This document shows, one piece after another, positions 1-64,000 of a stretch of 64,000 nucleotides of DNA. Made by a program: the position numbers and the translations under genes. The stretch comes from Bacteroidales bacterium (lineage in GTDB: Bacteria; Bacteroidota; Bacteroidia; Bacteroidales; F082). Numbering within the stretch: the first letter of the stretch is position 1; every line of letters begins with the position of its first letter. The notes beneath the pieces are model-generated. The model did not search any database. It had not been told where the DNA came from and was given only the letters and a program-made list of their open reading frames with translations. The DNA is taken from assembly GCA_017553625.1 (NCBI GenBank), contig JAFZKP010000047.1:62001-126000 (forward strand). The letters are read 5' to 3'.

Positions 1-1370
1 TGCTCAACAAATATTCTGATTTTATCAAAATCATTGATTTACAGATGCTTTTCTCGCAAGTGGCAAGTCAGATGACAATCAATCTGCAGGGAGATTCCGA
101 CGGGCTTCAAATCATGGGACTGCTTGAAACGCGAAATCTTGATTTCGACGTGATACATTTTTTGAGCGTCAATGAAGGAATTTTGCCACAGAACAAAAGC
201 AATAATAGCTTGATTCCGTTTGATTTGCGCAAAGATTACGGTCTGCCGACGTACAACCAGCAGCAAGCCGTTTACGCATATCATTTTTATCGTTTGTTGC
301 AAAATGCGAAACGTATCAATCTGTATTACAACAACATAGCTGATTTATCGGGCATGGGTGAGCCGAGCCGTTTTATCAGGCAGTTGGAATACGAATACGC
401 CAAAAACAACGCGAATGCAACACTTGAGCATATTCAATACAAGTCACCGATAATCAATAAGAAACAAGATAAGATTGTAGTTCGGAAAAACGATGAGATG
501 CTGGACAAAATAAAGAAGCTCTCTCCCACTTCAATTGGTGTTTATGTAAGATGTCCGCTACAGTTTTATTGGAAAAACATAGAGAAAATCGAGGACAAAT
601 CACTTGACGAGGAGATTCAGGTCAATGTTGTTGGAAGTATCATACATGGCACTCTTGATTATTTCTACAGATATTTTGGAAAAGAAATAATCTCGCTTGG
701 ACTTTTCGATGAGATGTACAAGAAACACTTCAAAGAGTGTTATGACAAGTCATTGGAATTCAATGGTTTCAAAAAAGGACTGCCTGAAACTGGATTCAAC
801 TATTTGAACGAAACCGTTATTGAAAGTATGTTAAGGAATTTTATCAAATATGAGCGTGAATTCCTTGCAGCCGGCAATAAAATGTCGATAATTGACACTG
901 AAATTGAGCTTGAAAACGAGATTGAATATCAAGGACATAAGGTGATTTTGCATGGTTTTGCCGACAGAATTGACAAGGTTAATGATGAAATTCGTGTTAT
1001 AGACTACAAAACCGGCAAGGTGAATCCTTACGACGTGAAAATCAACGATAAAGTTGTTGGAATCACTGAGATGGCGGAGAAATCGATTCAGTTGATGATA
1101 TACAAATACTTGTATTTGAAGGAACATCGGGACATTCCCGATGACAAGATAAAACCTGGTATTGTCGGATTCCAGAAGTTGAGTCATGGGCTTTATAACT
1201 TGGAAATCAGCGAGGCACATGAATTGAGCAAGTCGTTTGAAGAAACTTGTGACATGTACTTCAAAGACTTTTTAGCTAAGATTTTCAATAAAGACATCCT
1301 GTTCGCACAAACCGAAGACGTGAAATCTTGCAGTTTCTGCGATTTCAAAAACATCTGCAAACGAGGTTAA
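1..1370 (+). CDS. AddB-like PD-(D/E)XK nuclease, 5'-truncated by window edge
   Basis: The reading frame is open from base 3, so the start lies outside the window and only the C-terminal part of about 455 residues is present. The first part resembles the helicase-like region of AddB-type proteins (MGLLETRNLDF, then SVNEGILP). The C-terminal part is a RecB-family nuclease: GFADRID followed by IDYKTGK carries the metal-binding and catalytic Asp and Lys. A Cys in VRCPLQFYW plus the terminal CSFCDFKNIC supply four cysteines, as in the Fe-S nuclease domain of AddB. In this family the protein works with an AddA/UvrD-like helicase in double-strand break repair; that partner would be upstream. A lone PD-(D/E)XK protein is less likely because the helicase-like segment is present. 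Confidence 0.85.
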   Translation, partial: LNKYSDFIKIIDLQMLFSQVASQMTINLQGDSDGLQIMGLLETRNLDFDVIHFLSVNEGILPQNKSNNSLIPFDLRKDYGLPTYNQQQAVYAYHFYRLLQNAKRINLYYNNIADLSGMGEPSRFIRQLEYEYAKNNANATLEHIQYKSPIINKKQDKIVVRKNDEMLDKIKKLSPTSIGVYVRCPLQFYWKNIEKIEDKSLDEEIQVNVVGSIIHGTLDYFYRYFGKEIISLGLFDEMYKKHFKECYDKSLEFNGFKKGLPETGFNYLNETVIESMLRNFIKYEREFLAAGNKMSIIDTEIELENEIEYQGHKVILHGFADRIDKVNDEIRVIDYKTGKVNPYDVKINDKVVGITEMAEKSIQLMIYKYLYLKEHRDIPDDKIKPGIVGFQKLSHGLYNLEISEAHELSKSFEETCDMYFKDFLAKIFNKDILFAQTEDVKSCSFCDFKNICKRG

Positions 1371-2390
1371 TCACCTGTATATCAAATCGATATACACCGG
1401 TAGATGGTCGCTGTAACCGCCGAAATACTTCGGTCCAACATACGTTCTGAACAGTCTTACTCCGCCAAACGATTCGTCTTTTTCGAACAAGAAATCGGCA
1501 TGAAAGATGGTTGCGCTGTTTTTCTTGTAAACCAACCCTGTTTTATTGTTTATCAATGAGTTGGTGACAATAATTTGATCGAAGATTTGCCAGGTGTATT
1601 GATGCTTCAAAGTGCCTTCGAAGCCCAGTTTCTTTTCATCAGCAAACAGATTTACCAAAGCATCACCCGCACACAGAATATCCTTAATACTCGGGTCTTC
1701 CGGAGTGTCATTAAAATCGCCCATGATAATGATTTTGGGGATGGTTTGATGTAGAAATACAAGTGAATCAATCTTGTGTTTCAATGTTTTAGCAGCCAAA
1801 GCACGCAGTTTTATAGTTTCGCGTTCTCCACCATAACGCGACGGCCAGTGGTTGACGAAAACATGAAGAGTGTCGCTATGGCGGTCGGAAAATTTGGCGT
1901 AGAGTATGTCGCGGGTTTTTATATTTTTGATTTTTATGGGTTCAGAATGAAGCAGTTGCATTTTGTCGATGCAGTACACCATAGCCACGTCGATGCCCCG
2001 TTTGTCGTCGCCTTCGTAGTGGATGATGCGGTAATTGTGCGTTTTTAGTGGCGTTTTGTCAAACAACATGTTCAGAACATATTGATTCTCAATCTCTGCG
2101 ATGCCGAGAATCGCCAACGGCTCGTTTTCAGAAATGGAAAGAATAGCCTTGTATAGGTTGTTCCGTTTCTTGTAAAAACGCGATGCCGTCCAATGCTGGC
2201 TGCCGTTTTCGGTAAATTCGTTGTACGTTCGAGTGGAATCGACGAAAGGATCGAAGAAGTTCTCGAAGTTCCAAAATGCGACACGGAGATCAGACCTCTC
2301 CTGCCCTTTTGCCACAAAAGAGACAACTATCTGAAATTCAATGAATAAACAGAATAGAAACGGGACTTTTATTAAAGATATTGGTCTCAT
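1371..2390 (-). CDS. Secreted endonuclease/exonuclease/phosphatase family protein
   Basis: 339 aa. A hydrophobic N-terminus (residues about 5-28) looks like a signal peptide. The mature part has the family's marks: FWNFENFFDP near residue 40, IAEIEN (metal-binding Glu), HWPSR, MGDFNDTPEDP near residue 222 and a terminal GGYSDHLPVYI with the catalytic Asp-His pair. These are the DNase I-like fold motifs used for phosphodiester hydrolysis. The substrate cannot be told from sequence; nucleic acid, phospholipid or inositol phosphates are all known for the superfamily. The stop codon follows the upstream convergent nuclease gene directly. A TATCTTTG box on the minus strand at 2412-2419 probably drives it. 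Confidence 0.85.
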   Translation of the reverse strand: MRPISLIKVPFLFCLFIEFQIVVSFVAKGQERSDLRVAFWNFENFFDPFVDSTRTYNEFTENGSQHWTASRFYKKRNNLYKAILSISENEPLAILGIAEIENQYVLNMLFDKTPLKTHNYRIIHYEGDDKRGIDVAMVYCIDKMQLLHSEPIKIKNIKTRDILYAKFSDRHSDTLHVFVNHWPSRYGGERETIKLRALAAKTLKHKIDSLVFLHQTIPKIIIMGDFNDTPEDPSIKDILCAGDALVNLFADEKKLGFEGTLKHQYTWQIFDQIIVTNSLINNKTGLVYKKNSATIFHADFLFEKDESFGGVRLFRTYVGPKYFGGYSDHLPVYIDLIYR

Positions 2391-2411
2391 ATTTTTAAGT
2401 TTTTAGACAAG

Positions 2412-2460
2412 CAAAGATACAATTTTTTTTGATATGCGACTTGTTTTTTCATTATTTTTG
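2412..2460. promoter_or_regulatory. Divergent pair of Bacteroidota -7 boxes
   Basis: The minus strand has TATCTTTG at 2412-2419 for the endonuclease-like gene. The plus strand has TATTTTTG at 2453-2460 for the thioredoxin-like gene and probably mnmE. Both match TAnnTTTG, the -7 element of the Bacteroidota primary sigma factor. Confidence 0.6.
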
Positions 2461-2491
2461 CAAAAATTTCAGACAGGATTATATTGACAGG

Positions 2492-3691
2492 ATGGACAAG
2501 ATTAACAAGATAATTTTTATCATTTTCCTTTTGATTCCATTTTTGGGAATTTCGCAGGTTGATATTAAAATAAGTATTGACAATCAAAATGATAGTGTGT
2601 TTTATTTTTGTAAATATCGTGGAGCCAAAAACGTTGTGATCGACACATTGAAGCTCGAAAACGGTATTATTCATTATAAAAATAAGACTAAATTACCTGA
2701 GGGCATTTATCTGTTGACTAATGATAAAAACTATCAAATGATTGAGGTTCTGGTCGGGAAAAAGCAGAAATTTTCCGTGTCAATCAATGACTTGGAAGAT
2801 TTGAACAGTGCAAAAGCAAAGAACGCCAAAGAGACCGACATTTATTACAGGCTGATGGCTAAAGTGAGGGAAACCGACGCTAATATCAAGGCATTGAAGA
2901 GCGAAAAAGAGTTTTATCCGGAAAACCAGATGAAGATAGACTCTTTGAGAAAAGACCTTGAAAAATTTGAAGAATCATTGAAAATCAAGAGGAAAGACGC
3001 ATTTATAAATTTGGTGATAAACTCCATCAAGTATCGCTTAATTGAAAATTATTGGGATGACTTCCCGCTTGACGACGCAAGAATTCTGACATTCCCGATG
3101 ATTGACAACAAGTTGGAAACGTATTTCAACAATCTTCCTGTGGATGCGGAAACAATTAACAGTGAAATTGACAAACTTATAGTAAAGACTGGCGATTGCA
3201 CGGAGGTTCGCGATTATCTTTTGTGGTTTTTCTATGTGAAATATTTCAATCCGAACTATATGAATTTGGACGATGTTTACATACATCTTGTCAGAGAGTA
3301 TTTTTTGAAGTTGGATATGAAAAACGTGTCGAAAAGCGTTGTAAATATGATGGAGGAACGCGCCAATTATCTGGAAAACCTGAAATTGGGGGCAAAAATA
3401 CCAGAGATTGGAAATTTATATTCAATTGAATCACAATATGTTGCGGTGGTATTTTACGATAAGTCCTGCCAAAAATGCGCAAAAGAAGGAAGGATTTTGG
3501 AAGAGATTCGCACACGGCATCCTGAGATGACGATTTATCCTGTGGAAATCAGTTCGACGAACATAAAAAACCTAATGTCTTTATATGACATCCAAACAAC
3601 TCCGATGATTTATCTCCTTGACAATCAGAAGAATATAATTGCAAAGCGACTAAAAGCCGAGCAAGTTGAACAATTTATAAAAAAAGAATAA
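2492..3691 (+). CDS. Exported thioredoxin-like protein (DUF4369/DUF5106 type)
   Basis: 399 aa from the ATG at 2492, chosen because it gives a normal signal peptide (MDKINK, hydrophobic run, GISQ). The first third has the beta-rich look of DUF4369 N-domains of Bacteroidota thiol-disulfide proteins. A charged, probably helical middle follows. The C-terminal 100 residues are thioredoxin-like, with CQKC as the CxxC pair in FYDKSCQKC and the cis-Pro segment TTPMIYLL. It probably acts in the periplasm in disulfide exchange. It lies one base upstream of mnmE and probably shares its transcript, though no functional link is evident. Confidence 0.75.
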   Translation: MDKINKIIFIIFLLIPFLGISQVDIKISIDNQNDSVFYFCKYRGAKNVVIDTLKLENGIIHYKNKTKLPEGIYLLTNDKNYQMIEVLVGKKQKFSVSINDLEDLNSAKAKNAKETDIYYRLMAKVRETDANIKALKSEKEFYPENQMKIDSLRKDLEKFEESLKIKRKDAFINLVINSIKYRLIENYWDDFPLDDARILTFPMIDNKLETYFNNLPVDAETINSEIDKLIVKTGDCTEVRDYLLWFFYVKYFNPNYMNLDDVYIHLVREYFLKLDMKNVSKSVVNMMEERANYLENLKLGAKIPEIGNLYSIESQYVAVVFYDKSCQKCAKEGRILEEIRTRHPEMTIYPVEISSTNIKNLMSLYDIQTTPMIYLLDNQKNIIAKRLKAEQVEQFIKKE

Positions 3692-3692
3692 C

Positions 3693-5207
3693 ATGAGCAA
3701 ACACGACACAATCTGCGCTGTTTCGACCGCATCAGGAATGGGAGCCATTGCGGTTATAAGGATTTCAGGAACCGACAGTTTCAAAACCGCATTATACATT
3801 TTCAGAAAAAACGGCAAACAACTGAATATCAATGATATTGAGCCAAACAAAGCATATTATGGCGAGATTTTCGACCCGATTCCTGACGACAAGCCGATGG
3901 TCGACGAGGTGTTGGTGACGTTTTTCAAGGCGCCCCACTCCTACACTGGCGAGGATTCCGTGGAAATCAGCTGCCATGGCTCGTATTTCGTCCAGCAAAA
4001 GATATTGGAACTGCTTTTTACGCGCGGCTGCAGATTGGCGGAACCAGGAGAGTTCTCGAAAAGAGCATTCATAAACGGGAAACTCGATTTGGCGCAAGCT
4101 GAAGCCGTCGCGGACCTGATTGCGTCGCAGAACGAGACAGAACATAAAATCGCCGTGAACCAGCTGAAAGGCGGATTCTCGAACGAGTTGCGCGACCTGA
4201 GAGCGAAATTGGTTGATCTGACCTCGCTTCTGGAGCTTGAACTTGATTTTTCGGAAGAAGACGTCGAGTTTGCTGACAGGTCGAAACTGAAAGAGCTCTT
4301 GGACACGGTTCAAAACCATATCGGGAAGCTAACCGATTCATTCAGATTAGGTAACGCCATCAAAAACGGCATTCCTGTAGCTATTGTCGGAGAGACGAAC
4401 ACTGGCAAGAGCACGCTTCTGAACGCCATTCTCGGCGAGGAACGCGCGATAGTGAGCGACATAGAGGGAACGACACGCGACACCATCGAGGAGACATTCA
4501 ACATTGGTGGGACGTTGTACAGATTCATCGACACCGCTGGCATACGAGAGACATCGGAAACCATTGAAAAGATTGGCATCGAGCGCACTTTCAAGAAGAT
4601 TTCAGAAGCCGACATCGTGATAGGTATGATTGACGGCTCGAAAACTATAAAGAATATCATCAAATCGTGGAAAGAAATCGTCTCGCACGTTAACGTGTTG
4701 ACACAGAAGCTGATAATCGTCATCAACAAGAGCGATTTGATGGAAGCAGGCACGATGTTCAGCCTGAACGACGATTATTTGCATTACATGAAATCGACAT
4801 ACGAAAACAATATTGAAAAGTATGGCGGTTATATGACCGACGAGTACTGTTACAGCATCACTGGAATGGATTTGCACAATATCTGCGATCTTATGACATT
4901 CATGTATTTATCGGCCAAAAAGACAGAAGATGTCGAAAGTCTGAAGAACGAAATCAGATATTACACCAAAAGCTACAAAGTGGGCGCCAACGATGTTTTG
5001 GTGACGAATATGCGTCATTATGAAGCACTTATGAACGCAAAAGCAAGTCTCGAGCAGGTGAAAAACGGCATTGAGAACAAGCTTTCCGCCGACTTGCTTG
5101 CCGAGGATTTGCGTCAGGCGTTGTATCATATCGGAAGCATCACCGGCGAGGTTACTAACGGCGAGGTTTTGAATAATATTTTCAGTCGTTTTTGCATCGG
5201 AAAATAA
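3693..5207 (+). CDS. mnmE: tRNA uridine-5-carboxymethylaminomethyl modification GTPase MnmE
   Basis: 504 aa, full length. The N-terminal folate-binding domain begins DTICAVSTASG. The inserted G domain has GETNTGKS at about 232-239, EGTTRDT as the switch I/G2 region, DTAG near 280 and NKSD near 345. The C-terminus ends in CIGK, whose Cys is needed for modification activity. With MnmG the enzyme adds the cmnm group to U34 of tRNAs reading NNA/NNG codons. GETNTGKS in place of the common GxPNxGKS still fits the P-loop pattern. It is probably cotranscribed with the thioredoxin-like gene that ends one base upstream. Confidence 0.97.
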   Translation: MSKHDTICAVSTASGMGAIAVIRISGTDSFKTALYIFRKNGKQLNINDIEPNKAYYGEIFDPIPDDKPMVDEVLVTFFKAPHSYTGEDSVEISCHGSYFVQQKILELLFTRGCRLAEPGEFSKRAFINGKLDLAQAEAVADLIASQNETEHKIAVNQLKGGFSNELRDLRAKLVDLTSLLELELDFSEEDVEFADRSKLKELLDTVQNHIGKLTDSFRLGNAIKNGIPVAIVGETNTGKSTLLNAILGEERAIVSDIEGTTRDTIEETFNIGGTLYRFIDTAGIRETSETIEKIGIERTFKKISEADIVIGMIDGSKTIKNIIKSWKEIVSHVNVLTQKLIIVINKSDLMEAGTMFSLNDDYLHYMKSTYENNIEKYGGYMTDEYCYSITGMDLHNICDLMTFMYLSAKKTEDVESLKNEIRYYTKSYKVGANDVLVTNMRHYEALMNAKASLEQVKNGIENKLSADLLAEDLRQALYHIGSITGEVTNGEVLNNIFSRFCIGK

Positions 5208-5240
5208 TTTGTAATTATTTAAAAATTATCTATATATTTG
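5208..5240 (+). promoter_or_regulatory. Promoter of the AraC-type regulator
   Basis: TTTG at 5208-5211, a 21-bp spacer, then TATATTTG at 5233-5240, matching the Bacteroidota -33/-7 pattern. The start codon is 35 bp further on. Confidence 0.6.
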
Positions 5241-5275
5241 CAACGTAAAAACAAAATTCTTCATAAAAGGGCAAG

Positions 5276-6400
5276 ATGCAATACGATTCGCAGTATTTAT
5301 TATTCTTTACGACAAGTTTAATCTATATTGTCGTCTGTGCATACGGATGGCTTCTGAAGACTTTTTATGTGCCCGCGGCGTATAAGGACGTTTTCGGTGA
5401 GCTCTACCCTGCCCGCCATTCACTCGCCAACTTGTTTATGATGCAGGTTTTTGAGATTCCGTTCCTTTTTATGATTGGGCGAGAAGATGTTTTGTTTTTC
5501 ATCAACGGCGCTTCCCTGATGTTCATCACATCGTATCTGGTTGTTCTTATAAAAGGCTATTTCTTCCTTGACTTTTACACTCCGCGCAGGCTCATCATCC
5601 TCCAACATCCTGTGATGACATGTTGGATAGCGTTAATGCTTCCGGTGATTGGTGTCATTGAGTTCACACCTGTTTACAAAATGATTATGACGGTGGTAGT
5701 GCTTGCCATCACGTTGGGCTACCTCTTGCATCTCGACAGATGCAGGCTCAGAGTGATGAACCAGATTCGTGAGATTGACGAAGACGAGTTTTCGAGCGAT
5801 GACGACTTCCCAATCAAATTAGCAAGAAGTGTAAAATGGCTGCCGTTAATTGTTTGTGTCATCCTCATCGTGACGTTTCTTTCTGACAGCTACTATGTTA
5901 AAATGTCACGCGACATCATCTTGATTGGGATTAACGTCTGGTTCGCGATATACTCGCTGAACCCGCACCGTCACACAAAGAAGTTGCCGCAAGAGTTGAA
6001 GAAGAAAGAAAGCACCGATGAAACAGCTACACCTGTAAAATACAGGCTCAGCGAGAAATATTGCAAAGACACCGAAAAGAAGCTCATCGAAATCATTTAT
6101 GAGAAGAAACTGTATTTGGAGGAGCACCTGACCATGAACGACCTTACGGAGGTCATGCATACAAACAAAAACTATCTCAGCGAGGTCATTGCGAGAAGCG
6201 AATTCCAGTCGTTTTACAAGCTCATCAACACGCTGCGAATCAATCATGCCTGTGAGATGCTCAACGAAGATCCGTCAGCTAAGCTCGAAATGGTGGCGTT
6301 GTCGTCGGGATTCTCGTCAGGAAGCGCTTTCTCTCAGGTTTTCAAGCGTTTAAAAGATATTTCACCCAAGGAATATATCAGCCAAATACACGCAGAATAA
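5276..6400 (+). CDS. Membrane-anchored AraC-family transcriptional regulator
   Basis: 374 aa. The first 235 residues hold about six to seven hydrophobic segments (from LLFFTTSLIYIVVCAYGWLL to IILIGINVWFAIYSL). A charged linker follows (KKLPQELKKKEST). The last 100 residues form an AraC-type double helix-turn-helix: EEHLTMNDLTEVMHTNKNYLSEVI, then MVALSSGFSSGSAFSQVFKRL and SPKEYI. Such proteins probably sense a membrane or periplasmic signal and bind DNA from the membrane. The last codons (QIHAE and stop) lie within the first of five direct repeats that continue to the promoter of the next gene, which suggests that this protein controls it. No other obvious target is next to it. Confidence 0.8.
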   Translation: MQYDSQYLLFFTTSLIYIVVCAYGWLLKTFYVPAAYKDVFGELYPARHSLANLFMMQVFEIPFLFMIGREDVLFFINGASLMFITSYLVVLIKGYFFLDFYTPRRLIILQHPVMTCWIALMLPVIGVIEFTPVYKMIMTVVVLAITLGYLLHLDRCRLRVMNQIREIDEDEFSSDDDFPIKLARSVKWLPLIVCVILIVTFLSDSYYVKMSRDIILIGINVWFAIYSLNPHRHTKKLPQELKKKESTDETATPVKYRLSEKYCKDTEKKLIEIIYEKKLYLEEHLTMNDLTEVMHTNKNYLSEVIARSEFQSFYKLINTLRINHACEMLNEDPSAKLEMVALSSGFSSGSAFSQVFKRLKDISPKEYISQIHAE

Positions 6401-6506
6401 AATTTTTACACCCAGAATAAAGGATTTACACGCAGAATAAAAAACCTGTATCCTTAAACTAAAGCAATTTACTTCCAAAATAAAATGATTTACACGCAGA
6501 ATAAAA
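6387..6506 (+). repeat. Five phased direct repeats, candidate AraC operator array
   Basis: A 16-bp motif, TACACGCAGAATAAAA, occurs at 6387-6402, 6427-6442 and 6491-6506, with variants TACACCCAGAATAAAG at 6407-6422 and TACTTCCAAAATAAAA at 6470-6485. Start-to-start spacings are 20, 20, 43 and 21 bp, close to multiples of two helical turns. The first copy covers the last codons and stop of the AraC-type gene. The last copy ends 20 bp before the -7 box of the next gene. Direct repeats at this spacing are typical of AraC-family binding sites; binding here is inferred. Confidence 0.7.
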
Positions 6507-6526
6507 CCATTCTCGTGCGCTTGTTA

Positions 6527-6534
6527 TATTTTTG
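6527..6534 (+). promoter_or_regulatory. -7 box upstream of the secreted T9SS-type protein
   Basis: TATTTTTG at 6527-6534, with transcription expected near 6541. No TTTG element stands out about 20 bp upstream; the last direct repeat (6491-6506) covers that place instead. This is the arrangement expected for a promoter that needs an activator. Confidence 0.55.
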
Positions 6535-6552
6535 CAGCCGAAAAACAAAGGC

Positions 6553-8826
6553 ATGAAAAGTACATTCTCAAAAGGCAAAAATATGATTACGACAACAAAC
6601 CAAGTCGCGAGGAGACTTCTGTTGACTCTCCTCGCAGTACTCACGACAACCATGTCATGGGCACAGTTAGTGGGACGCGGCACGCAAGACGATCCGTACC
6701 TTATTCGCAGTGCTTCCGACTGGACAACATTCACAAACAACGTTAACAGCGGCACTGGCACAAAGTCTTATTACAAGTTGACCGCTGACATCACCCTCGG
6801 CACAGCCGAGAATCCTATCACCACGGTGGTCGGAACAATGAACAAGTATTTCAGAGGTTATTTCGACGGTGATTTTCACACCATACATCTTAATATGAGA
6901 CGCACAGAGAATTATGCGGCTCTTTTCGGCGTGACCGACGGCGCCAAAATCAAGAACCTCTCCGTTGACGGCACCATTATCACAGACCACAAGTTTGCAG
7001 GCGCTTTTGTTGGATATGCGAAAAACGGACAAAACAACTCTACAGACCTCACCAACTGCATCAGCAGCATACATATTATATGTGACAGTATCGTCACGAT
7101 TGACCCGGCGAAACCTTTCGACTGCACACATGGCGGTCTGGTTGGTCAGAATGAAAGCGGTGTCACAAACTTTGTGAACTGCATCTTCGACGGCTGGATC
7201 AAAGATAGGAAAGCGGTGAAGACAGGCAACAAATGCACAGGCTTCATCGGATGGGCAAACAACACGGTCACTTACACCAACTGCACCATGGCTGGAACAA
7301 TCGATGTGAAACCTAACGACGAAAACCTGAAGAACAGCATGGCGAATTTCCACAGACTGGCAGCAAGTGCAAAAGCAATTTTTTACGGTCCCTCCTATTA
7401 TATTCATGATTACACATATCCCGGATTGGCTCAGCAGGGCATCGTCGCTTTGACAGCATCACCTGAAAACACCATTTCAAGAAAATACACTTCCGACAAG
7501 ACCAACTATTATGTCCCGGCAGCTGAGATCTACGCTTATAATGTAAGTTACTATGGCAGAACTCTTGTTGAAAACACAGATTATGACATGAGTATCACAC
7601 ATGTTAATGGCGAGTACAAAATCACTATACAAGGAAAGAACAACTACGCTGGCACAAATGTCAGGGTTTACAAGGATGTCAAGATTGATGTCAAGCCATG
7701 GGATCCAAATAAAAGAATCGGCTGGTATGCCATCTCATCCTCATGCCATGACATGCCATTCAGTGAAGTTCAAAATTTGACAAGTGCAACACACAACATA
7801 TACCGTTACGACGAATCGAACCGCACGTGGCAGGAATATAGAAACACGGCCAATGAATACAGTGCCTTTGAGAATGGACGCGGCTATATTTATCGTACCT
7901 TATACAATGGCGGAACTATTACGTTTAACGGTACCCCTAACATTGGCGATGTCAGCTACACATTGTCAATGACAACAAACTCTGATGATCTGAACGGATT
8001 CAACCTTATCGGCAACCCTTACGCACACGTTATTTATAAAGGTGTCGCAATCCCGAACGATTATCTTGCAAACGGATACTGCATCCTCAACACTGACGGC
8101 ACATGGCAGTTCAGAACTGACAATGTTGCAATCCCTGCCGGGACAGCAATTCTCGTTCAGTCAAAGTCTGAAAGATCGACTACCACAATCACCATGAGAG
8201 ACGTTGAGGCAGCTCCGAAAAAAAGAGCCGACAGCGACAACATCTGCTTCACCGTAAAGAACGGACAATATGAGGATGTTGCCCGCATCGAGTTCAACGA
8301 GGGCCACGGCTTCAACAAGATGGCGCATTACAACGAGGACGCGCCGATGCTTTATGTCAGGTACGACGGCGAGAATTTCGCTTCAGCCAACCTGAGCGAC
8401 GACACAAAGGTTGTCGACCTCTGCTTCAAGACAAAGGAAATGAGCAGATACACCATCAGCATGGAAGCCAACGGCGTGTTTGATTATCTCCACCTTATCG
8501 ACAGAATGACAGGCGACGATGTGGATATGCTTGTAGAAAACGAGTATTCATTCATCGGCTCAGCCAATGACAACGCCGACCGTTTCATCGTGAAACTCAG
8601 CAACGACGCTGGGAATGACGATGTCAACGAGATTTTCGCTTACCAGAACGGCAGCGACCTCGTGGTGAACGGCGAAGGTGAGCTTCAAGTGTTCGACGTC
8701 ATGGGACGTATGATTATGAAAATGAGCGTCAATGGAGACAGTAGCATCAACGGAATGATGCATGGCATCTACATTTTAAGACTGCTCGGCAATGATGTCA
8801 AAACACAGAAGATAGTCGTGAGATAA
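6553..8826 (+). CDS. Large secreted protein with T9SS-type C-terminal sorting domain
   Basis: 757 aa from ATG 6553. ATG 6583 is an equally good start and gives a compact signal peptide ending TMSWAQ. A TTG start further upstream would lie inside the -7 box. The N-terminal region has GLUG-like beta-repeat character (GTQDDPYLIRSASDWTTF, FDGDFHTIHLNM, GAKIKNLSVDG). The middle is beta-rich (FNLIGNPYAHVIY). The last 80 residues end in VFDVMGRMI, then GIYILRLL, then a short basic tail, the pattern of type A sorting domains of the type IX secretion system. It is probably exported and attached to, or released from, the cell surface, perhaps as an adhesin. The repeat array upstream suggests control by the AraC-type protein. 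Confidence 0.75.
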   Translation: MKSTFSKGKNMITTTNQVARRLLLTLLAVLTTTMSWAQLVGRGTQDDPYLIRSASDWTTFTNNVNSGTGTKSYYKLTADITLGTAENPITTVVGTMNKYFRGYFDGDFHTIHLNMRRTENYAALFGVTDGAKIKNLSVDGTIITDHKFAGAFVGYAKNGQNNSTDLTNCISSIHIICDSIVTIDPAKPFDCTHGGLVGQNESGVTNFVNCIFDGWIKDRKAVKTGNKCTGFIGWANNTVTYTNCTMAGTIDVKPNDENLKNSMANFHRLAASAKAIFYGPSYYIHDYTYPGLAQQGIVALTASPENTISRKYTSDKTNYYVPAAEIYAYNVSYYGRTLVENTDYDMSITHVNGEYKITIQGKNNYAGTNVRVYKDVKIDVKPWDPNKRIGWYAISSSCHDMPFSEVQNLTSATHNIYRYDESNRTWQEYRNTANEYSAFENGRGYIYRTLYNGGTITFNGTPNIGDVSYTLSMTTNSDDLNGFNLIGNPYAHVIYKGVAIPNDYLANGYCILNTDGTWQFRTDNVAIPAGTAILVQSKSERSTTTITMRDVEAAPKKRADSDNICFTVKNGQYEDVARIEFNEGHGFNKMAHYNEDAPMLYVRYDGENFASANLSDDTKVVDLCFKTKEMSRYTISMEANGVFDYLHLIDRMTGDDVDMLVENEYSFIGSANDNADRFIVKLSNDAGNDDVNEIFAYQNGSDLVVNGEGELQVFDVMGRMIMKMSVNGDSSINGMMHGIYILRLLGNDVKTQKIVVR

Positions 8827-8855
8827 GAGATGAAAAATAATAGTTTAAAGAAAAA

Positions 8856-9116
8856 ATGATGAAAAAGCTTATATTAACAATTTTAATTTTATTAACATTC
8901 GGATTTTGTGCAAGTGCCCAAAGTGACGGTTTCTTCAGCAACTGGAGCGATGGTTACAGCAATAGGGCTTCAAGCGATTTCTTTATTCCAAACATTGGAA
9001 TGCCTGACACAAACATTGGTGAAACAGACAACTCCAATGCGCCTGTTGGCAATGGAATGTTAATTATTACAGCTCTCGGCACTATATATGCCATCAGAAA
9101 ACTAAAGAAAAATTAA
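8856..9116 (+). CDS. Small exported protein with C-terminal membrane tail
   Basis: 86 aa. It has a signal peptide (MMKKLILTILILLTFGFCASAQ), a short Ser/Asn/Gly-rich linker, and a C-terminal hydrophobic stretch GNGMLIITALGTIYAI followed by RKLKKN. A glycine-rich turn, hydrophobic segment and basic tail at the very C-terminus resemble sorting or anchoring tails of short Bacteroidota surface proteins, but I cannot assign a named family. It starts 29 bp after the T9SS-type gene and is followed by a terminator, so the two probably form one transcript. Confidence 0.6.
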   Translation: MMKKLILTILILLTFGFCASAQSDGFFSNWSDGYSNRASSDFFIPNIGMPDTNIGETDNSNAPVGNGMLIITALGTIYAIRKLKKN

Positions 9117-9140
9117 CCAGTTTATATATTTAGTTGTTGT

Positions 9141-9170
9141 GACGTCGCATTATTGTGACGTCTTTTTTTT
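9141..9170 (+). terminator. Rho-independent terminator
   Basis: GACGTCGCA (9141-9149) pairs with TGTGACGTC (9154-9162) with one G-U wobble around a four-base loop. It is followed by eight Ts. It ends the T9SS-protein transcript before fusA. Confidence 0.8.
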
Positions 9171-9200
9171 CAAATATATTTTAAATTCAAATAAAAAGCG

Positions 9201-9208
9201 TAATTTTG
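9201..9208 (+). promoter_or_regulatory. -7 box of fusA
   Basis: TAATTTTG at 9201-9208, 23 bp before the start codon. No clear -33 TTTG at the usual distance. Confidence 0.5.
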
Positions 9209-9231
9209 CAGTCTGAAATCAATCAATTACA

Positions 9232-11298
9232 ATGAGTCAAAATATTTCAAAACTTAGGAACATCGGTATAGCCGCACATATCGATGCAGGAAAGACCACG
9301 GTGTCGGAGCGAATTCTGTTCTTCACTGGCGTGAACCGCAAAGTCGGTGAGACGCACGACGGACAGGCCACCATGGACTTCATGAAACAGGAGCAGGAAC
9401 GCGGTATCACCATCGCTTCAGCAGCCATCACGGCGCACTGGAACGATTATCAAATCAACTTAATCGACACTCCCGGTCACGTCGATTTCACCGTTGAGGT
9501 GGAACGTTCATTGAGAGTCATCGACGGAATGGTGGCTGTGTTTTGCGCTGTCGGAGGCGTGCAGCCGCAGAGTGAGACGGTATGGAACCAGGCGGACAAA
9601 TACCGCGTGCCAAGAATCGCATTCGTCAACAAGATGGACAGAACCGGCGCTGACTTCAACGAGGTCGTGAACCAGATGAACAAATACCTCGGTGCCAATG
9701 CGGTGCCGTTGCATCTGCCGATAGGCGTGGAAAACACCTTCGAGGGAATGATTGACCTCGTCAACATGAACTCGGTCATTTTCAAGGATAAAGAACGCAT
9801 CGTCGGACCAATCCCAGAGAATATGATGGAACAGGCTTTGGCAGCACGTCAGAACCTCATCGAACACGTCGCCGACTTCGACGATGACATTGCGGAGCTT
9901 TATCTTGCCGAAGAAGAGATTCCGCTCGACAAACTGAAAGAAGCCATCCGCAAGGCGACCATCAAACTTATGATGGTGCCGGTTTTGTGCGGCTCAGCAT
10001 ATAAAAACAAAGGAATTCAATTACTTCTCGACGCAATTGTCGACTACCTGCCTTCACCAAAGGACCTCGGTGCCATCATCGCACACGACCCTTACGACGA
10101 AGAGAAGACCTGCCAGAGAAACCCTATCGAGAGCGAACCTTTGTCGGCACTGGCGTTCAAGCTCATCAACGACCCGTATGTAGGTCAGCAGACGTTTATT
10201 CGCGTTTTCAGCGGCAAGCTCACCAACGGAATGACCGTATACAACACAAACAAAGGCAAGACGGAGCGCATCGGCCGTATTTTCCGCATCAAAGCGAAGG
10301 AACGTGAGGAGATACAAGAGGCTTCGGCAGGTGAAATCGTGGCTCTCGTGGGCATGAAGATAACGCGTACCGGAGACACCTTGTGCGCTGAGGACGCCCC
10401 TCTCCTACTTGAAAACATACACATCCCACCAGCGGTCATAGAGATGAAGGTGAACCTCGACGACAAGAAAAACAGAAACAAACTCGGCGAGGCCTTGGCT
10501 AAACTTTGCAACGAAGACCCGTCGTTCCGCGCACATTTCGACGAGGAGACCGAAGAGACCATCATCGCTGGCATGGGCGAGCTGCATCTTGAAATCATCG
10601 TCGACCGTCTTAAAGACGAGTTCAAGGTTCCAGTTACCGTTGGCGCACCGTCAGTGTCGTTCAGAGAGACGATAACATCTCAGTTCGAGTGCAACTACCG
10701 TTTCGTGAAACAGACTGGCGGCAAGGGTCAGTTTGCGCACACTGTCATCCGTTTCGAGCCTAATCCAGGCAAGGGATTCGAGTTCGTCGACATCACCAAG
10801 GGCGGCGTGATTCCGAAGGAGTTCATCCCTTCAGTGGAGAAAGGTCTTCAGGCAGCTATGAACAAAGGACCGTTTGCGGGATATCCTGTCGTGGACGTGA
10901 AATGCGTCCTCGTGGACGGCAGCTCCCACCCCGTCGATTCCAGCGACATGGCGTTCCAGCTCTGCGCCCAGATGTGCTTCAAGCAGGCGTTCATGAAAGC
11001 GAATCCTGTCCTTCTCGAGCCGATGATGAAGGTCGAGGTGAACACTCCTGACGACTACATCGGCAACGTGACAGGCGACTTGAACAAACGCCGCGGACGT
11101 ATCGAGGCGATGCGCCGTTTCCGCAAAGGCTCGCAGAAACTCGACGCTTTCGTGCCGTTGATGGAGATGTTCGGTTATGCAACAGCCTTACGCAACCTCT
11201 CATCAGGACGTGCCAACTACTCGATGGAGTTCCACAACTACGCCCCGATGCCAAAAGACAAACAGGACGAAATCGTAAAGGAAAGAAACGAGAAATAG
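9232..11298 (+). CDS. fusA: Translation elongation factor G
   Basis: 688 aa. GTPase signatures are clear: AHIDAGKT at 15-22, the switch I segment [17 protein letters not shown] from 79 and NKMD at 133-136. Domains II-V follow in the normal order, with [15 protein letters not shown] in domain IV and [13 protein letters not shown] in domain V. The protein moves tRNA and mRNA through the ribosome after peptide bond formation and may also take part in ribosome recycling. It stands alone and not in the str operon with rpsL/rpsG/tuf, so it may be one of two EF-G copies in this genome. The paralog cannot be seen here. Confidence 0.93.
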
Positions 11299-11318
11299 TG
11301 TTTTAGTTAATAGTTATT

Positions 11319-11385
11319 CAGTTGTTCAGTTAGTCAGTTAATCAGTTTTACCTATCAACTGAATAACTGACTAACTGGTTAACTG
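11319..11385. repeat. Long hairpin built from CAGTT-octamers between convergent genes
   Basis: The left side reads CAGTTGTT, CAGTTAGT, CAGTTAAT in series. An 18-bp inverted repeat pairs 11330-11347 with 11357-11374 (one mismatch) around a 9-nt loop. With wobbles it extends to about 11319 and 11385. The right arm includes the stop codon of the minus-strand gene. It may end transcription from both sides, though neither side has a strong T-run. The same octamers form the repeat array at 61381-61500. Confidence 0.65.
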
Positions 11386-13101
11386 TTCACTGACAACTTC
11401 AGCGATATCTTTCACCGCAACTGGTGATTTTCGCGCGAATGTCTTAAGACATAGCGGACACGCTGTCACGATCTCGTCAGGATTGTTGAACATCAGATCA
11501 GCGACGGAATTATTAGTGATTTCGTCGCGTTCTTTTTGTGTCAAGTTGAAACTGCCCAAGCTGCCGCCACAGCAGATACTGAGTTCTTTTTCAGATTTGG
11601 CTTTGCGCAGATTGCCAACGTTTTCAAGCACTTCGCGAGGCTCGTCGTAAACTCCGAATGCACGTCCCAATTCGCATGGGTCGTGATAAACATAGTTTAC
11701 GTTGCCTTTGTTGACTTTGAGTTTGCCGTTCTTTATCAACTCATTGATATACTGCGTATGATGTTGAATCTCAATGCCTTCGAGCTGATATTCATCCTTG
11801 AAAACCTTGTAGCAAATCGGGCATGATAGCACCAACTTCTTGGCTCCCGACTTCTTAATCAGCTCGGTGTTTTTTGCAATCATCGCTTGGGCTTCAGCAA
11901 CCTTTCCGCTAAGAAGCATCGGACGACCGCAGCAGATGCCGCCGTCTTTGTCGAGGAATTCGTACTCCTCGCCTGCCGCCTCCATGATTTGTTTCATCGC
12001 ACGCATGATTATAGGCGTGAGCTGTGTCATGCAGCCAGCGAAATAAAGGACGGTCGAAATATCAGAGGAAGACGATTCCACGTTTTCAAGATATGAATGG
12101 TCGCTATTAATATAATAAGGTGTGGCGGCTCTCTGGCTGAATTTGATGTCGCATGACTCAATGCTTACTGGGCATATCATCACGCATTTGCCACACATCA
12201 GGCATGTTTCAGCGATGCGTTTTGCATCTTCAGAGTCGCCATTTCTCAGCTTCTTCATGAAATAAGCCGAGGTGTTGCCGCTGTTTTTGTCGTTCACACT
12301 CATCGGGCAGGCATCGATACACAGTCCGCATGATGGACATGAGTATAGCTGTGCCAAATTGTATCCTTTGCGAGGCTCACGAGCCTTCAGTCCTGCATGA
12401 CGCATCAAAATAAACAGCGCCTCCGTCGGGATGTGCATGTATCTTGTGAACGGAAGCATGCACATAAATATCAGCAAATCAAAGGAATAAAGCCACCAAA
12501 ACGCCATGATATTCGTCTTTTCAGCTATAAGTCGGAACGGGAAAATCGTCCACAAAGCGAAACGAATCATGTTGTCGGCAAATCCGAACTTCGTGACACG
12601 TTTCACACCAACTATCCTCGAATGAATCTTTTTCACCACAGCAATCAAAATTCCGCTGATTATAACCAAGAGGAAGAAATCCATCAGGAAGGCGAAAACC
12701 GGTGTTTCTGTTGCGAAAAATTTGTAGAAAATCGGGTAATAGAAGTTGGTGAATGTACGCGCAAAGCCTTCAGCCTCAACGCCTTCAAGAGGTTTCAAGG
12801 TAAAAAGCATGATGTGTCCGATGACAATTATCATGAACCAGCCGAAAGCTATGGTGGAGTGCATGTAACCTAAAATCGGGTTGCGTTTCCAAATCTTCAC
12901 ATGAAAAAGGCAGTCGCCGAACAAGTCACGGATGTTTGCCCATGCAATTTTTGGTGTCACCAGCGAGCGCAAAAACTTCTTCCTGTCTTCTTTCGGAAGC
13001 TGTAAAACTACCCTGACAAGCCCCACGAGGCAGTACGTCAGCACGAAAGCCATGCCGAGCACAAACGGGAGCACAAAAGGATGGAATATCTGTGAGTTCA
13101 T
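11371..13101 (-). CDS. Membrane HdrD/QmoC-like iron-sulfur subunit
   Basis: 576 aa. About five hydrophobic segments occupy the first 240 residues, with His residues (GYMHSTIAFGWF, IGHIML) that could bind heme as in NarI/QmoC-type anchors. Two ferredoxin-type clusters follow: CPSCGLCIDACP near 254 and CLMCGKCVMICP near 296. Two CCG domains close the protein: FAGCM with GGICCGRP, and HDPCELGR with CCGGSLG. This is the layout of HdrD-type subunits with a membrane anchor, which exchange electrons with quinone. Its start overlaps the stop of the upstream HdrC-like gene by 4 bp. The last residues (SEQLTS) are encoded inside the octamer-repeat hairpin, so the C-terminus may have been altered. Confidence 0.85.
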   Translation of the reverse strand: MNSQIFHPFVLPFVLGMAFVLTYCLVGLVRVVLQLPKEDRKKFLRSLVTPKIAWANIRDLFGDCLFHVKIWKRNPILGYMHSTIAFGWFMIIVIGHIMLFTLKPLEGVEAEGFARTFTNFYYPIFYKFFATETPVFAFLMDFFLLVIISGILIAVVKKIHSRIVGVKRVTKFGFADNMIRFALWTIFPFRLIAEKTNIMAFWWLYSFDLLIFMCMLPFTRYMHIPTEALFILMRHAGLKAREPRKGYNLAQLYSCPSCGLCIDACPMSVNDKNSGNTSAYFMKKLRNGDSEDAKRIAETCLMCGKCVMICPVSIESCDIKFSQRAATPYYINSDHSYLENVESSSSDISTVLYFAGCMTQLTPIIMRAMKQIMEAAGEEYEFLDKDGGICCGRPMLLSGKVAEAQAMIAKNTELIKKSGAKKLVLSCPICYKVFKDEYQLEGIEIQHHTQYINELIKNGKLKVNKGNVNYVYHDPCELGRAFGVYDEPREVLENVGNLRKAKSEKELSICCGGSLGSFNLTQKERDEITNNSVADLMFNNPDEIVTACPLCLKTFARKSPVAVKDIAEVVSEQLTS

Positions 13102-13409
13102 CGTGTAATGTCTAACAAAATCTTACGAATATTGATGCCGCGTGGGCAAACCAACGTGCATTTGCCGCATAGCATGCATCTCTGAATCATTTTCTTTGCC
13201 TCATCTTCCTTGCCACGTTGCAGCATAAGAAGCAGTCTGCGGAAGCTCATCTCGGTGAAGTTTCCCGCCGTGCAAGTGGCTGTGCATGAGCCACAAGCGA
13301 TGCAGGTGTTGATGTCTGGATTCGTCTCCTTCAGACGGTTGAACGTCGTGAGGTCGACGCTGTCCATCTTGACATGTGAGCTTGGTGACAAACAAAAACC
13401 GAAATCCAT
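13098..13409 (-). CDS. HdrC-like 4Fe-4S dicluster protein (small)
   Basis: 103 aa. Two ferredoxin motifs, CIACGSCTATC and CMLCGKCTLVCP, are separated by about 35 residues, as in HdrC. In both motifs the fourth Cys position is normal for a 4Fe-4S cluster (the first cluster ends CTAGNF, not CP). It probably passes electrons between the flavoprotein HdrA-like subunit and the membrane subunit. It starts 3 bp after the HdrA-like stop and overlaps the next gene by 4 bp, so translation is probably coupled. It is the second HdrC-type protein of this operon. Confidence 0.85.
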   Translation of the reverse strand: MDFGFCLSPSSHVKMDSVDLTTFNRLKETNPDINTCIACGSCTATCTAGNFTEMSFRRLLLMLQRGKEDEAKKMIQRCMLCGKCTLVCPRGINIRKILLDITR

Positions 13410-13412
13410 AGC

Positions 13413-14420
13413 TTACCTATTAATATAATTAAACACTTGTGTCGCCACAGAGCGAGCCTCGCCTATTGTGTCGGGCAGGGACTTCGGGGCGATGCAGGCG
13501 CCTGCCACGAAAACGCCGTCCTGCGATGTGCCGTTCATGCCAAGATACATGTCCTTGTTTTGCATGAAACCATCGCTGTTGTTGGCGATTCCGAGTTTTG
13601 CCTGAATAGCGTCGATGCTTTTGTTTTTTTCCATGCTACACATCAGAACGAGCACGTCAAGAGTCATCTTCAGTGGCTTGCCAAACAAAGTGTCCTCCGC
13701 CTTGATGACGAGCCTGCCGTCCATGTCTTCCGACACCTCGCAGACACGTCCACGGATACATTTCACATCGAAATCCTTTTGCGTCTTCAAGTAAAGGTCT
13801 TCATAGCCGGGACCGAACATACGCAAATCCATGTAGAACGTGTAAACCTCTGCATCAGGAAACACCTCCCTTATCTCGCACGCCTGCTTCAACGCCGTGG
13901 TACAGCACACCTTTGAGCAATATGTGTTGCAGACCTTCACGTCACGCGCGCCAACGCAATGCACGAAACCTATTTTCTTCGGGTTGTTGATTCGCGCGTC
14001 CTTGCCCGTCTTGAAGAATCTCTCCAACTCGACGCTTGTCATCACGTTGTTATAAATGCCATAGCCGTATTCCTGCTTTCTCTCGGCTTTGAAAACGTCA
14101 AATCCAGTAGCAAGAACCACCGCCTTGGCGTCAATGGTCTCGTTATTGCTCAAAAGCGCATGGAAACCGTTGTTATCTTTTTGAATGTCAGTAACTTCTG
14201 TATTCAAATAAGTCTTCACGTCTTTCACCTGATTGAGCATCTGGTCCACCACGTCTTTTGCTGGATGAAAGGCAGGAAACAGCCTGTCCCATTGCGCGAT
14301 ATGACCCCCGAGTTTCTCGCTTTTCTCAACAATAATTGGTGTCAGCCCCATCTTTTGCAGCTGTGTGGCTGCTTCCATTCCGGCGGCTCCTCCGCCAATA
14401 ATCAATATATTCTCTTTCAT
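13413..14420 (-). CDS. HdrA-like FAD-dependent oxidoreductase (short form)
   Basis: 335 aa from the ATG at 14420; a TTG five codons upstream would overlap the previous gene but is less likely. The FAD dinucleotide fold is clear: NILIIGGGAAGMEAATQL, then VEKSEKLGGH, and a C-terminal FVAGACIAPKSLPDTIGEA. The segment CVGARD...CNTYCSKVCC holds a Cys-rich HdrA signature. Methanogen HdrA has about 650 residues with extra ferredoxin domains; this one lacks them and resembles short HdrA/QmoA-type subunits. It is the likely site of flavin-based electron transfer or branching in the complex. The partner electron donor is not encoded nearby. Confidence 0.85.
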   Translation of the reverse strand: MKENILIIGGGAAGMEAATQLQKMGLTPIIVEKSEKLGGHIAQWDRLFPAFHPAKDVVDQMLNQVKDVKTYLNTEVTDIQKDNNGFHALLSNNETIDAKAVVLATGFDVFKAERKQEYGYGIYNNVMTSVELERFFKTGKDARINNPKKIGFVHCVGARDVKVCNTYCSKVCCTTALKQACEIREVFPDAEVYTFYMDLRMFGPGYEDLYLKTQKDFDVKCIRGRVCEVSEDMDGRLVIKAEDTLFGKPLKMTLDVLVLMCSMEKNKSIDAIQAKLGIANNSDGFMQNKDMYLGMNGTSQDGVFVAGACIAPKSLPDTIGEARSVATQVFNYINR

Positions 14421-14431
14421 AACGTTGATTT

Positions 14432-15502
14432 TCAAACTGATTTAATATGCATCGGACAATGTGGCATACCCAAGTCCTTTCCGTTCAAACCCTGGTATTT
14501 CTTCTTCGGGTCGTAAGGGATTCCCATCTTCTCAAGCAGAGGCTCAATGGCGACCTGGTGCATCTGCAAGCCCAAATCCCACGGGTCGTAGCCCATCACA
14601 AGACCTGCCACCTCTTCGTATGTCAGAGCCGGGATACCATAACCGTCCTTGCCGTAGGTCTTGCCGGTCTGCTCTGCAATGACATATTGCCATCTGTCAA
14701 GGAAATATGGGCAGCCCGGGCAGTTGGTGATAATCAGGTCCGGCTCGTAAGGCTCCATCGACTCGAATTTCTTATGCGTGTTCGACTCCGAATAACCGCG
14801 ATTTGCCTGAATGAAATACTGCCTGAAGCCAAAGCCGCAGCACTGACGGCGTTCAGGGTAGTCGACGACTTCCCCGCCCCACGCCTCTATCATTCCGACA
14901 AGGACATGCGGATATTCTGCGCCACCGAAACCTTTCGACGGAAACATCTTCGAATAGTGGCATCCGATATGCTCAACCACCTTCAAAGGCTTGCCAGTCT
15001 TGACGTTCACGAGTGGGAACTTCATCTGTTTCGCTATGTCAAACCTGAATTTATAAATAAGGTCGCTGGCGTGAGCGAGATATTTCGGCTTTGCGAACTC
15101 TTTCTTGCAGGAATCCCACAGATATTGTCTGATTTTTGCCTCGAGTTCAGGATATTCGTGCCATGTCTCGAGCGTCTCGGTGTAGCATCCGAACGACGTG
15201 ATGCAAGAGCAGACATAGTTTTCGTAGCCACTCTCTTTCATCAGCGCAAACTGGCGCGCTATAATTGTCATTGCGGTCTCCTGAGGAATGGTGTCGCTGT
15301 GATAAGCAATGCCGCCGCAGGTTGTATGATATGGGTTCTCGTAAAAATCCTTACCAAGTTTATTCCTTGTAATGTCCAAGAAAGTCACCTCCGAGCCAGG
15401 CCAAAACGCCTGACGGATGCAGCTTCTCACATAAAAATAATGGTCATCGGGAATGTCTTTCTGATAATCCGCCCAAATCTTCTGTTTTCCTTCAATAATC
15501 AT
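14432..15502 (-). CDS. HdrB-like CCG-domain protein
   Basis: 356 aa. The CCG-type cysteine pattern appears as TTCGG, CSCITSFGC, then GCHYSKMFP, RRQCCGFGF and NCPGCPYF. In HdrB these cysteines bind the unusual noncubane clusters that reduce a heterodisulfide. Bacteroidota lack coenzymes M and B, so the natural disulfide or other acceptor here is unknown. It sits between HdrC- and HdrA-like genes with gaps of 3 and 11 bp. An open frame of the same extent on the opposite strand is an artefact of codon composition. Confidence 0.85.
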   Translation of the reverse strand: MIIEGKQKIWADYQKDIPDDHYFYVRSCIRQAFWPGSEVTFLDITRNKLGKDFYENPYHTTCGGIAYHSDTIPQETAMTIIARQFALMKESGYENYVCSCITSFGCYTETLETWHEYPELEAKIRQYLWDSCKKEFAKPKYLAHASDLIYKFRFDIAKQMKFPLVNVKTGKPLKVVEHIGCHYSKMFPSKGFGGAEYPHVLVGMIEAWGGEVVDYPERRQCCGFGFRQYFIQANRGYSESNTHKKFESMEPYEPDLIITNCPGCPYFLDRWQYVIAEQTGKTYGKDGYGIPALTYEEVAGLVMGYDPWDLGLQMHQVAIEPLLEKMGIPYDPKKKYQGLNGKDLGMPHCPMHIKSV

Positions 15503-15505
15503 TGT

Positions 15506-16219
15506 TTAATGGTTTAAGTGTTTTTCCCAATCGTTTTCAGTGTAAACCTTCATGAAATACTCCTCATCCGAGAGTTTCTCCTTAACAGCTTCTTCATGTG
15601 CGTCAGCGAGAACTTGCTCAATGAGTTCTGTAGCACCTGTCACATCAAAGATATTCTTCAACTGGTCGAGACTCTCTTTAGGAATCTTGCGCAATCCGCC
15701 AGGACCATCGCCGTCAAGGTTCGAGCCCATACGCGCATGCAAATCGTCAAGATTGTCGTTAATCCACTTTCCGACAGGACCGAATTCTTTATGGGTTTCA
15801 TAATCGAAAGTGCGCGGATAGACACAATATCCGTAGTTTAAAATATTGGAAGTCAAGTCTTTAACAACAACATATTGTTGTCTTCCTTTTTCTGATTCCA
15901 TATAAAGTCCGCTTCTCATCGAGAGCTTTCGCAACGCCATAATCACCAAACCGGGAGCGTTGGCACGAGGGCAGCGCGTCACACACGACATGCACTCACC
16001 GCAGTACCAAATGGTGTCGCTTTTCAACAAATCCTCCAATTCCTGCTCGTTTTTGCGCGAAACGATGTTCACAATGTTCTTCGGATTGTATTTGTAAAAC
16101 TCCGCAGCCGGACAAACTGCCGTGCAAACGCCACAGTTCATGCACGCCTTCATCCCCTCTTTTATCCTGTAATCCTTATATAATTCCTCTACAAGATGCC
16201 CTTTGAATCTATATTCCAT
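15506..16219 (-). CDS. HdrC-like 4Fe-4S protein, first gene of the Hdr-like operon
   Basis: 237 aa. CMNCGVCTAVCP near residue 26 and CGECMSCVTRCP near 70 are two 4Fe-4S ferredoxin motifs. The remaining 160 residues are helical and charged, longer than in typical HdrC (about 180 aa in total). It would connect the HdrB-like catalytic subunit with the flavoprotein. As the first gene of the operon it probably sets expression of the whole complex. Upstream are a TACTTTTG -7 box on the minus strand (16263-16270) and two palindromes. Confidence 0.85.
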   Translation of the reverse strand: MEYRFKGHLVEELYKDYRIKEGMKACMNCGVCTAVCPAAEFYKYNPKNIVNIVSRKNEQELEDLLKSDTIWYCGECMSCVTRCPRANAPGLVIMALRKLSMRSGLYMESEKGRQQYVVVKDLTSNILNYGYCVYPRTFDYETHKEFGPVGKWINDNLDDLHARMGSNLDGDGPGGLRKIPKESLDQLKNIFDVTGATELIEQVLADAHEEAVKEKLSDEEYFMKVYTENDWEKHLNH

Positions 16220-16236
16220 AAAAGTAAATTAGTATA

Positions 16237-16254
16237 TAGTAAATCATTTTACTA
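16237..16254. promoter_or_regulatory. Palindrome 1, candidate operator of the Hdr-like operon
   Basis: TAGTAAA, four bases, TTTACTA: perfect 7-bp arms. It covers the predicted transcription start region of the minus-strand Hdr-like operon, where a bound protein would block transcription. A similar palindrome lies exactly 60 bp away. Confidence 0.6.
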
Positions 16255-16262
16255 ACAGCTTG

Positions 16263-16270
16263 CAAAAGTA
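16263..16270 (-). promoter_or_regulatory. -7 box of the Hdr-like operon
   Basis: On the minus strand this reads TACTTTTG, matching TAnnTTTG. It lies between the two palindromes, with transcription expected from about 16256. Confidence 0.55.
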
Positions 16271-16296
16271 GCAAAATTTTCGTTCCAAATCATAAT

Positions 16297-16314
16297 TAGT
16301 AAAAAATTTTACTA
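16297..16314. promoter_or_regulatory. Palindrome 2, candidate operator
   Basis: TAGTAAA, four bases, TTTACTA again, with the same arms and spacer length as palindrome 1 and centre-to-centre distance of 60 bp. It lies upstream of the Hdr-like promoter and about 40 bp upstream of the glmS -7 box. Confidence 0.6.
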
Positions 16315-16352
16315 TTTTAAAAAAAATTTAATTAGTGTATTTCAGAAAAATT

Positions 16353-16380
16353 TATTTTTGCAAGTTAAAAATTATTTTTG
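16353..16380 (+). promoter_or_regulatory. -7 boxes upstream of glmS
   Basis: TATTTTTG occurs twice, at 16353-16360 and 16373-16380. Either could be the -7 element; the first leaves a leader of about 30 nt. Confidence 0.5.
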
Positions 16381-16398
16381 GATTAAAATATCAAAAAA

Positions 16399-18243
16399 AT
16401 GTGCGGAATTGTAGCTTATATTGGCAAAAGAGACGCTTATCCGATTCTGATTAACGGACTGAAACGTCTCGAATATCGTGGCTATGACAGTGCCGGAGTG
16501 GCTCTGCTCAACGAGAACGATGAACTTAATGTTTACAAAACAAAAGGCAAAGTCTCTGATTTAGAGAAGTTTACCATAGCCAAAGATATCAGTGGCCATA
16601 TAGGCATCGCACACACACGCTGGGCAACTCACGGTGAGCCTAACGACATCAACGCGCATCCGCACCTCTCACGTTCAGGTAATATCGCTTTGATTCACAA
16701 TGGAATCATCGAGAATTATCTTACGATAAAAAAGGAATTGGAGAATCGCGGCTATGTTTTCAAATCGAGCACAGATACAGAAGTTCTGGTGAATCTCATT
16801 GAGGATGTTATGCTTACGCAAAAAGTTGATCTTTTTGAGGCAACACGTATCGCCTTGAATCACGTCAACGGCGCATACGCCATCGCTTTGATTGAAAAAG
16901 GTCATCCTGACACTCTCATCGCAGCAAGAAAAGGCTCCCCGATGGTCATTGGCATTGGCAAGGACGAATATTTCATCGCTTCTGACGCCACTCCTATCGT
17001 AGGAATGACTTCGCAAGTGGTTTATATTGAAAATGAAGAGGTTGTGAAGGTGAAACTCGGCGAGGAGATGAAACTCAAGACCATCGACGATGTTGAAATC
17101 ACACCTTATATCCAAGAGCTTCAGCTGAATCTGGAGTCTATTGAAAAAGGCGGCTTCGAGCATTTCATGCTGAAGGAGATTTACGAGCAGCCCACAACCG
17201 TTCGCGACACCATGCGCGGTCGTCTCCATGCCGACCTCGGCACCATCACGCTCGGCGGTATCTTCGACTACGAACAGAAGATTCTCAACGCGCGCAACAT
17301 CATCATCGTGGCTTGCGGAACGTCATGGCACGCCGGTCTCGTCGGAAGCTATCTCATTGAGCTCTACGCCGGAATACGCGTGAAGGTTGAATACGCCTCC
17401 GAATTCCGTTACCGTAACCCTGTCATCTTCCCTGACGATGTCGTCATCGCCATCTCACAATCGGGCGAGACAGCGGATACCCTTGCTGCCATTGAGATTG
17501 CAAAGGAAAAAGGTGCAACAGTTCTCGGCATCTGCAATGTCATTGGCTCATCTATCTCGCGTGTCACCGACGCTGGCGTGTACACTCATGCAGGTCCGGA
17601 AATCGGTGTCGCTTCAACGAAAGCGTTCACTGCCCAAGTGGCGGTCCTCACCATGATTGCAATCCATCTCGCAGAACTCAACGGTCATCTGCCGAAATCG
17701 AAAATCATGGAGCTCATCCACGAACTCGACCTCATTCCTGAAAAGATACAGACCACTTTGGAACGCAGCGCTATTGTGAAAGACATCGCCGCTGAGATGA
17801 AAGAATGCCACAACGCCATCTATCTCGGCCGTCTGCAGAACTTCCCGGTGGCTCTCGAAGGCGCCTTGAAACTGAAGGAGATTTCTTACATCCACGCCGA
17901 AGGCTATCCTGCCGCAGAAATGAAACACGGTCCTATCGCGTTGATTGACAAAGACATGCCTGTCATCTTCATCGCGACGAACAAGTCAACTTATGAAAAG
18001 GTCGTTTCGAACGTCCAGGAAGTGAAAGCGCGTCATGGAAAGATTATCAGCGTGGTGACAGAAGGCGACGTCCTCGTAAAAGAGATGTCCGACTACGTCA
18101 TCGAAATCCCAGACACTGAATGCACTTACGCCCCGCTGCTCGCTACTATTCCGTTGCAGCTCCTCGCCTACTATATCGCCGTTCTGCGCGGCTGTAACGT
18201 CGACCAGCCGAGAAATCTGGCGAAATCAGTAACTGTCGAATAA
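16399..18243 (+). CDS. glmS: Glutamine-fructose-6-phosphate aminotransferase (isomerizing)
   Basis: 614 aa, full length. It starts MCGIVAYIG, so the catalytic Cys2 is exposed after Met removal. The glutaminase domain has HTRWATHGEPN and HNGIIENY. Two SIS sugar-isomerase domains follow (CGTSWHAGL, SQSGETADTLAA; LGRLQNFPVALEGALKLKEISYIHAEGYPAAEMKHGP), and it ends AKSVTVE. The enzyme makes glucosamine-6-phosphate for peptidoglycan and LPS. No ribozyme-like leader is visible in the 40-nt upstream region. A DUF5686 gene begins 8 bp downstream and is probably cotranscribed. Confidence 0.97.
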   Translation: MCGIVAYIGKRDAYPILINGLKRLEYRGYDSAGVALLNENDELNVYKTKGKVSDLEKFTIAKDISGHIGIAHTRWATHGEPNDINAHPHLSRSGNIALIHNGIIENYLTIKKELENRGYVFKSSTDTEVLVNLIEDVMLTQKVDLFEATRIALNHVNGAYAIALIEKGHPDTLIAARKGSPMVIGIGKDEYFIASDATPIVGMTSQVVYIENEEVVKVKLGEEMKLKTIDDVEITPYIQELQLNLESIEKGGFEHFMLKEIYEQPTTVRDTMRGRLHADLGTITLGGIFDYEQKILNARNIIIVACGTSWHAGLVGSYLIELYAGIRVKVEYASEFRYRNPVIFPDDVVIAISQSGETADTLAAIEIAKEKGATVLGICNVIGSSISRVTDAGVYTHAGPEIGVASTKAFTAQVAVLTMIAIHLAELNGHLPKSKIMELIHELDLIPEKIQTTLERSAIVKDIAAEMKECHNAIYLGRLQNFPVALEGALKLKEISYIHAEGYPAAEMKHGPIALIDKDMPVIFIATNKSTYEKVVSNVQEVKARHGKIISVVTEGDVLVKEMSDYVIEIPDTECTYAPLLATIPLQLLAYYIAVLRGCNVDQPRNLAKSVTVE

Positions 18244-18251
18244 ATCTAAAA

Positions 18252-20810
18252 ATGAAGAGATGTCTTCTATTAATATTAATAATGCTTGCCAGCGTCACGG
18301 CGTTTTCACAGCAAACAGTTGTGAAAGGCAAGATTATTGATATTGAGACCGGAGAAGGGCTTCCTTTTGCAAATATTTCTTATGTCGTTGACGGTCAGAC
18401 TTACGGTGCCGCCAGCGACATAAATGGTGTCTACCGTCTTGAATCCGACAAGATTTTCGATTATGTGACGTTTCAATATACCGGCTATAAACCGTACAAA
18501 GTCAAGATAAAACGGTTCACGACACAGACCGTCAACGCGAAGATGGAATCGATTGCCATAACGTTGCCGAAAGCTGAAGTCAGGGCGAAACGACGCATCA
18601 AGGAACGCTATAAAAGAAAAGGCAACCCCGCCGTTGAGCTTATCCGCAAGGTTCAGAAAAACGCCGAGAAAAACAGCCTGACCGGATTCGACTACTATCA
18701 GTACGATGAGTACAGCAAGCTCGAACTCGGACCGTCAAATCTCAGCGACAGCCTTGAAACAAAGCGTTTTATGAAAAACATGAAGTTCGTGTGCGAGAAC
18801 ATTCGCCCATCGGAACTGACGGGCAGAAACTACCTCTCAATGTATTTCGTGGAGACGCTTTCCAAGACTTATTATCGCAAGAATCCTTCTTTTATCACGA
18901 CCGAAGTCACTGACACTAAAGACGTTCTGCTCAGCAAGTTCCTCGATTTCACTTCAATGGAGGCTGTCATCGACAACTGGATCGGCTTTGTCGATGTTTA
19001 TCAACGCAATGTGAGCCTGTTCAACAACGAATACACCTCCCCGATGTCGCCTATCGCGGTGGCATTTTATCATTTTTACATTGTCGACACGGTGAAATAT
19101 GATAATGAGAGCTGCATAGTGTTGTCTTTCACCCCATCAAACCAGATGGACATGGGTCTCTGCGGAAGTCTCTGGATTACAAACGATTCGTCGTATATGG
19201 TGAAGAAAGTGCAGCTGCAGATTCCGAAACATTCGGGCACAAACTTCGTGGAAGCGATGATGTTTGAGCAGGAATATAAAAAAGAGGGCTCGGTTATGAT
19301 TCCTACTCATTACAACCTCGTGGCTGACATTTTTTACCTCGGTGTGGCTCTCCACGGAAAGCGTTCGGGCGTTTTCACGAATATCGAGATTAACAAGCCG
19401 ATGCCTGAAAATTTCTATTCAGGAAAGCCTGAAAAAACTCGAAGCAAGGATTTTTACGCCCATCGTGACGATGAGGAATACTGGAATCAAAAGCGCACCG
19501 ACAGCTTGACGCAACATGAAAAACGCATCTCAGAAGATAACGAAAGGCTTAAGAAAGTCTGGGGATTCCGAATCTTGTCAGGGACAGCCCTCGCAATAGG
19601 CTACAACTACATCGACTGCGGTCCAATAGATATCGGTCCCGTGTTTAATATGCTAAGTTACAATGAGATAGAAGGTTGGAGAGTGCGTTTTGGAGCAAAG
19701 ACAAACACACGTTTCCACAAGCATATTTTCCTCGAAGGATTTGTGGCCTACGGAACACGTGACGAGGAATTCAAGTACCGCGGACAGGTCATGTATTCGT
19801 TTAACGACAAGGTCAACAACCAGTGGGAATTCCCGATGAACCTCCTGACTCTGTCGTATGAGCATAACACCGACGTGCCAGGGAAAGAATTGTTTGGTTA
19901 CAATCTCAAAAACGAACACGACAGGCTTGGAAGGTCATTCAGCCGTCAAGGTAACCGGAAAATGCTGCTGATTGACAAGTTCAAGGCGATGTACGATTAT
20001 GAATTCCAAAATCAGATAGGCATTAAGCTTTATGCGGAATATCAGGAGCAGCGCACTCTCGGTGATTTGATTTACCAGACAAACGACGGCAGGATTTATA
20101 ATCCATTCACAACCAATGCAATAGGCTTTGAAGTAAGATTCGCGCAAAATGAAAAAGTTTATCAGATACACCAGTATCGCAAGCCTCTCGCAAGCTCAGT
20201 CGCCCCTGTCGTGACACTCGGCTACAGTTACGGAGGCAAGATTCTCGGCTCTGATTACGAGACTCATAAAATCCAGGCAATGTTCAGCAAACGCTGGTTC
20301 CTGAGCGTCCTCGGCGTCGCAGATCTTAACATCACTGCGGGGACAACCCTGGGTGAAGCTCCTTATCCGCTTCTTTTCGTGCATCGCGGCAACCAAGGGC
20401 TTTATTATGAAGAGAAAGGCTTCAACCTCATGAACTATTACGAGTTTGTCAGCCAGTATTATGTGCAGGGATTATTTGACTATAACTTTAACGGATTCAT
20501 TCTCAACAGAATACCGTTGATTGGAAAGCTTAAACTTCGTGAAGTGCTCTCGCTAAAAGCGGTATGGGGCGGAATATCCGACCAGTGCAACCCGATGAAC
20601 GGAAATCCTAACCTTTTCGTTTTCCCGACCACTCCCGACGGAAATAACATGACATACACTTTGGACAAAGAGCCTTACGTGGAAGGCGGCATAGGAATAG
20701 CTAACATATTCAGTATCTTACGAATAGACTACGTAAGACGTTTCAATTACCTCGATCATCCCGAGGTCGACAAATGGGGGATTTTCTTCTCGTTAAAAGT
20801 GAAATTCTAA
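18252..20810 (+). CDS. DUF5686/carboxypeptidase-regulatory-like outer membrane protein
   Basis: 852 aa. A signal peptide ends ASVTAFSQ. Residues about 22-105 form a carboxypeptidase regulatory-like beta-sandwich (VVKGKIIDIETGEGLPFANI ... YTGYKPY). The rest matches the DUF5686 style: NPAVELIRKVQKN, FDYYQYDEYSKLEL, followed by a long C-terminal region rich in aromatic beta-strands that ends KVKF, typical of an outer-membrane barrel. Function is unknown; these proteins look like TonB-receptor relatives without a plug domain. A paralog lies at 21731-24175. The gene's last 4 bp overlap the convergent nitroreductase gene. Confidence 0.75.
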   Translation: MKRCLLLILIMLASVTAFSQQTVVKGKIIDIETGEGLPFANISYVVDGQTYGAASDINGVYRLESDKIFDYVTFQYTGYKPYKVKIKRFTTQTVNAKMESIAITLPKAEVRAKRRIKERYKRKGNPAVELIRKVQKNAEKNSLTGFDYYQYDEYSKLELGPSNLSDSLETKRFMKNMKFVCENIRPSELTGRNYLSMYFVETLSKTYYRKNPSFITTEVTDTKDVLLSKFLDFTSMEAVIDNWIGFVDVYQRNVSLFNNEYTSPMSPIAVAFYHFYIVDTVKYDNESCIVLSFTPSNQMDMGLCGSLWITNDSSYMVKKVQLQIPKHSGTNFVEAMMFEQEYKKEGSVMIPTHYNLVADIFYLGVALHGKRSGVFTNIEINKPMPENFYSGKPEKTRSKDFYAHRDDEEYWNQKRTDSLTQHEKRISEDNERLKKVWGFRILSGTALAIGYNYIDCGPIDIGPVFNMLSYNEIEGWRVRFGAKTNTRFHKHIFLEGFVAYGTRDEEFKYRGQVMYSFNDKVNNQWEFPMNLLTLSYEHNTDVPGKELFGYNLKNEHDRLGRSFSRQGNRKMLLIDKFKAMYDYEFQNQIGIKLYAEYQEQRTLGDLIYQTNDGRIYNPFTTNAIGFEVRFAQNEKVYQIHQYRKPLASSVAPVVTLGYSYGGKILGSDYETHKIQAMFSKRWFLSVLGVADLNITAGTTLGEAPYPLLFVHRGNQGLYYEEKGFNLMNYYEFVSQYYVQGLFDYNFNGFILNRIPLIGKLKLREVLSLKAVWGGISDQCNPMNGNPNLFVFPTTPDGNNMTYTLDKEPYVEGGIGIANIFSILRIDYVRRFNYLDHPEVDKWGIFFSLKVKF

Positions 20811-21436
20811 AGGATAATATCTTCAAGCTTAACTTTCGGCACGTAATGCACGCCGTCAATGCGGTAATATGCCCTGCCCTCTTCAGCGGAAATGCTTTTC
20901 AACTTGATGTTTTCCGCGCCTTTTCCAACAGCTAAAATCGCCAACGGCTCGCAACCCAGTTTGAAATGTTCGGTGATATTCGCCTTGTTAAATGCGCAAA
21001 TCATCACACAGTTGAGTCCCATCTCAGTAGCCTTCAGCGACATACTCTGCAACGAAATCCCAAGGTCGATGTCGATGATTTTTGTCTCTGGCGCTGAAGT
21101 GCAGACAATGATAAACGCTTCTGGTTCAGTGCCTTTGTAAGGGAGATGCAATTCAGGTAGCATCCCGCCAAGTTTGATATTGTTCAAAACGAAATCCGCC
21201 TCCTCGCCTTTTGTCACGAGCTTGAAACGAAGCACCTGCTGGTTCTTTCCCGACGCGATCTTGGTATTCACGTTAACAATGCGCTCAAGCATGTCGCGCC
21301 TTACCTCAAAGTCCTTTTTATACCCGCGATAGCTGCGGTTTTTCTCCAACAAAGTGTCAAAAGAGACATGTTTCACCGTTTTCTTCGTACCAGAAGCAAA
21401 TTCTTCCATTCTTTTTTCTAAATAACCGTCTGCCAT
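20807..21436 (-). CDS. Nitroreductase family protein
   Basis: 209 aa from ATG 21436 (a TTG three codons upstream is unlikely). RSYRGYKKDF near the start contains the Arg-Ser-x-Arg flavin-binding signature. DLGISLQSMSLKATEMGLNCVMICAF is the conserved nitroreductase helix, and LAILAVGKG is the usual late strand. Such FMN enzymes reduce nitro compounds or quinones with NAD(P)H; the real substrate is unknown. A TATTTTTG box on the minus strand (21457-21464) lies 20 bp upstream. Confidence 0.8.
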   Translation of the reverse strand: MADGYLEKRMEEFASGTKKTVKHVSFDTLLEKNRSYRGYKKDFEVRRDMLERIVNVNTKIASGKNQQVLRFKLVTKGEEADFVLNNIKLGGMLPELHLPYKGTEPEAFIIVCTSAPETKIIDIDLGISLQSMSLKATEMGLNCVMICAFNKANITEHFKLGCEPLAILAVGKGAENIKLKSISAEEGRAYYRIDGVHYVPKVKLEDIIL

Positions 21437-21456
21437 TGTTATCAAAGTTTAAAATG

Positions 21457-21464
21457 CAAAAATA
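21457..21464 (-). promoter_or_regulatory. -7 box of the nitroreductase gene
   Basis: TATTTTTG on the minus strand. The surrounding bases are an inverted copy of those around the divergent -7 box at 21706-21713. Confidence 0.55.
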
Positions 21465-21470
21465 CAAAAA

Positions 21471-21668
21471 AAATGCGACCTACCACAGGGTACTATGAGC
21501 ATTTTGAAAATGACATAAATTGACAAACATTTTTAATGCCATTTGCAGAAATGCGACCTACCACAGGGTACTGTGAGCATTTTGAAAATGACATAAATTG
21601 ACAAACATTTTTAATGCCATTTGCAGAAATGCGACCTACCACAGGGTACTGTGAGCATTTCGAAAATG
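21471..21668. repeat. 78-bp tandem repeat with internal hairpins, 2.5 copies
   Basis: Copies begin at 21471, 21549 and 21627 with a 78-bp period; the third stops after about 40 bp. Copies 1 and 2 differ at one base in the part inspected (ACTATG against ACTGTG). Each unit contains AAATGC ... GCATTT as an outer stem and CACAG-GGTA-CTGTG as a tight inner hairpin. A second segment, CATTTTTAATGCCATTT, is an inverted near-copy of the sequence just after the third unit. It lies between two divergent promoters. I see no coding potential. Confidence 0.75.
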
Positions 21669-21705
21669 GTATTAAAAATGTTGATTACAAATTGAGGCTT
21701 TTTTG

Positions 21706-21713
21706 TATTTTTG
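21706..21713 (+). promoter_or_regulatory. -7 box of the second DUF5686 gene
   Basis: TATTTTTG, 17 bp before the start codon. A weak TTG at 21681-21683 lies 22 bp upstream. Confidence 0.5.
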
Positions 21714-21730
21714 CATTTAAATTGGTTTTA

Positions 21731-24175
21731 ATGTTTAAGAAGTATATATTTCTCGTAATTCTAATCATAGCTGCAGTTAGTGCAAACGCTCAGGTTTTCA
21801 GCGTAAACGGCATCATTTTGGATAGCGTTACAAAGCAAAAGCTGGCATTTGTCAATATTGTAATAAACGACGACGGGACTTTCGGCACGACCACCGACAT
21901 CGACGGAAATTTCAGCATAAAAAGCAAAAACGAGATTAAAACACTCACTTTTTCTTACGTCGGATACAAGAAAAAAACTGTTTCCACCGAGAATCTGAAC
22001 AATAAATCCAATAAATTTTATTTGGGTCCTGTAAGCTTCAAACTCCAGGAAGTCGTGTTTGACGGTGGCGAGAATCCCGCACATCGTATCATTGACAGCG
22101 TAGTGAAAAACCGTCGCCGCAATAATCCGGAAATGCTTGATTATTACTCGTATACGATTTACGACCGCATGATTATGACCGTCGACACAACTGAGGTCGC
22201 CGACTCCGTTTTTCTTGATTTCGGCAAACTTTGGCGCAAAAACGACCTCATGGTCATGGAGACCGTTTCCGAAATTTATCATAAGAAACCGAACAAAAAC
22301 AAACGCGAAATCAAGGCGAACATCGTCTCCGGACTGAAAAACCCTATGTATTTCTACGTCCTTGACGGCATGCAAAGCACTAATTTTTATGATGAATTCA
22401 TCACTGTTTACGAGAAAAACTACGTCAACCCGATAACGCCAGGCAGCAAATCACGATATTTCTTCGGACTCGAGTCCGTGATGCCTACAGCCGACGGCGA
22501 CTCCTTATATATAATATCGTTCAAGCCTCGTCGTAACGCCACTTTCGACGCTCTCAAAGGTGTCATGACAATCACCTCCGACGGCTGGGCTGTCGTCAAC
22601 GTGAAAGCCGAGGCAGCAGACAAAACCAACACTCTCGACGTTAAGATACAGCAGCTCTATACCAAAATCAACGACTCGGTGTGGTTCCCGACACAGCTCA
22701 ACACTGATATTGTTTTCTTGAGAATGCTTGCGTACGACAATGCTTTGGAAATTGGCTTGGGCGCTCCAGATAACACCAACACCTCTCTCAACGGCATCGG
22801 AAGAAGCTACATTTCAAATATAAAAGTCAACGAACCTATTGAAAATAAGGTATTTGGCTCAACCGACATCGAACTGGCAGAAGATTCCGGACATAAAAAC
22901 GATTTGTTTTGGAATTATTACCGCAACGACAGCGTCAACGAAAGAATTATCAACACCCACAAACTGATTGACAGTCTCGCAAAAGAAAGCGACATCGATT
23001 TCGACGCACTATTGGACGGCACGCACACAATACTATCCGAGGGCGCAATACCATGGGGAAAATTCAACATTGGGCTGTCAGACATCATAAACTATAATAT
23101 CGCGAACAAGTTTTACCTCGGTCTTGGCGTAAAAACCAATGAGAAATTGTCGAAAACTTTAGGATTTGGTGGTTATTTCGGATATTGGTTCGGACCTAAA
23201 CATGCCAATTACGGCGGAAATTTAAATATAAAATTCAATCGCAAACATGATTTTGGATTGAATCTCCGCTTCGACCATATTTACGATGCCGTTGGTAACT
23301 ACGGCTTCATGAACAACGCCAACAATCCGCTTAACGAAAGCAATTACAAGTATTTTTACATCAAATGGACCACTTTGAACACCTCTGCTTCGGCTGAATT
23401 ATCAACCCGTTTTGCCAAGATTTGCAAGGGTTTTGTGAAATTTAGCCTCAACGATAAAGTGATGTACGATTGGTACAGCTTCAACAATAACGACAGCGTT
23501 TTCAATGGAAGATTCCGCATCACAACTCTCGACTTCAAACTCAGAATTGCACCTGGCGAGCGTTACATGCTCGCGCCCAAGGGTCTTGTCACGGTCACGG
23601 CCGGGAAACCGATAATATGGCTCTCATACCAGAAAAGTCTGAAAGGTATCTTGGATTGCCCGTTCAATTATGACAAAATCCAGTTCCAGCTAACTCATTC
23701 ATGGCTAACACGTTACCTCGGCAAAACAACGATAACGCTCCAAGCGGGATACGTCTTCGGCGACGTTCCGTTATTCGAGAATTTCAACATTTTCGCCAAC
23801 AACGAAGGATTCTCGCTTTATTCGACAGAAAGTTTCGCCACGATGCAGATAAACGAATTCATCTGCGACAATTTCGCTTTGTTGTTCTTCACACATAACT
23901 TCGGCAAGTTCTTCAAAACCAAGCGTTTCAATCCCGAATTCATCTTCGTGACTAATATCGGTTGGGGAGACATCTCAAATCCACAAAAACATGAAGGTCT
24001 TGAACTGAAAAGCATGAAGGACGGATTCTATGAAAGCGGTCTCGTAATAGATAACATATTGAAAATCAGCACTGCTCAACTCGGATTCGGCGCTTATTAC
24101 CGCTATGGTGCCAACTCTTTCGACAAAGTCGCCGACAACTTCGCCTTCAAACTGAAACTTGGAATAAAATTATAG
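21731..24175 (+). CDS. DUF5686/carboxypeptidase-regulatory-like outer membrane protein (paralog)
   Basis: 814 aa from ATG 21731, chosen because it starts the signal peptide (MFKKYIFLVILIIAAVSANAQ); an earlier ATG at 21614 would read through the tandem repeat. Residues about 25-105 are a regulatory-like beta-sandwich (VNGIILDSVTKQKLAFVNI ... YVGYKKKTV). The DUF5686 marker NPAHRIIDSVVKNRRRNNPE is at about 118, and beta-barrel-like strands run to the end (FKLKLGIKL). Its function is unknown. It is only distantly similar to the protein at 18252-20810. The last 6 bp overlap the convergent kinase-like gene. Confidence 0.75.
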   Translation: MFKKYIFLVILIIAAVSANAQVFSVNGIILDSVTKQKLAFVNIVINDDGTFGTTTDIDGNFSIKSKNEIKTLTFSYVGYKKKTVSTENLNNKSNKFYLGPVSFKLQEVVFDGGENPAHRIIDSVVKNRRRNNPEMLDYYSYTIYDRMIMTVDTTEVADSVFLDFGKLWRKNDLMVMETVSEIYHKKPNKNKREIKANIVSGLKNPMYFYVLDGMQSTNFYDEFITVYEKNYVNPITPGSKSRYFFGLESVMPTADGDSLYIISFKPRRNATFDALKGVMTITSDGWAVVNVKAEAADKTNTLDVKIQQLYTKINDSVWFPTQLNTDIVFLRMLAYDNALEIGLGAPDNTNTSLNGIGRSYISNIKVNEPIENKVFGSTDIELAEDSGHKNDLFWNYYRNDSVNERIINTHKLIDSLAKESDIDFDALLDGTHTILSEGAIPWGKFNIGLSDIINYNIANKFYLGLGVKTNEKLSKTLGFGGYFGYWFGPKHANYGGNLNIKFNRKHDFGLNLRFDHIYDAVGNYGFMNNANNPLNESNYKYFYIKWTTLNTSASAELSTRFAKICKGFVKFSLNDKVMYDWYSFNNNDSVFNGRFRITTLDFKLRIAPGERYMLAPKGLVTVTAGKPIIWLSYQKSLKGILDCPFNYDKIQFQLTHSWLTRYLGKTTITLQAGYVFGDVPLFENFNIFANNEGFSLYSTESFATMQINEFICDNFALLFFTHNFGKFFKTKRFNPEFIFVTNIGWGDISNPQKHEGLELKSMKDGFYESGLVIDNILKISTAQLGFGAYYRYGANSFDKVADNFAFKLKLGIKL

Positions 24176-25015
24176 ATTTCCGTAATAATCAATCAACCCA
24201 TCCATCGGGTTTTTCAGAATTTTCGAGCATTTAATGTTGTGGTTTTCAAGGACTTGTAGAAGGATTCCTTGAAAAGCGAACGCTACCGAGCCAACAAAAG
24301 CCACACTGTCACTCATATCTGCGAGTTCTGCGTGAGGTTTTAAATAATCTTTGATAAACTCTTCAAAACATTCTCCCACTGTTTTTTTAACATATTGACT
24401 TTCAATATTTTCCGTTGCAAACATCGCAAACTCTGCCAAATACCTCGACGGCGCTTCACCATGATATACGTTTTTCAACAATGTCTCCCTGTCCAAATGG
24501 TATTTCTCATCAAACTTATCGCGCAAATCCTGTGGCATGATTCCTAAAAAACAGTCGTGAACAATACGCTTCCCGATATGGCAGCCACCCCCCTCGTCAC
24601 CTAACATAAAGCCAAGAGATACAATGCTTTGCGTTATTTTATTTCCATCATAAAGACAAGCGTTCGAGCCGGTTCCCAAGATGCATGCAATCCCCGGATT
24701 TCTGCCAAAGAGAGCATGACAAGCGCCCAAAGTGTCCGGATAGACCTCTATGTCGTTGATTTTATATACCATGGCGAAAATCATCGCCACCTTGTTCTGG
24801 TTGGTATCGCTGCCACATCCCGAACCATAAAAAACTATTCTTTTAACATTTTGATTATCAATAGCATTCTTTGCGTCATCAATGGTTTTTCTTATTATCT
24901 CATTATCCGTAAAATTAGGATTAAAACCATTGGTAATGAATCGCTTGACGACATTTTTGCCATCTAAAACAACCCACTCGGCTTTCGTTGAACCGCAATC
25001 GATAATCAGTGTCAT
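24170..25015 (-). CDS. BadF/BadG-type ATPase, N-acetylglucosamine kinase-like
   Basis: 281 aa from ATG 25015, where the phosphate-1 loop begins (MTLIIDCGSTKAEWVVLDG). Other ASKHA-fold marks are VFYGSGCGSD, IACILGTGSNACLYDG (phosphate-2 with the GTGSN motif) and GFMLGDEGGGCHIGKR. This set fits the N-acetylglucosamine kinase branch of the BadF/BadG/BcrA/BcrD family, which phosphorylates amino sugars in the cytosol. A role in recycling GlcNAc is plausible, since glmS and a GH20 hexosaminidase are in this window, but they are not adjacent. A TAACTTTG box on the minus strand at 25030-25037 is its likely promoter. Confidence 0.8.
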   Translation of the reverse strand: MTLIIDCGSTKAEWVVLDGKNVVKRFITNGFNPNFTDNEIIRKTIDDAKNAIDNQNVKRIVFYGSGCGSDTNQNKVAMIFAMVYKINDIEVYPDTLGACHALFGRNPGIACILGTGSNACLYDGNKITQSIVSLGFMLGDEGGGCHIGKRIVHDCFLGIMPQDLRDKFDEKYHLDRETLLKNVYHGEAPSRYLAEFAMFATENIESQYVKKTVGECFEEFIKDYLKPHAELADMSDSVAFVGSVAFAFQGILLQVLENHNIKCSKILKNPMDGLIDYYGNL

Positions 25016-25029
25016 TTCTAAAATTTTTG

Positions 25030-25076
25030 CAAAGTTAAAAAAAACTTCACACCTATTAATATATTTGTTACATTTG
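25030..25076. promoter_or_regulatory. Divergent -7 boxes for the kinase-like gene and speA
   Basis: TAACTTTG on the minus strand at 25030-25037 and TACATTTG on the plus strand at 25069-25076. The second leaves a leader of about 42 nt before speA. Confidence 0.55.
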
Positions 25077-25124
25077 CAGTTCAAAAATGTTTAACTAAAA
25101 TTTGCATCGCACATTCACATCACT

Positions 25125-27038
25125 ATGGGAAGAAGTATGAGAAAATGGCGTGTTGAGGACTCGGCAGAGCTCTACAACATTAATAACTGGGGTATTAACT
25201 ATTTCTCTATCAACGATAAAGGCAACGTGGTGGTGACACCTCGTGAAGGCTGTGCCTCTGTTGACCTTCGTGAACTTGTCGACGAGCTGCAGCTGCGCGA
25301 CGTATCGGCTCCTATGTTGATTCGTTTTCCTGACATCATCGACACTCGAATCGAGAAAATTGATTCCTGTTTCAAGGAGGCCGCAAAAGAATACGAGTTC
25401 AAAGGCAAGAATTTCATCGTTTTCCCTATCAAAGTCAATCAGATGCGCCCTGTCGTTGAGGAAATTGTAAGCCACGGCAAGAAGTTCAACATCGGTCTTG
25501 AAGCCGGTTCTAAACCAGAGCTTCATGCCATCATCGCATCTAACACCGACAGCGAGTCGTTGATAATCTGCAACGGCTACAAAGACGAGAGTTTCATCGA
25601 GTTGGCGCTTCTCGCCCAAAAGATGGGTCGTACAATCATCATCGTGGTTGAAAAGATGAACGAGCTACGTCTTATCGCAAAACTGTCGAAACAGCTGAAA
25701 GTTACGCCAAAGATAGGTATCCGCATCAAGTTGGCAAGCTCAGGCGCTGGCAAGTGGGAAGACTCTGGCGGCGATGCATCGAAATTCGGACTCTCTCCGT
25801 CAGAACTGCTTGAAGCCCTTGAATATCTCGAGAAAAACAACATGATGGACTGCCTGAAACTGGTGCATTATCATATCGGAAGCCAGGTCACGAAAATCAG
25901 AAGCATTAAGATAGCCTTGAAAGAAGCAGCCCAGTTCTACGTGCAGCTTCATAAAATGGGCTTTAACATTGAATTTGTTGACGTTGGCGGCGGTCTTGGC
26001 GTCGATTATGACGGCACCCACTCCGCAAACAGCGCAAGCTCAGTCAACTATACTATCCAGGAATATGTCAACGACGCGATTTTCTCTATCGTAGATGCCT
26101 GCGACAAAAACGGTCTGCAACATCCAAACATCATAAACGAATCAGGACGCGCCCTGACAGCACATCACTCGGTGCTTATCATGGAAGTCCTTGAAACAGC
26201 ATCACTTCCGACATGGGACGACGATGTAGAGAAAGTTGAGCCAGATGACCACGAACTGATTCACGACCTGTACGAGACATGGGACAACCTCAGCAGCAAA
26301 CAGTCATCGATGCTTGAGACATGGCACGACGCACAGGAAATCCGCGAAGAAGCCCTTGACCGCTTTAACATGGGTCTTCTCGACCTCAAGACAAGAGCGA
26401 AAGTGGAACGTCTATTCTGGTCAATCGCATTGGAAATCAACCAGTTGTGCTCACAGCAGAAACGTGTGCCCGATGAGTTGCTTTCGTTGCCTAAGTTGCT
26501 GGCTGACAAGTATTTCTGCAACTTCTCAATGTTCCAATCGCTCCCTGACGCGTGGGCTATCGACCAGGTTTTCCCAGTGATGCCTATCCATCGTCTTAAT
26601 GAATATCCCGACAGACAGGCTACTTTGCAGGACATCACCTGCGACTCTGACGGCAAAATGACGACTTACGTTACCGGTCACAGCCTCTCGCACAATCTGC
26701 CGGTTCATACACTTGTTAAAAACGAGCCTTATTATATCGGTGTGTTCCTTGTCGGCGCATATCAGGAAATCTTGGGCGATTTGCATAACCTGTTCGGCGA
26801 CACCAACGCCGTTCACGTCTCCGTTGACGAAAAAGGTTATTATATCGACCAAGTCATTGATGGTGAGACAGTTGCTGAAGTTCTTGAATACGTCCAATAC
26901 AGCCCTAAAAAACTCGTCAGAACCGTTGAATCATGGGTCACGAGCTGCGTGAAAGCCGGAAAAATCACTGTGGAGGAAGGAAAGGAATTCCTGTCGAACT
27001 ACCGTTCCGGATTGTACGGTTACACGTATTTGGAATAA
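25125..27038 (+). CDS. speA: Biosynthetic arginine decarboxylase
   Basis: 637 aa. A second ATG at 25137 (MRKWRVEDSAELYN) is the usual start in related proteins and may be the true one. FPIKVNQ near residue 105 carries the PLP lysine. LVHYHIGSQ, FVDVGGGLGVDYDG and NESGRALTAHHSVLI are the fold III decarboxylase motifs; the inserted helical bundle characteristic of SpeA follows (residues about 370-450). The enzyme turns arginine into agmatine, the first step to putrescine and spermidine. A strong bidirectional terminator follows the stop codon. No other polyamine gene is in the window. Confidence 0.95.
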   Translation: MGRSMRKWRVEDSAELYNINNWGINYFSINDKGNVVVTPREGCASVDLRELVDELQLRDVSAPMLIRFPDIIDTRIEKIDSCFKEAAKEYEFKGKNFIVFPIKVNQMRPVVEEIVSHGKKFNIGLEAGSKPELHAIIASNTDSESLIICNGYKDESFIELALLAQKMGRTIIIVVEKMNELRLIAKLSKQLKVTPKIGIRIKLASSGAGKWEDSGGDASKFGLSPSELLEALEYLEKNNMMDCLKLVHYHIGSQVTKIRSIKIALKEAAQFYVQLHKMGFNIEFVDVGGGLGVDYDGTHSANSASSVNYTIQEYVNDAIFSIVDACDKNGLQHPNIINESGRALTAHHSVLIMEVLETASLPTWDDDVEKVEPDDHELIHDLYETWDNLSSKQSSMLETWHDAQEIREEALDRFNMGLLDLKTRAKVERLFWSIALEINQLCSQQKRVPDELLSLPKLLADKYFCNFSMFQSLPDAWAIDQVFPVMPIHRLNEYPDRQATLQDITCDSDGKMTTYVTGHSLSHNLPVHTLVKNEPYYIGVFLVGAYQEILGDLHNLFGDTNAVHVSVDEKGYYIDQVIDGETVAEVLEYVQYSPKKLVRTVESWVTSCVKAGKITVEEGKEFLSNYRSGLYGYTYLE

Positions 27039-27054
27039 GAAACCACTGAAAACG

Positions 27055-27082
27055 AAAAAGACCTTCAATCGAAGGTCTTTTT
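27055..27082. terminator. Bidirectional terminator after speA
   Basis: AAAAAGACCTTC pairs with GAAGGTCTTTTT around AATC. The A-run and T-run let it serve speA and the minus-strand tRNA-Lys. Confidence 0.85.
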
Positions 27083-27086
27083 ATTG

Positions 27087-27160
27087 TGACCCGCCTGGGG
27101 CTCGAACCCAGGACCCCCACATTAAAAGTGTGATGCTCTACCTGCTGAGCTAGCGAGTCA
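27087..27160 (-). tRNA. tRNA-Lys (anticodon TTT)
   Basis: 74 nt. On the minus strand it starts TGACTCG and has the D-arm GCTCAGCAGGTAGAGC, the anticodon loop CTTTTAA and the T-arm GGTTCGAGCC. The acceptor stem has one T-G wobble. CCA is not encoded. Confidence 0.95.
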
Positions 27161-27236
27161 TTGAACTTTTCCGTTCAAATGCGAGTGCAAAAATACTACA
27201 TTTTTCAATATCTCCGACAAAAAATATTAAAATTTT

Positions 27237-27848
27237 TTATACCAGAATTCCCTTGCCCTGACGTGTTATAAGTATCTCATTATCAGTGCAATCCACGATA
27301 GTACTCTCCTGATTGTCACCTATTCCGCCGTCAATGATGATGTCGACACGGTCTTTGTAATGCTCATTTATCTCCTCCGGGTCGGTCAAAAATCCTGAAA
27401 TCTCATCTTCATCGATGATGGATGTCGTCATAATCGGACAACCAAGCTCCCTCACAATATTTGTGATAATCGGCTGGTTAGGAATACGGATTCCTATGGT
27501 TTTTCTTTTGCTCTGGAAAATCTTCGGAATGCTGTTATTGGCTTCAAGAATGAACGTGAAAGCACCTGGAAGATTCCTTTTCATCAGCTTGAAAACGTCG
27601 TTGTTTATCGGTTTCGTAAACTCCGACAGCTGACTTAAATCATTGAAAATAAATGAAAAATGTGCTTTCTCTTTTCTTATTCCCTTGATTTGCGCAATAC
27701 GCTCGAATGCCTTGTTGCTTTTGATGCTGCATCCGATACCGTAAATTGTGTCAGTCGGGAAAATAATAACCCCGTCATCATTAAGACACTCAATGATCAT
27801 CTTAATGTGACGAGGATTCGGATTTTCCGGATGTACTTGTAAATACAT
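27237..27848 (-). CDS. YrdC/Sua5-family L-threonylcarbamoyladenylate synthase
   Basis: 203 aa from ATG 27848; an upstream extension would run into the tRNA-Arg gene. GVIIFPTDTIYGIGCSI and the later SKRKTIGIRIPNQPI are the conserved YrdC nucleotide-binding segments, and TSIIDEDEISGF corresponds to the usual TSANxSG region with divergence. There is no C-terminal Sua5 extension. The family makes threonylcarbamoyl-AMP for the t6A37 modification of ANN-reading tRNAs. Divergence at the TSAN motif leaves open that this is a YciO-type paralog. It is the gene between tRNA-Arg(TCT) and tRNA-Lys, both of which read ANN codons, a coincidence of note only. Confidence 0.75.
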   Translation of the reverse strand: MYLQVHPENPNPRHIKMIIECLNDDGVIIFPTDTIYGIGCSIKSNKAFERIAQIKGIRKEKAHFSFIFNDLSQLSEFTKPINNDVFKLMKRNLPGAFTFILEANNSIPKIFQSKRKTIGIRIPNQPIITNIVRELGCPIMTTSIIDEDEISGFLTDPEEINEHYKDRVDIIIDGGIGDNQESTIVDCTDNEILITRQGKGILV

Positions 27849-27852
27849 ATTG

Positions 27853-27926
27853 TGATTCCGCTGGGATTCGAACCCAGGACCCACAGCTTAGAAGGCTGTT
27901 GCTCTATCCAGCTGAGCTACAGAACC
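27853..27926 (-). tRNA. tRNA-Arg (anticodon TCT)
   Basis: 74 nt on the minus strand, starting GGTTCTG. D-arm GCTCAGCTGGATAGAGC, anticodon loop CTTCTAA, T-arm GGTTCGAATCC. CCA is not encoded. Confidence 0.95.
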
Positions 27927-28029
27927 ATTGCTTTTCGCGACTGCAAAATTACAATTTTTTTATAAAACTTCTACAAAAAATACAAAAAATTATTCGTATT
28001 TTTATTCAATTGACAATCAATTGATTGCG

Positions 28030-28290
28030 CTATTTTTTCCCTGTAGGAGGCTGTGGCTTCGACTTCTTAACGTTGATAACGCTGCCCTGAAAATCCATTT
28101 CGTTGGTCTCAACAACCGCAATGTATGCCTCACTGTCGTTCGGCATCTCGACAAAACCGTAGCATTTCGAACGCTTGGTGTCGTGGTCCATGATGACCTT
28201 GCAGGATGAAACTGTGCCAAAACGCTCAAAAAGCCTCTTGACGTCGTCGGCTGTCGTCTTTGGAGATAGTTTTGCTATAAAAATCTTCAT
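28030..28290 (-). CDS. Small RNA-binding protein with one RRM domain
   Basis: 86 aa, nearly all RRM: IFIAKL (RNP2) at the start and KCYGFVEM (RNP1) near residue 43, with aromatic residues where RNA bases stack. A short Lys/Pro tail ends the protein. Small single-RRM proteins are common in Bacteroidota and bind single-stranded RNA; a role as a global RNA chaperone has been described for relatives. It is a single-gene unit: a TATCTTTG box lies on the minus strand at 28342-28349 and the leader is about 45 nt. Confidence 0.9.
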   Translation of the reverse strand: MKIFIAKLSPKTTADDVKRLFERFGTVSSCKVIMDHDTKRSKCYGFVEMPNDSEAYIAVVETNEMDFQGSVINVKKSKPQPPTGKK

Positions 28291-28341
28291 AATGAAAAAT
28301 TAAGTTATTAAAATGTACCCAACTGATTATAAATCAGTGTG

Positions 28342-28349
28342 CAAAGATA
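28342..28349 (-). promoter_or_regulatory. -7 box of the RRM protein gene
   Basis: TATCTTTG on the minus strand, matching TAnnTTTG, about 52 bp upstream of the start codon. Confidence 0.55.
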
Positions 28350-28427
28350 TAAATATATTTTTATTCACAGAAGATTTTTGATAAAAAATTTATAATATTT
28401 ATTTTTATAAATTTATTTTAACCGCAA

Positions 28428-29504
28428 TTATCTCACTATTTCTAAGATTTTACTGATGATTTCAGTGTTATCCATTATGCCGGTAAAATTCTCCGCGCCC
28501 GGTCCGTAAGCGAACACCGGGACGAAAACCGCCGAATGGCTGCCTGTACTGAAATGGAAATTCGTCTTGGTGTACTTGCCATCTGGATCGATTATCGAAA
28601 GTCCGCCGGTCTCATGGTCGGCAGTGACAATGACTAAAGTGTTCCGGTCTTTTTCGGCAAAGTCAAGAACCACATTGATGGCTTTGTTGAAGTCGCGCAT
28701 CTCGTCAACCATAGTGGCTGAATCGTTGTCATGGCACGCGAAGTCGATTTGTGAGCCTTCAACCATAAGGAAAAATCCATTCTCATTATCAAGCATCTCA
28801 AGGACTTTGGCTGTGGCTTTCGGCAGATAATCGCCGCGTTCAGAGGCTTTTTTCATGTGTTTGCGGCATGTCAGGACCATCGTTCTCGCGTTGTTGTCGG
28901 TGATTTGCGGAAGCGAGTCATAGATGTTCCATCCATTTTTCCACATTTTTTCAATAAGGTCCTCTTTGTCATTCCTCTCCGTGAAATATTTCTTGCCGCC
29001 GCCGAAAAGCACGTCAAGTCTCTCCTTTTCAGAAATCTCAAGAGCGATTTCCTCGTTGTTTTTCCTGCTTATGTTATGAGCGATGAAATCAGCTGGTGTG
29101 GCGTGTGTCACCGAGCAAGTCACCACGACACCCGTCTTCTTGCCTTGTTCCGCAAGAATATCGAGCATACTTGGCACAGGAATGCTGTCGGAGTTCATTC
29201 CAATCACACCGTTGTTTGTCTTCTTGCCTATTGCGATAGCTGTTCCACCAGCCGCGGAGTCGGTTATCTCGTTTGATGCAGACTTCGTTATCGAAAAGCC
29301 AGTATAAGGGAATCTCTCAAAAGATGTCTTTTCATTACTCGTCAAAATGAGTGAATAAACCTGTGCTGTTCCCATTCCGTCACCAATCATGACGACCACG
29401 TTTTTAGGAGCTACAGGAGCGCTTTTTCCATTGTTTGATGTGCAAGAACTTGAAAATAAAGTTGTTGCGATGACTAAAACTGAAAAAAATACACGTGTTT
29501 TCAT
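28428..29504 (-). CDS. Alkaline phosphatase (PhoA superfamily), probable lipoprotein
   Basis: 358 aa from ATG 29504, which gives a hydrophobic signal ending FSSSC, a loose lipobox. VVMIGDGMGTAQV supplies the metal-binding Asp. DSAAGGTAIAIG contains the phosphorylated Ser. THATPADFIAHN, MVEGSQIDFACHDND and VTADHETGGLS supply the other metal ligands. The enzyme removes phosphate from monoesters in the periplasm or at the outer membrane. It appears to be a single-gene unit with a TATCTTTG box on the minus strand at 29522-29529. No Pho-box-like repeat was noticed. Confidence 0.9.
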   Translation of the reverse strand: MKTRVFFSVLVIATTLFSSSCTSNNGKSAPVAPKNVVVMIGDGMGTAQVYSLILTSNEKTSFERFPYTGFSITKSASNEITDSAAGGTAIAIGKKTNNGVIGMNSDSIPVPSMLDILAEQGKKTGVVVTCSVTHATPADFIAHNISRKNNEEIALEISEKERLDVLFGGGKKYFTERNDKEDLIEKMWKNGWNIYDSLPQITDNNARTMVLTCRKHMKKASERGDYLPKATAKVLEMLDNENGFFLMVEGSQIDFACHDNDSATMVDEMRDFNKAINVVLDFAEKDRNTLVIVTADHETGGLSIIDPDGKYTKTNFHFSTGSHSAVFVPVFAYGPGAENFTGIMDNTEIISKILEIVR

Positions 29505-29521
29505 AAAATGTTTATTTTTTG

Positions 29522-29529
29522 CAAAGATA
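29522..29529 (-). promoter_or_regulatory. -7 box of the alkaline phosphatase gene
   Basis: TATCTTTG on the minus strand, 18 bp upstream of the start codon. Confidence 0.5.
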
Positions 29530-29585
29530 ATAAAAATATGATAATCAACGGGAAAGTGACCAAATAAAAATTTTTTCAAAAAATA

Positions 29586-29616
29586 TTTGCTGATATTCAA
29601 AAATGATGTATCTTTG
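29586..29616 (+). promoter_or_regulatory. Promoter of the tRNA Ser-Pro-Pro cluster
   Basis: TTTG at 29586-29589, a 19-bp spacer and TATCTTTG at 29609-29616, a full match to the Bacteroidota consensus. The first tRNA starts 23 bp downstream. Confidence 0.7.
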
Positions 29617-29638
29617 CACCCGCAAAACCACAGAACAC

Positions 29639-29726
29639 GGAGAGGTGGGTGAGTGGCTGAAACCAACAGTTTGCTAAACTGTCGTAGCCCCTAAGGCTAC
29701 CGGGGGTTCGAATCCCCCCTTCTCCG
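29639..29726 (+). tRNA. tRNA-Ser (anticodon GCT)
   Basis: 88 nt with a long variable arm (GTAGCCCCTAAGGCTAC). Anticodon stem-loop CAGTTTGCTAAACTG. Acceptor GGAGAGG with CTTCTCC. CCA is not encoded. Confidence 0.95.
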
Positions 29727-29732
29727 CGACCT

Positions 29733-29807
29733 CGGGGCATAGCGCAGTCCGGCTAGCGCACCTGCTTTGGGAGCAGGGGGTCGCAGGTTCGAATCCTGCT
29801 ACCCCGA
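29733..29807 (+). tRNA. tRNA-Pro (anticodon TGG), copy 1
   Basis: 75 nt. Anticodon arm CCTGCTTTGGGAGCAGG. The acceptor stem CGGGGCA/TACCCCG has a C-A mismatch at the sixth pair. It is identical to copy 2. Confidence 0.93.
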
Positions 29808-29834
29808 CACAATAAAATTCTCATGGTTTTGGAT

Positions 29835-29909
29835 CGGGGCATAGCGCAGTCCGGCTAGCGCACCTGCTTTGGGAGCAGGGGGTCGCAGGTTCGAATCCTG
29901 CTACCCCGA
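29835..29909 (+). tRNA. tRNA-Pro (anticodon TGG), copy 2
   Basis: 75 nt, identical to copy 1 over its full length, including the C-A mismatch in the acceptor stem. The 27-bp spacer shows no repeat of the flanks. Confidence 0.93.
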
Positions 29910-29923
29910 CAGAAAAGACATAA

Positions 29924-29953
29924 AAAAAAGACCTTCGTCAGAAGGTCTTTTTT
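29924..29953. terminator. Bidirectional terminator between tRNA-Pro and the PatB-type gene
   Basis: AAAAAAGACCTTC pairs with GAAGGTCTTTTTT around GTCA. It resembles the hairpin after speA. The minus-strand gene's stop codon (29938-29940) lies within it. Confidence 0.85.
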
Positions 29954-31098
29954 ATTCTCCTCATCGCTTCTTCAACAACACTTCGCGGACACGCCAGATT
30001 GATTCTCAGGCACTTCTCCCCTTGCTTGCCGAATTCCTTGCCGTTGTTAAGACCCAAACCCGCCTCGAAAATCATCTTATGATTAAGTTCTTTATTATCA
30101 AGACCGTACGCCGAGAAGTCAAGCCAGAGCATATATGTCGCCTCCGCCTTGTGAACCCTTATTTTCGGCATTTCTTTACTGATGAAATCCACTACATAGT
30201 CGATGTTTCCCTGGATATATTGCAGCAGCTGTTGAAGCCACTCCTCCCCTTTCTCCATCGCCGTTTTTGTAGCGACCTTGCCGAAGATGTTACCTAAATT
30301 TATTTCCGTACTATCGACAAAATCAACGTATTTCTTGCGAAGCTCGTCATTTGCAATGATTATCGTGGAAGTCGCCATTCCCGCAAGGTTGAACGTCTTG
30401 CTTGCAGCATGAGCCGTGATGCAATGTTGCTCGAAATCTTTTGAGACACTGGCAAAAGGCACGTGTTTGAATCCTGGCATCACGAGGTCGCAATGAATCT
30501 CGTCGGAAAACACCAAAACGTTGTTTCTCAAACAAATATCGCCCAATCGCTGAAGCTCATCACGAGTCCAGCATCTTCCAACAGGATTGTGAGGATTGCT
30601 GAATATCAACATCTTAGCAGTCTTTGCCTGTTTCTCAAGAAGCTCATAATCCATGATGAAGCCGTCGTCGGTGTCAATCAGCGGGTTTAGGACAAGTTTG
30701 CGGTTATGACTCTCCACAGCATGGAAAAACGGCGGATAGACCGGCGGCTGGATTATCACCTCGTCGCCTTCTTTCGTAAGTCCCATCACGGCCATGTTGA
30801 ATGCGCTTACAACGCCTGGAGTATATGTCATCCATTCTTTTTTCACGTCCCATTGATGGCGGCGGCTAATCCAGTTGGCGATGGCTTCAAAATATGCGTC
30901 TTCACGGAAAGTGTAGCCGTAAACGTCATATTTCGCACGCTCTATGACAGCCTCGCGAATGAAATCGGGAGTGCGGAAATCCATGTCGGCGACCCACATC
31001 GGAATGACATCGGCGTTGCCGAAAACATTGTTTCTCAAGTCATATTTGACACTTTCAGTGCCAGCACGGTTTATTATTTCATCAAAATTGTATTTCAT
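29938..31098 (-). CDS. PatB/MalY-type PLP-dependent C-S lyase or aminotransferase
   Basis: 386 aa from ATG 31098, where homology to fold-type I enzymes begins (MKYNFDEIINRAGTESVKYD). IPMWVADMDF near 32 and VYGYTF near 58 are hallmark PatB/MalY segments. NPHNPVGR is the substrate and PLP region, FSDEIHCDL holds the Asp for the pyridine nitrogen and ASKTFNLAG holds the PLP lysine. The family includes cystathionine beta-lyases that release sulfide, pyruvate and ammonia; transaminase activity is possible too. A sulfur role would suit the Hdr-like operon, but the genes are 14 kb apart. It ends in a bidirectional terminator. Confidence 0.85.
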   Translation of the reverse strand: MKYNFDEIINRAGTESVKYDLRNNVFGNADVIPMWVADMDFRTPDFIREAVIERAKYDVYGYTFREDAYFEAIANWISRRHQWDVKKEWMTYTPGVVSAFNMAVMGLTKEGDEVIIQPPVYPPFFHAVESHNRKLVLNPLIDTDDGFIMDYELLEKQAKTAKMLIFSNPHNPVGRCWTRDELQRLGDICLRNNVLVFSDEIHCDLVMPGFKHVPFASVSKDFEQHCITAHAASKTFNLAGMATSTIIIANDELRKKYVDFVDSTEINLGNIFGKVATKTAMEKGEEWLQQLLQYIQGNIDYVVDFISKEMPKIRVHKAEATYMLWLDFSAYGLDNKELNHKMIFEAGLGLNNGKEFGKQGEKCLRINLACPRSVVEEAMRRIKKTF

Positions 31099-31164
31099 AA
31101 GAATATTTTTCGCAAAATTGAAACATTTTTTGATATGAAACACATTTTTTTGCAAAAAAAATTA

Positions 31165-31172
31165 TACTTTTG
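31165..31172 (+). promoter_or_regulatory. -7 box of the TonB receptor operon
   Basis: TACTTTTG at 31165-31172, 18 bp before the start codon at 31191. Confidence 0.5.
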
Positions 31173-31190
31173 CAAACCAATGAAAATTCT

Positions 31191-33518
31191 ATGAAAAAAG
31201 TATATATACTGTTGATAATCATAATGTTGGCTTCGTTATCGGCGATAGCCCAAAGCGGCATTTACGGTGTGGTTAAGGACGAGGACAGCGGAGAGCTGCT
31301 CATTGAGGCTGCCGTATACATCGATTCGCTTCAGATTGGCACGACAACCAACTTCAACGGCTACTATGACCTTCCGCTGAAGCCGGGCAGATATAAAATC
31401 CGTTTCTCTTATCTTGGTTATTCCTCCGTTGAAAAAAAAGTGACTGTCGATAACACGCGCAAGCGATTGAATGTCACATTGCAAATGGAGAGTCAGATGC
31501 TAGAAAGTGTGGTTGTGACAAGCAAGAAACGTGACGCCAATGTGCGTGAACTCGCGATGAGCGTGCAGAAGCTGGAGATGAAGAAAATCAGGAAGATGCC
31601 AGCTTTGATGGGCGAAGTCGATGTCATCAAGGCGATACAGCTGCTTCCAGGAGTGCAGGCGGCATCGGAAGGCTCGTCGGGATTCAGCGTGCGCGGCGGC
31701 TCCCCAGACCAGAATCTCATAACCCTCGACGACGCGCCTGTTTACAACGCATCGCATTTCCTCGGTTTCTTCTCGGTTTTCAACAACGACGTGGTGAAAG
31801 ACGCAACATTATACAAAGGCGACATTCCTGCCAGTTACGACAGCAGGCTCTCTTCGGTGTTGGATGTCAAGACGTTAGACGAGATTCCTGACCGCTTCAC
31901 CATGACGGGCGGTGTCGGAATCCTTACAAGCCGCCTGATGGTGAACATGCCTTTCAACAAGCAGCGCACCGCCGTGATGCTTGCCGGACGCGTGACCTAC
32001 GGCGGACTTCTCACACCTTATATTATTAATGATTTGAAGAAGACTCGCCTATATTTTTATGACCTTAACGGAAAAATAACGCATGTCTTCAATAAAAACA
32101 ACCGCCTTTACCTCTCGGCGTACAACGGCTATGACAAAATAGGAATTGTGGATATGATGAGTATCGGCTACGGAAACACCACTGCCACGGCACGATGGAA
32201 TCATATTTTCACTGAAAAACTCACATCAAACCTCTCGTTTGGACTAACACGATACAGATACAACATCGACGTGATGATGAAACCTTACGATTTCTCGCTC
32301 ACGGCAGGCATCAATGATTACAGCGGGAAATACGATTTCACCTGGCTGATGAACAGCAAAATCATCTCAAAGTTTGGAATTTCAATGACTTACCACAGAT
32401 ACAGCCAAGGCGAACTCGATGACAGGACAGGCGTTGTGGCTCAATATTTAGGTGTCGACACAAAGGAAAAAGTCTATAGAAAAGCGATAGAATCGGCTTT
32501 GTATTACGGCCATGAGCATAAGATAAGTCCTTTCTTTTCAATAAGATACGGAGTAAGACTGTCGATGTATCAGAATATTGGTGCGGAGACCTTGTATCTC
32601 TTTGACGAAAATTACAACCATTATGACTCTGTTTATTACGGTTCAGGCGAGATTTTCAATACCGAGATAAACCTTGAGCCACGTCTCGCCATGATGTATC
32701 GCCTGGGCGCCACTTCTTCTGTAAAAGCCTCATATTCAAGGACTGTGCAATATGCCCAGATTGCATCCAACGCCACAGGCGGACTGCCATTCGATGTTTG
32801 GTTTCCCTCAAATCCGAACATAAAACCTCAAAAATGCGACCAGTTCGCAGTGGGATATTTCAGGAATTTCAGAGGCAACGACATTGAGACTTCTGCAGAG
32901 ATTTTCTACAAACATCTCACCGATGTCATTGATTTTGCTGACGATGCGGTGTTTTATGGCAATGTCCTCATTGACGGCGAGGTGCGAGTCGGAAAAGGCC
33001 GTTCGTATGGCGCAGAGTTTATCATCAGAAAGAATTACGGCAAGCTGACAGGTTGGATTTCATACACTTACAGCAAGTCGTTACGTACAGTGAAAGGTAT
33101 CAGCCATGACGAGGAATACCGCTCGCCGTTCGACCGTCCGCATTGTATCAGCATAGTTGTGAATTATGAGTTTAACGACAGGTTCAACGTCTCCGCCAAC
33201 TGGATTTACAACACCGGACAGCCAATCACCTATCCTTACGGAAAATACACCGACCACGGTTCGACATACGCCATTTACAACGGCTACCGCAACCAGAGCC
33301 GCTATCCCGACTACCACCGCCTCGATGTTTCAATAACCTGGAAAGGCAAGGATCACAAGCGCTGGCAAGGGGAATGGAATGTGTCTGTTTACAATGTCTA
33401 CGGCAGGCACAACACATGGGCAGTGACATTCAAGCAGGGCGAAAACAACACTCTTGAAACGGAAAAGATGTATCTTTTCTCTGTGATTCCTTCAATATCA
33501 TACAATTTCAAATTCTAA
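31191..33518 (+). CDS. TonB-dependent receptor with carboxypeptidase-like N-domain
   Basis: 775 aa from ATG 31191 (signal peptide MKKVYILL to SAIAQ). A regulatory-like domain (GIYGVVKDEDSGELLIEAAVYI, residues about 22-100) precedes a plug: ESVVVTSKKRD, IKAIQLLPGVQAASEGSSGFSVRGGSPDQNLITLDDAPVY. The remainder is a 22-strand-type barrel ending in Phe (SISYNFKF). It imports a large nutrient or siderophore across the outer membrane with TonB energy. A DUF4249 lipoprotein starts 3 bp downstream; this pair is found throughout Bacteroidota. No SusD-like gene is present, so it is not a standard polysaccharide utilization pair. Confidence 0.9.
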   Translation: MKKVYILLIIIMLASLSAIAQSGIYGVVKDEDSGELLIEAAVYIDSLQIGTTTNFNGYYDLPLKPGRYKIRFSYLGYSSVEKKVTVDNTRKRLNVTLQMESQMLESVVVTSKKRDANVRELAMSVQKLEMKKIRKMPALMGEVDVIKAIQLLPGVQAASEGSSGFSVRGGSPDQNLITLDDAPVYNASHFLGFFSVFNNDVVKDATLYKGDIPASYDSRLSSVLDVKTLDEIPDRFTMTGGVGILTSRLMVNMPFNKQRTAVMLAGRVTYGGLLTPYIINDLKKTRLYFYDLNGKITHVFNKNNRLYLSAYNGYDKIGIVDMMSIGYGNTTATARWNHIFTEKLTSNLSFGLTRYRYNIDVMMKPYDFSLTAGINDYSGKYDFTWLMNSKIISKFGISMTYHRYSQGELDDRTGVVAQYLGVDTKEKVYRKAIESALYYGHEHKISPFFSIRYGVRLSMYQNIGAETLYLFDENYNHYDSVYYGSGEIFNTEINLEPRLAMMYRLGATSSVKASYSRTVQYAQIASNATGGLPFDVWFPSNPNIKPQKCDQFAVGYFRNFRGNDIETSAEIFYKHLTDVIDFADDAVFYGNVLIDGEVRVGKGRSYGAEFIIRKNYGKLTGWISYTYSKSLRTVKGISHDEEYRSPFDRPHCISIVVNYEFNDRFNVSANWIYNTGQPITYPYGKYTDHGSTYAIYNGYRNQSRYPDYHRLDVSITWKGKDHKRWQGEWNVSVYNVYGRHNTWAVTFKQGENNTLETEKMYLFSVIPSISYNFKF

Positions 33519-33521
33519 GAC

Positions 33522-34391
33522 ATGAAAAAGACACTGTTAATAATATTGGCACTAATCGGATTGACGGCTTGCACCGAAAAAATGAGAATCGAACCGCAGG
33601 ATGGCGAGCAGCTCGTCGGTGTAAGTGCTTCAATTACTGACGAATACAAAAAGCAAGAAGTGATATTAAGCCGCACCGAGACATTTTACGGAGGTGCTCC
33701 TGAAATGATTTCAAACGCCATCGTTTATGTCGTTGACAATACGGATACTATTTGGTATGAAGAGACCGAAGATCCTGGATATTATCTCTCAACAAACGAA
33801 TTTGCAGGTCATATTGGACACTCATATCGCCTTTCAATCGATTTCTATGATGAAAACGGCAACCATCATTATTTTGCGGAATCGACAATGAACAAAAATA
33901 TTGAATGTATTGATTCAATAAAAGTTAAGCCATGGGTTTACAATGCTTTAGAGGTGAAAAGCTATTTAGGCGTTTATCCGTATTTCCAAACGACAGACGA
34001 CCCCAAGACCTATTACATGGCGAGAATCAGAATCAACAATGAGCTTGTAGGTGGCGACACTCTGACGAAATGCGAGTTGTTTGAGACGATGGGATATGCC
34101 GGAATTTATTACAATGGTCCATTGATGGTTGCCATTGCCGGTGAGATGCCAATTTACGGTCTCAACCAGAAAGACAGTCTCGAAGTGGTTCATCATGGCG
34201 ACACTGTTACTTTGGATATATGGTCCATTCCGCGAGATTATGCCCATTACATTTATGAGATTGCCACCAGCACCGGCACCAACCCGATGATGGGCACGCC
34301 GTCGAATGTGCGTACTAACATCTATCCCCAAGGTGAGGCAGTGGGTTGTTTTCACGCTTCTTCGCTACGGCAATGTTCTGTAATTTATTGA
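33522..34391 (+). CDS. DUF4249 outer-membrane lipoprotein
   Basis: 289 aa. The lipobox LTAC sits at about residue 14-17 (signal MKKTLLIILALIG). The body is beta-rich with Tyr/Trp-containing strands (YLSTNEFAGHIGHSYRLSI), as in DUF4249 proteins. The C-terminus has the late conserved part NPMMGTPSNVRTNI and GCFHASS. These proteins are presumed surface lipoproteins that help a TonB receptor. It follows the receptor by 3 bp and is probably cotranscribed with it. Function has not been shown for the family as far as I know. Confidence 0.85.
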   Translation: MKKTLLIILALIGLTACTEKMRIEPQDGEQLVGVSASITDEYKKQEVILSRTETFYGGAPEMISNAIVYVVDNTDTIWYEETEDPGYYLSTNEFAGHIGHSYRLSIDFYDENGNHHYFAESTMNKNIECIDSIKVKPWVYNALEVKSYLGVYPYFQTTDDPKTYYMARIRINNELVGGDTLTKCELFETMGYAGIYYNGPLMVAIAGEMPIYGLNQKDSLEVVHHGDTVTLDIWSIPRDYAHYIYEIATSTGTNPMMGTPSNVRTNIYPQGEAVGCFHASSLRQCSVIY

Positions 34392-34421
34392 TAAATAATT
34401 CATTATAAAATTTTTCAAAAA

Positions 34422-34440
34422 TTTGACAAAAAATGTCAAA
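34422..34440. other. Short perfect hairpin after the DUF4249 gene
   Basis: TTTGACA, five As, TGTCAAA. Perfect 7-bp arms but no T-run. It may be a weak transcription end or an operator; it sits 18 bp upstream of the tRNA-Tyr -7 box. Confidence 0.4.
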
Positions 34441-34457
34441 GTGAGAATAAATTTTTG

Positions 34458-34465
34458 TAATTTTG
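34458..34465 (+). promoter_or_regulatory. -7 box of tRNA-Tyr
   Basis: TAATTTTG at 34458-34465, 15 bp before the tRNA 5' end. Confidence 0.5.
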
Positions 34466-34479
34466 CAGCGCAAAAAACA

Positions 34480-34561
34480 GGGGGAGTCGCATAGCGGCAA
34501 TTGCAACAGACTGTAAATCTGTCCTCGGATGAGTTCGGTGGTTCGAGTCCACCCTCCCCCA
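34480..34561 (+). tRNA. tRNA-Tyr (anticodon GTA)
   Basis: 82 nt with a type II variable arm. Anticodon stem-loop CAGACTGTAAATCTG; acceptor GGGGGAG with CTCCCCC and discriminator A. CCA is not encoded. Confidence 0.94.
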
Positions 34562-34578
34562 CAAAAAAAATCACTTTT

Positions 34579-34611
34579 TTTGCACAACTATCAAAAAAAG
34601 TTGTATTTTTG
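34579..34611 (+). promoter_or_regulatory. Promoter of tRNA-Arg(ACG)
   Basis: TTTG at 34579-34582, a 21-bp spacer, and TATTTTTG at 34604-34611. It lies between the two tRNAs, so tRNA-Arg can be transcribed separately. Confidence 0.6.
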
Positions 34612-34627
34612 CAGCGCAAAACGCAAT

Positions 34628-34701
34628 GGACTAGTAGCTCAATTGGATAGAGTCCCTGACTACGGATCAGGCGGTTGTGGGTTCGACTCCCGCCTAGTTC
34701 A
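34628..34701 (+). tRNA. tRNA-Arg (anticodon ACG)
   Basis: 74 nt. Anticodon arm CCTGACTACGGATCAGG; acceptor GGACTAG with CTAGTTC. A34 is expected to become inosine. The accessory stretch begins just after this tRNA and its terminator. Confidence 0.94.
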
Positions 34702-34707
34702 CAAAAT

Positions 34708-34745
34708 AAACGCTAACACTTTAAAAATCAGGTGTTAGCGTTTTC
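34708..34745 (+). terminator. Terminator after tRNA-Arg(ACG)
   Basis: AAACGCTAACAC pairs with GTGTTAGCGTTT around a 12-nt loop, followed by TTTCTTATT. Confidence 0.8.
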
Positions 34746-34776
34746 TTATTAATTTGCTTTTGTCCACTATTTCTTT

Positions 34777-34844
34777 GTTAATCGAGGGTTAATCGACAAA
34801 ATTTGTGATTTTTTCTCTGTTAATCGACAAAATTTGTATTTTTG
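34777..34844 (+). promoter_or_regulatory. Fic gene promoter with two 19-bp direct repeats
   Basis: GTTAATCGACAAAATTTGT occurs perfectly at 34788-34806 and 34819-34837, 31 bp apart; a half copy (GTTAATCGA) is at 34777-34785. Each contains ACAAA-A-TTTGT, a small palindrome. The second copy ends on the first base of the TATTTTTG -7 box (34837-34844), so a protein bound there would cover the promoter. This is the expected arrangement for a self-repressing antitoxin-type regulator. Confidence 0.65.
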
Positions 34845-34873
34845 CAATCGTAATTCTATAAAATTTGTAATGA

Positions 34874-36337
34874 ATGCTTGATTTAAACAAAGAAATAATA
34901 TTTGCATCTTCTGAACCCGAGGTGTCACGTACCATTTCAAGCCTAATAAAACAAGGGAAGTTGCGTAAAATATCACCGCGTCTTTACACTACAAACATGA
35001 TAGACAGTGTTGAAAGCATCGTTCGTCGCAACATTCTCAATATAATTATGTGGCGTTTCCCAGGTGCAATAATCAGCCATCGTAGTGCACGAGAGATGCG
35101 TCTCACTGCCAACGGATATTTTTTTCTTACAAGTAGTTACAATAAAAAGATAACCGATCTGCCAGGTGTGACTGTTGTGGTGAACAAAGGTCCTGAAGCC
35201 GATAAAAACGACATGATATTTGGTCAGATGTTCATCGCTGGCGAATACCGATGGATGCTTGAAAATATGCAGGAATCTCGTAAATCTGGCGACGAGTCAA
35301 AGATTCTGCCTGTTGAAGTAATAGAAAAAAAACTCGGTACTGTGCTCCTTGCCAGTGGCGAAGACGGTCTGAACACCTATCGTGATACTTTAAGAGAAAC
35401 CGCAGAAAGATTGGGTATGCAGAAAGAGTTTCAAAAAATCAACAACCTAATCTCTGCTTTGCTTGCCACACACGATTCCAACACTTTAAAAACACCATAC
35501 GCCCAAGCTCTGGCTGTCGGTTTAAAATACGATGAAAGACGCAAGCATTTGTTCGAAACGCTCTACGACGCTTTGCAGGAGCAGCACTTTGTTCCACGAC
35601 AAATACAGTCGCAGTCCGAGACAGAATATCGCGATATAGCTTTCTTCGAAAGCTACTTTTCAAATTACATAGAAGGAACTGTATTTGAGATTGGTGAGGC
35701 CAAACAGATAGTTGAAACCGGCATCCCGTTAGCGCACCGCAACGAGGATTCTCACGATATTCTTGGAACATTCCAACTCGTTTCAAACCGTAGCGAAATG
35801 ATGCGCTATCCTAAAACACCTCAAGAATTGTCGGATATTCTACAACGCCGACACGCTATTTTATTGTCTGGCCGTCCCGATTTGAATCCTGGTCATTTCA
35901 AGCAGGTCAACAATCGTGCTGGAAACACTGAATTTGTCGATGTCAAGCTAGTTCAGGGCACACTTGAGATTGGTTTCGATTACTATTCCGCACTAACATC
36001 ACCACTTGCCAAAGCCATCTACATGATGTTTCTTATCAGCGAAACACATCCATTCAATGATGGTAACGGTCGCACAGCACGTGTGATGATGAACGCTGAA
36101 CTTTTCAGAACTGGTGAAGCCAAAATCATAGTTCCTACAGTTTATCGAGAAGACTATCTGTTGTCGCTTCGCAAATTGAGTCGTCAAGGCGATCCTTATG
36201 CCTATATCAAAGTTATGGAAACAATGCATAATTTCAGCAGCACTCTTTACGGTCGTTCCTTCGATGAGATGTTATCATATCTTATAAGTTGCAATGCTTT
36301 TGAAGAACCTGAAAACGCAAAGTTAAGACTAAAATAA
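34874..36337 (+). CDS. Fic-domain protein with AbiEi-like winged-helix N-terminus
   Basis: 487 aa. Residues about 1-100 resemble the AbiEi-type antitoxin winged helix (SRTISSLIKQGKLRKISPRLYTTN, then ISHRSAREM). The Fic core lies near 340-470 with HPFNDGNGRTAR at 392-403; His392 is the catalytic base and the GNGR loop binds phosphate. SNYIEG at 263-268 matches the inhibitory [ST]xxxE[GN] motif, so the ATP site may be self-blocked. Fic enzymes usually transfer AMP to a protein target. The N-domain might bind the 19-bp repeats in its own promoter. It stands alone with no separate antitoxin gene and lies just after tRNA-Arg. A role as a stand-alone toxin-antitoxin or defence protein is inference. 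Confidence 0.8.
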   Translation: MLDLNKEIIFASSEPEVSRTISSLIKQGKLRKISPRLYTTNMIDSVESIVRRNILNIIMWRFPGAIISHRSAREMRLTANGYFFLTSSYNKKITDLPGVTVVVNKGPEADKNDMIFGQMFIAGEYRWMLENMQESRKSGDESKILPVEVIEKKLGTVLLASGEDGLNTYRDTLRETAERLGMQKEFQKINNLISALLATHDSNTLKTPYAQALAVGLKYDERRKHLFETLYDALQEQHFVPRQIQSQSETEYRDIAFFESYFSNYIEGTVFEIGEAKQIVETGIPLAHRNEDSHDILGTFQLVSNRSEMMRYPKTPQELSDILQRRHAILLSGRPDLNPGHFKQVNNRAGNTEFVDVKLVQGTLEIGFDYYSALTSPLAKAIYMMFLISETHPFNDGNGRTARVMMNAELFRTGEAKIIVPTVYREDYLLSLRKLSRQGDPYAYIKVMETMHNFSSTLYGRSFDEMLSYLISCNAFEEPENAKLRLK

Positions 36338-36385
36338 ACAAACTAAACAAATGTTACAAATCCCACAAATCCTCTTTGGAGTTTT

Positions 36386-37261
36386 TTATTTGACATCTCT
36401 AATATAGTTAAGGATGTGCTCTGTAAACAAAACAGCACCATCGTGATTCAGATGCATATCATCATGGAACAAGTCCAAGTTATTCCAAAACAATTCATTA
36501 GTATTGTTTAAAAGTACATTATTCTCTTTACATATGTCTTCTAACCATTCATTAAACGCAACGTTATTAATACAAGCAGGAGATACTGACATTACAAGTA
36601 ATATGTTATTTTGCTTGCAATAATTCATCAAATCTTTTAAATAATGAACCTCCTTGGTATCTGGACAAAACTTTTCTTTTATCTTAAATTTTCCACCAAC
36701 ATAACAACCTGATAAGGGCACATATCCTCCTGCTGTCTTATTTTTGTTGTGAAGAAATGATGCTAATGTCTCTGGCATCTTATTATATCGATATTAATTG
36801 CAGTTCAATTTAATTCTCTCCAATGGGTCAAGTTCTTCTTCCATAAGTTCTTCTATCGGTTTAGCTTTACCATACAAATACGAGAACATCTCAACAGTTT
36901 GATCTGGAGAAATCTCTACTTGACGATCTGCGATGTCAAAAACAACCAATTTGGGAATCCTGCGAGAACACAATGCATGTAATACCATATCTGCCGTATA
37001 GCAATCCGTACCATCTATACCAGCATTAAAAGCTGTCACACTATCAGAAGAAAACGCTTCTGTAATATAACTATGATTTGCTTTGGACGCTCCTATTATT
37101 AGGACATCAGCTTCTTTATTTAGCACAACATTGCATATTTGAGCCCGCAGAAATGAATAATTTGATAATGAATTAATATACCAATCGCCGATAAAACCAA
37201 TCATTATATCGCATATACAAACTACAACAACTACAGCTAATACTCTTATTACTTTTTTCAT
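36386..37261 (-). pseudogene. SGNH-hydrolase-like gene interrupted by one in-frame stop
   Basis: Two open segments on the minus strand are in the same frame: 37261-36794 (155 residues) and 36793-36386. One TAA at 36794-36796 divides them (IKLNCN, stop, YRYNKMPET). The first part has a membrane or signal segment (VIRVLAVVVVVCICDIMIGF), then IIGASKANHSY as the Ser block and FNAGIDG. The second ends with DLFHDDMHLNHDGAVLF, where Asp and His complete the triad. Joined, it is a complete AlgX/AlgJ-like SGNH protein of about 291 residues, of the kind that works with an MBOAT O-acyltransferase. The stop makes it a likely pseudogene; the second half could still be translated from ATG 36778. Confidence 0.8.
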
Positions 37262-37267
37262 ATCACA

Positions 37268-38476
37268 TCAGAATTGGAAATAAATAAAACTGGCACCTTT
37301 CAATTCACCAAGAAGAAGTATATATGCAATCATCAAGCCAGTAAAAATAATACTTACTAAAAGTTTCTCGGAGTGTATAAAGTGCCTATTACGATTATAC
37401 TCATCATTAAATTCTTTGTAAAAAAGAATTAGTATGGAAAGTAACCCTGTGGTGAAAGGACCATAGCTTCCCATAAACAAGCTTCCTGATCCGGTCCACA
37501 TTTGTTGAAATAGTCCAAAGAAATCTCCAATTGTTGCCGAACGGAAAATCATATCACCAATGACCCACAAAACAAAAGTCAAACCCCTTCTTGTCCACTT
37601 ATATAATTCATTGTTTTTTAGTTTATATTTTTTTTCAAACTTTTTTCTGGGAGCATCTATTTCCAAAATTGCCACCAGAATATTCTTAGACGCGACGCAA
37701 ATGATAATGCCGCGTTGTTTGAGTTTCTTCACCCACATCTGGAACTCGGTGAAAGCTTTACCTATACCCAGTCCGTGACCAAGTTGGATACCTTCCAGCC
37801 CGTCATCACCAATCACACCACCCCAAACAGTGTTATCAAGATCAAGAATCAAGCATTTCTTGAATTGGCCCTTGATCGCACATACAATGTCCATCACACG
37901 ACTTGCCACGTATGGCAGCGCATCGATGTTCAGAATCATTTCCGTGCTAGTATAGACATTGGCGGCAAACATCTCGTCGCGTCCAAATTTGTTTTGAAAA
38001 CCAGCAATATCACAAATAAACAGGTTCGGGAACTGCTGCGAGAGGTGCATTAGTTCATAATTCAGTTTGCGAATATGATAGGTAAAGGAAGATTCAACTT
38101 TGTTTGCGTAACTGCCAAATACCGTGTCTTCTATTTCAGGATAGTTGAAGTAGATTATCTTTTTGCTGGCAAGTGCAGGATTGGCACAAATGCTTGTTAC
38201 AAATCGCAGACGCTCTTCAGCAAGCATGACTTGCTGTTCTTGAGGCAAAGTACTGTGGTGTTCACCAAGTTTATGAGTGCTTTGGAATACCACAATGAAA
38301 TCTGCATCGAACTGGTACAGGTCACTGGTCGGGTCCATAAACTGGCGTTCCACCTGGTTGTATTCAGCTTCAAAGAGGTCAATGTTGTAGCCTCGTTCAA
38401 CACCTGTTCCTTGAATAGCTGTTGCAAGGAATTGAGTAGCGGTATCCCCAACCAAAGCCAATTTAACTTTTGGGAG
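37268..38476 (-). pseudogene. Chimera of FkbH-like HAD domain and MBOAT C-terminus
   Basis: The frame is open from 38476 but no ATG exists; TTG 38461 is the only candidate start, and the natural N-terminus is missing (LPKVKLALVGDTATQ follows a stop). Up to about residue 260 it is FkbH-like: a GDTATQ start, IVVFQSTHKLGEH, and the HAD loop ILDLDNTVWGG (residues 205-215). At residue 260 (base 37682) it changes abruptly to the end of a membrane-bound O-acyltransferase: WTRRGLTFVLWVIGDMIFR, then hydrophobic segments and the typical FIYFQF terminus. The FkbH C-terminus, any acyl carrier protein and the MBOAT catalytic part with its His are absent. A deletion fused the two remnants in frame. It is probably non-functional. 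Confidence 0.8.
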
Positions 38477-38543
38477 CTAGGTCTTTAGACATCTATATGT
38501 CAGATCCCCCATGACAAATAGTTAACAAATAACAACTTGAAAC

Positions 38544-38835
38544 ATAAAAGAAAAGCGTGGGAATCTGCACCCTTGCCTATCCCACTCATTGAGGCTCTCG
38601 CATTGCCTATTGCTCGAGGATAAGCAATGTCGAAGCCCACGCAGATTATATATATTAATAGGTATCAGGGCGACACCCTAATATATGACAAATCCCATTG
38701 ACATCAAACCACTGCTTTATCTTGCGAGCAATTACGAATTTGCGAGATTCCAATGAGTCGCAGATAAAACATTAGCACAACGTCTTTCAAATATGTTTGT
38801 CACCCCCCTTCCCAATTACATGGGTCCGACGAATG
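38544..38835 (-). ncRNA. Candidate structured RNA of about 290 nt, family not recognised
   Basis: On the minus strand a promoter-like pair (TTTG at 38872-38869, 19-bp spacer, TGTTTTTG at 38849-38842, one mismatch to consensus) would start transcription near 38835. Helices seen: 38716-38727 with 38758-38768 (11 pairs, one bulge), GCAA/TTGC inside it, AGGG/CCCT at 38667-38679, GCGTGGG/CCCACGC at 38555-38561 with 38636-38642, CATTGC/GCAATG at 38601-38606 with 38624-38629, and a competing GTGGGA/TCCCAC at 38557-38562 with 38580-38585. The loop of AGGG/CCCT (38671-38675) is complementary to 38628-38632, a possible pseudoknot. After the last stem comes TTTTCTTTTAT, like a terminator. It could be a discrete RNA or an attenuated leader of the broken O-acyltransferase locus. 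The rest of the 500-bp gap shows no gene. Confidence 0.5.
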
Positions 38836-38990
38836 ACAACGCAAAAACAACAATTTTTTTGTATTGTACAAAAATTTTTTAATAAATCAGGAGCATTAAT
38901 TCAAAAGTGTATTTTAAAACAAAATACAAATCGTTGAATTACAATAATTTATATTCACAATAACATTTTCATAAATTGTTTCAGCATTTA

Positions 38991-41759
38991 TTATCTCAAA
39001 AACAACTCTACAGTACTTGCCGCCTTTCCTCTTCTTGTTACCTGAATCTGCGCCGGGATGCGCTCTTTCAAGCTGTCGACGTGCGAGATTATTCCCACCT
39101 TTCGACCGAATTTCTGCATGTTTCCGAGGGCTTGCACTGCCATTTCGAGACTTTCTCCGTCCAAGGTGCCGAAACCTTCGTCGATGAAAAGCATGTCGAT
39201 GCTGAGGTTTTCGTCGTTAAGCGACGCCAACCCCAATGCTAACGCCAAGGAAACGAGGAACGTCTCACCGCCCGAAAGCGACGATGCACTACGCATCTCC
39301 CCTCCCATTTCCTTATCCATCACCATGATTGCCAACGAGTTAGAGTAACAAGTAAGCTCATATCGCTGACTCAGTTTGCGAAGGAAATAATTCGCCTGGT
39401 CAAGGAGAATGCGCATGGTATAGGCTTGCGCGACATCACGGAAATTGTCGCCTGCAGTTGTGCCGATGGCGTTGGCAAGTTGAGTCCAAAGCGACAACTT
39501 AACGGTTTTTGCCTGTAAATCGTCCTTTGCAGCCTGCGCTGAAGCCGAATTTTGAGTGTTCAAAGACAGTTTTGTGCGAATATCTGACAACTTAACGTTA
39601 ATAGATTGCTTAACGACATTCAAATGCGTCAATTTATCTTGATATTCAACTTTTGTAACGGCATCATTTTCAAGAGCATCGACGATTTTTTTCCTTTCGC
39701 CGCTTTTACCGATAAGATTAGTCAAAACCTTAGTAAAACCAATCAAAATGGAGCCTTTATCAATATTGTTTCTCGTCGCGACTTTACCTTCAAACTCAAC
39801 TATACGTTCATATCCTTCGATTTGCTTGATTCCATTGGCAATCTCGTCAATTTTATTGATGTCAGAATCAACTTTTGAATATTCGTCGTTGAGATGCTTC
39901 CACCTGTATGCGAGCCTTTTTAACAGCGAATTATAATTGTTTTCTGCATCGTTTTTCAGCTTTTGAAGCCCCTTCAACTCCTCTTGGATATCACGGGCAG
40001 CAGCAATCTGTTTGTTAATCTCTTCAAGCTTGTTTTTCTCAACTGAAATCATTGATTCACAGTCGTTTAATCCCTTATCCAGACGCTCAATCTCATAAAC
40101 TGGTTTGCCATTGCATTCAGCCGTGAGGTTTTTAACAAGGTTTTCCAGCAGCTTTTTCTCATTTCCAATGCTTTTATTAAGCAGGTTTATCTCGCCTTCC
40201 GCCTTGTTTTTCGCGTCTTTTGCCTTTTCAAACGCATTTCTCGCCTCATTCCAAGCCGTTTCTATAGTTGCAAACAGAGAATCAACGACCTTCTCATCAT
40301 GATACTGATGCGAAGTGCTGCCACAAAGCGGACAAGGTTTTCCTTCTTCAAGTTTCGCACGCAGCGATTTCATGAAGTCAGCGACCATGTTTTTCTGAAT
40401 CTGATACTCCGAATCTTTGTCCTCAAAAGTCGTTTTTGTATTCTGAAAGTCTATCTCACATATATTAAAGTTTTGCTTTAATTTATCTAATTCAACTAAT
40501 TTATTATCAATTATTTGTTTCTTATTCAAATAATTGGTTAAAATCTGTTTCACGCCTAAACACTTGGTTCTCCAATTGCCAAGTTTTGTGAGTTCGTTGT
40601 TGTGTTCGTTATATTGATTCCTTAGTCCCTCCACATCAGCTTTTTCCAGCTTTTCATTACATTCATCATAAGCGGCGGTCGCATCATTCTTGGCATTTTC
40701 GGCTTCGGTGAGCATTATTGAAAGCTCAGATATGTCAGATTTACCATCATCTATTGTTGTCACCGAATTCCCGCCCTGCAACAGGCTCATAATCAATGGC
40801 ATTTTCTCTTTCAGCGACTGCATTCCCGATTGATCGTCGATCTGTATTTTCAGCTCATCACGTTTTTTTGATAAAACATTCTTGTCTTCAAGTATCTTTT
40901 CCAAAGACGCCTGTAAATCAGCGAGTTGCGATTTTGAAAAATCGATTTCCCTGTCTAAGCTTTCAATCATCTCAAAATTTCGGATTTGCGCCTCGACGGT
41001 TTTTATCTCATTTTCATTATCAGCCTGAAGTTTCTCGTTATTTGAAAGCTCTTCATTCAAAGAAGCGAGTTCTTCATCAGATAAAATATTCTTTGTCAAT
41101 GAGTTGTAAATTTCTAAGGCCTTGTCGACATCGTTTTTGGCATCGTTTTTGCGTCTTCCGACAATCTCAGCGATTTTCGAATACACCTCTGTTCCCGTCA
41201 GCATTTCAAGAATCTCGGTCTGTTTGGCTTTTTCTGATGTCAGGAACGTGTTGAATTGTCCTTGCGCGAGCATCACAGAACGGACAAACTGGTCGTATGT
41301 TAGCCCCACAAGCTCTGTAATCCTTTGATTTACAGTATCTATTTTTGTTTCAAGAACAATTCTATCTGTGCCCTTCACCACCTCGAGTTTGCGACGGTTT
41401 GTCATGTCGTATTTGCCGTTGCGCGTCCTGTGCATCTGCCATGTGGCGATATAAATCTCGTTTCCAACAGAGAACCACACCTCGGCTTTGCCGTCAGAAG
41501 TGCCTTTTCTGAGTGCGTTTGTGGTACTTTGCATGGTTGAAAGCCCGTTTTCAGTCTTCTCCTTGTTCCTGGTGTTCTCGTAACGCGGCGACTTATCATA
41601 CAAAGACAACGTTATAGCGTCCAAAATCGTCGATTTGCCGCTTCCGGTCTCGCCAGTGATGAGGAATAATGGTTCGTTTGCCAAAATGCCCTCAGAGAAG
41701 CTTATTTCGGCTTTTTCGATGGAATTTATGTTCTCGATTATGATTTTTTCAATTTTCAT
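38991..41759 (-). CDS. sbcC: SbcC-like SMC-type exonuclease subunit
   Basis: 922 aa from ATG 41759. GETGSGKST at 36-44 is Walker A; LAQGQFNTFLTS follows as in SbcC. Long coiled coils occupy the middle, with a CPLC zinc hook near residue 475 (KPCPLCGSTSHQYHDEK) for dimerisation. The C-terminal half-ATPase has SLSGGETFLVSLALALGLA (signature) and MLFIDEGFGTLD (Walker B). With SbcD it cuts hairpins and protein-blocked DNA ends. The start overlaps the sbcD stop by 4 bp (ATGA). It is a normal-length, intact gene. Confidence 0.94.
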   Translation of the reverse strand: MKIEKIIIENINSIEKAEISFSEGILANEPLFLITGETGSGKSTILDAITLSLYDKSPRYENTRNKEKTENGLSTMQSTTNALRKGTSDGKAEVWFSVGNEIYIATWQMHRTRNGKYDMTNRRKLEVVKGTDRIVLETKIDTVNQRITELVGLTYDQFVRSVMLAQGQFNTFLTSEKAKQTEILEMLTGTEVYSKIAEIVGRRKNDAKNDVDKALEIYNSLTKNILSDEELASLNEELSNNEKLQADNENEIKTVEAQIRNFEMIESLDREIDFSKSQLADLQASLEKILEDKNVLSKKRDELKIQIDDQSGMQSLKEKMPLIMSLLQGGNSVTTIDDGKSDISELSIMLTEAENAKNDATAAYDECNEKLEKADVEGLRNQYNEHNNELTKLGNWRTKCLGVKQILTNYLNKKQIIDNKLVELDKLKQNFNICEIDFQNTKTTFEDKDSEYQIQKNMVADFMKSLRAKLEEGKPCPLCGSTSHQYHDEKVVDSLFATIETAWNEARNAFEKAKDAKNKAEGEINLLNKSIGNEKKLLENLVKNLTAECNGKPVYEIERLDKGLNDCESMISVEKNKLEEINKQIAAARDIQEELKGLQKLKNDAENNYNSLLKRLAYRWKHLNDEYSKVDSDINKIDEIANGIKQIEGYERIVEFEGKVATRNNIDKGSILIGFTKVLTNLIGKSGERKKIVDALENDAVTKVEYQDKLTHLNVVKQSINVKLSDIRTKLSLNTQNSASAQAAKDDLQAKTVKLSLWTQLANAIGTTAGDNFRDVAQAYTMRILLDQANYFLRKLSQRYELTCYSNSLAIMVMDKEMGGEMRSASSLSGGETFLVSLALALGLASLNDENLSIDMLFIDEGFGTLDGESLEMAVQALGNMQKFGRKVGIISHVDSLKERIPAQIQVTRRGKAASTVELFLR

Positions 41760-42961
41760 GACAGACTTTCCGCCTCCTCGCACACTTTTTTAAACATTTC
41801 CTTGAGTTCATCAGGCATCTCACTGCCGTTTTTCTTGAGATAAACGGAACAACCAAGTTCAAACGGACTCTTTGACTTCAGTTCACGAAGCGTCTTAACA
41901 TCTTGAATATCATCGCCTTCCAACTTTTCAGGAAAATATGACTGTATTCCGCAGAACATCGCGTTTTGACCTTCAAAAGCCTGCACCATCGCCGCTGTTT
42001 CAGCCTGCGTCAGTGGTTTGTCGGTTTGCACATGCACTCTGACATATGCTCTATCATTAAGAATCTCAATGAGTTGCATCATAACGGTTTCGTATGGCAA
42101 AGCATCGTCATAGCCTTTGGGTTTTGACGGGAAATCTACAATCGGAATCAAGGTTTTCAAAGGAATTACTGTGGTTTCGGTCTTGCTGTCCTCGATTTTC
42201 ACAGACACAACCGAATGCTGGTAGTTCTCGTTGAATGAAATCGGGAACGGAGAGCCAGCGTAACGCATGTCTTCAATGCCTTTTATCGCCTGCGGGAAGT
42301 GAATATGACCGAACGCCCAGTAATCAACGCCTTTAACTTCTGTAAAGTCTTGAACGTCAAGAGTTTCAAGTTTTCCAATTATATCTTCGCTATGACCTGT
42401 TATGTCAGCACTGCGAACAGCGAGATGTCCCATTGCCACAATGCTTTGATTATCAGCGTATTCCTGTCTTTTTTTTAGATGATTGAGAAGCGAGTCATAT
42501 ATATTTGCATTGCCATTCATATACGGCACCGCAAGCACCCAACCGATGATTTCACCATTTCTCGTTATCGGAATCTCAATTTTCGAGGCATCGAAATTCA
42601 AATCCGAATCATCGCTATCTGTATGATAATCAAGCATTCCGACCACTGAGACATTAAAAGCCTCCCACAATGGACGAGGCGCCTCGAGACGCGACGGCGA
42701 GTCATGGTTGCCGCTTGTAATGACTATCTGCAAATCATCGTCCAAATGCGACAAATCAACAATGAAATTATAATATAGCCGCTGTGAAACTATTGTTGGC
42801 GTGGCAGTGTGAAAAACATCCCCCGAGACAACCATAACATCTGGTTTCTCCTTGATAACTATCGACTTAAGCTGCTCGAAGAAGTACTTATGCTCCTCCT
42901 CGCGGCTGTAATTGTGAAAAATCTGACCGATATGCCAATCGGACGTGTGCAATACTTTCAT
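41756..42961 (-). CDS. sbcD: SbcD-like metallophosphoesterase nuclease subunit
   Basis: 401 aa. The five phosphoesterase motifs are present in order: SDWHIGQ, SGDVFH, TSGNHDSPSR, MGHLAV and FGHIHFPQ. The C-terminal capping part is of normal length. It is the nuclease subunit of the SbcCD (Mre11-Rad50-like) complex. Transcription of both genes is leftward from about 43.0 kb, where I do not see a clear TAnnTTTG box. Confidence 0.95.
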   Translation of the reverse strand: MKVLHTSDWHIGQIFHNYSREEEHKYFFEQLKSIVIKEKPDVMVVSGDVFHTATPTIVSQRLYYNFIVDLSHLDDDLQIVITSGNHDSPSRLEAPRPLWEAFNVSVVGMLDYHTDSDDSDLNFDASKIEIPITRNGEIIGWVLAVPYMNGNANIYDSLLNHLKKRQEYADNQSIVAMGHLAVRSADITGHSEDIIGKLETLDVQDFTEVKGVDYWAFGHIHFPQAIKGIEDMRYAGSPFPISFNENYQHSVVSVKIEDSKTETTVIPLKTLIPIVDFPSKPKGYDDALPYETVMMQLIEILNDRAYVRVHVQTDKPLTQAETAAMVQAFEGQNAMFCGIQSYFPEKLEGDDIQDVKTLRELKSKSPFELGCSVYLKKNGSEMPDELKEMFKKVCEEAESLS

Positions 42962-43050
42962 CAGCGAAATTTTAGGGTGTAAAATTACAAAATTTTTGCA
43001 GACAAATCAATATTTTTTCTATTTTAGCTGTCTGTTAAAAACCATTTCAC

Positions 43051-45369
43051 ATGAATAAACAAATTTCACTCATTGTCGTGCTATTGTCAGCAATGGCCTT
43101 TGTTTCTTGTAAAAATAAAGTTGAAACGGCTGATTATCAAGTGGTTCCATTGCCAAAAGAAATAAAAAACAATAATGAAAAACCTTTCATCTTGGATAAA
43201 AACACCGTCATAACATATCCTAAGTCAAATCCTGATTTGGAAAAAGAAGCAGGTTTTCTTTCAGAATATATTTGTGATATTTCAGGAATTAAATTGAAAA
43301 TAAATTGCACCGATGAAAACATTGACAATTCGATAAAATTAAATGTCGCTTCAACTTTTTCAGATAACCTTGAAGCTTATCAAATTATTGTTAATGAAAA
43401 AGATATAACGATTACTTCAAGTAATACTTCAGGTATTTTCTACGGCATCCAAACGCTTAGAAAAAGTCTTCCGATTGTTAAAAACGTCACAAAAATCGAG
43501 TTTCCGTCGGTTACGATTAACGATTATCCGCGTTTCTCATATCGAGGAATGCATCTTGATGTGAGCCGACATTTCTTCCCCTTTGATTCGCTGAAAGTTT
43601 ATATTGACGTGATGGCTTTGCATAACCTGAACAAGTTCCATCTGCACCTTACCGACGACCAAGGATGGCGTTTTGAAGTCAAAAAATATCCTGAGTTGAC
43701 AAAGATTGGAGCCTGGCGTTCCGGTACTATTATCGGTAAAACCATGGCTTACGACACCATCAGACACGGTGGTTTCTACACTCAGGAAGAGCTGCGAGAC
43801 CTTGTAAAATATGCTGAAGACAGACATATCACAATCATTCCGGAGATTGACCTGCCAGGGCACATGCTGGGTGCTTTGGCGACGTATCCGGAACTCGGAT
43901 GCACTGGCGGACCGTATGAAGTTTGGAGGCATTGGGGCGTTTCCGAGGACGTGATTTGCGCCGGCAATGAGAATGCGATGCAATTCCTTGAAGATGTGTT
44001 ACTTGAGGTGATGGATGTGTTTCCAAGCGAATATATTCACATCGGCGGCGATGAGGTTCCACGCGACAGGTGGAGAGAATGCCCGAAATGTCAGGCAAAA
44101 ATCAAAGAATTGGGCATAAAAGGCGATGAAAAACACTCAGCGGAAGATTATCTGCAGAGTTATGTGATGTCAAGAATGGAACAATTCGTTGAAAATCATG
44201 GTCGTCACATCATCGGATGGGACGAGATGCTCGATGGCGAACTGGCACCAAACGCCACCGTGATGAGCTGGAGAGGCAGTGAAGGCGGCTACAAGGCGGC
44301 GAAGATGCACCATAATGTCATCATGACGCCAAACGACGCGCTATATTTCGATTATTATCAAACACTTGACACCGACAGCGAACCGATTTCCATTGGCGGC
44401 TACAACCCTGTTAAAAAGGTTTACAACTATGAGCCAATACCAGAAAGACTTGACAAAGAAGAGCAGAAATACATTCTCGGACCGCAAGCCAATATCTGGA
44501 CGGAATACACCAGCGAATTCGGGCTGTTGCTTTACAGATTGTTGCCACGAATAGGCGCTTTGGCAGAAATCCAATGGTGCCTGCCTGAACAGAAAAACTA
44601 CGGCGACTGGGTGAAACGCGAGTACCGCATGACAAAGCTTTACGACCTTTATAAATGGAAATACGCCACGCACATCTTCGACATCGACGTTGACATCAAG
44701 CCGAATGTGAATGAAGGTTATCTTGAAGTGAACATGTCGAAACTGACTGATGGTGAAATAATGTATATCATTGACAATCAAGATGTTCAAAAATACACAA
44801 AACCGTTAAAAATAACAGAAAACTGCCGACTTACATGTTTTGTGAAGCGTCTCGACGGCAGCGAAGGCAAGCGTTTCAGCACTTGTTTCAATTTCAGCAA
44901 GGCCTCAATGAAGCCAATCGTTTTGAAAAACGAACCGCATAAAAACTACACATACGAAGGCGCGCAGGTGCTTATCGACGGCTTGCACGGCGGTTCAAAC
45001 TACCGTAGTGGGCGCTGGCTCGGATGGTACGGGAAAAACGCCGACGCTGTAATTGATTTACAATATGTTACAGAGATTGAAAAAGTGAGATTCAACCTCA
45101 ACATTAACATGAAAGATTGGATTTTCAACGCTAAAAATGTGAAAATTCTGGTTTCCGACGACGGTCTGACTTTTTCTGAAGTTGCGAACAAAGATTTCGA
45201 GTTGTTGGCTCCCGGTTACAGCAGCAGCCTCTACCCTGTTGAAATCGCGTTTGAGCCGGTAACAACATGTTTTGTCGAGGTTGTTATCGAGCCGTTTGAC
45301 TGTCCAAAAGGCCATGCAGGATACGGATACCCTGCATGGATTTTCCTTGACGAAATCGAGATTTATTAA
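43051..45369 (+). CDS. Beta-N-acetylhexosaminidase (GH20), lipoprotein
   Basis: 772 aa. AMAFVSC at residues 14-20 is a lipobox with Cys20. A GH20b N-domain is followed by the TIM barrel: HLHLTDDQGWRFE, IPEIDLPGHMLGAL, and the catalytic pair D334-E335 in HIGGDEVPRDRW; IGWDEML and PQANIWTEY are late barrel motifs. The last 150 residues look like an F5/8-type (discoidin-like) carbohydrate-binding domain (RWLGWYGKNADAVIDL). It releases terminal GlcNAc or GalNAc from glycans at the cell surface, perhaps from host mucin or chitin-like material. It is a single gene with no SusCD pair nearby. The last 4 bp overlap a convergent vWA gene. Confidence 0.93.
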   Translation: MNKQISLIVVLLSAMAFVSCKNKVETADYQVVPLPKEIKNNNEKPFILDKNTVITYPKSNPDLEKEAGFLSEYICDISGIKLKINCTDENIDNSIKLNVASTFSDNLEAYQIIVNEKDITITSSNTSGIFYGIQTLRKSLPIVKNVTKIEFPSVTINDYPRFSYRGMHLDVSRHFFPFDSLKVYIDVMALHNLNKFHLHLTDDQGWRFEVKKYPELTKIGAWRSGTIIGKTMAYDTIRHGGFYTQEELRDLVKYAEDRHITIIPEIDLPGHMLGALATYPELGCTGGPYEVWRHWGVSEDVICAGNENAMQFLEDVLLEVMDVFPSEYIHIGGDEVPRDRWRECPKCQAKIKELGIKGDEKHSAEDYLQSYVMSRMEQFVENHGRHIIGWDEMLDGELAPNATVMSWRGSEGGYKAAKMHHNVIMTPNDALYFDYYQTLDTDSEPISIGGYNPVKKVYNYEPIPERLDKEEQKYILGPQANIWTEYTSEFGLLLYRLLPRIGALAEIQWCLPEQKNYGDWVKREYRMTKLYDLYKWKYATHIFDIDVDIKPNVNEGYLEVNMSKLTDGEIMYIIDNQDVQKYTKPLKITENCRLTCFVKRLDGSEGKRFSTCFNFSKASMKPIVLKNEPHKNYTYEGAQVLIDGLHGGSNYRSGRWLGWYGKNADAVIDLQYVTEIEKVRFNLNINMKDWIFNAKNVKILVSDDGLTFSEVANKDFELLAPGYSSSLYPVEIAFEPVTTCFVEVVIEPFDCPKGHAGYGYPAWIFLDEIEIY

Positions 45370-46010
45370 TCTTCGTTGAAGTAGCTTCCCTGCTCCATCA
45401 CCTTTCCAACACAGGCACACGCCATGTAACGTGCCCTCGCCTTGCGTTCTCTCGCAAACATCCTCATAGTCGACTCGGCATCCTCTGTAAACTCAAGGTG
45501 GTTGTCAATTGCCAGACTTCCAGCCATACCCTCGACATCAAGGTTGTCGGTGCCAATGAGAGTAAACGTCCAACCAAGCTGTTTCTGCTTCTCTATGAGC
45601 GTCTTGACCATCTTCAGATTATACTCGCTGCTGCAGTTTTCCTCGCCGTCAGTGATTATCGTAACCAACACATTATCATTGACTTCTGTCTCAGCATTCA
45701 GCTTTGAAATGCTTTTGCCAATAGCGTCGTAAAGAGGTGTGGCGGCGTTTGGACAATAGTCTTTTGCGGTAAGCTTACGTGCTTTAGAAGCCAGTTCATT
45801 ATCCAAATGAATCTTAAAATGACCGCTGTCAAATGAAATCAGAGTGATGCGCTGCTCCAGTTCCGGATGGATCTCCTGCATTTTTTTGCACGTTTCAACA
45901 GTCTCGTTCAAGCCTGCCAAAGCCTCGTTTCTGATGATGCTCATCGAACCTGATTCGTCGACGATGATGAGATTGTAAATTTTCTTGGTGTTTTTTTCAG
46001 TATTTTCCAT
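45366..46010 (-). CDS. Von Willebrand factor A domain protein
   Basis: 214 aa from ATG 46010. The MIDAS metal site is present: DESGS at 18-22, AATPLYD near 110 and TDGEEN near 140. There is no signal peptide or membrane segment, so it is a cytosolic vWA domain with a short C-terminal extension rich in Arg and Cys (RERKARARYMACACVG). Such stand-alone vWA proteins often act in complexes with ATPases or in stress responses; nothing here shows which. A sigma-like gene lies divergently 110 bp away. Confidence 0.75.
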   Translation of the reverse strand: MENTEKNTKKIYNLIIVDESGSMSIIRNEALAGLNETVETCKKMQEIHPELEQRITLISFDSGHFKIHLDNELASKARKLTAKDYCPNAATPLYDAIGKSISKLNAETEVNDNVLVTIITDGEENCSSEYNLKMVKTLIEKQKQLGWTFTLIGTDNLDVEGMAGSLAIDNHLEFTEDAESTMRMFARERKARARYMACACVGKVMEQGSYFNED

Positions 46011-46103
46011 TTTCTTAAAATTTAAATTGTTAAACATTCAACTTCTTTACCTTTAAGAAGAAATTTTTTGAAAAAAATTAAGCGGATTTTGAAAAATTTT
46101 CGA

Positions 46104-46111
46104 TAATTTTG
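46104..46111 (+). promoter_or_regulatory. -7 box of the sigma-like gene
   Basis: TAATTTTG at 46104-46111. It ends only 8 bp before the start codon at 46120, so the transcript would have almost no leader. Confidence 0.5.
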
Positions 46112-46119
46112 CAAATGAT

Positions 46120-46905
46120 ATGACTGATGAATTGATTATCAACGGCTTCCGTTCTTTTGACAAAGAGATTACAAGGGAATATTTTTACGGTTATTGCCGT
46201 AAAGCATACGATATTTTTGACAACAAATACCAGCTTCGCAACAAAACCGGGCTTGATTTTTACTCTTTGGCGCATGATTACTACATCAAACTGCTTATCC
46301 ATGATTTCAAGCCACTCCTCGACCGTCCGACTGGGATGAAGCTCTCTTCGTGGATGACCAACGGCTTCCGTTTTGTGGTTCTTGACGCGCTGAAAGCTTA
46401 TAATAAGGAGTTTGCAAATGTTTCCGACACCACTGCCGACGATGTTCTGGAATTTGTTCGTTCGACAGATTATGAGGATGGCATGATGGCTCAGATTGCG
46501 GATGCTGTTTCGTCGTATTACCAGTCAGACCATGTGATGCAGGAGATTGCGCATTACATTTTTTACGAAGGTTATCCGCAAAAAGACGTTGCAGAGATGG
46601 TTCATCTGACCTCTTCCGCCGTAAACCAAAGGTATAAAAAAATGATGGACGAGGTCGTGACACCATACGTCATCGAGAACTACTCCGAAGGGCTTTACAC
46701 TGGCGCAATGCTTGAAATTGCTGAAGAGTCTGTTGATTATGAATGTGCAGGTCTTGGACATATGATGGCACCTCGCCGTAAAGCATCATTCATGCCAAGA
46801 ATTGTCAGGGCTACAGAATACATTGTGTTGCCAAAACCTACAACAAAAGAAAGGATTTTGGTGTTCCTGCTCAAGCTGAAAAGGAAGTTTTTCCCTTTAA
46901 AATAA
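46120..46905 (+). CDS. Sigma-70-like protein with C-terminal HTH
   Basis: 261 aa. The first part resembles sigma region 2 loosely (FYSLAHDYYIKLLIHDFKP, LSSWMTNGFRFVVLDALKAYN). Region 4-like HTH: IFYEGYPQKDVAEMVHLTSSAVNQRYKKMMDEV. After that come 90 residues of unknown type ending in a basic stretch (LLKLKRKFFPLK). It is longer than common ECF sigma factors (about 190 aa). It could be a divergent sigma factor or a DNA-binding protein with a sigma-like fold. The vWA gene lies divergently 110 bp upstream; no anti-sigma gene is adjacent. Confidence 0.6.
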   Translation: MTDELIINGFRSFDKEITREYFYGYCRKAYDIFDNKYQLRNKTGLDFYSLAHDYYIKLLIHDFKPLLDRPTGMKLSSWMTNGFRFVVLDALKAYNKEFANVSDTTADDVLEFVRSTDYEDGMMAQIADAVSSYYQSDHVMQEIAHYIFYEGYPQKDVAEMVHLTSSAVNQRYKKMMDEVVTPYVIENYSEGLYTGAMLEIAEESVDYECAGLGHMMAPRRKASFMPRIVRATEYIVLPKPTTKERILVFLLKLKRKFFPLK

Positions 46906-46918
46906 GGTTTTCAAGGGT

Positions 46919-47389
46919 TTAGACCAGACACAACACCAGCTCTTCGAGATATTTCCTGTCAACATCATCGAAAGTGTTGAGTTTCTCGCTGTCGATGTCG
47001 AGAACCGCAACAACTTCACCGTTTTTAATAATTGGAACCACAATTTCCGACCGTGAAAGGCTGCTGCACGCAATATGACCAGGAAATGCGTCAACATCGG
47101 GAACGACAATGGTTTCCGCTTTCTGCCAGGCGCTTCCGCACACGCCCTTGCCTTTTTTGATGCGCGTGCACGCCAACGGACCTTGGAACGGACCAAGGAC
47201 AAGTTCATCACCGACAACACGATAAAAACCAACCCACCAGAATTGGAAAGTGTCTTTAAGACAAGCCGAGATGTTTGCCATATTTGCAATCGAATCAGGC
47301 TCGCCCTCCACAAGAGATTTTATCTGCGGAATCAGGTTTTCGTACAGCTCTTTTTTATTACTTCCTTTTATAATCAAATCTTCTGACAT
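46919..47389 (-). CDS. GAF-domain free methionine-(R)-sulfoxide reductase-like protein
   Basis: 156 aa, one GAF domain. WVGFYRV, ELVLGPFQGPLACTRI, GVCGSAW and HIACSSLSRSEIVVPI hold the three cysteines of the fRMsr active site. The enzyme reduces free methionine-R-sulfoxide. Its first 16 bp overlap the end of menA, so it is the last gene of the minus-strand chain that begins at 52461. Nothing links it in function to menaquinone synthesis except oxidative stress in general. Confidence 0.85.
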   Translation of the reverse strand: MSEDLIIKGSNKKELYENLIPQIKSLVEGEPDSIANMANISACLKDTFQFWWVGFYRVVGDELVLGPFQGPLACTRIKKGKGVCGSAWQKAETIVVPDVDAFPGHIACSSLSRSEIVVPIIKNGEVVAVLDIDSEKLNTFDDVDRKYLEELVLCLV

Positions 47390-48252
47390 ATTACAAAAAT
47401 TACAATTGTTATAGCTAAAACAATGGCTTCAAGTGATGACATTCCAATTAACTTATTGAGTTCCATGCCCTTAGCTTTTGTAAATCTTATCGAAACAAAA
47501 ATGGAATAAACAAGAAAAGGAATCAAAAAACAAAGTATCGCGATTTCATCAAAAACCCAGTAAACCAAGGCGGTGGCGACAATCGGATTAAGATAAAAAA
47601 CAATCCTCATGAAACGCTTACCAAATAATGTGACGGTTGTGTTTTTCCCATTTTTAAAATCCTGTTCCGCGTCGCGATAATTATTGACAATCAACAAGTT
47701 ATTTGCAACAATACCGATAGTTAGTCCCGCAACTATTATTTGATTGTTGATGAATCCAGTTTGGATGAAAAACGTCAAAACAACCGGAGCGATGCCGTAG
47801 AACAACACCACTGCAACGTCGCCGAGAGCGTGTCGTGACAGAGGGAACGGACCTGCCGAATATGCAAGCGCACACAACAAAATTACGATTCCGAAAGGCA
47901 AGAGAACCCAACCACCCCAATACAATAAAGTGCAGCCTAAAAGAAACGTCAAAATGCTCCACAAAATGATTCCACGACGCATTATTTGTGGAGAAATCAA
48001 ACCGGAGGCGACCATTCTTTGTGGTCCAAGACGTTCATTGTCAGCGCCTTTTATACCATCGGCGTAGTCGTTTACAAAATTTGAGAGAATCTGCGCCATC
48101 ACAGCGAAAACGAGGCAAATTATTGCTGGCAACCAGTTGATTTTCATGAAAATAGATGCAAGTGCCAATGACATTATGACTGGGGCCATTGAAACAGGTA
48201 AGGTTTTTGGTCTTGCCGCTTTAATCCAATATTTTAATGCAAGGTTTCCCAT
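47374..48252 (-). CDS. menA: 1,4-dihydroxy-2-naphthoate polyprenyltransferase MenA
   Basis: 292 aa with about eight membrane segments. ARPKTLPVSMAPVI is the usual MenA N-terminus. NDYADGIKGADNERLGP contains the first Asp-rich motif (NDYxDxxxGxD) and NNYRDAEQDFKNGKNTT the second. It attaches the polyprenyl tail to DHNA in the membrane, giving demethylmenaquinone. menG is 3 bp upstream, so two consecutive steps are encoded together. Menaquinone is the probable electron carrier for the Hdr-like complex in this window. Confidence 0.92.
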   Translation of the reverse strand: MGNLALKYWIKAARPKTLPVSMAPVIMSLALASIFMKINWLPAIICLVFAVMAQILSNFVNDYADGIKGADNERLGPQRMVASGLISPQIMRRGIILWSILTFLLGCTLLYWGGWVLLPFGIVILLCALAYSAGPFPLSRHALGDVAVVLFYGIAPVVLTFFIQTGFINNQIIVAGLTIGIVANNLLIVNNYRDAEQDFKNGKNTTVTLFGKRFMRIVFYLNPIVATALVYWVFDEIAILCFLIPFLVYSIFVSIRFTKAKGMELNKLIGMSSLEAIVLAITIVIFVICQKI

Positions 48253-48255
48253 TTC

Positions 48256-48969
48256 TCACGATTTTTCAGCCTGATAAATCCTACACAAGCCAAACGACAG
48301 CGCATTATGTCTAACACTTTGATAACCAGCAGATTTCAAAATATTTATAAACTCTTTAGGCATCGGAAACTCAGCGACTGTTTTCTGAAGATAGCGATAG
48401 GCGTTTTTGTTACCGGAGACCAATTTTCCGACAAGGGGTAGAATATTTTTAAAATAAAGATTATAAATCCAACGGACGATAACATTTTGAGGCTCAGAGA
48501 GTTCCAAAACGAACAAAGAACTCTTCGGCTTCAAGATACGCAAGATTTCCTTCAAGCCTTTCTCCCTGTCGGAAAAATTCCTGACACCGAAAGCTACAAA
48601 TACCGCATCAAATGTATCATCTTGAAAATCAATGTTTTCTGCGCATGAATTATAGAAATCGATTCTATCGGACATGTTGAGTTTTTCAATCTTCCCCTTC
48701 CCTATCTCAAGCATCTTTTCAGAAATATCGATGGCGTAAACATGAGCGTTTTCTATGCTTTTCGCAATTTGGACGGTAGAATCCGCGGTGCCGCAAGCAA
48801 CGTCAAGAATCAGAGGGTGCGAGACTTCAGAAAGCGATTTTTTCAAACGCCGTACCGCTTTGCGCCTCCAAGATTTGTCAACATTAAGGGAAAGGATATG
48901 GTTCAACTTATCGTAAGTCGGCGCTATATCGTTGAACATCAATGCGATATACTCTTTTTCAGTAGCCAT
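48256..48969 (-). CDS. Demethylmenaquinone methyltransferase MenG/UbiE
   Basis: 237 aa from ATG 48969 (MATEKEYIALMFNDIAPTYDKLNHILS). LILDVACGTADSTVQI is the SAM-binding motif I, YAIDISEKML follows, and FDAVFVAFGVRNFSD and LELSEPQNVIVRWIYNLYF are the UbiE/MenG signatures. It methylates demethylmenaquinone to menaquinone with SAM. The start overlaps the rarA stop by 11 bp. An upstream extension in the same frame only reads through rarA codons and is not used. Confidence 0.93.
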   Translation of the reverse strand: MATEKEYIALMFNDIAPTYDKLNHILSLNVDKSWRRKAVRRLKKSLSEVSHPLILDVACGTADSTVQIAKSIENAHVYAIDISEKMLEIGKGKIEKLNMSDRIDFYNSCAENIDFQDDTFDAVFVAFGVRNFSDREKGLKEILRILKPKSSLFVLELSEPQNVIVRWIYNLYFKNILPLVGKLVSGNKNAYRYLQKTVAEFPMPKEFINILKSAGYQSVRHNALSFGLCRIYQAEKS

Positions 48970-50242
48970 ATTTGTCTTTCCATTTTGCTTTAAGCGAACG
49001 ACGCAATTCCATCTCTTTCGGGTTATCCTGCGGTGAATAAAGCCGTGTTCCTGTAATCTCTTCAGGCAAGAACTCCTGTTCCACGAAGTTGCCTGGATAG
49101 CTGTGCGCATATTTGTAACCGTCAGAATATCCAATGTCTTTCATGAGTTTCGTCGGGGCGTTACGAAGATGCAGAGGCACGCTGAGGTTGCCTGTTTTCC
49201 GCACCAGAGCCTGTGCCGAGTCGATAGCTACGACGGCGGCGTTGCTTTTTGCCGAAGAAGCGAGATAAGTGGCGGTCTGCGATAGAATAATCCTGCTTTC
49301 TGGCCATCCGATTTTATTGACAGCGTCGAAACATGCATTTGCAAGCAAAAGCGCGTTAGGATTGGCGTTTCCGATGTCCTCTGAAGCCATAATCAGCATC
49401 CTTCGGGCAATGAAAAGCGGGTCTTCACCAGCCTCAATCATCCTCGCGAGATAATAAACAGCCGCGTTAGGGTCGCTGCCGCGTAATGATTTTATAAACG
49501 CCGAAATTATGTCGTAATGCATCTCGCCGAGACGGTCGTATTTCAGCAGGTTGCTCTGAATGTATTTTGTCGTAACCTCATTATTCACAACGAGTTTCTC
49601 TGATTCAGGAGCTTCATCGTCAAGCATTCCGACGACCAAATCGATTGCGTTGAGCAACTTTCGCGCATCTCCCCCGCTGATTTGCATCAAAGCTTCGTCT
49701 TCTTCGATGACTATTTCCTTGTTATAATCATCTTTCAAAACCTCGATAGCGTTGACAATCAATTTCTTAAGATCATCTTTTTCAAGGCTTTTCATGATAT
49801 AGACCTGACATCTCGACAAAAGCGGAGAAATCACTTCAAAACTCGGGTTTTCAGTCGTGGCACCTATCAAGGTCACCAAACCTTTCTCCACCGCCCCAAG
49901 AAGCGAGTCCTGCTGGGCTTTTGAGAAACGATGGATTTCGTCGATGAACAAAATCGGTGCTTCTGGAGCCATGCGCGCACGGTCATATACCTCACGCACG
50001 TCTTTAACGCCGCTACTCACGGCGCTGAGCACGAAAAACTGGCGTTTCACCTGTTTTGAAATGATATATGCGAGGGTTGTCTTACCCACGCCTGGAGGCC
50101 CCCAAAAAATCATCGACGGGATATGACCGCTCTCAATGGCGCGACGCAACACAGCATTGGGACCGATCAGATGCTCCTGCCCTATGTATCCGTCCAACGA
50201 GGTCGGACGCAGACGTTCCGCCAAAGGCTTGGATGATTTCAT
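48959..50242 (-). CDS. rarA: Replication-associated recombination protein RarA/MgsA
   Basis: 427 aa. GPPGVGKT (Walker A), LFIDEIHRFSKAQQDSLL (Walker B), ATTENPSFEV (sensor 1) and the C-terminal MgsA domain with RGSDPNAAVYYLARMIEAGEDPLFIARRM. A clamp-loader-like AAA+ ATPase that acts at stalled forks. Start overlaps the peptidase stop by 4 bp and the stop overlaps menG by 11 bp, so translation is probably coupled. Confidence 0.94.
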   Translation of the reverse strand: MKSSKPLAERLRPTSLDGYIGQEHLIGPNAVLRRAIESGHIPSMIFWGPPGVGKTTLAYIISKQVKRQFFVLSAVSSGVKDVREVYDRARMAPEAPILFIDEIHRFSKAQQDSLLGAVEKGLVTLIGATTENPSFEVISPLLSRCQVYIMKSLEKDDLKKLIVNAIEVLKDDYNKEIVIEEDEALMQISGGDARKLLNAIDLVVGMLDDEAPESEKLVVNNEVTTKYIQSNLLKYDRLGEMHYDIISAFIKSLRGSDPNAAVYYLARMIEAGEDPLFIARRMLIMASEDIGNANPNALLLANACFDAVNKIGWPESRIILSQTATYLASSAKSNAAVVAIDSAQALVRKTGNLSVPLHLRNAPTKLMKDIGYSDGYKYAHSYPGNFVEQEFLPEEITGTRLYSPQDNPKEMELRRSLKAKWKDKYGY

Positions 50243-51927
50243 TTTCTGATAAATCTGTCACCAGTGGATTCAATGACATTTTTCTTCCAAGAATCCGGAT
50301 AACCAGGCTGTTTCGGCTTTGCCGGATAACCATGACCATTGCCGAAAAACTCGCCGTTTTCCTCCGGCTTTACATTGCTGTCCAAGTATTTGACAAGCAA
50401 GAAGTTATCCAATTCCTTCCACCTTTTAACAGTATTAAATCCCAGTTTTCTCGAAAACTTTGTCAAAACGGCGACTGCTTCTTCTGTCTTGCCGTCCTCT
50501 AACAAGTCAACGACATGATTATCAGTCTTTTTCACTTGTTCCTGATAACTGTTTTCAAGCTCGCTCTGCACTTTTTGAATGTCACCGATCACTCTGTTAT
50601 AAAACAGATATTTGAAATGCGCAACACGGTTAAACACCCAGAAAGCGGCGTTGTCGGAATAAGTAAGCATGTCGCCATTCCCCTGACGGAATTCAATTGG
50701 AACCTCTGTAATAGAGCAATAGAACGGGGTGTAAACCGTTGAGTTAGTGTCATCTACGCCGAACCAAATAATTCCACCGACCACGTCAGGCATCCAGTTT
50801 CTCGTTTGTGCAATGAATGAAAAACCAGTCTGCATAGTCTCGACGCTTCTCTCATTGAAATACTTTTCACCATTGTACTCCCAATATAACGGGTTGCAGC
50901 GGAACGGTGAGCCGAATGGACCTGCTCCTACATCCAATGTCTTGTCGAGTTCAGTGCCTTGGAAATGATTGCGCATGAAAGACATCATGTCGTTAAGCGA
51001 AATCTGACGGTTTGGCTTGACATACAATGGCATACGACCATGTTCAAGGTCTTTTCCTGTGACGTAATCCCAATATTCGTCCATGCCATCGCACACCTCA
51101 TTAAACATCGCCCACACTCTCAGGTCGCAGATGCGAGCTGCCGAGAAATCGACTGGAGCGTAAGCCGCGCTGAAGTCAAATTCCTTGTCTTTGCCTTCAA
51201 AATAGCCTTTTTTTCTTGCAAACGTTATGATGTCGTGTTTGTAAATCACATCAACATCATTATTATAAAGCTTTTTCCAGTCTTTGTCGGTGATTGATTT
51301 CTTGCCGTCTCTCAACGGGAATGTCTGTATTCTCGCGGCATTCGCGTGACCAGAGATACATCCGTCAGGTATTCTGATGGCAACCCAGACAGCTCCTTTT
51401 TCACTGCCTTTTCCAATGATTTCCATATACCACACCTCGTTTTTGTCGGATATGGAAAACGTCTCTCCATCACTGCCGTAGCCATATTCTTCAACCAAAT
51501 CAGCCATTATCTTGATGGCTTCGCGGGCTGATTTGCTGCGTTCTAGAGCCATAAACATCAGGCTACCGTAATCAATCAGACCGTTCGGGTCAACAAGCTC
51601 CTCACGACCGCCAAAAGTCGTCTCACCCATCGCCACCTGATTCTCATTGATATAGCCAACAACTTGATAAGTGTGAGCCGGTTGCGGCACAGAGCCTCTT
51701 ATTTCATTTGTTCCCCTGTCGTAGATGGTTCTCACGCTGCCTTCCGCCCAATCAGCGGCGGGAGTGTAATAAAGCTCGCCGTATCTGATGTGTGAATCAG
51801 CGACGTATGTTATGAAATTAGAGCCGTCAACAGTCGCGCCCTTTGTCACCAAGAAGTTAGTGCAAGCAAATGATGTCAGACCTGACACCAAAAACAATGC
51901 TGCAATTAATGATTTCAAGTATTTCAT
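50239..51927 (-). CDS. C69-family dipeptidase, exported
   Basis: 562 aa. A signal peptide (MKYLKSLIAALFLVSGLTSFA) ends directly before CTNFLVTKGATVDGS. Cys22 would become the N-terminal nucleophile, the normal activation in peptidase C69. Other family marks: MGETTFGGREELVDPNGLIDY, YGYGSDGETFSI, GCISGHANAARI. It breaks down dipeptides in the periplasm. The start is 15 bp after DUF456. Confidence 0.88.
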   Translation of the reverse strand: MKYLKSLIAALFLVSGLTSFACTNFLVTKGATVDGSNFITYVADSHIRYGELYYTPAADWAEGSVRTIYDRGTNEIRGSVPQPAHTYQVVGYINENQVAMGETTFGGREELVDPNGLIDYGSLMFMALERSKSAREAIKIMADLVEEYGYGSDGETFSISDKNEVWYMEIIGKGSEKGAVWVAIRIPDGCISGHANAARIQTFPLRDGKKSITDKDWKKLYNNDVDVIYKHDIITFARKKGYFEGKDKEFDFSAAYAPVDFSAARICDLRVWAMFNEVCDGMDEYWDYVTGKDLEHGRMPLYVKPNRQISLNDMMSFMRNHFQGTELDKTLDVGAGPFGSPFRCNPLYWEYNGEKYFNERSVETMQTGFSFIAQTRNWMPDVVGGIIWFGVDDTNSTVYTPFYCSITEVPIEFRQGNGDMLTYSDNAAFWVFNRVAHFKYLFYNRVIGDIQKVQSELENSYQEQVKKTDNHVVDLLEDGKTEEAVAVLTKFSRKLGFNTVKRWKELDNFLLVKYLDSNVKPEENGEFFGNGHGYPAKPKQPGYPDSWKKNVIESTGDRFIRK

Positions 51928-51942
51928 ATCAAATAATTTTAA

Positions 51943-52461
51943 TCAAAAAACAATATGAATAATATCCTTAACTACATAAAAACCAATGACTAACGTATAA
52001 ATAATCTTCATTAGAGTGCCTGTCACAAAGCCTACAAACGAGCCGATTGCCGAGCGCCATGCGAGATTGTCAGGAGTCCCGCCCATCTTTTCTCCAATAT
52101 ATGCGCCAACGAACGGTCCCGCAAGTATCCCGATGATTCCAAACGGTCCGATGACAATACCCAAAAACGGAAGCACAAAAACGCTGACTATCAATCCGAT
52201 AGTACTTCCTCTCACCCCCGATTTCGTGCCGCCGAATTTTTTGGTGCCCCAAACCGGGACAATATAGTCGAGCACTGTGATAGCCACACAAATCAGACCT
52301 GTGATTGCCAAAAACTGCGCCGAATAAGTGATATATTGGGTCCAATGCAGCAACAGCAACGCCAAATATGATATTGGAGTCCCCGGAACTCCAGGGATAA
52401 CATCACCGATTAGCCCAACAATTATTGCGACTAAAGCCAATACAATCAACAAATAGTCCAT
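51943..52461 (-). CDS. DUF456 membrane protein
   Basis: 172 aa with four or five hydrophobic segments. VGLIGDVIPGVPGTPISYLALLL and the Gly-rich FGIIGILAGPFVGAYIGEKM are typical of DUF456. Function is unknown. It is the first gene of the six-gene chain DUF456, C69 peptidase, rarA, menG, menA, fRMsr. A TAACTTTG box on the minus strand (52477-52484) is the likely promoter of the chain. Confidence 0.82.
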   Translation of the reverse strand: MDYLLIVLALVAIIVGLIGDVIPGVPGTPISYLALLLLHWTQYITYSAQFLAITGLICVAITVLDYIVPVWGTKKFGGTKSGVRGSTIGLIVSVFVLPFLGIVIGPFGIIGILAGPFVGAYIGEKMGGTPDNLAWRSAIGSFVGFVTGTLMKIIYTLVIGFYVVKDIIHIVF

Positions 52462-52476
52462 ATTAAAAATTTGCTA

Positions 52477-52525
52477 CAAAGTTAAAAATTTTTTGTTGAC
52501 ATTTGACAAAAAACATATATCTTTG
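52477..52525. promoter_or_regulatory. Divergent promoters for the DUF456 chain and the PorV/PorQ-like pair
   Basis: Minus strand: TAACTTTG at 52477-52484. Plus strand: TTG at 52496-52498, 19-bp spacer, TATCTTTG at 52518-52525. Confidence 0.6.
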
Positions 52526-52555
52526 CAAAAAATATTACAAAACAAAAACTAAAAA

Positions 52556-53383
52556 ATGAAAAGAAACCTTTTATTAATAGGTGTAATCCTATTCAGTTTC
52601 CCTTGTTATTCTTGGGATTTGTCTGGAATCGCAGGCGGTCGCGGTTCTTCAATGGGCTTTTGCTCGGTGGCTTCAAATGATTTCTGGAGCGTTCACAATA
52701 ATCCGGCTGGAATGTCCGATTGGCGAACTATGTCTTTCGGACTCTCTTATGAAAACCGGTTCTTCATGAAAGAACTGAGCGTTTACAACACGGCTTGCAT
52801 TTTGCCAGTAAAATTTGGTGTTTTCGGAATGTCATACAGCAGATTCGGCTTTGAAAGCTATAACGAGAACAAAGTCAGTTTGTCGTATGCGCGAGCCTTT
52901 GGTCCATATCTTAAAATCGGCTTGCAGCTTGATTATCTGATGGTTAAATTCTCAGACAATTACGTAAAACGACGAACGGCAACGTTTGAGCTTGGATTGC
53001 AGTCAAACATAACAGATGACCTTTGTCTTGGAGTTTACATTTTCAATCCAACAAACTCTAAAATAAAATCGATTGACAATCAGCACATTCCGATTGTATT
53101 GCGTTTTGGTTTTTCTTACAAAATAACGAAAGATTTTCTCGCCACAACCGAAGTTGAATATGATAATCAGCGAAAACTTGATTATCGTATCGGATTGGAA
53201 TACAACACTTTAAGCGATTTTTACATACGTTTTGGAGTACGAACCAATCCAGCCACAGCTTGTTTCGGAGTTGGATATACATTAAACAGAATCATTGTCG
53301 ACGTTGGAGCAACTATGAACCAATACACTGGCGTAACTTTTCAAAGCAGTCTGATATTCAAAATCAAGGAGGCTGGCTTATGA
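52556..53383 (+). CDS. PorV/PorQ-like outer membrane protein
   Basis: 275 aa. Signal peptide to CYSW. Mature protein begins with a Gly-rich turn (GIAGGRGSSMGFCSVA), then WSVHNNPAGMS, the NPAG motif of PorV/PorQ/FadL-like barrels. Regular beta-strands follow to the end (FQSSLIFKI). PorV and PorQ take part in T9SS cargo handling, but similarity in this short family is general, so a T9SS role is uncertain. The following gene overlaps its stop by 4 bp (ATGA). Confidence 0.65.
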   Translation: MKRNLLLIGVILFSFPCYSWDLSGIAGGRGSSMGFCSVASNDFWSVHNNPAGMSDWRTMSFGLSYENRFFMKELSVYNTACILPVKFGVFGMSYSRFGFESYNENKVSLSYARAFGPYLKIGLQLDYLMVKFSDNYVKRRTATFELGLQSNITDDLCLGVYIFNPTNSKIKSIDNQHIPIVLRFGFSYKITKDFLATTEVEYDNQRKLDYRIGLEYNTLSDFYIRFGVRTNPATACFGVGYTLNRIIVDVGATMNQYTGVTFQSSLIFKIKEAGL

Positions 53384-55383
53384 AAAGAATATTGATACCT
53401 TTATTAATAATGCTTTCGTTCCCGATTTTTGCCCAAAACAGCATTACTGACGAAATTATCATTGACCAGATTGAAAGAATGGTTGAAAATTCTGACGAAG
53501 AAGTCGATATTAATGAGCTTATCGAGAATTATTGGAGTATTTGTGAGAATAAAATCAACATCAACAATCCAGATGAGTTAAACCAACTGATTGAGTTACA
53601 TTTAGTTAACGTTTTTATCATTGAGAACATAAACTCTTACAGAAAAAATTTCGGCGACCTCATGACGTTCGATGAACTTCAATTTATCGAAGGCATTGAT
53701 AAAATGACGAGTAACATCCTAAAACCATTGATTATCTTTGAAAAACCGTCAGAAAAAGAGAAATTTCGAGCAAAAGACCTGTGGAAATATGGCAAACATC
53801 AAACCATTTTCCAACTAGAACAATGTTTCAATGAAAAAGCGGGTTACAAAGAGCAAAAATATCTTGGGAGTCCGCGAAAAATGATGCTTAGATACAGTTT
53901 CAGTTCCCGCAACAAGCTCGAATTTGGCTTCGCTATGGAAAAAGATGCCGGAGAAAAAAACATCCTTGATTTTTTTTCTTTCCATTTTCTGATTAAAGAT
54001 TTGAAATTTGTGAGAACATTGGCTCTTGGCGATTACCAACTCACATTCGGTCAAGGACTTACGATGGGTTCTGGAATTGCGTTTGCAGCAAGCGGAGGCT
54101 CACTCTTAAGGAAAAACAAAAAGATTCGTGCCTCAAAATCAGCAAATGAAACGAGATATTTGCGGGGAATCGCAACCACATTGAATTACAAAGACTTGGA
54201 ATTAACTTTGTTTTATTCAAACAAGAAAGTCGATGCCAATGTCAGCGTCACCGACAGTCTTGGCGAACCACAAGTCGTCACAGCGTTGCAACAAACAGGA
54301 TTACATCGCACTCACAGCGAACTCGTTGACAGACATGCGATTAAACAGCAATTGTTTGGCGGAAATTTCAGTTATCGACGTTCCAATTTTCAGATTGGCT
54401 ATACAATACACAAAACTGTTTTAAGCTGCAATTTGATTCCAGAGCCAAGACTATACAACACGTTTTATTTTCGTGGCAAATCGCTTGTAAACCAAGGAGT
54501 TGACTTTTATTATGTTTTAAAAAAGTTTGCTTTTTACGGTGAGGCTGCAATCAGTGACAACAACGCGCCTACCGCATTGCTCGGGACCACTGTACAACCC
54601 ACGGGATATATTGATTTTACAGTGCTTTACAGATATTATGACAAGGCGTATCACAATTTTTACTGCAACTCATACGCTTCCGGCAGCAGTGCTCGTAATG
54701 AAAAGGGATTATACCTCTCTACATCAATAACTTTTGCACCGAGATGGCGATTTATAGCTACGGTTGATTTCCCGCAATCCGATTGGATAAAAACCACGGC
54801 ATACGCTCCAAGCAGAACGCAGGATTATAATCTTCAAATAAATCATCAGATAAACAGCAAATCATTGTTTTTCATCCAGTTTAGATACAAAAACAAAGAG
54901 AAAAACGGTTCAGGTGAGAACACTTACATGCGACAATTAATACACGAACGCAAAATGTCGCTGCGTTTTCACATCACCTACCCTGTCAGCAATGGTGTTA
55001 TATTAAAAAATCGAGTGGAATTTAGTAAAAACAGAGACGCACAAAAAATCGGCACAAGTTATCTGATTTATCAGGATATACTATACAATCCGGAAAATCG
55101 ACCATACAGTATCGCATTCAGATACGCCTTATTTGACAGTCCAAACGGTGCAGTATACGCATACGAAAACGACATTTTAAACGCTTTTTCGATTGGCGGT
55201 TTGTATCACAAAGGCTTGAGAATCTATCTATTAGGAAAAGTGAAGCTTCGATACGGGATATCGGTAAATGCAAAAATAGGCTGCACGATATACAATGATG
55301 TCAATGAGATTGGAAGCGGGTTGGAGAAAATTGATGGTAACGTGAAAACTGACGGCAAAATTCAGATTGTTTGGAAGCTGTAG
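53380..55383 (+). CDS. Outer membrane barrel protein with helix-hairpin-helix N-region
   Basis: 667 aa from ATG 53380, chosen because it gives a signal peptide (MKRILIPLLIMLSFPIFAQ); an earlier in-frame start would lie inside the preceding gene. Residues about 25-125 are acidic and helical with ININNPDELNQLIEL, resembling the first half of a ComEA-like helix-hairpin-helix repeat. The rest has barrel-like beta-strands (MLRYSFSSRNKLEFGFAME to KIQIVWKL). Such proteins are common in Bacteroidota and not characterised. Translation is coupled to the PorV/PorQ-like gene. Confidence 0.7.
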   Translation: MKRILIPLLIMLSFPIFAQNSITDEIIIDQIERMVENSDEEVDINELIENYWSICENKININNPDELNQLIELHLVNVFIIENINSYRKNFGDLMTFDELQFIEGIDKMTSNILKPLIIFEKPSEKEKFRAKDLWKYGKHQTIFQLEQCFNEKAGYKEQKYLGSPRKMMLRYSFSSRNKLEFGFAMEKDAGEKNILDFFSFHFLIKDLKFVRTLALGDYQLTFGQGLTMGSGIAFAASGGSLLRKNKKIRASKSANETRYLRGIATTLNYKDLELTLFYSNKKVDANVSVTDSLGEPQVVTALQQTGLHRTHSELVDRHAIKQQLFGGNFSYRRSNFQIGYTIHKTVLSCNLIPEPRLYNTFYFRGKSLVNQGVDFYYVLKKFAFYGEAAISDNNAPTALLGTTVQPTGYIDFTVLYRYYDKAYHNFYCNSYASGSSARNEKGLYLSTSITFAPRWRFIATVDFPQSDWIKTTAYAPSRTQDYNLQINHQINSKSLFFIQFRYKNKEKNGSGENTYMRQLIHERKMSLRFHITYPVSNGVILKNRVEFSKNRDAQKIGTSYLIYQDILYNPENRPYSIAFRYALFDSPNGAVYAYENDILNAFSIGGLYHKGLRIYLLGKVKLRYGISVNAKIGCTIYNDVNEIGSGLEKIDGNVKTDGKIQIVWKL

Positions 55384-55479
55384 CGTGTCTTCGACACGCC
55401 TTTGAGAAGTTACGAGTCTACAAGCCCCACACTGCGCTACGCTTGTGAGGGAATATTCAAGTATCGTGTCTTCGACACG
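55384..55479. repeat. Two identical CGTGTCTTCGACACG hairpins between convergent genes
   Basis: The 15-bp palindrome occurs at 55384-55398 and 55465-55479; a third hairpin, ACAAGC/GCTTGT (55420-55425 with 55441-55446), lies between. There is no T-run, but the position after two convergent genes suggests a transcription end or an RNA-processing site. Confidence 0.55.
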
Positions 55480-55480
55480 A

Positions 55481-56404
55481 TTAGTACAGTTTTTGGCGTT
55501 TTATAAGATATGAAGTCAGCACTTGGTCGTAAAGCTTGTTGATGTCGGCTTCAACGTAGTCGATTTGGTATTGGTAGCAGTGGCGAAGAAGCTCGTCTTT
55601 CCGTGCTTTCATGATTCGCTCGTACTTTTCCTTGACTTCCGTCGGGTTGAGTTTCACAACGTCGCCCGATTCAAGGTCGACAAAACGATACGGTCGGTTC
55701 TCGAACTCAAGTTTCTGCTCAAGAAGTCCGTCGTGGACGTGGAACAGAACGACCTCGTGTTTGTTGTAACGCAAATGCTCAAGTGCAGCAAACAAATCGT
55801 CATGAGATTCGAGGTTGTCAATCATGTCGCTGAAAATGATTACAAGCGAGCGTTTGTGCGTCATCTCTGCGATTTTATGAAGACAAGCAGTAGCGTTGGT
55901 TTCTTTCTTTTCGTTTTTGTCGTAAGGCAAGAGTAATTTCTCCAATTCATTGTAAATCATATTGATATGAACTGGAGCGAGCTTTGCCTCTGTATGAATT
56001 GTTATGTCGTCGTCAAACAAATCGAGACCGACCGCGTCACGTTGACGGCGCATCAGCTCCATCAAAGCGGCAGCGCTGTAAACAGAGAACCATAACTTAT
56101 TCGGATTTTGATAGTCAAGACGTTGACGCACAGGGAAATACATGCTCGAACTGGTGTCGATAACAAGCTGGCAACGGAGGTTGGTCTCCTCCTCATAACG
56201 CTTGACAAACAACTTTTCTGTCCTGCCATAAAGTTTCCAGTCGATATTGCGAATCGGCTCGCCAGTGTTATAGAGGCGATGTTCCGCAAACTCGACTGAA
56301 AACCCATGGAACGGACTCTTGTGAAGTCCTGTGATGAAACCCTCTACAATTTGACGGGCATGAAACTCAAGACTTCCAAGATTAGCGATGTTTCTTTTAT
56401 CCAA
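55481..56404 (-). CDS. DUF58 domain protein
   Basis: 307 aa. HGFSVEFAEHRLYNTGEPIRNIDWKLYGRTEKLFVKRYEEE is in part the DUF58 core (the R...Y..G..iR.IDW segment), followed by a vWA-like fold with DTSSSM (residues about 92-97). No membrane segment. DUF58 genes usually stand next to a MoxR ATPase and vWA/BatA proteins; here instead it directly follows trxA (start one base after the trxA stop). Function is unknown. Confidence 0.82.
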   Translation of the reverse strand: MDKRNIANLGSLEFHARQIVEGFITGLHKSPFHGFSVEFAEHRLYNTGEPIRNIDWKLYGRTEKLFVKRYEEETNLRCQLVIDTSSSMYFPVRQRLDYQNPNKLWFSVYSAAALMELMRRQRDAVGLDLFDDDITIHTEAKLAPVHINMIYNELEKLLLPYDKNEKKETNATACLHKIAEMTHKRSLVIIFSDMIDNLESHDDLFAALEHLRYNKHEVVLFHVHDGLLEQKLEFENRPYRFVDLESGDVVKLNPTEVKEKYERIMKARKDELLRHCYQYQIDYVEADINKLYDQVLTSYLIKRQKLY

Positions 56405-56722
56405 TTAGATAAATTTTTTCAATTTCTCCTCAAACACTGATTTCGGAGCGCCACCGACATGTTTCTCAACGACTTCGCCGTTTTTGAAGAAAAGAACTGT
56501 AGGTACATTTCTGATGCCGAACTGAGCTGCAAGAGCACCACATTCGTCAACGTCAGCCTTCGCGACCTTTGCCTTACCAGCATATTCGTCTGCCAACTGA
56601 TCCATATAAGGAGCAATCATGCGGCACGGACCGCACCATGTTGCGCCAAAGTCAACCATTACCGGAATTTCCGATTTCAAAACTTCAGCCTCGAAATTCT
56701 GTTCTGTGATATGTACTGCCAT
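56405..56722 (-). CDS. trxA: Thioredoxin
   Basis: 105 aa with WCGPCRM near residue 30, the cis-Pro segment RNVPTVLFF and GGAPKSVFEEKL at the end. No signal peptide, so it is the cytosolic thioredoxin. A TATCTTTG box on the minus strand (56763-56770) sits directly downstream of the dnaE stop codon and gives a leader of about 34 nt, so trxA and DUF58 form their own unit. Confidence 0.96.
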   Translation of the reverse strand: MAVHITEQNFEAEVLKSEIPVMVDFGATWCGPCRMIAPYMDQLADEYAGKAKVAKADVDECGALAAQFGIRNVPTVLFFKNGEVVEKHVGGAPKSVFEEKLKKFI

Positions 56723-56762
56723 AATTTTAAATTTTAATATTAAATACCAAATTTTATTTTTG

Positions 56763-56770
56763 CAAAGATA
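56763..56770 (-). promoter_or_regulatory. -7 box of trxA
   Basis: TATCTTTG on the minus strand, immediately after the dnaE stop codon (56772-56774). Confidence 0.6.
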
Positions 56771-56771
56771 A

Positions 56772-59700
56772 TTATTTTAACAAATCGTAAGTCACAAAAT
56801 TGCTATATTCGTTCATTTTTTTGAAAACTTCTTCCGCATTTATCTTGCCTTTCTCAGGATGTGTCGAGCAAGTCATGTTATGTTCTTTGTCAACAAGAAG
56901 CATCGAATAAGGCTGATTTCCTTTGTTCTCTTTGATTATGTCAATTATTTCTTTAACATTATCGCTGTTTAACTTATTGATATCAACGACAAATTTTGCT
57001 TCACGCTTTGATTTTTCAAAAACATCATCCAACAGTTTGACTTCAAGTATTTTCAACTCATTAGGACGTTTTTTGTCATCAGGCAAATCCCTGTTGTAAT
57101 AAGGTTCTTGGACGATTCCTGTAATAAATAGAGGCGTTCCTACGACAAATAAATGCTGGAACTTTAAATATGTTTCGCCAAAAAGTGCAAAGTCATAGCT
57201 ACTTGTCTGATCTTCAATTGAATACTTTCCAAAATCCTTACCAGCTTTAGAAGTCATCGTGGCAGCATTAGTGACAATACCTGCAATATGAATCGTCACA
57301 CCTTTTTTATTATCAATGACATTTTTCAGATTTTCAAGTTTAGTATCGACAAAATACCTTAACGTATACTCGTACGCATCAAGCGGATGCGAGCTGAGGT
57401 AGAAACCTATTGCCTCCTTCTCCTCGTCAAGCATCTTTATGTTCGACCAATGCTCGCAGTCAGGGATGTCGAGTTTGAACAAATCCTCGCCACCGGCAGC
57501 CTCAAGCTCTCCGAAGAGGTCAATCTGTGCATTGTTTTTACGTTCGTTGCTCGCATTCACCTGCTTTATCGATTTCTCGATGAAATTCATCTTTTCGCCG
57601 GGAGCGATATAGAAATACGCTGCGCGATGCATCTCGGTGAAATCGCTGAAAGCACCTGCTCTCGCTAACTGTTCCAACACTTTTCTGTTGAGGTTCTTCG
57701 CTCCCACCCTTGCCATGAAATCGGCGAAACTGGTGTAACGACCATTAGCCTCGCGTTCATCTTTTATGACATCTGCCACCTCGCCAATGCCTTTGATACC
57801 ACCTAAACCATAACAAATATTACCGCTTTCATCAACAGTGAATTTGTATTCCGACCTATTTACATTTGGTGGCAACACATTGATTTTCATCCTCTTACAT
57901 TCATCAAGCATAAAAACGACCTCTTCAGCGTCGCGTATGCTCGAATTCAGCACAGCAGCCATAAACTCAGCAGGATAATGCGCTTTCAGATATGCCGTCT
58001 GATAAGCGACCCACGAATAACAAGTCGCGTGAGATTTGTTAAAAGCATACGAAGCGAATTTCTCCCAATCCGTCCAGATTTTTTCAAGAATCTTAGGGTC
58101 GTGACCGAGCTCCTGACCTTGTTTCATGAACTTGTCCTTGAGCTCCATCATCTTGGCTATCTGCTTCTTACCCATTGCTTTACGCAAAGTGTCCGACTCG
58201 CCACGGGTGAAATTGGCAAGCTGTCGCGACAGAAGCATCACCTGCTCCTGATATACAGTCACGCCATAAGTGTCCTTGAGATATTTCTCCATCTCCGGAA
58301 AGTCGTACTCTATCGGTTCTCTACCCTGCTTGCGCGCGATAAATTTTGGAATATAATCCATCGGCCCCGGACGGTAAAGCGCGTTCATAGCGATAAGGTC
58401 TTCAAACACAGTGGGTTGCAGCTCTTTCAGATATTTCTGCATACCAGCCGATTCAAACTGGAACGTCCCGATGGTGTTGCCCGAACTGAACAAAGCGAAC
58501 GTTTCAGGGTCGTCAATCGGGATATGGTCGATGTCAAGGTCGATGCCGTGAGTTTTCTTAATATTCGCAAGAGCGTCCTTGATCTGCGTCAAAGTTTTAA
58601 GACCCAAGAAGTCCATCTTGATAAGACCGACGTTCTCAACGACATGTCCATCGTATTGAGTAACAAGCACATCCTCACCTGTGTCCTTATCTTTAATGGT
58701 GCAAACTGGCGCGAATTTTGTCAAGTCGTCAGCGCCGATGATAACGCCGCAGGCATGGATTCCAATCTGACGGTTAGTGTCCTCAAGTTCGCTCGCATAG
58801 GTCAACATCGACGACACATTTTCGTCATCGCCGTTGAGCATGTCTTTCAGCTCAGGAACGTATTTGTAGCAGTTTTTGAGGTTGACTTTCGGCGATTTTC
58901 CCTTTTCATCCTTGATATTATCAGGAAAACTCCTATCAGGAATGAAACTCTTGATTGTCGCCACCTCCGAAAGCGGAATCTTCTGCACGCGGCTCACATC
59001 CTGGATAGCCGATTTTGCAGCCATCGTGCCGTAAGTGATGATGTGCGCAACCTTTTCCTTACCATATTTTTGAGTAATCCAATCAAGGACCTTGCCGCGA
59101 CCGTCATCATCAAAGTCGACATCGATATCAGGCAATGAGATACGGTCAGGATTAAGGAAACGCTCAAAAAGCAAATCATATTTCAGCGGGTCTACATCAG
59201 TGATTTTCAAGCAGTAAGCCACAACTGAGCCTGCCGCCGAGCCACGTCCTGGACCAACGGAGACGCCAAGTTCTTCTCGAGCTCCACGGATATAATCCGC
59301 CACAATTAGGAAGTAACCTGGGAATCCCATGGATTTCATGGTATGAAGCTCGAAGATAATGCGTTCCTTCTGCTCGTCGGTGAGGTTGTCGCCGTATCGC
59401 ATCTTCGCACCTTCCCACGCGAGTTTAGCGAGATAATCAGCCTCAAGTTTGATGCGGTACAGTTTCTCGTAGCCGCCCATTTTCTTGATCTTCTTCTCGC
59501 CTGCCTCGCGGCTCATCACTTCGTTGCCATGCTCGTCGCAAGTAAACTCCTTATATAAATCTTCTTCTGTGAATTTCTGCTTGTATTCTTCAACGGTTCC
59601 GAACTCCTTAGGGATGTCAAATTCCGGCATTATCGGGTCTGAGTTGATGGAATAAGTCTCAACTTTGTCGGCGATTTCCATAGTGTTTGCAAGCGTTTCC

Positions 59701-61367
59701 GGCACATCTGAGAAAATTTTGTACATCTCCTCAGGCGTCTTGAGCCATTCCTGTTTGGTGTAGTGCATTCGTGTCGGGTCGTCGAGGTCCTTGCCAGTGC
59801 TTAAGCAAATCAGGCGGTCATGTGCCTCGCCGTGCTCCTCTTCAACGAAATGCGCGTCGTTGGTGCAAATAACTTTAGTATTCGTTTTCTTGGCCAGCTC
59901 CAGAATCACCTTGTTGACCTCCACCTGACGGGCGTAAACCTCAGTATCGCCACCTGGTTTGTCGGTCTTATGTCGTTGAAGTTCAAGATAATAATCATCA
60001 CCAAACAGCGATTTGAACCACATTATCGTCTCTTCCGCGCCTTTGATGTCGCCGTTCATGATTTTCTGCGGCACCTCGCCACCGAGACAAGCTGAACTCG
60101 CAATAATTCCCTCGTGATATTTCTCCAAAAGAGAATGGTCGATACGCGGATTGTAGTAAAAACCATCGGTATAAGCAATTGATGCGAGTTTACAAAGGTT
60201 TTTGTAGCCGGTTTTGTTCTTCGCCAGCAAAATAAGATGCCAGCCGCGATCAACACGACCGTCACGCTTGGCGATGTTCACTGGAGCACAATACGCTTCG
60301 GTACCGAAAATTGGTTTGAAGAACTGACCTTTAAGTTTCTCAATCTCTTGATTAGCAGCGGTTTTCTCCTCTTCCGTCGCGTCTTCTTTCTTCAGGATCG
60401 CCTCCTGCTCCTTTATTTTATCTTTAACTTTTCCGTTAACCTTGTCGGAATAATCAGCCAACTCCTTGATTCCAAACATGTTACCATGGTCAGTAAGAGC
60501 CATTGAATACATGCCGTATTTCAGACATTTGTCAACCAAATCCGGAATCTTCGACATTCCGTCAAGGATGGAGAAATGCGAGTGCACATGCAAATGCGTA
60601 AACTTGATTTTATCAGTATTTTCAGATATTTCCGCAGGTTTCTCCTCAACTTTTTCCTCTATTTTAGGCTCTTCTGCAACCTCATAATTAGGCTTGACTT
60701 CAATCCCAGCCGCTTTCATCACATCAGGATTCGCCTCACGGAATTTTTTGAAAAACTCCTCTCCTTCCGGAATATCTTGATTATCAAGCACTCCTAGACG
60801 AACACACTCTAAAAAAACGCGCGCAGTAGCCTCAACATCAGCGCAGGCATTATGAGCGGAACTGAAATCCTCACCAAACAAAAGTTTATGGAAATCAATC
60901 AGTTTGGGGAACTTATAACGGTTCGGACCATGTGTGCCGCCAGGGAATTTGCAAAATTCAGCTGTCTTTTCAGTGCAGGTGTCGACGACTTTCCAATTCG
61001 GCAAAGGATTCTCGCCACGGTCGCGCAAAAACTCGCATCCGACAATGCTCAAATCGAAGTTAATGTTATGACCCACAAGGTATTTCGCCTTCTTCGCCGC
61101 TTTGAGGAACTTGTTTAATACATCGGTCAGCGGTTCGCCATGCTCGGTGGCGTATTCGGTTGAGATTCCATGCACCATCTGGGCGTTGATAGGAATCACG
61201 AAACCGTCGGGACGCACAATATGGTTCTGAGCCTCAACGAAGTTGCCGAGTTCGTCGTGCAGCTGCCAAGCAATCTGGACCATTCGCGGCCAGTTGTCGA
61301 AGTTGGTCAGCGGAGCGTTTTTTACAAGAGGCAAGCCAGTCGTTTCGGTGTCGAATATCAAGAACAT
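56772..61367 (-). CDS. dnaE: DNA polymerase III alpha subunit with fused N-terminal DnaQ-like exonuclease
   Basis: 1531 aa. Residues 1-195 form a DEDDh 3'-5' exonuclease: FDTETTG (5-11), GHNINFDLS (99-107), HNACADVEAT (172-181). A charged linker of about 50 residues (EEPKIEEKVEEKPAE) leads to the PHP domain, which starts FTHLHVHSHFSILDG near 257. The polymerase active site includes GPGRGSAAGSVVAYCL and LPDIDVDFDDDGR (two catalytic Asp). HhH and OB-fold domains follow (QIDLFGELE is close to a clamp-binding motif). The fused exonuclease could provide proofreading in cis. The downstream trxA has its own promoter. The region upstream carries five 24-bp repeats. Confidence 0.94.
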   Translation of the reverse strand: MFLIFDTETTGLPLVKNAPLTNFDNWPRMVQIAWQLHDELGNFVEAQNHIVRPDGFVIPINAQMVHGISTEYATEHGEPLTDVLNKFLKAAKKAKYLVGHNINFDLSIVGCEFLRDRGENPLPNWKVVDTCTEKTAEFCKFPGGTHGPNRYKFPKLIDFHKLLFGEDFSSAHNACADVEATARVFLECVRLGVLDNQDIPEGEEFFKKFREANPDVMKAAGIEVKPNYEVAEEPKIEEKVEEKPAEISENTDKIKFTHLHVHSHFSILDGMSKIPDLVDKCLKYGMYSMALTDHGNMFGIKELADYSDKVNGKVKDKIKEQEAILKKEDATEEEKTAANQEIEKLKGQFFKPIFGTEAYCAPVNIAKRDGRVDRGWHLILLAKNKTGYKNLCKLASIAYTDGFYYNPRIDHSLLEKYHEGIIASSACLGGEVPQKIMNGDIKGAEETIMWFKSLFGDDYYLELQRHKTDKPGGDTEVYARQVEVNKVILELAKKTNTKVICTNDAHFVEEEHGEAHDRLICLSTGKDLDDPTRMHYTKQEWLKTPEEMYKIFSDVPETLANTMEIADKVETYSINSDPIMPEFDIPKEFGTVEEYKQKFTEEDLYKEFTCDEHGNEVMSREAGEKKIKKMGGYEKLYRIKLEADYLAKLAWEGAKMRYGDNLTDEQKERIIFELHTMKSMGFPGYFLIVADYIRGAREELGVSVGPGRGSAAGSVVAYCLKITDVDPLKYDLLFERFLNPDRISLPDIDVDFDDDGRGKVLDWITQKYGKEKVAHIITYGTMAAKSAIQDVSRVQKIPLSEVATIKSFIPDRSFPDNIKDEKGKSPKVNLKNCYKYVPELKDMLNGDDENVSSMLTYASELEDTNRQIGIHACGVIIGADDLTKFAPVCTIKDKDTGEDVLVTQYDGHVVENVGLIKMDFLGLKTLTQIKDALANIKKTHGIDLDIDHIPIDDPETFALFSSGNTIGTFQFESAGMQKYLKELQPTVFEDLIAMNALYRPGPMDYIPKFIARKQGREPIEYDFPEMEKYLKDTYGVTVYQEQVMLLSRQLANFTRGESDTLRKAMGKKQIAKMMELKDKFMKQGQELGHDPKILEKIWTDWEKFASYAFNKSHATCYSWVAYQTAYLKAHYPAEFMAAVLNSSIRDAEEVVFMLDECKRMKINVLPPNVNRSEYKFTVDESGNICYGLGGIKGIGEVADVIKDEREANGRYTSFADFMARVGAKNLNRKVLEQLARAGAFSDFTEMHRAAYFYIAPGEKMNFIEKSIKQVNASNERKNNAQIDLFGELEAAGGEDLFKLDIPDCEHWSNIKMLDEEKEAIGFYLSSHPLDAYEYTLRYFVDTKLENLKNVIDNKKGVTIHIAGIVTNAATMTSKAGKDFGKYSIEDQTSSYDFALFGETYLKFQHLFVVGTPLFITGIVQEPYYNRDLPDDKKRPNELKILEVKLLDDVFEKSKREAKFVVDINKLNSDNVKEIIDIIKENKGNQPYSMLLVDKEHNMTCSTHPEKGKINAEEVFKKMNEYSNFVTYDLLK

Positions 61368-61380
61368 ATTTCTTTCAAGT

Positions 61381-61500
61381 TAGTCAGTTGTTCAGTTAAT
61401 CAGTTAGTCAGTTGTTCAGTTAATCAGTTAGTCAGTTGTTCAGTTAATCAGTTAGTCAGTTGTTCAGTTAATCAGTTAGTCAGTTGTTCAGTTAATCAGT
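61381..61500. repeat. Five perfect 24-bp tandem repeats upstream of dnaE
   Basis: Units at 61381, 61405, 61429, 61453 and 61477, all identical. Each unit is made of three octamers (CAGTTGTT, CAGTTAAT and CAGTTAGT, in phase shifted by three bases). The array ends 14 bp upstream of the dnaE start codon, inside its predicted leader. The same octamers occur at 11319-11385. Perfect identity suggests recent expansion and variable copy number. There are no unique spacers, so it is not a CRISPR array. Confidence 0.9.
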
Positions 61501-61565
61501 TAGCTGACTTTCACAAATACTTTTTCATTGATTATCAAAGCCATTTTTGCGACGAAATCAACTTT

Positions 61566-61573
61566 CAAAGATA
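61566..61573 (-). promoter_or_regulatory. Likely -7 box of dnaE
   Basis: TATCTTTG on the minus strand. Transcription from about 61559 would give a leader of about 190 nt that contains the whole 24-bp repeat array. Confidence 0.5.
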
Positions 61574-61661
61574 AGGAATTTTTGGAAAATTTGTCATTAA
61601 TTTTGAAAATTTTTAAATGTTTTGAAAATCAAAGATTTATAAAATTATTTTTAGGAAAATG

Positions 61662-61691
61662 TTGTGGATGTTGAAAATTTTTGTACTTTTG
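61662..61691 (+). promoter_or_regulatory. Promoter of rpsP
   Basis: TTG at 61662-61664, a 19-bp spacer and TACTTTTG at 61684-61691, a good match to the Bacteroidota consensus. Confidence 0.7.
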
Positions 61692-61697
61692 CAGCCG

Positions 61698-61716
61698 CAA
61701 ACCTCGGGTAGGTTTG
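61698..61716 (+). promoter_or_regulatory. Leader hairpin of rpsP
   Basis: CAAACCT, loop CGGGT, AGGTTTG: a perfect 7-bp stem placed at the predicted 5' end of the transcript, 38 nt before the start codon. It could protect the message or bind a ribosomal protein; neither is shown. Confidence 0.5.
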
Positions 61717-61753
61717 AGTTAACTAATTATAAATCAATTAAAAAAGTAATTTT

Positions 61754-62296
61754 ATGCCAGCAAAAATCAGATTACAGAGACATGGTAAAAAGGGTCAGCC
61801 TTTCTATCACATTGTAATTGCAGACGGTCGCGCACCTCGTGATGGTAGATTTATTGAAAAAATCGGAACTTACAATCCGGTGACAGTTCCAGCTGAGATC
61901 AATTTGAATTTCGACAAAGCTCTTGATTGGTTAAACAAGGGTGCTCAGCCTACAGACACAGTCCGTTCAATCCTTTCAAAGAAGGGTGTCATGCTCAAGA
62001 AGCACCTCATGATCGGTGTCAAGAAGGGCGCTATGACAGCAGAACAGGCAGAGGTCAAATTCCAGACATGGATGAAGGAAAAAGAAGCCAAGTTAGCTCA
62101 GGAAGTCAAGGCCAAGGTCGAGAAGAGCAGAGCTGACCAGAAGGCAAGAATCGAAGCAGAGAGCAAGGTCAATGCAGCACGCGCTGAAGCCATCGCCAAG
62201 AAACAGGCAGAAGCAGCAGCCGCGGCAGCAGCTGAAACAGCCGAAGCGACAGAAGAGGCTCCAGCAGCAGAAGAAACACCAGCTACCGAAGCTTAA
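61754..62296 (+). CDS. rpsP: 30S ribosomal protein S16 with long acidic extension
   Basis: 180 aa. The S16 core is the first 80-90 residues ([39 protein letters not shown], given here in part as [16 protein letters not shown]). After it comes a charged helix ([18 protein letters not shown]) and an Ala/Glu tail ([18 protein letters not shown]), a feature usual in Bacteroidota S16. It binds 16S rRNA during 30S assembly. The gene is alone, with no rimM or trmD after it as in many bacteria, and ends in a terminator. Confidence 0.96.
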
Positions 62297-62326
62297 TCGT
62301 TTCGAAAGATTCAAAAACAACAAAAG

Positions 62327-62351
62327 GACGTCGAATTTCGGCGTCTTTTTT
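62327..62351 (+). terminator. Terminator of rpsP
   Basis: GACGTCG pairs with CGGCGTC (one G-U) around AATTT, followed by a T-run. Confidence 0.8.
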
Positions 62352-62363
62352 ATTTTACTCTCT

Positions 62364-62496
62364 CGCAGATATCGCAGAAAACGCAGAAATGTTTATCCCT
62401 CTTTCTTCCACATGGATTTAGTTCGCTGACGCTTACAGATTTCGCAGATAGGAACTCGTCATTTCGACCGAAGCACAGCGGAGTGGAGAAATCTCA
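62364..62496. repeat. Dispersed-repeat remnants after rpsP
   Basis: 62364-62390 holds three 9-bp units starting CGCAGA (CGCAGATAT, CGCAGAAAA, CGCAGAAAT); another degenerate part is at 62435-62450. 62457-62496 reads CGTCATTTCGACCGAAGC ... GGAGTGGAGAAATCTC, which I recall as a common intergenic repeat of Bacteroidota. Its ends form ATTTC/GAAAT. The stretch has no gene. Confidence 0.55.
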
Positions 62497-62510
62497 AACA
62501 TTATTTATTA

Positions 62511-62918
62511 TTAAAAAGTTGTTTCTGTGAACTTTTTCCCTATTTCATGGATTTTCTCTAAAATCTCTTTTTCTCGTTCTTTTGAAGGTTTCTTAAAACC
62601 ATTAATATAGTTTCGCAAAAGTGTTGCGTTGATTCCTGCCAGTTTAGCAAATTCTGTGATATTTATTTCTTTGTGAATAAGAAAAAACCTTTGAAATGCT
62701 GAGGGCTCGGCATCTTCATAAAGAAAGCTTTCGAAGCTGACATCAACATCGAGATTTCGCCAATGAATACCGTCATAACCGAAAGAAAAAGCATTTTTCT
62801 CCTCATCTGAGGCTTCTTTCAGTTTCTGATACCACAGCAGTGACTGTTTGTAAACATTACCGTTTTCATCTTCTCCGACGAGATGCTCATCGTCGAACCA
62901 AATCTTTGTTATTTTCAT
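62511..62918 (-). CDS. DUF2442 protein with C-terminal helix-turn-helix
   Basis: 135 aa from ATG 62918 (MKITKIWFDDEHLVGEDENG), the common DUF2442 start; ATGs at 62939 and 62972 are possible. Residues 1-75 are DUF2442-like (YQKLKEASDEEKNAF, IHWRNLDVDVSFESFL). Residues 85-130 form an XRE-type HTH (ITEFAKLAGINATLLRNYINGFKKPSKEREKEI). DUF2442 genes often come with a DUF4160 partner in antitoxin/toxin-like pairs. No such partner is next to it here. A DNA-binding, perhaps self-regulating role is inferred. Confidence 0.75.
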   Translation of the reverse strand: MKITKIWFDDEHLVGEDENGNVYKQSLLWYQKLKEASDEEKNAFSFGYDGIHWRNLDVDVSFESFLYEDAEPSAFQRFFLIHKEINITEFAKLAGINATLLRNYINGFKKPSKEREKEILEKIHEIGKKFTETTF

Positions 62919-63205
62919 TTTCGCAACCGAATTTTTCATAGTTCCCATCAACGTGAACGTGTATTGGTTCATGTTCTCTTGAATAAAAGAAGAACGAGAA
63001 TCCGTAAAATCTAAAAATTTCAGGCATATAAACTCTAATTTTTAATCCCGCTGCAAAGATAGGAATTATTTTTGATACCTGAAATAATTTTTAAAATTTT
63101 TTTTACAATTCAATTGACAATCAATAATTCATATTGATGTATATAAAACAAAAAAACATCTGCCATTTTGCAGCAGATGTTTAGGATTAATTATGAGAAC
63201 TCACA

Positions 63206-63718
63206 TTATACGATTGGATCCGAACAGAAGTCTTTTCGTTTGCATTTTTGGCATTCGCTGCCTCGCCATACTTTGTCGAACTCCTCAATTGCTGCATCCA
63301 GGATTTGTGGCTCATCGGTAAGGATGCCAGATTCAAAGTTACGTCTGGTGTCTGCTTTCATTCCCATGCCAGCACCGGTGAGGTTGGCGCTACCGATATA
63401 GCAGATTTCCATATCGATGATGATAATTTTGAAATGAACTCGCGGACACATTACACGCTCAAGGTGCTGAATGAGATTTGGATATCGGTCGAAATCGTCC
63501 CTGAAGTTTTGTCCGGGTTCTTTGGCATGGATGAGACGCACCTCAACTCCCTTTCCTATCAAATCGGATATAACTCCAAGAAAAGGCTTTTCCTTTTTGC
63601 CTTTCAGGATGTAAAGATCCTTGATATCGGCAGTGCCAATCCACAGGGTGTGCTTGGCTTTAGAGGCAAGGTCAAGCACAGTGGTGTAGTGGTCGGAGTC
63701 GGAGATGAAAGAGAGCAT
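63206..63718 (-). CDS. Phospholipase D-like protein with a single HKD motif
   Basis: 170 aa. HFKIIIIDMEICYIGSANLTGAG near residues 95-117 is one complete HxK(x)4D(x)GSxN motif. A single motif implies a dimer, as in Nuc-type nucleases. The N-terminus (HYTTVLDLASKAKHTLWIGTADI) fits the first half of the fold. The C-terminus has CQKCKRKDFC, which could bind a metal. No signal peptide, so it probably acts in the cytosol; nuclease activity is the likeliest role. Its closest neighbours are the DUF2442-HTH gene and an unidentified gene. Confidence 0.8.
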   Translation of the reverse strand: MLSFISDSDHYTTVLDLASKAKHTLWIGTADIKDLYILKGKKEKPFLGVISDLIGKGVEVRLIHAKEPGQNFRDDFDRYPNLIQHLERVMCPRVHFKIIIIDMEICYIGSANLTGAGMGMKADTRRNFESGILTDEPQILDAAIEEFDKVWRGSECQKCKRKDFCSDPIV

Positions 63719-63756
63719 GCAAATTGAAAAACAATAGATTTTGTTGATTAGTCGAT

Positions 63757-64000
63757 TTACGGCAGTTTATTCAACAACGAATTTACATCTGTTTCAATTC
63801 TATTAACATAATCTTGAATATCACATTGTGTTTTAACCTCTTTGTAGTTGTATTTTATTCTACAAATCCACCCATTGGCTTTATATTCATCTGCAATGGG
63901 ATTAATTATTACAGAACGCAATTCTTCTGATTCTTTTATACCAACCCGCAAATCACCATTCGGACTAAACTCGTATACAAAATCATATTCATTAGTACCT
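63757..64000 (-). CDS. Unidentified protein, C-terminal 80 residues (cut by window end)
   Basis: The minus-strand frame is open to the window end, so the start is outside. The visible part (EYDFVYEFSPNGDLRVGI ... WICRIKYNYKE ... NRIETDVNSLLNKLP) is soluble and mixed alpha/beta. I do not recognise the family. The stop is 38 bp upstream of the PLD-like gene, so the two may share a transcript. Confidence 0.55.
   Translation of the reverse strand, partial: GTNEYDFVYEFSPNGDLRVGIKESEELRSVIINPIADEYKANGWICRIKYNYKEVKTQCDIQDYVNRIETDVNSLLNKLP

Follow-up and report, generated by a model that had tools for sequence, protein, structure and literature searches.

What a long, strongly folding RNA sequence does in front of a broken gene is the question raised by a minus-strand segment in the genome of a Bacteroidales bacterium (family F082; assembly GCA_017553625.1, contig JAFZKP010000047.1). 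The window, i.e. the whole stretch of DNA that was analysed (64,000 nucleotides, positions 62,001 to 126,000 of the contig), contains at 38544-38872 a sequence whose predicted minus-strand fold has an energy of -107.9 kcal/mol and a z-score of -4.68, a value reached by none of 100 shuffled sequences. In the initial annotation this segment was considered to be a regulated leader, a free RNA or a mobile-element RNA. Comparison with related copies indicates that positions 38496-38849 of the minus strand are one copy of a large multicopy structured RNA, which is probably a cis-regulatory leader of Bacteroidales acting by transcription attenuation.

Organisation of the RNA element in the window

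The element appears to extend beyond its U-run, to about position 38496, and the segment initially delimited stopped short of this end. Its parts are listed below in the order of transcription.

38842..38849, minus strand: -7-like promoter box TGTTTTTG, read from the sequence, with one mismatch to TANNTTTG, which we take to be the Bacteroidota -7 promoter box
38798..38838, minus strand: P0, a 5' hairpin TGTCA...TGACA, its complementary ends recognised by eye in aligned copies and unscored
38767..38784, minus strand: P1 hairpin, with a UGNNC loop able to form a pseudoknot with the 5' portion of T3
38755..38768, minus strand: strand 1, partner of strand 4 (rod base) or of strand 2 (the 11-pair hairpin of the initial annotation)
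38736..38749, minus strand: 5' strand of P3 (UCUCGCA) and a conserved AAUUC
38713..38734, minus strand: 5' strand of P4 and strand 2 (GAUAAAGCA)
38694..38705, minus strand: 5' arm of the apical stem (GAUGUCAAUGGG), differing in the window at one position from the consensus GUCCA
38650..38686, minus strand: variable A+U-rich hairpin, missing from about half of the aligned copies
38629..38642, minus strand: apex strand, beginning GCGUGGGC, partner of the 5' arm or of T3
38609..38628, minus strand: strand 3 (UUGCUUAUCC) and 3' strand of P4
38592..38604, minus strand: 3' strand of P3 (AUGCGAGA) and a conserved GCCU
38573..38587, minus strand: strand 4 (GAGUGGGAUAGGCAA), part of the rod base or 5' arm of a local terminator hairpin
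38555..38571, minus strand: T3 (GGUGCAGAUUCCCACGC), the shared strand, with strand 4, the apex, the P1 loop or P6 as partners
38545..38554, minus strand: U-run UUUUCUUUUA, terminator-like; a U-rich run is seen here by eye in 61 aligned rows
38496..38518, minus strand: P6, a hairpin after the U-run; its loop UGGGGGAUC is the complement of CAGAUUCCC in T3, with one G-U pair
37268..38461, minus strand: downstream gene remnant with a TTG start and an in-frame TAG six codons upstream

The main fold is a single long rod in which 38755-38768 is joined to 38573-38587, and which was absent from the initial annotation. The helices named there do exist in the sequence at the coordinates given, and their pairs were counted in 61 related copies.

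The downstream open reading frame (37268..38461) encodes an FkbH_N domain (residues 1-194) fused to a hydrophobic tail, for which no Pfam match was obtained; no ATG start was found. The broken gene is followed by two short ORFs without Pfam matches. Of the decayed O-acyltransferase locus in the initial annotation, Pfam confirmed just the FkbH_N domain; as in that annotation, we read the tail as derived from an MBOAT gene. The apical stem of the window copy has GUCAA, versus GUCCA in its relatives. Since the copy may be decaying together with its gene, the family was judged on its relatives. A Fic/DOC-family protein (Pfam) encoded on the plus strand at 34874-36337 of the window adjoins the decayed locus.

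Related copies and the conserved rod

A DNA search revealed two more copies in the window's own assembly, and a search of the genus gave matches, some of them short and weak, in 60 of 99 genomes, including that of the window. Forty further regions were taken and a profile search yielded 64 copies once duplicates and short hits had been dropped; the 61 complete ones were aligned. The copies used, here and below, were chosen from strong hits and multicopy genomes and do not represent a random sample. For these same-genus copies, designated type I, RNAalifold predicted the long rod and the P1 hairpin, with 52 pairs, 24 of which show changes on both sides. Paired cells amount to 98.2% in this alignment, compared with 87.0% after column shuffling and 38-47% with partners slid, and the covariation score is 0.404 versus 0.075-0.101 for the slid versions. 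In a test of our own, with a null of independent sites simulated along a FastTree tree, 18 of the 25,046 column pairs tested were significant at E <=0.05; 16 are rod pairs, and the other two are neighbours of rod pairs. Homologs with compensatory changes, the absence of which was initially proposed as grounds for abandoning the RNA, are therefore present, and the finding survived; the same changes oppose a coding-region remnant. Sequence comparison establishes, within its reach, that this RNA family exists, together with its rod, its promoter box, its position and orientation relative to genes, and the competing complementarities of T3.

The six-pair helix 38601-38629 of the initial annotation is kept in between 51 of 53 and all 61 copies. 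The proposed pseudoknot between 38671-38675 and 38628-38632 is possible in the window but is not a general feature: both sides are present in 27-28 of the 61 rows, where its pairs are kept in from 13 of 27 to 27 of 28.

The family was not recognised initially, and a search of Rfam 15 gave the same outcome: the window copy had no match at gathering score (the whole window produced only tRNAs), and at E up to 10 the region 38400-39000 had three matches, all far below gathering. Related copies, searched as sets of 20, 20, 20 and 11 loci at gathering and relaxed scores, matched no family over the length of the RNA; the matches obtained were tRNAs, one SAM-II riboswitch, chance-level ones and the DUF805b motif after the U-run. 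The SAM-II match (L202:3589-3648, on contig G322:C14; 52.8 bits, above gathering) is located on the opposite strand near one of the far type I copies. No description of the RNA was found among titles and abstract openings of the literature, in which subscription papers are thinly covered. A plain table entry in PMC8040213 is possible, and the terms 'Bacteroid', 'Prevotella', 'Parabacteroides', 'Porphyromonas' and 'DUF805' were all absent in a term search of PMC11109978. The RNA as a whole is apparently undescribed, while the DUF805b motif is already known.

A shorter form of the RNA

A shorter form of the RNA (type II), about 170-200 nt long and with its parts arranged in the order of type I, was recognised from seven weak matches in the genome of the window. 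An alignment of 31 copies contains 25 pairs, of which 18 show changes on both sides. Strand 4 was not recognised in type II, where the apex strand takes its place as the partner of T3. For 33 type II copies the complementarity of T3 to the apex of the same copy scored 21.0, versus 17.4 (sd 0.54) when copies were swapped (0 of 5000 permutations), and that of T3 to the 75 nt after the U-run scored 14.5 versus 12.9 (2 of 5000), the weaker signal; the automatic T3 cut was misplaced in some rows (e.g. L194, L211, L213 and L220), and retaining these rows makes the test weaker. As the T3:apex helix crosses the rod, it can form only as a pseudoknot or with the rod opened. A tandem pair of type II copies on the same strand is present at about 996-1382 of locus L242 (G242:C706:8995-9183 and 9216-9381).

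Promoter box and downstream genes

The gene context was inspected for 136 copies of both types, of which 132 were evaluable. In 127 of these 132 copies the RNA and the first ORF downstream share a strand, and in 115 this ORF starts at most 200 nt away, while the upstream gene is on the strand of the RNA in 82 of 130. An export-like N-terminus, as called by a crude hydrophobicity and lipobox rule of our own, characterises 99 of 127 downstream genes versus 27 of 130 upstream ones. The box TANNTTTG is found within 130 nt upstream of 118 of 134 copies, compared with 16 of 134 after shuffling, and within 90 nt after the U-run in only six of 134. In the window's own genome, 19 of 20 copies (that of the window excluded) precede an ORF of 90 codons or more that is no further than about 500 nt away on the same strand, the only one searched, and 14 of these ORFs are export-like. 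The same-strand placement of the ORFs, the export-like downstream genes and the occurrence of the box upstream of the RNA and not after its U-run argue that the RNA is a cis leader of genes for mostly exported or surface proteins.

A Pfam search of 107 downstream proteins, each cut to 350 residues, matched 44 families, including BspA-type LRR (5), VWA (5), carboxypeptidase-regulatory-like (3), CsgG (2), PEGA (2) and ECF sigma (2) proteins. MBOAT/DltB, acyl-CoA ligase, protein kinase, CoA transferase and SusC were each matched once. The downstream genes share no common pathway that could point to a ligand. Two PLD-like plus helicase proteins, possibly defence-related, take the place of surface proteins after type II copies of the window's genome (L255:544-3399 and L260:2-2740). 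The copies at L171, L129 and L050 precede cytoplasmic-looking systems, including a protein kinase (Pfam), and some of the proteins encoded there are presumably tubulin-like.

Distribution and copy number

Two covariance models were used, R1 for type I and R2 for type II; each finds some copies of the other type, so that their counts overlap. Within the family, R1 matched 76 of 173 genomes, and these all belong to the window's genus. In order-wide scans, with scoring limited to the best 5-6 candidates of each genome, R1 matched 81 of 393 genomes (47 of 206 genera) and R2 159 of 393 (97 of 206 genera). In a phylum sample searched with R1 only, matches were limited to three of 247 genomes, namely the window's own and two (of 246 others) that belong to the same class outside the order. 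This scarcity of type I suggests an invention of a Bacteroidales lineage. With deeper scoring, R2 gave 13-29 matches per genome in 11 genomes of the order, and five and three matches in the two genomes outside it; the 28 matches in the window's genome include at least one type I copy. The core pattern was found in 60 stretches of a named genome collection, of which 58 were titled as Bacteroidota of some rank and many came from ruminants.

Exact core patterns gave no hits in IMG/VR, the plasmid search found no copies, and a phage search with the window copy produced no hits. On a single unverified human faecal phage scaffold, the stretch MT835758.1:3065-3195 resembles 73% of a type II copy at 74% identity. 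Inverted repeats of at least 12 nt flank five of 133 copies, compared with 4.0% of 399 controls, which is no excess; with this signal absent, an invertible promoter was rejected. Pairs of copies within genomes G050, G188 and G345 are 81-92% alike across stretches of 196-430 nt. Some copies are about 500 bases or less from the end of a contig (G050:C13 and C15; G188:C54, C338, C497 and C597; G345:C120; G242:C564; G251:C24), where they perhaps act as repeats that break the assembly, or as leaders that recombine.

Competing pairings and a proposed mechanism

Four strands of the RNA may be combined in two schemes. One gives the rod, with 1:4 and 2:3, and the other joins 1:2 and 3:4. Hairpin 1:2, which was correctly reported in the initial annotation (38716-38768; 11 pairs and a single bulge), has its pairs kept in 51-61 of 61 copies and shows weak covariation (summed score 24.1 versus a null mean of -0.3, sd 3.4; 0 of 200 null sets). 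The pairs of helix 3:4 are kept in 57-61 copies, and its score was reached by five of 200 null sets.

T3, located just before the U-run, has several mutually exclusive partners, one of them past the U-run. Its pairing with the apex strand (38555-38642, seven pairs) is likewise as annotated, and is kept in 55-61 of 61 type I copies; it shows no covariation in type I, its score being attained in 175 of 200 null sets, but the equivalent pairing of type II co-varies. The competition of a second segment (38580-38585, in strand 4) for the same 3' segment was also claimed. This terminator stem of about six pairs with a loop of about 15 nt is indeed kept in 52-61 of 61 copies; it is near invariant, with a score attained in 93 of 200 null sets, so that covariation speaks neither for nor against it. 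The pseudoknot between the P1 loop (alignment columns 21-25) and the 5' part of T3 (columns 281-285) has a score of 29.1, which no null set of 200 reached, with single pairs kept in only 42-57 of 59-61 rows.

The predicted energies allow a switch, although they are no proof of one. In the window copy, nested alternative states are within about 2.4 kcal/mol of the best fold. The terminator state is lower in predicted energy than the rod-base state in 57 of 61 type I copies, the means being 1.8 and 4.7 kcal/mol above the best fold, respectively; the hairpin 1:2 and the apex:T3 pairing are on average 9.4 and 11.6 kcal/mol above it, which makes both states costly in most copies. When prefixes of the window RNA were folded, 1:2 was formed up to 170 nt, 2:3 at 185 nt, 1:2 again at 200 nt, 1:4 at 230 nt and strand 4:T3 at 245 nt. 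The best fold of the full 251-nt RNA, including the U-run, contains neither the rod base nor the terminator hairpin.

The following mode of action is proposed. Transcription would start at a promoter just upstream, as judged from the promoter box. In the nascent RNA, the local hairpin 1:2 would form first and would then be replaced by the long rod (1:4 and 2:3, with the apical stem closed); the rod is shown by covariation, and the folding order is taken from prefix folding only. The emerging T3 may then pair with strand 4 in type I, or with the apex strand in type II, directly before the U-run, and transcription would end. If the rod base and the apical stem hold, RNA polymerase would continue into the gene, whose start is usually no more than 200 nt away. 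P6 would offer T3 another partner past the U-run, either blocking the return to the terminator fold or acting on the translation start. As the predicted stability of the terminator fold somewhat exceeds that of the rod base, a stabilising ligand or protein would presumably switch the genes on. Termination at the U-run, the switching of folds, the decision by a ligand or protein and the guarding of read-through RNA by P6 are steps that we infer. The regulated leader, switch or attenuator of the initial annotation is well supported by the placement, the strand, the promoter box and the competing pairings.

The sequence beyond the U-run and alternative explanations

In most type I copies the U-run is followed by the P6 hairpin with its loop complementary to T3; by eye, P6 is seemingly missing from five of the 61 rows (L029, L054, L057, L061 and L066). 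A T3:P6 helix of at least seven pairs is found in 44 of the 61 copies, in 42 of these 32-48 nt past the aligned end, and is absent in 17. The loop tracks changes in T3, as in GAUUCCC/GGGAAUC, GACUCCC/GGGAGUC and GAUACCC/GGGUGUC. Complementarity of T3 to the post-terminator sequence of its own copy scored 18.2 in type I versus 15.6 for swapped copies (0 of 5000 permutations). Among 45 dissimilar representatives of 145 copies the scores were 16.3 and 12.9 (0 of 5000), and at least six pairs were formed in 36 of 45 own-copy combinations versus 53% of swapped ones; these tests account for descent solely through the choice of representatives. A small ORF starting from an AUG after the U-run is, by eye, unconserved in three copies.

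The DUF805b motif (Rfam RF02914, 35 nt, typed as cis-regulatory), which presumably came from an earlier survey of candidate RNAs, was matched above gathering 27-28 nt past the type II RNA, on its strand, at L208 and L209, and below gathering at a like position at L210 and L206 (genome G322). Like the RNA described here, it is located upstream of a gene. It corresponds to the part after the U-run only, and the rod of 170-290 nt, T3 and the U-run are outside that family. In at least genome G322, DUF805b is the tail of a larger leader. The short hairpin and AGAGUAGG tail of the 35-nt model are not matched by the window copy.

The position of P6 bears on the alternative that the terminated RNA of 170-290 nt is the main product, a base-pairing small RNA whose T3 pairs in trans with the P6 loops of its own and sister transcripts. 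This would account for a T3-complementary loop past the U-run, where a finished termination is beyond its influence, and agrees with the 13-29 matches in each of the 11 deeply searched genomes of the order and with the six pairs reached by 53% of swapped T3/downstream combinations, most of them between genomes. We consider it unlikely, however, as own-copy pairing clearly exceeds swapped pairing (0 of 5000), which is expected of contact in cis, the consistent gene placement also favours cis, and T3 would otherwise be locked in the terminator hairpin. A free RNA as the main role, one of the initial suggestions, is not favoured, and the terminated RNA would be a by-product.

Slightly more doubtful is a leader that acts on translation or mRNA stability, with a U-run that is no working terminator. 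Such an action is consistent with the location of P6 just before the start codon, with a T3:P6 contact that spans the U-run, with the loop of more than 50 nt between the apex and T3, unusual for an intrinsic terminator, and with the lack of a terminator hairpin in the best fold of the full window RNA; against it, U-rich runs recur directly after T3 in the aligned copies, and the terminator fold is preferred to the rod base in 57 of 61. More speculative again is a scheme of two products per locus from one start, in which the 3' strand of the terminated RNA might dock on its own and sister P6 loops, creating a cross-talking network that sets which surface proteins are co-displayed or mutually exclusive. 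A dispersed repeat or mobile-element RNA landing before genes by chance, as the many copies, the same-genome pairs 81-92% alike and the location of some near contig ends might suggest, is very improbable in view of an orientation tied to the downstream gene (127 of 132), flanking inverted repeats not in excess, exact patterns absent from IMG/VR, copies absent from plasmids, and compensatory changes that indicate selection on the RNA fold.

Transcription attenuation by a leader in cis remains the probable reading. If it is right, one of the main groups of gut and rumen bacteria has an overlooked large RNA regulon, with up to 29 matches per genome located before genes for LRR, VWA, CsgG, PEGA and other mostly exported proteins. 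The R1 and R2 covariance models provide the means to annotate such leaders, and which signal Bacteroidales read through them to alter their surface becomes a testable question.

Comparison with known systems

The HEARO/omega RNA or group II type, named initially as examples of a mobile-element RNA, was rejected: no Rfam match was obtained, and no linked nuclease or reverse transcriptase gene is indicated by the 25 families listed of the 44 matched by the 107 downstream proteins, none of which is a transposase, IscB or reverse transcriptase family. The fixed gene orientation, the lack of an inverted-repeat excess and the absence of exact patterns from IMG/VR and of copies from plasmids argue against mobile-element RNAs in general.

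FopS and GibS are paralogous small RNAs of Bacteroides and, according to PMC11697453, FopS RNAs are about 65-70 nt long, consist of a single-stranded 5' stretch and a terminator, are intergenic in nine of 14 cases and act in trans. The RNA described here shares with them its multicopy occurrence in Bacteroidales and its link to outer-membrane protein genes; its size and shape differ (170-290 nt, highly paired), and membership of the FopS family was rejected.

Riboswitches for c-di-GMP occur in many copies and control diverse surface functions. A copy-rich, surface-directed regulon is common to both, by analogy only; unlike c-di-GMP riboswitches, the RNA has no Rfam match, and GGDEF proteins were found in none of 10 copy-rich host genomes by a search that detected them in eight of 14 known genomes, which makes a c-di-GMP sensor unlikely.

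With riboswitches and attenuators in general the RNA shares its location in a 5' leader with conserved structure and the gene on the same strand, the U-run, the presence of one RNA before many operons, and mutually exclusive pairings that include an expression platform, the last seen at the sequence level only. It differs from them in the extra partner of the terminator strand past the U-run and in targets that are mainly exported proteins. An attenuator-like way of working is thus better supported than membership of any family.
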